Of a stretch of DNA of 8,008 nt, positions 1 through 8,008 are shown piece by piece. The notes below the pieces were generated by a model. The model was given only the letters and a program-made list of their open reading frames with translations. It made no database searches and had not been told where the DNA came from. Source of the stretch: Candidatus Pacearchaeota archaeon (GTDB taxonomy: Archaea; Nanoarchaeota; Nanoarchaeia; Pacearchaeales; GW2011-AR1); the NCBI GenBank assembly GCA_002690445.1, contig NZER01000331.1, positions 1 to 8,008 on the forward strand. Direction: 5' to 3'. Both the position numbers and the translations under genes were made by a program. Numbering within the stretch: the stretch's first letter is position 1; each line of letters starts with the position of its first letter.

Positions 1-99
1 AACAGGAAATTTAAGGAAAAGGACTACAGCTCTGCCATTTGCAGATACGATGACAAGACAGGTAGGATATATACAAACTTGTCAAACTATGCTAAGGAC
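1..99. repeat. Terminal overlap, left copy (circularity signal)
   Basis: Bases 1-99 equal bases 7910-8008 exactly. The same open frame passes through both copies, so this is most simply the overlap left when an assembler writes out a circular sequence, not a biological repeat. Circle length is 8008 - 99 = 7,909 bp. Confidence 0.95.
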
Positions 100-741
100 T
101 ACCGTTACCTTTTACGCTATAAGAACAGGCCGCTTGTACAAGTAGACTGCTCAGCTTGTCACCCTTTACTTTTGTTAAAACATTATGATCGAGTAGATAA
201 GCACTCTGCCGAAGACGTTGACAAGGAGGCTAAGAAATACCATGCTTTATTTGATCCACGTGGAGACTTTTACGTCAAAATAGGTACGTTAGCGGAGATA
301 GACAGAAAGGATAATGAAGCAGATGCCGAATATAGGAAAAGAATTAAGAACGACTATTTCTATAAATTTCTATATGATAGGCCCAAAGACCCTGAGAAAT
401 GCCGACTTACCAGAGCGTACCAAGATAACTACGGTATTCTACTAGAAACTATAAATGACCTAAAAACTCGCAGAATATTTGCTGACGATGATCCTGCACA
501 CTACAAAGTAACAGCTAAGCCCCATGGGCAATTTAGTTTTATTAACTTTAGGCTAGAAGGGGATATAATGATATTTGGAGTAGCCAAAGATATACTTGCT
601 TTAGCCCGTCCATTTTGGTTTACAACTATACATGACTGTGTTATATGCCAGCCAAAATTTGCACAAAAAGCCACGCAGATCATGGCGGCTAACTTTAAGA
701 GGGTGTTAGGGTTTCGAGCCTACTTTAAGACAACTCAATAG
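1..741 (+). CDS. Family A-like polymerase / replication protein, C-terminal catalytic part (codons 236-481)
   Basis: This is the second half of the gene starting at 7205. Base 1 is the first base of codon 236, and the frame ends at TAG 739-741. An internal TTG at 79 is not the true start. The family A palm motifs are visible in order: motif A, LVQVDCSACHP, with metal-binding D284; a candidate O-helix/motif B with R347, K351 and F355, the same spacing as R754/K758/F762 of E. coli Pol I, followed by Y360, one residue later than expected; then FRLEGDIM; and motif C, TTIHDCVI, with D447. The end (FKRVLGFRAYFK) also fits the family. The residue five after D284, where Pol I has the steric-gate Glu710, is His289. 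At 481 aa it is far shorter than Pol I and lacks exonuclease domains. The last 17 bases overlap the convergent serine recombinase gene. Inference: it replicates this element. A primase-polymerase role is possible but untested. Confidence 0.8.
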   Translation, partial: NRKFKEKDYSSAICRYDDKTGRIYTNLSNYAKDYRYLLRYKNRPLVQVDCSACHPLLLLKHYDRVDKHSAEDVDKEAKKYHALFDPRGDFYVKIGTLAEIDRKDNEADAEYRKRIKNDYFYKFLYDRPKDPEKCRLTRAYQDNYGILLETINDLKTRRIFADDDPAHYKVTAKPHGQFSFINFRLEGDIMIFGVAKDILALARPFWFTTIHDCVICQPKFAQKATQIMAANFKRVLGFRAYFKTTQ

Positions 742-2983
742 GCGTACCCAAGGTAGGACTATGTGGACGCTTTTGTAAATCAATGTACGGCTTTTCGAAT
801 ACCATGCTATTGTAAAAGTTATGACCTTCTTTTACTCTACGTACTCCAAATTTAGCTGAGTATGACATTTTAGAGGAATGGAGTTTATCATATGCCTCTA
901 CTGTCCCTATCACATGAGCGCCATTGTATCCCCACTCTATGCCCTCACACAAAGGAGACAGCCTATTTCTGCCGAGGTTGCTATCTTTTGTCTTGAATAC
1001 GAATACTCTCTTATTTACAAGAGACACTATAAAAAAGCGATTAAGCTTATTTGTTGTAGGTAATCTAGGGTAGTTATATATAGCACGCCTGAATCTATTC
1101 ATGACGTTTATATCTATGCGCTTTTGCTCAGTATCTAAGCTTTTATCCATCTTGGGTACGTGCTTAAATATTCTATGGAAGTATAGATAGGGGCAATATT
1201 CAAATTTAGTGGGCGTCATGTCTTCGAATTCTTTTAAGCTAATGGGTTTAAATTTATATCCCTTATCAGCATACTCCAGACCTATTTTATTTATTCTACG
1301 CATTAGGGTGCGGAACGCCTTGTCATTATAGCTAATGCCTAATGAATAAAGATATATCGCTTTGACGCTTTCCCTAAGCTTGATGTTGATTGAGGATATT
1401 ACCTTAGAGTTACCCAAATTAGATAAGTAGCTATCCTGTATAGTCTTTATATCATCCTCGCTACCTATCTCTGTCAGCGCCTCTTCTAATTCTTTATCTA
1501 ATGTATTCCTTTTAGTGGATAACGCCTTTATCTCAACCTGAAATTTAGTTATACGGCTGTGGCTGTCCTGTCTGCTCTCTGGAGACATATCTAGAGTGTC
1601 TAAGTCATCATTGCGTTGCTGCACTAGCTTCTGTTTATTGTCTATGTCTATATCTAAGGTAGCTATGCCATTACGAAGATCAGCTATAGCTAAATCTTCT
1701 GTATCAGACTCTACTTTCAAAGATGTTAAAATCATCGAATTGATGAACGCTACTTCTAAACAATCTTGCCTCCAGTATTGGTTAACACCGCCCTCTAGAC
1801 TTTGAATAAACTTATCGCTCTGGAATATAGAATACCGCGCATCTTTACCTCTTGTAATTAGTCTTATCTTACCTCTATCATTTATGTCAGCAGACATATT
1901 ATTATAGTATCCACAATACAATAGCTTCTCTAATATGGAATAGTTAAATTTAGCGCCACGTTTAGTCCCTTTTAATAGGCGTATATTCTGAGCCTTAGTC
2001 CATAGTGCATCGGATATTAACTCCTCATCTGTTATGTAAATCTTATGCTCCTCATAGCCTTCTGTGCCATCAGCTTTAATGGGCGTAGGCTTTCTCGAAT
2101 TCTCTAGTCTTTCAGCTTGGAACGTGTGGTATCCTATAATAGCTTTATTTCTTAATATCGATGACACTCTTGCACTAGACCAATATCCTCTACCTGTGAA
2201 TGTTGGGATACCATCAGAATTTAAGCTCTGAGAAATCAACATACACCCATACCCATTAACGTACTCTGTGAATATCCTACGTATTATTATAGCCTTCTCA
2301 GCAATTAGATGATATTTACCATCCTTTTGTATTAGCCAGCTAGGGCAGACTCCATTCAATACCTTACCTTCTTCTATGCTTGCAGTCCTTCTACGTATCC
2401 AAGCATTCTTAGCTGTATTTCTAAGATTCTGAGAGAAAGCATAGGCGGCTATCATCTCCCCCACTAAAATCCATATCTTGTGGGACTCTGAATCCAATAT
2501 CTTGGAGCTATACCGTTGGTTATTGTATACTGTAACTATAGTGATATCATACTCAAATAGACCTTGTAAAAGATTGAACTGCTGGATTACATTACCCCTA
2601 GACCCTCTGTCCCACTTATCGAATAGTAAATAGCTCCCGCGCCTGACCGTTCCATCTTTACAGTATTCTAAAAAGTCTCTAAGCTTTCCCTTAGCTAGAT
2701 TAATGCCTACAGACGCCGATACTGCTCTGTCCTCTAATCGTAACTGTGTGTCAAGCACAAACCCCTCTTTTTCATGATTATTTACCCATCTTTCGGCATT
2801 TTCCTCTTGCGTAATGAGGCTATCCCTAATGTCTTCTCTATCACTTGCTTTATTAGAGCTTGACGCAAGCTGAGATCGGGATGAGACGCGGCGATAGGAA
2901 TAGCACTTTATTTGTAGGGGCATATTTATTTTAAAATAGTTGTTGACTCCCGCGACCCTATCGGGTAGTTTGTCTTTTGTCAA
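725..2983 (-). CDS. Large serine recombinase (site-specific integrase)
   Basis: Cuts and rejoins DNA at att sites through a phosphoserine link. Residue numbers count from the TTG at 2983. The resolvase catalytic domain begins at YSYRRVSSRSQ (residues 28-38), with Ser34 the likely nucleophile and Arg32 beside it. It continues through EDRAVSAS (84-91) to KWDRGSR (123-129), carrying the conserved D125, R126 and R129. A recombinase domain follows (about 205-300, including YWSSARVSSILRNKAIIGY). The usual zinc ribbon is reduced to one LLYCGYY at 355-360, and a long coiled coil spans about 428-507. An extra C-terminal region of about 150 residues follows. At 752 aa it is long for the class. Start choice: TTG 2983 has a perfect AGGAGGG upstream at slightly long spacing (about 10-11 nt). 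ATG 2923 (732 aa) has no Shine-Dalgarno site but puts the catalytic Ser at residue 14, typical for the family. The 3' end overlaps the convergent polymerase gene by 17 bp. Confidence 0.92.
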   Translation of the reverse strand: MTKDKLPDRVAGVNNYFKINMPLQIKCYSYRRVSSRSQLASSSNKASDREDIRDSLITQEENAERWVNNHEKEGFVLDTQLRLEDRAVSASVGINLAKGKLRDFLEYCKDGTVRRGSYLLFDKWDRGSRGNVIQQFNLLQGLFEYDITIVTVYNNQRYSSKILDSESHKIWILVGEMIAAYAFSQNLRNTAKNAWIRRRTASIEEGKVLNGVCPSWLIQKDGKYHLIAEKAIIIRRIFTEYVNGYGCMLISQSLNSDGIPTFTGRGYWSSARVSSILRNKAIIGYHTFQAERLENSRKPTPIKADGTEGYEEHKIYITDEELISDALWTKAQNIRLLKGTKRGAKFNYSILEKLLYCGYYNNMSADINDRGKIRLITRGKDARYSIFQSDKFIQSLEGGVNQYWRQDCLEVAFINSMILTSLKVESDTEDLAIADLRNGIATLDIDIDNKQKLVQQRNDDLDTLDMSPESRQDSHSRITKFQVEIKALSTKRNTLDKELEEALTEIGSEDDIKTIQDSYLSNLGNSKVISSINIKLRESVKAIYLYSLGISYNDKAFRTLMRRINKIGLEYADKGYKFKPISLKEFEDMTPTKFEYCPYLYFHRIFKHVPKMDKSLDTEQKRIDINVMNRFRRAIYNYPRLPTTNKLNRFFIVSLVNKRVFVFKTKDSNLGRNRLSPLCEGIEWGYNGAHVIGTVEAYDKLHSSKMSYSAKFGVRRVKEGHNFYNSMVFEKPYIDLQKRPHSPTLGTPIELS

Positions 2984-2984
2984 C
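2942..2984. other. Inverted-repeat, GC-rich patch before the serine recombinase: candidate attP
   Basis: GTTGAC (2942-2947) and GTCAAC (2979-2984) are perfect inverted arms enclosing a second small inverted repeat, ACCC (2955-2958) / GGGT (2963-2966). The patch is GC-rich compared with the AT-rich DNA on both sides. It spans 43 bp, about the size of attP sites used by large serine integrases, which often lie beside the integrase gene. It is equally possible that it is an operator or simply the coded N-terminal extension if translation starts at TTG 2983. The att role is inference. Confidence 0.3.
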
Positions 2985-2993
2985 GGGGAAAGT

Positions 2994-3000
2994 CCCTCCT
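2994..3000 (-). promoter_or_regulatory. Shine-Dalgarno site before the serine recombinase TTG
   Basis: The minus strand reads AGGAGGG, a perfect anti-16S match, about 10 nt upstream of TTG 2983. It favours the TTG start over ATG 2923, which has only AT-rich sequence before it. The spacing is a little longer than ideal. Confidence 0.45.
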
Positions 3001-3009
3001 GACGCTAAA

Positions 3010-3039
3010 AAGACAATAAAAACATATAACCAATAATAT
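3010..3039 (+). promoter_or_regulatory. Possible promoter for the 65-aa gene and tyrosine recombinase
   Basis: AAGACA (3010-3015) and TAATAT (3034-3039) are 18 bp apart. An alternative -10 is TATAAC at 3025-3030. Either would start RNA very close to ATG 3043, which has no clear Shine-Dalgarno site. The AAGACA hexamer also appears in the candidate promoter of the polymerase gene. The match to the sigma-70 consensus is only moderate. Confidence 0.3.
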
Positions 3040-3042
3040 CGG

Positions 3043-3240
3043 ATGCAAACTATAACCAACATAACAGGCTACAGTAAAGAATACAACGCCTTGAGTAACG
3101 CTATAAATGCCCTCAAGTTCAATGTTAATCGGGAGTATCTGGCAAGGAGAGTCTTTCCTGCTTGGTCTAGGCTAGTTATTGACCACAATGTAAAGACTAT
3201 TAGGGTTTTGAACCAGTTAATTGAAAGGGAGAGACTATGA
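3043..3240 (+). CDS. Small protein coupled to the tyrosine recombinase
   Basis: A 65-aa protein of unknown function, predicted helical, with a basic middle (NREYLARRVFPAWSRL, about residues 29-44) and a charged C-terminus (LIERERL). Its TGA stop (3238-3240) overlaps the ATG of the tyrosine recombinase as ATGA, and the Shine-Dalgarno site for that gene lies inside its last codons. The two are therefore almost certainly co-transcribed and translationally coupled. Known context: small basic proteins next to tyrosine integrases are often excisionases or recombination directionality factors. That is a guess here, since I see no recognisable Xis winged-helix motif. The start is the first ATG after an AT-rich promoter-like stretch. 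Confidence 0.65.
   Translation: MQTITNITGYSKEYNALSNAINALKFNVNREYLARRVFPAWSRLVIDHNVKTIRVLNQLIERERL
3226..3231 (+). promoter_or_regulatory. Shine-Dalgarno site for the tyrosine recombinase
   Basis: AGGGAG lies 5 nt before ATG 3237, inside the last codons of the 65-aa gene. It fixes the integrase start and fits translation coupled to the upstream gene. Confidence 0.6.
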
Positions 3241-4181
3241 GTAAACTGATAGAGGTCGCTCCTAATTATAGCATAGCCCTTCCCAGCAATTCGGCTGGGT
3301 TGGGCCTGAAGGTCATTGATTATTTCATCAATCGGATAGACAACCCGCATACTAGACGAGCTAAGGTTAGAGACCTAAAGTGTTTATCTTTGTTTTTAGA
3401 AACACATCAAACTGACGTAACTAATTGTGGTATACAGCACTTAGGTCTTTATAGGGAATATCTCAAGGAGAATGGTAAGGCTATTGCTACTATCAAGAGG
3501 AGGATAAGCACCCTTAAAGATTGGTTTTCTTTTCTGCATAACGAGGGAATACGAGATAGAGACATAGCTAGTAGTTTAAAGTCTCCAAGGCGTAGTTATG
3601 TAACTGGTACTACTCCTGTCTTTTCGCGGGATGATTTGGCTACCTTATTGGATAGTTTCGACAGTTCCACATTGAAAGGTATTAGGGACAGGCTTATAGT
3701 ATGTCTGTTGTATTATACAGGTTGCCGAGTGGGGGCAATGGTAAAAATTCATATGCCCCATATAAAAAGATGCCAAGATTGCTTTGAGATAGAATTAGAC
3801 GAGAAGGGCGGCTCAGTCCATACAGCTAAAACTCACCCAGTATTAACAAACCAACTATCAGAGTATCTACAGTATGCCGCTTTGAAAGAAGGGGCGCTGA
3901 TACAGAGCGTGAGAAAAGGTAAGTCGGTGTTAACAGGCAGGGCCATGCTTGAAAGAAATGTATGGGACGTTATAAAAACATCCTGTGCTAATGCTGGTAT
4001 AGATACTATATATAGCCCACATAGCTGCCGCGCCACTAGTATAACAAATTTCCTTAATGGTGGAGGAGATTTGAGAAGAGCGCAGATTCATGCTAATCAT
4101 AAGTCAGTCCAAAGCACCGTCTTGTATCACCGCAATGCCAAGACAATTAGCGTGAAGGAGTTGGATATTATATCACTATGA
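3237..4181 (+). CDS. Tyrosine recombinase / phage-type integrase
   Basis: A 314-aa site-specific recombinase of the usual XerC/D and integrase length. Residues about 22-115 form the N-terminal SAM-like core-binding domain, with TIKRRISTLKDWFSFL at 85-100. The catalytic domain (about 125-314) has the whole active site: Arg164 in TGCRVGAM, Lys190 in DEKGG, His262-x-x-Arg265 in PHSCRATS, His288 in HANHKS, and the nucleophile Tyr297 in TVLYHRN. Nothing is missing, so it should be active. It lacks a long N-terminal arm-binding domain, so it looks more like a Xer-type or simple integrase than lambda Int. It could resolve multimers of the circle or integrate it into a host chromosome; the sequence does not decide between these. 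It is coupled to the 65-aa gene upstream, and the repeat-rich noncoding region lies directly downstream. Confidence 0.93.
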   Translation: MSKLIEVAPNYSIALPSNSAGLGLKVIDYFINRIDNPHTRRAKVRDLKCLSLFLETHQTDVTNCGIQHLGLYREYLKENGKAIATIKRRISTLKDWFSFLHNEGIRDRDIASSLKSPRRSYVTGTTPVFSRDDLATLLDSFDSSTLKGIRDRLIVCLLYYTGCRVGAMVKIHMPHIKRCQDCFEIELDEKGGSVHTAKTHPVLTNQLSEYLQYAALKEGALIQSVRKGKSVLTGRAMLERNVWDVIKTSCANAGIDTIYSPHSCRATSITNFLNGGGDLRRAQIHANHKSVQSTVLYHRNAKTISVKELDIISL

Positions 4182-4237
4182 TTAAGTAAAAATATCTTGT
4201 CGAAATGTCGTTTTTTGGTATAGTTTAGATTTGAAGG

Positions 4238-4318
4238 ATGCCAGAAATTGACCAAATAGAATTATATTACTATCACGTAGTGATAGCGCATACTACTGCA
4301 TACATTATAAAACAATAA
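4238..4318 (+). CDS. Possible 26-aa small ORF in the control region
   Basis: ATG 4238 to TAA 4316-4318 encodes a short peptide rich in Tyr, Ile and His, beginning MPEIDQIELYYYH. A GAAGG sits directly before the ATG, too close to act as a normal Shine-Dalgarno site. The frame contains the 4270-4286 palindrome, which suggests the DNA is conserved for the palindrome and not for a peptide. Could be chance. Confidence 0.15.
   Translation: MPEIDQIELYYYHVVIAHTTAYIIKQ
4248..4276 (+). promoter_or_regulatory. Possible rightward promoter overlapped by a palindrome
   Basis: TTGACC (4248-4253) and TATCAC (4271-4276) are 17 bp apart. The -10 hexamer lies inside the 4270-4286 palindrome, a classic arrangement for a repressed promoter. 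No sizeable plus-strand gene follows, so a transcript would be a structured noncoding or primer RNA crossing the 4327-4376 hairpin. The -10 match is partial. Confidence 0.25.
4270..4286. repeat. Palindrome CTATCAC-gta-GTGATAG (operator-like)
   Basis: Perfect 7-bp inverted arms around a 3-bp centre. Size and symmetry fit a dimeric repressor's operator or a recombinase core site. It covers the -10 of the possible 4248-4276 promoter. The 95-aa winged-helix-like protein (5000-5287) is one possible ligand, but that is speculation. Confidence 0.6.
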
Positions 4319-4326
4319 AACTATTG

Positions 4327-4376
4327 TATAGGCCCACTAACCCCTACCCCATTTATAGAAATGCTATGGGCCTATA
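4327..4376. repeat. Ten-base perfect inverted repeat with a nested hairpin
   Basis: TATAGGCCCA (4327-4336) pairs perfectly with TGGGCCTATA (4367-4376). Between them CATTT (4350-4354) pairs with AAATG (4359-4363) across an ATAG loop. This leaves a lopsided internal loop: 13 C-rich bases on the left (4337-4349) and only 3 on the right. It could be a structured RNA, a cruciform, or a nicking or single-strand initiation structure. No T-run follows it on either strand, so it is not an ordinary terminator. Confidence 0.65.
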
Positions 4377-4379
4377 AAC

Positions 4380-4394
4380 TACTATATCATAGTA
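4380..4394. repeat. Short inverted repeat TACTAT-atc-ATAGTA
   Basis: Perfect 6-bp arms with a 3-bp centre, just after the larger stem. Its layout (6-7 bp arms, 3-bp centre, TACTAT start) resembles the 4270-4286 palindrome, so the two may be related protein-binding sites flanking the 4327-4376 stem. Confidence 0.45.
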
Positions 4395-4410
4395 CGGGCC
4401 TCCTTCTCAG

Positions 4411-4483
4411 TCTCCCCAGAGTGTTTCATTAAAGGTTTGGTTGTGTCAGATACCTTCTATTATACTACGTAGGGTCTGGGAGA
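4411..4483. repeat. Imperfect inverted repeat TCTCCCCAGA / TCTGGGAGA
   Basis: The arms at 4411-4420 and 4475-4483 pair with one bulged C. They enclose 54 bp that include the palindrome CTACGTAG (4465-4472). These are GC-rich arms in an AT-rich region. Function unknown. Confidence 0.4.
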
Positions 4484-4486
4484 GCC

Positions 4487-4498
4487 TTATAATTATAA
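4487..4498. repeat. Twelve-base AT palindrome TTATAATTATAA
   Basis: A perfect 12-bp palindrome made only of A and T, at the edge of the most AT-rich part of the region. It could contribute to DNA unwinding at an origin. AT palindromes also occur by chance. Confidence 0.35.
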
Positions 4499-4545
4499 AT
4501 AACACACACAGCCAGCCTTTATAATATATACTATTAGCCCAAGTA

Positions 4546-4566
4546 TATTGTTTTTACTATTGTTTT
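4546..4566. repeat. Tandem TATTGTTTT repeats (iteron-like)
   Basis: TATTGTTTT occurs at 4546-4554 and 4558-4566, a 12-bp period close to one helical turn. The reverse complement, AAAACAATA, occurs at 4309-4317 on the other side of the inverted repeats. Few copies and low complexity make this weak evidence for iterons, but the phasing and bracketing are suggestive. Confidence 0.3.
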
Positions 4567-4694
4567 GATAAATTAAGATATATACCAAATGGGTATTTTT
4601 ATCGTTAATGGGGCATTATTCGCCGCTATATCGCTATTATTCCGCGCTTTAGTGTTTATTAACTATATGTTGGAGCCTTCACTAATTTATAGAT

Positions 4695-5003
4695 TTATTT
4701 AATGGTGGTCTTAGAAAACAGCCAACCAGTTGATGATAGGGCGTCCTCAACATTCATTTCCTTTATAGGTGAAGCTGTCCATTTACTACGTTTGTAATAG
4801 ACTACGGGATTGCCTTCGAAGAATTCTCTGGCCTCATCTATGAAGCTATCCAAATTGTCTAATCCTATCCTCTTTTTTATTATGTAGGTTTGTTCGGGTT
4901 GGGTTAGTTGATAACTAACGTACCCACCTACAACATCATCCCATAAGTCAGGAATTGACAAGTCCAATAGGGCATAGTATAACCTAGCATCAACAGACTT
5001 CAT
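4695..5003 (-). CDS. Unknown 102-aa acidic protein, last gene of the three-gene minus-strand operon
   Basis: I do not recognise this protein. It is small, soluble-looking and rich in Asp and Glu in its first two thirds, with several aromatic residues, and has no signal peptide, membrane segment or metal-binding cluster. The start is well fixed: ATG 5001-5003 overlaps the TGA of the 95-aa gene as ATGA, and GGGAGG lies 8 nt upstream. That shows translation coupled to the gene before it. The pair may act together, for instance as partners in a complex, but nothing in the sequence gives a function. Confidence 0.7.
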   Translation of the reverse strand: MKSVDARLYYALLDLSIPDLWDDVVGGYVSYQLTQPEQTYIIKKRIGLDNLDSFIDEAREFFEGNPVVYYKRSKWTASPIKEMNVEDALSSTGWLFSKTTIK

Positions 5004-5287
5004 TTAATGTGCCTCCCGTACTTAGTCCATGCCATACGTGGTATGTTATTATTTGTTAGCAAATCAGATCGTCTGAAGATATTAGTTTTAGCTATCACCT
5101 TTTGTGAGGCATAGCTAGATAGTATCCTAGCCATGTCTGTCTTATCCTTTGGTATTGCCTTACCATTATACAGTAGTAATGCCCAAAGCAAGTCTGATGT
5201 AAAGACTTTGTAATTATTTGCTAAAAATAGCACCTCTTCCCTATACTTCGTATGTTGTGTTGATATCATAAGATTTATTTCTGGCAT
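5000..5287 (-). CDS. Small protein with winged-helix-like pattern, possible DNA-binding regulator
   Basis: 95 aa, not recognised by family. The order of elements resembles a winged helix: helix YREEVLFLANNY (about 15-26), helix TSDLLWALLLY (30-40), helix TDMARILSSYASQKVIAKT (51-69), then a basic hairpin-like segment ending RMAWTKYGRH (84-93). The protein is basic, as expected for DNA binding. It could regulate the element's promoters or bind the palindromes in the 4182-4694 region; this is inference. The start overlaps the end of the 294-aa gene by 47 bp. An alternative start at Met7 (5269) still overlaps by 29 bp. No Shine-Dalgarno site is seen, so translation probably depends on ribosomes arriving from the upstream gene. 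Confidence 0.65.
   Translation of the reverse strand: MPEINLMISTQHTKYREEVLFLANNYKVFTSDLLWALLLYNGKAIPKDKTDMARILSSYASQKVIAKTNIFRRSDLLTNNNIPRMAWTKYGRHIK
5012..5017 (-). promoter_or_regulatory. Shine-Dalgarno site for the 102-aa gene
   Basis: The minus strand reads GGGAGG 8 nt before ATG 5003, inside the end of the 95-aa gene. Strong match and ideal spacing. Confidence 0.65.
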
Positions 5288-6125
5288 ATTTTAGCTCATC
5301 ATCTAATGCGTGGGGATCATCCTTTGTAATATACCTATACAATAGTGGACTTATATACGCGATTAAGCGGTCATCCTTTTTGTCTCCTACTATCATAAAT
5401 CCGCATCTGAGCCACATCGCTAACAGAGCTATCCCGTTATTCTTGCTAAGATTGCCCTTGTTATCCTTCATCTTAACTTTTCTTGCTCGCCAGTTCTTAT
5501 CTCTTCCCTTCCTGACTGGCATCTGGTTTATACGACTGGCCCACCCTTCCAAGTAGTCATAACCATCAATAAAAAGTATCTTGGAGAACCTTCTTAGAGA
5601 TTTATTAACTCTATAGTAATTTCCTTGGTCTTCTGGCAGCGCCCATATGAATTTAACATGAGCCAAATTGCCATTGATATGTCCCTTTTCCTCATTTGTT
5701 AAATCTCTTTTGCCTGTAGAAAAGTCCATAGAGTATTTAGTCTCTAAGTCTCTAAATCTCCATACCCTACCTTCATCAGACTTCCAGTTAAAGTCACCAT
5801 CATGGTACGTAGTCTTTCCTATGGCAGACTCAACCTGTATCGGCATATCAAAGTGTTCAATAATGTCTAACCACTTCTTACAGTCAGCGTGGTAGGACTT
5901 CATATTATAGACCTCCATACCATCGAAATCATAGGATAGGTTAGCGTTTTCCAATGACTCTTCATGTCTTGCTTCTTTTCTTTTCCTCTGGGCTACATCT
6001 ATACCAAAAAGCATAGCTGTATTCTTATATTCCTTATGTATCCTATGTTCATTTGGAGATAGCCCCAATGCAAAATAGTCTGCATATTGCGTAGCCTGTC
6101 TAATACTATGTGTTAAGCCACGCAT
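5241..6125 (-). CDS. Unknown 294-aa basic protein, first gene of the minus-strand operon
   Basis: I do not recognise this protein. It has no signal peptide or clear membrane helix; the most hydrophobic stretch, GIALLAMWLRCGFMIVG at about 231-247, is short and interrupted by Arg. A very basic segment lies at 205-224 (RKGRDKNWRARKVKMK), and Trp, Tyr and Asp are frequent through 80-200. The basic segment suggests nucleic-acid contact. I found no HUH relaxase pattern, no Walker A, no polymerase motif and no capsid feature. ATG 6125 is the first ATG after a candidate promoter (6134-6162) whose RNA would start about 2 nt before it, so the message looks almost leaderless. It is followed with overlap by the 95-aa and 102-aa genes. 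Confidence 0.75.
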   Translation of the reverse strand: MRGLTHSIRQATQYADYFALGLSPNEHRIHKEYKNTAMLFGIDVAQRKRKEARHEESLENANLSYDFDGMEVYNMKSYHADCKKWLDIIEHFDMPIQVESAIGKTTYHDGDFNWKSDEGRVWRFRDLETKYSMDFSTGKRDLTNEEKGHINGNLAHVKFIWALPEDQGNYYRVNKSLRRFSKILFIDGYDYLEGWASRINQMPVRKGRDKNWRARKVKMKDNKGNLSKNNGIALLAMWLRCGFMIVGDKKDDRLIAYISPLLYRYITKDDPHALDDELKYARNKSYDINTTYEV

Positions 6126-6133
6126 CTATCTGT

Positions 6134-6162
6134 ATTACACTAAAATTGCCCAGACCACACAA
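6134..6162 (-). promoter_or_regulatory. Candidate promoter of the three-gene minus-strand operon
   Basis: On the minus strand, TTGTGT (6157-6162) and TGTAAT (6134-6139) are 17 bp apart. The -10 matches 5 of 6 consensus bases; the -35 only 3 of 6. Expected start of RNA is near 6127, two bases before ATG 6125, so there is no room for a Shine-Dalgarno site. It sits just after the terminator of the preceding gene. Confidence 0.4.
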
Positions 6163-6180
6163 CCAATATTGCATTTAGAC

Positions 6181-6211
6181 AAAAAAATAGCCCCCAATTT
6201 AATGGGAGCTA
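6181..6211 (-). terminator. Rho-independent terminator of the 6234-7103 gene
   Basis: On the minus strand a stem with outer TAGC/GCTA and inner CCCA/TGGG pairing (one mismatch between them, small AT loop) is formed by 6211-6188, followed at once by seven Ts (6187-6181). It begins 22 nt after the stop codon of the 6234-7103 gene. This separates that gene from the three-gene operon and supports a bacterial transcription system. Confidence 0.8.
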
Positions 6212-6233
6212 CCTATAAGTTATGTATGTTATA

Positions 6234-7103
6234 TTATGCCAGCTTATACTCAAACTTAGCACCACGCAACTTGTTACCACTAGTATCTGTCTTGCCTTCG
6301 TTGATGTTCTTTCTAACTAGCTGGCCTTTAGCGTGCATAACATTATTCATCTGGTTAAAGAGGTAGTTACCACCGTCTTGTGTTCTTTGTCTTGGACTTC
6401 TGGACTTCTTAGTCGCTCCACCTTTAACCTTATACTCTCCTCTATAGTTTGGAATACTTGCGAGTAGGTCATCATCAGAAGTAGCCTCTAACGCAGCTTT
6501 CTTTACTGCGTTTAGGTCAGCATAACCCGATAATGATTTTAACCCTGTTTTCCATCCTGTAAGCAGGTGTTTTTCCATTAAACCAGCCTCATCCCAGTCT
6601 GTTAGGTTGGGCTGTCTGCCGCCTTTCTTTTCGCGTGGGTCTGCTGGTGTATTGCTACGCCATAAATGAAGACAATCTTTGTAGAAACCTGCCACAGATT
6701 CATTTAAAGCTACTTCATCTCTGTCGATAGCTTTAATGTCATAGAACAACTCCACACGCTTAGTGTCTATTGGCTCTGTTGCTTCGCTCAAGTTGCCCCC
6801 ATTTGTCTCTGCCTTATACTCAGCCTCCTTGATTTTGAATTCAGCAAGTGCGGCTTTATAGGCAGCTACTGGTGCAGCATATCTGTCGAATGTCTTAGTT
6901 TCTTCCCGAAGAACAGCAATTGCTGTCTCGGCCTCTTTGATAGTTAAGTTATTCTTTGCCATAACTGAGACCAGTATATCAGAATAGTAGGGTAATGTCA
7001 AGCCCCAAATGTATTTTATTATGGCATCTGATAATGTGTCATAGGCTATTGCAATACCAGCCGTAAATGACTGAGCGTAAGTCAGTTCCATACCTTTTTG
7101 CAT
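6234..7103 (-). CDS. Unknown 289-aa Ala-rich protein with coiled coil and basic tail
   Basis: I do not recognise this protein. From ATG 7103: a mildly hydrophobic N-terminal stretch (about 8-50, with no clean membrane helix); a likely coiled coil at about 52-100 rich in Ala, Glu and Lys (EAETAIAV, AALAEFKIKEAEYKAE); a middle domain at about 115-215; and a strongly basic, Gly- and Asn-rich tail from about 218 (GGATKKSRSPRQR) to the end. It has its own strong terminator, so it is expressed separately from the neighbouring operon. Its Ala and Gly content is higher than in neighbouring proteins, as in abundant structural or DNA-coating proteins. That could mean a nucleoid-like, partition or virion protein, but none is shown. 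A TTG at 7127 would add 8 residues, but it lies 2 bp from the likely -10 box, so ATG 7103 is preferred. Confidence 0.75.
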   Translation of the reverse strand: MQKGMELTYAQSFTAGIAIAYDTLSDAIIKYIWGLTLPYYSDILVSVMAKNNLTIKEAETAIAVLREETKTFDRYAAPVAAYKAALAEFKIKEAEYKAETNGGNLSEATEPIDTKRVELFYDIKAIDRDEVALNESVAGFYKDCLHLWRSNTPADPREKKGGRQPNLTDWDEAGLMEKHLLTGWKTGLKSLSGYADLNAVKKAALEATSDDDLLASIPNYRGEYKVKGGATKKSRSPRQRTQDGGNYLFNQMNNVMHAKGQLVRKNINEGKTDTSGNKLRGAKFEYKLA

Positions 7104-7204
7104 TTTGGCTTGACCAGAATTGCTCAATATATTAGTGTTTTCGAAGATTCCCGACTACTGCTGGAGGCATAAGACAGTAGGCTATAGCTAAGTATTATAT
7201 TAAT
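7104..7204. promoter_or_regulatory. Divergent promoter region between the polymerase gene and the 6234-7103 gene
   Basis: Rightward: AAGACA (7171-7176) and TATTAT (7193-7198), 16 bp apart, with RNA expected to begin at about 7205, the A of the polymerase ATG. Leftward: a -10 TAATAT on the minus strand at 7129-7134, with a poor -35 near 7152-7157. Between them lie the inverted repeat CTACTG (7155-7160) / CAGTAG (7175-7180) and the palindrome GCTATAGC (7181-7188). The arrangement would let one regulator control replication and the divergent gene together. Confidence 0.45.
7155..7180. repeat. Inverted repeat CTACTG...CAGTAG in the divergent promoter
   Basis: Perfect 6-bp arms with a 14-bp gap. 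The right arm overlaps the -35 hexamer of the polymerase promoter, as expected for a repressor site. Six-base arms are short enough to arise by chance. Confidence 0.35.
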
Positions 7205-8008
7205 ATGAATAAAGTAAACATAGTTAAGAAATGTATACAGCTTTATTCTATTAAGTATTATTTACATTCAGAGTCTTGGAGTGAAGAAAGGTTTGAATAT
7301 AGTCTAGATAGATTTAAACTAATAGATATCCTAAAGGTAAAGAAAGAAGAGAACACTCTTAGTGAAGAGACTTTAATTTATTATAATAATTTCATTGACC
7401 AAGAGGTTAATAGAATTAATATCGGAATGTTGAAGATATATTTATTTTTAACAATTCTATTGTGGCGGGGTCTTACTGAGAAAAGTCAACCTTGGGGGGA
7501 TTATAAGGCCATAAGCAACGTCTATTTACATAAATTCTTCCGTTATGAAGACATTACAACAATAGTTAATCTATTAGTAGCCGCCGAGATACTTGATGAC
7601 CCTAGACCATATAGTAAGGGGAGATGGTCTAAATCTTACCGTTTCCATCCTAATTTAAAATTAATGAAAACTATTCGTCTGGAATATGACTGTAATTGTC
7701 TAGGGGTGGACAAGCTCACTCTCTGGGCCGAAGAGAGTATTAAGACTATAGAAGCCGATACAGACCTATTCGACAACTACTATAGTAACTTTAAGAAAGT
7801 AGAGATAACTCCAGACTCAATGGATATAGTAAAGAACGGCGTATTTCCTAAAGGTGATAACTCTAGACTATGTACCATTAGTGCAACAGAGGCTTTAAAC
7901 AGCTTTGGTAACAGGAAATTTAAGGAAAAGGACTACAGCTCTGCCATTTGCAGATACGATGACAAGACAGGTAGGATATATACAAACTTGTCAAACTATG
8001 CTAAGGAC
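7205..8008 (+). CDS. Family A-like polymerase / replication protein, N-terminal part (codons 1-268; gene continues at base 1)
   Basis: Seen: an open frame starts at ATG 7205 and runs off the window end. Because bases 7910-8008 repeat bases 1-99, the frame continues without a break into 1-741, giving 481 codons. Residues 1-235 are coded before the repeat. There is no 3'-5' exonuclease-like region. Residues about 95-150 (an ISNVYLHKFF helix, then a helix ending in AAEILDD, then a basic SKGRWSKSYRF hairpin) look like a winged-helix DNA-binding fold of the kind found in plasmid initiators. Residues 256-265 (GRIYTNLSNY) lead into the polymerase core. Inferred role: recognition of the element's origin combined with DNA synthesis in the cytoplasm. 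There is no Shine-Dalgarno site; a TATTAT -10 box ends 6 bp before the ATG, suggesting a leaderless or nearly leaderless message. The gene is divergent from the 6234-7103 gene. The polymerase assignment is fairly firm; the winged helix is inferred from pattern only. Confidence 0.8.
   Translation, partial: MNKVNIVKKCIQLYSIKYYLHSESWSEERFEYSLDRFKLIDILKVKKEENTLSEETLIYYNNFIDQEVNRINIGMLKIYLFLTILLWRGLTEKSQPWGDYKAISNVYLHKFFRYEDITTIVNLLVAAEILDDPRPYSKGRWSKSYRFHPNLKLMKTIRLEYDCNCLGVDKLTLWAEESIKTIEADTDLFDNYYSNFKKVEITPDSMDIVKNGVFPKGDNSRLCTISATEALNSFGNRKFKEKDYSSAICRYDDKTGRIYTNLSNYAKD
7910..8008. repeat. Terminal overlap, right copy (circularity signal)
   Basis: Second copy of the 99-base terminal identity. 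It lies inside the polymerase gene (codons 236-268) and should be removed when the sequence is circularised. Confidence 0.95.

Follow-up and report, generated by a model that had tools for sequence, protein, structure and literature searches.

A TV-Pol-like family A polymerase that probably serves the replication of a small circular mobile element

The window (the whole stretch of DNA that was analysed, 8,008 bp) probably encodes a TV-Pol-like family A polymerase that serves the replication of a small circular mobile element. This explanation as a whole is backed by the terminal overlap of the contig, the fold of a stand-in protein, active-site conservation, and sequence relationship to a wide family whose genes often lie beside integrase genes. 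The protein would combine a winged-helix-like region with a minimal thumb, palm, and fingers, without exonucleases. It most likely acts in the replication of the element, either as a combined DNA primase and polymerase or as a polymerase for extension: it could be recruited to the element's DNA through the winged helix and would start or extend a DNA strand there in a CCPol-like manner, and the two recombinases may insert, excise, or resolve the circle. None of the scanned members of this widespread polymerase family matched a Pfam or NCBIfam model; the analysis now supplies the family with a confidently predicted structure, an active site, and a setting on mobile elements. A polymerase that carries a probable DNA-binding domain in the same chain, on a gene-poor circle, would also be a compact test of self-started replication by family A enzymes.

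The circular molecule and its genes

Bases 1-99 of the window are an exact copy of bases 7910-8008, as expected of a terminally overlapping circular contig with a circle of 7,909 bp. The ORF at 7205-8008 (+), on which the earlier note had centred, is real and open at the window end, but it holds only codons 1-268, the last 33 of which repeat the window start, and the catalytic motifs lie at 1-741. Joining codons 1-481 through the junction (7205-7909, then 1-741), as that note had suggested, gives a continuous gene of 481 codons with a stop at 739-741. The junction is supported because P0001 (77% identity over 99% of the query) and P0002 (74% identity over 100%) are uninterrupted on their own contigs and collinear with the joined protein. 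The last residues of P0001 are unlike those of all other family members, as from a frameshift near the gene end. The features of the gene are as follows.

7205..7909 (+), polymerase gene, codons 1-235, continuing at 1-741 over the circular junction (collinear homologues)
1..741 (+), polymerase gene, codons 236-481 and stop, with all catalytic motifs (ORF and alignment)
7910..8008 (+), exact 99-bp repeat of bases 1-99, the terminal overlap of the circular contig (sequence identity)
7421..7678 (+), winged-helix-like region, residues 73-158 (secondary-structure order in the P0002 model; conserved in relatives)
7751..7909 (+), start of the polymerase domain, from about residue 183 (structural alignment)
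145..147 (+), motif A aspartate D284 (75/75 rows)
334..348 (+), fingers R347-x3-K351 (R347 71/75, the other 4 Lys; K351 75/75)
631..636 (+), motif C H446-D447 (D447 74/74, H446 71/74)

The remainder of the circle holds two recombinases and several proteins without family assignment.

725..2983 (-), large serine recombinase (PF07508, E 7.7e-16; phrog_95, 2.4e-34)
3237..4181 (+), tyrosine recombinase, XerC/XerD-like (PF00589, 1.6e-18; best NCBIfam model XerD at 113.7 bits, below its cut-off of 329.6)
4182..4694 (no strand), AT-rich intergenic stretch without clear iterons, speculatively an origin or attachment region
4695..6125 (-), three overlapping or adjacent ORFs of 102, 95, and 294 aa, without informative family match
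6234..7127 (-), ORF of 297 aa from TTG, with an ATG start further in possible, without informative family match

The genes of the serine recombinase and the polymerase converge, and their 3' ends share 17 bp. Pfam, PHROG, and NCBIfam gave no informative family match for the 102-, 95-, 294-, and 297-aa proteins or for a 65-aa ORF, and the two longer unassigned proteins (294 and 297 aa) had no relatives in IMG/VR. Among nine window ORFs or pieces, Pfam at E<=1 recognised no initiator, helicase, relaxase, or Rep family (Rep_3-type PF01051/PF21205 included) and no SSB. Apart from the polymerase, this search thus recognised no replication candidate, in agreement with the earlier note.

Recombinases of two types, large serine and tyrosine, occur together on this 8-kb circle. 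The tyrosine recombinase resembles those of many plasmids (477 records matched). The recombinase matches listed in plasmids come from varied bacteria, at about 22-33% identity. The sole Rfam match (4530-4589) fell far below its gathering score and was rejected. Totals of promoter-like sites (30, compared with 25.2 in shuffles) and terminator-like sites (5, compared with 4.6) were near chance; the best promoter-like site (6973-7001, -, 11/12 with TG) is just upstream of the internal ATG of the 297-aa ORF, and this site and a terminator-like hairpin (6185-6214, -) flank that ORF.

Polymerase fold and active site

The modelled protein was P0002, a stand-in 74% identical to the window protein; a first AF2 model from 7 alignment rows had a pLDDT of 56.6 and was left uninterpreted. 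Comparison of the P0002 model with solved polymerases bore out the proposed polymerase, giving a predicted family A fold with palm, fingers, and thumb in which residues of about 183-480 are aligned. Because whole-chain Foldseek TM-scores were low (0.29-0.38 by query length, with large rmsd, for the best 50 matches listed), the claim of a family A fold is based on this domain alignment. A search of PDB by sequence profile returned no polymerase match. The model places a beta-hairpin ahead of the palm (strands 249-252 and 257-260), which would hold R257. The exonuclease domain that the earlier note had thought missing is indeed not apparent in the model, where the polymerase alignment starts at about 183 and other elements appear to fill the preceding part, and family searches of the window proteins and their relatives found no nuclease match. 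The model thus supports a family A polymerase fold with active-site residues kept and no apparent exonuclease domain.

The residues that had been singled out beforehand (D284, R347, K351, H446, and D447) all occur in the window protein and do not vary among the 11 full-length sequences that include it; this set has 94 invariant positions in total. F355, four residues after K351, completes the R-x3-K-x3-F pattern in the window protein. A 15-row alignment with phage and plasmid relatives kept R257, R270, D284, P290, R347, K351, T444, H446, and D447 invariant. In a 75-row alignment (made without 6 of the 51 long bacterial relatives and without P0013), D284, K351, and R257 were each present in 75/75 rows, D447 and E421 in 74/74 rows with a letter, R347 in 71/75 (Lys in the other 4), and H446 in 71/74. 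Conservation of this degree would be expected of a working enzyme; the literature compared reports no catalytic activity for this branch.

Two positions may bear on the type of nucleic acid made. Motif C is HDC in the window protein and HD-Ser in most relatives (Ser in 58/75 rows), and the corresponding motif is HDS in T7 RNA polymerase and HDE in Pol I. Five residues after the motif A Asp, the window clade has His (12/12 rows) and the other 63 rows have Gln; we take this position to be that of Glu710 of E. coli Pol I, involved in sugar selection. Both departures from Pol I would suit a single-subunit RNA polymerase, with transcription of the element or the making of RNA primers as its task. 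However, the His or Gln found here is bulky where T7 RNA polymerase has Gly, and all structural matches among the 50 listed are DNA polymerases; we give an RNA polymerase very little credence.

The winged-helix-like N-terminal region

The earlier note had also placed a possible winged helix ahead of the polymerase. The order of elements in the P0002 model fits (helix 73-91, strand 101-104, helix 105-108, helix 114-126, and strands 142-147 and 151-158), and the region is conserved among relatives, but no family match accompanies it: Pfam and PDB sequence-profile searches named no winged helix in the N-terminal part, and the Rep_3 winged helices PF01051/PF21205 were found in none of the N-terminal regions of 20 relatives. 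From the model, we infer a winged-helix-like, probable DNA-binding domain. In all aligned relatives it forms one protein with the polymerase, as would suit a role in DNA targeting.

Relatives of the polymerase

A shared-word search of 5.8 billion proteins yielded 7 and then 13 homologues, whose longest contigs include some near the window size (7,437, 7,885, and 8,184 bp) and others of 11,108 and 18,803 bp. Close homologues were not found in phages (megablast), plasmids (blastn), or IMG/VR, nor by tblastn of P0002 at E<=0.1, and a first scan of GTDB genome contigs gave no close relative, each at the search settings chosen. The unnamed phage family phrog_4756 matches 9 of the 13 homologues at E<=1 (best 9.4e-8), but only partially, over stretches of about 30-50 residues; P0004 and P0005 have two matching stretches, the better one around motif A, and for some other homologues the match is around motif C. 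A 25-residue match of phrog_7378 in P0002 (best 6.1e-5) was taken as chance.

A tblastn search with P0004 at a loose limit (E<=10) gave 11 phage and 4 plasmid records, of which H1, H2, H4, H12, and H13 were examined. Proteins of a giant phage contig (E 2e-3) and of Aeromonas phage 4L372D (2e-2) show the same motif order as the window protein, and two Hymenobacter plasmids also encode relatives. H12 was set aside for an ORF without the motifs, and H13 for an annotated gene on the opposite strand. The 15-row profile found 1,105 proteins at E<=1e-3 among 7,996 candidates scored, and the matches listed were led by the giant-phage branch. Two giant-phage records (L001, 1279-3725; L016, 3902-6351) have a TV-Pol-like gene followed immediately by an ORF that resembles a second, Pol I-like family A polymerase, going by motifs seen by eye.

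Bacterial loci were picked in GTDB genomes by a DNA pattern for HT...DI-x-NSQP with fixed spacing, so this sample leans to the DI-x-NSQP branch. The pattern matched 75 genome stretches; a relative was recognised at E<1e-5 in 60 of them, mostly from Bacteroidota, and the other 15 were dropped before counting. A profile of the window clade alone matches many of these relatives (best 9.9e-16 in that small set). Conversely, the window protein is matched over residues 58-479 at 98.6 bits by a profile of 51 bacterial relatives; for comparison, the best of 300 shuffles scores 4.0 and no other protein of the window exceeds 3.9. With P0003 and P0012 left out, a quick tree of 79 proteins gathered the 11 window-clade rows into one group (SH-aLRT 100) whose stem measures 2.74 changes per column; where this group joins the rest of the tree, support is weak and long branches come together. 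Judged by these sequence matches, the family is broad and mostly unannotated, and occurs on giant-phage contigs and two Hymenobacter plasmids as well as in bacterial genomes, chiefly of Bacteroidota. The polymerases to which the window protein is distantly related, those of bacterial mobile elements and giant phages, have been little studied.

Comparison with known mobile-element polymerases

TV-Pols, found in mobile elements and viruses, are pared-down family A polymerases without a linked nuclease; they are marked by an Arg in a hairpin, by two Asp in the palm, and by an Asp together with RxxxK in the fingers, their genes are often near resolvase or integrase genes, and both primase and polymerase activity have been predicted for them (Iyer, Abhiman and Aravind 2008, PMC2579912). 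In the available part of PMC11348598, the name is used for PolA of some smaller viruses. The window family likewise has a minimal family A domain without nucleases, the hairpin Arg, the two palm Asp, and the RxxxK. It shares the integrase/resolvase context, with recombinases on the circle and an integrase-type cluster in 37/60 relative loci, and TV-Pols were reported from Bacteroidetes, Planctomycetes, and other bacteria, as are the window relatives (PMC2579912). Unlike TV-Pols, the window has no D5-like helicase recognised by Pfam at E<=1, and its polymerase has a winged-helix-like N-terminus where a TV-Pol subset is all-helical (PMC2579912). A fingers Asp kept across the wide family was also not found, the candidates D324 and D361 being Asp in only 12/75 rows each. 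Three profiles gave no significant match to proteins of Ma-LMM01, a named TV-Pol carrier. Among 66 Ma-LMM01 ORFs, hhalign placed gp030 first at a probability of 2.45%; it adjoins transposase genes and has YDVVKCH and QHDG stretches, which is no more than suggestive. Since no such fingers Asp was identified and no significant Ma-LMM01 match obtained, we describe the polymerase as TV-Pol-like rather than as an established TV-Pol.

CCPol of SCCmec, counted among TV-Pols, extends primers and starts strands de novo with MP, and mutation of either catalytic Asp abolishes priming and extension, according to the available parts of PMC7581432 and PMC10061031. In the former, CCPol is the only biochemically characterised TV-Pol known to its authors, needs its partner to prime, elongates more weakly than Klenow, and makes primers that other polymerases can extend. 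As far as these texts describe them, the CCPol-MP and PolA-SSB primases of SCC elements resemble the window protein in an exonuclease-free family A domain with two catalytic Asp and in a mobile element with a large serine recombinase (PMC7581432, PMC10061031). They differ in a helicase beside the polymerase, where Pfam at E<=1 finds none in the window, and, going by description, in the N-terminal part. Pipolins, in the available parts of PMC7385651 and PMC9710591, are integrative or plasmid-borne mobile elements that also encode their own DNA polymerase (piPolB); that enzyme is of family B whereas the present one is of family A, so the likeness is one of working and not of membership. Among the best matches in open-licence literature, by titles and abstract starts, no published account of a small plasmid with such a polymerase was found.

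Genomic context and role in replication

For the 60 bacterial loci, taken as pieces of <=8 kb, neighbouring proteins were grouped by single linkage at E 1e-4 and one representative of each cluster was scanned. The commonest cluster, present in 37/60 loci, is represented by a tyrosine integrase (PF00589, PF13102); others are represented by an AAA_24 ATPase (13/60), DUF3871 (10/60), an Eco57I-type restriction-modification protein (7/60), and HTH_17 (7/60). None of the seven other window proteins joined a listed cluster. Integrase-linked polymerase loci are thus numerous in Bacteroidota (L019-L093), with AAA_24 ATPase, DUF3871, HTH_17, or restriction-modification neighbours, and look like integrative elements of an apparently unnamed kind.

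Repair is a common role of family A enzymes, and with the restriction-modification cluster in mind the polymerase could be repair or defence cargo, dispensable for copying the circle. The predominance of integrase-type neighbours and the absence of a PADLOC match among 10 proteins scanned at E<=0.1 speak against cargo of this kind, which we regard as very improbable.

Both Hymenobacter plasmids with a relative (62 and 35 kb) have an annotated replication initiation protein and a recombinase-family gene, and Rep_3 domains (Rep3_N/Rep3_C) were confirmed in the initiator of the one plasmid scanned. The polymerase could thus be an accessory primase or gap filler, with initiation by another factor (an unassigned protein or the host) and most synthesis by the host replicase. 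The four window proteins without family assignment (102, 95, 294, and 297 aa) leave room for such a factor, and the modest elongation and shareable primers of CCPol fit as well. However, Pfam at E<=1 recognised no Rep family on the circle and the aligned relatives all keep the winged-helix-like region joined to the polymerase, and we consider an accessory role rather unlikely.

The company of an initiator on both Hymenobacter plasmids is also our main result against self-initiation. One protein would then be initiator, primase, and polymerase, with the winged helix finding the origin and the family A site starting a strand without a separate Rep or primase; this we judge doubtful, although if true it would make this very small replicon the family A equivalent of a pipolin. 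The earlier note's suggestion of a distinct replication strategy was not upheld: the window protein falls in a broad family and has most hallmarks of TV-Pol, published in 2008 (PMC2579912). The preferred reading remains a TV-Pol-like polymerase that would serve the element's replication by priming or extension; the initiators of the Hymenobacter plasmids and the failure of Pfam at E<=1 to recognise a helicase or SSB on the circle count against it. On the Hymenobacter qilianensis plasmid (L007, 8499-9272), a CAP12/Pycsar-type TIR protein, annotated only as a nucleotide-binding protein, was found near the polymerase relative.
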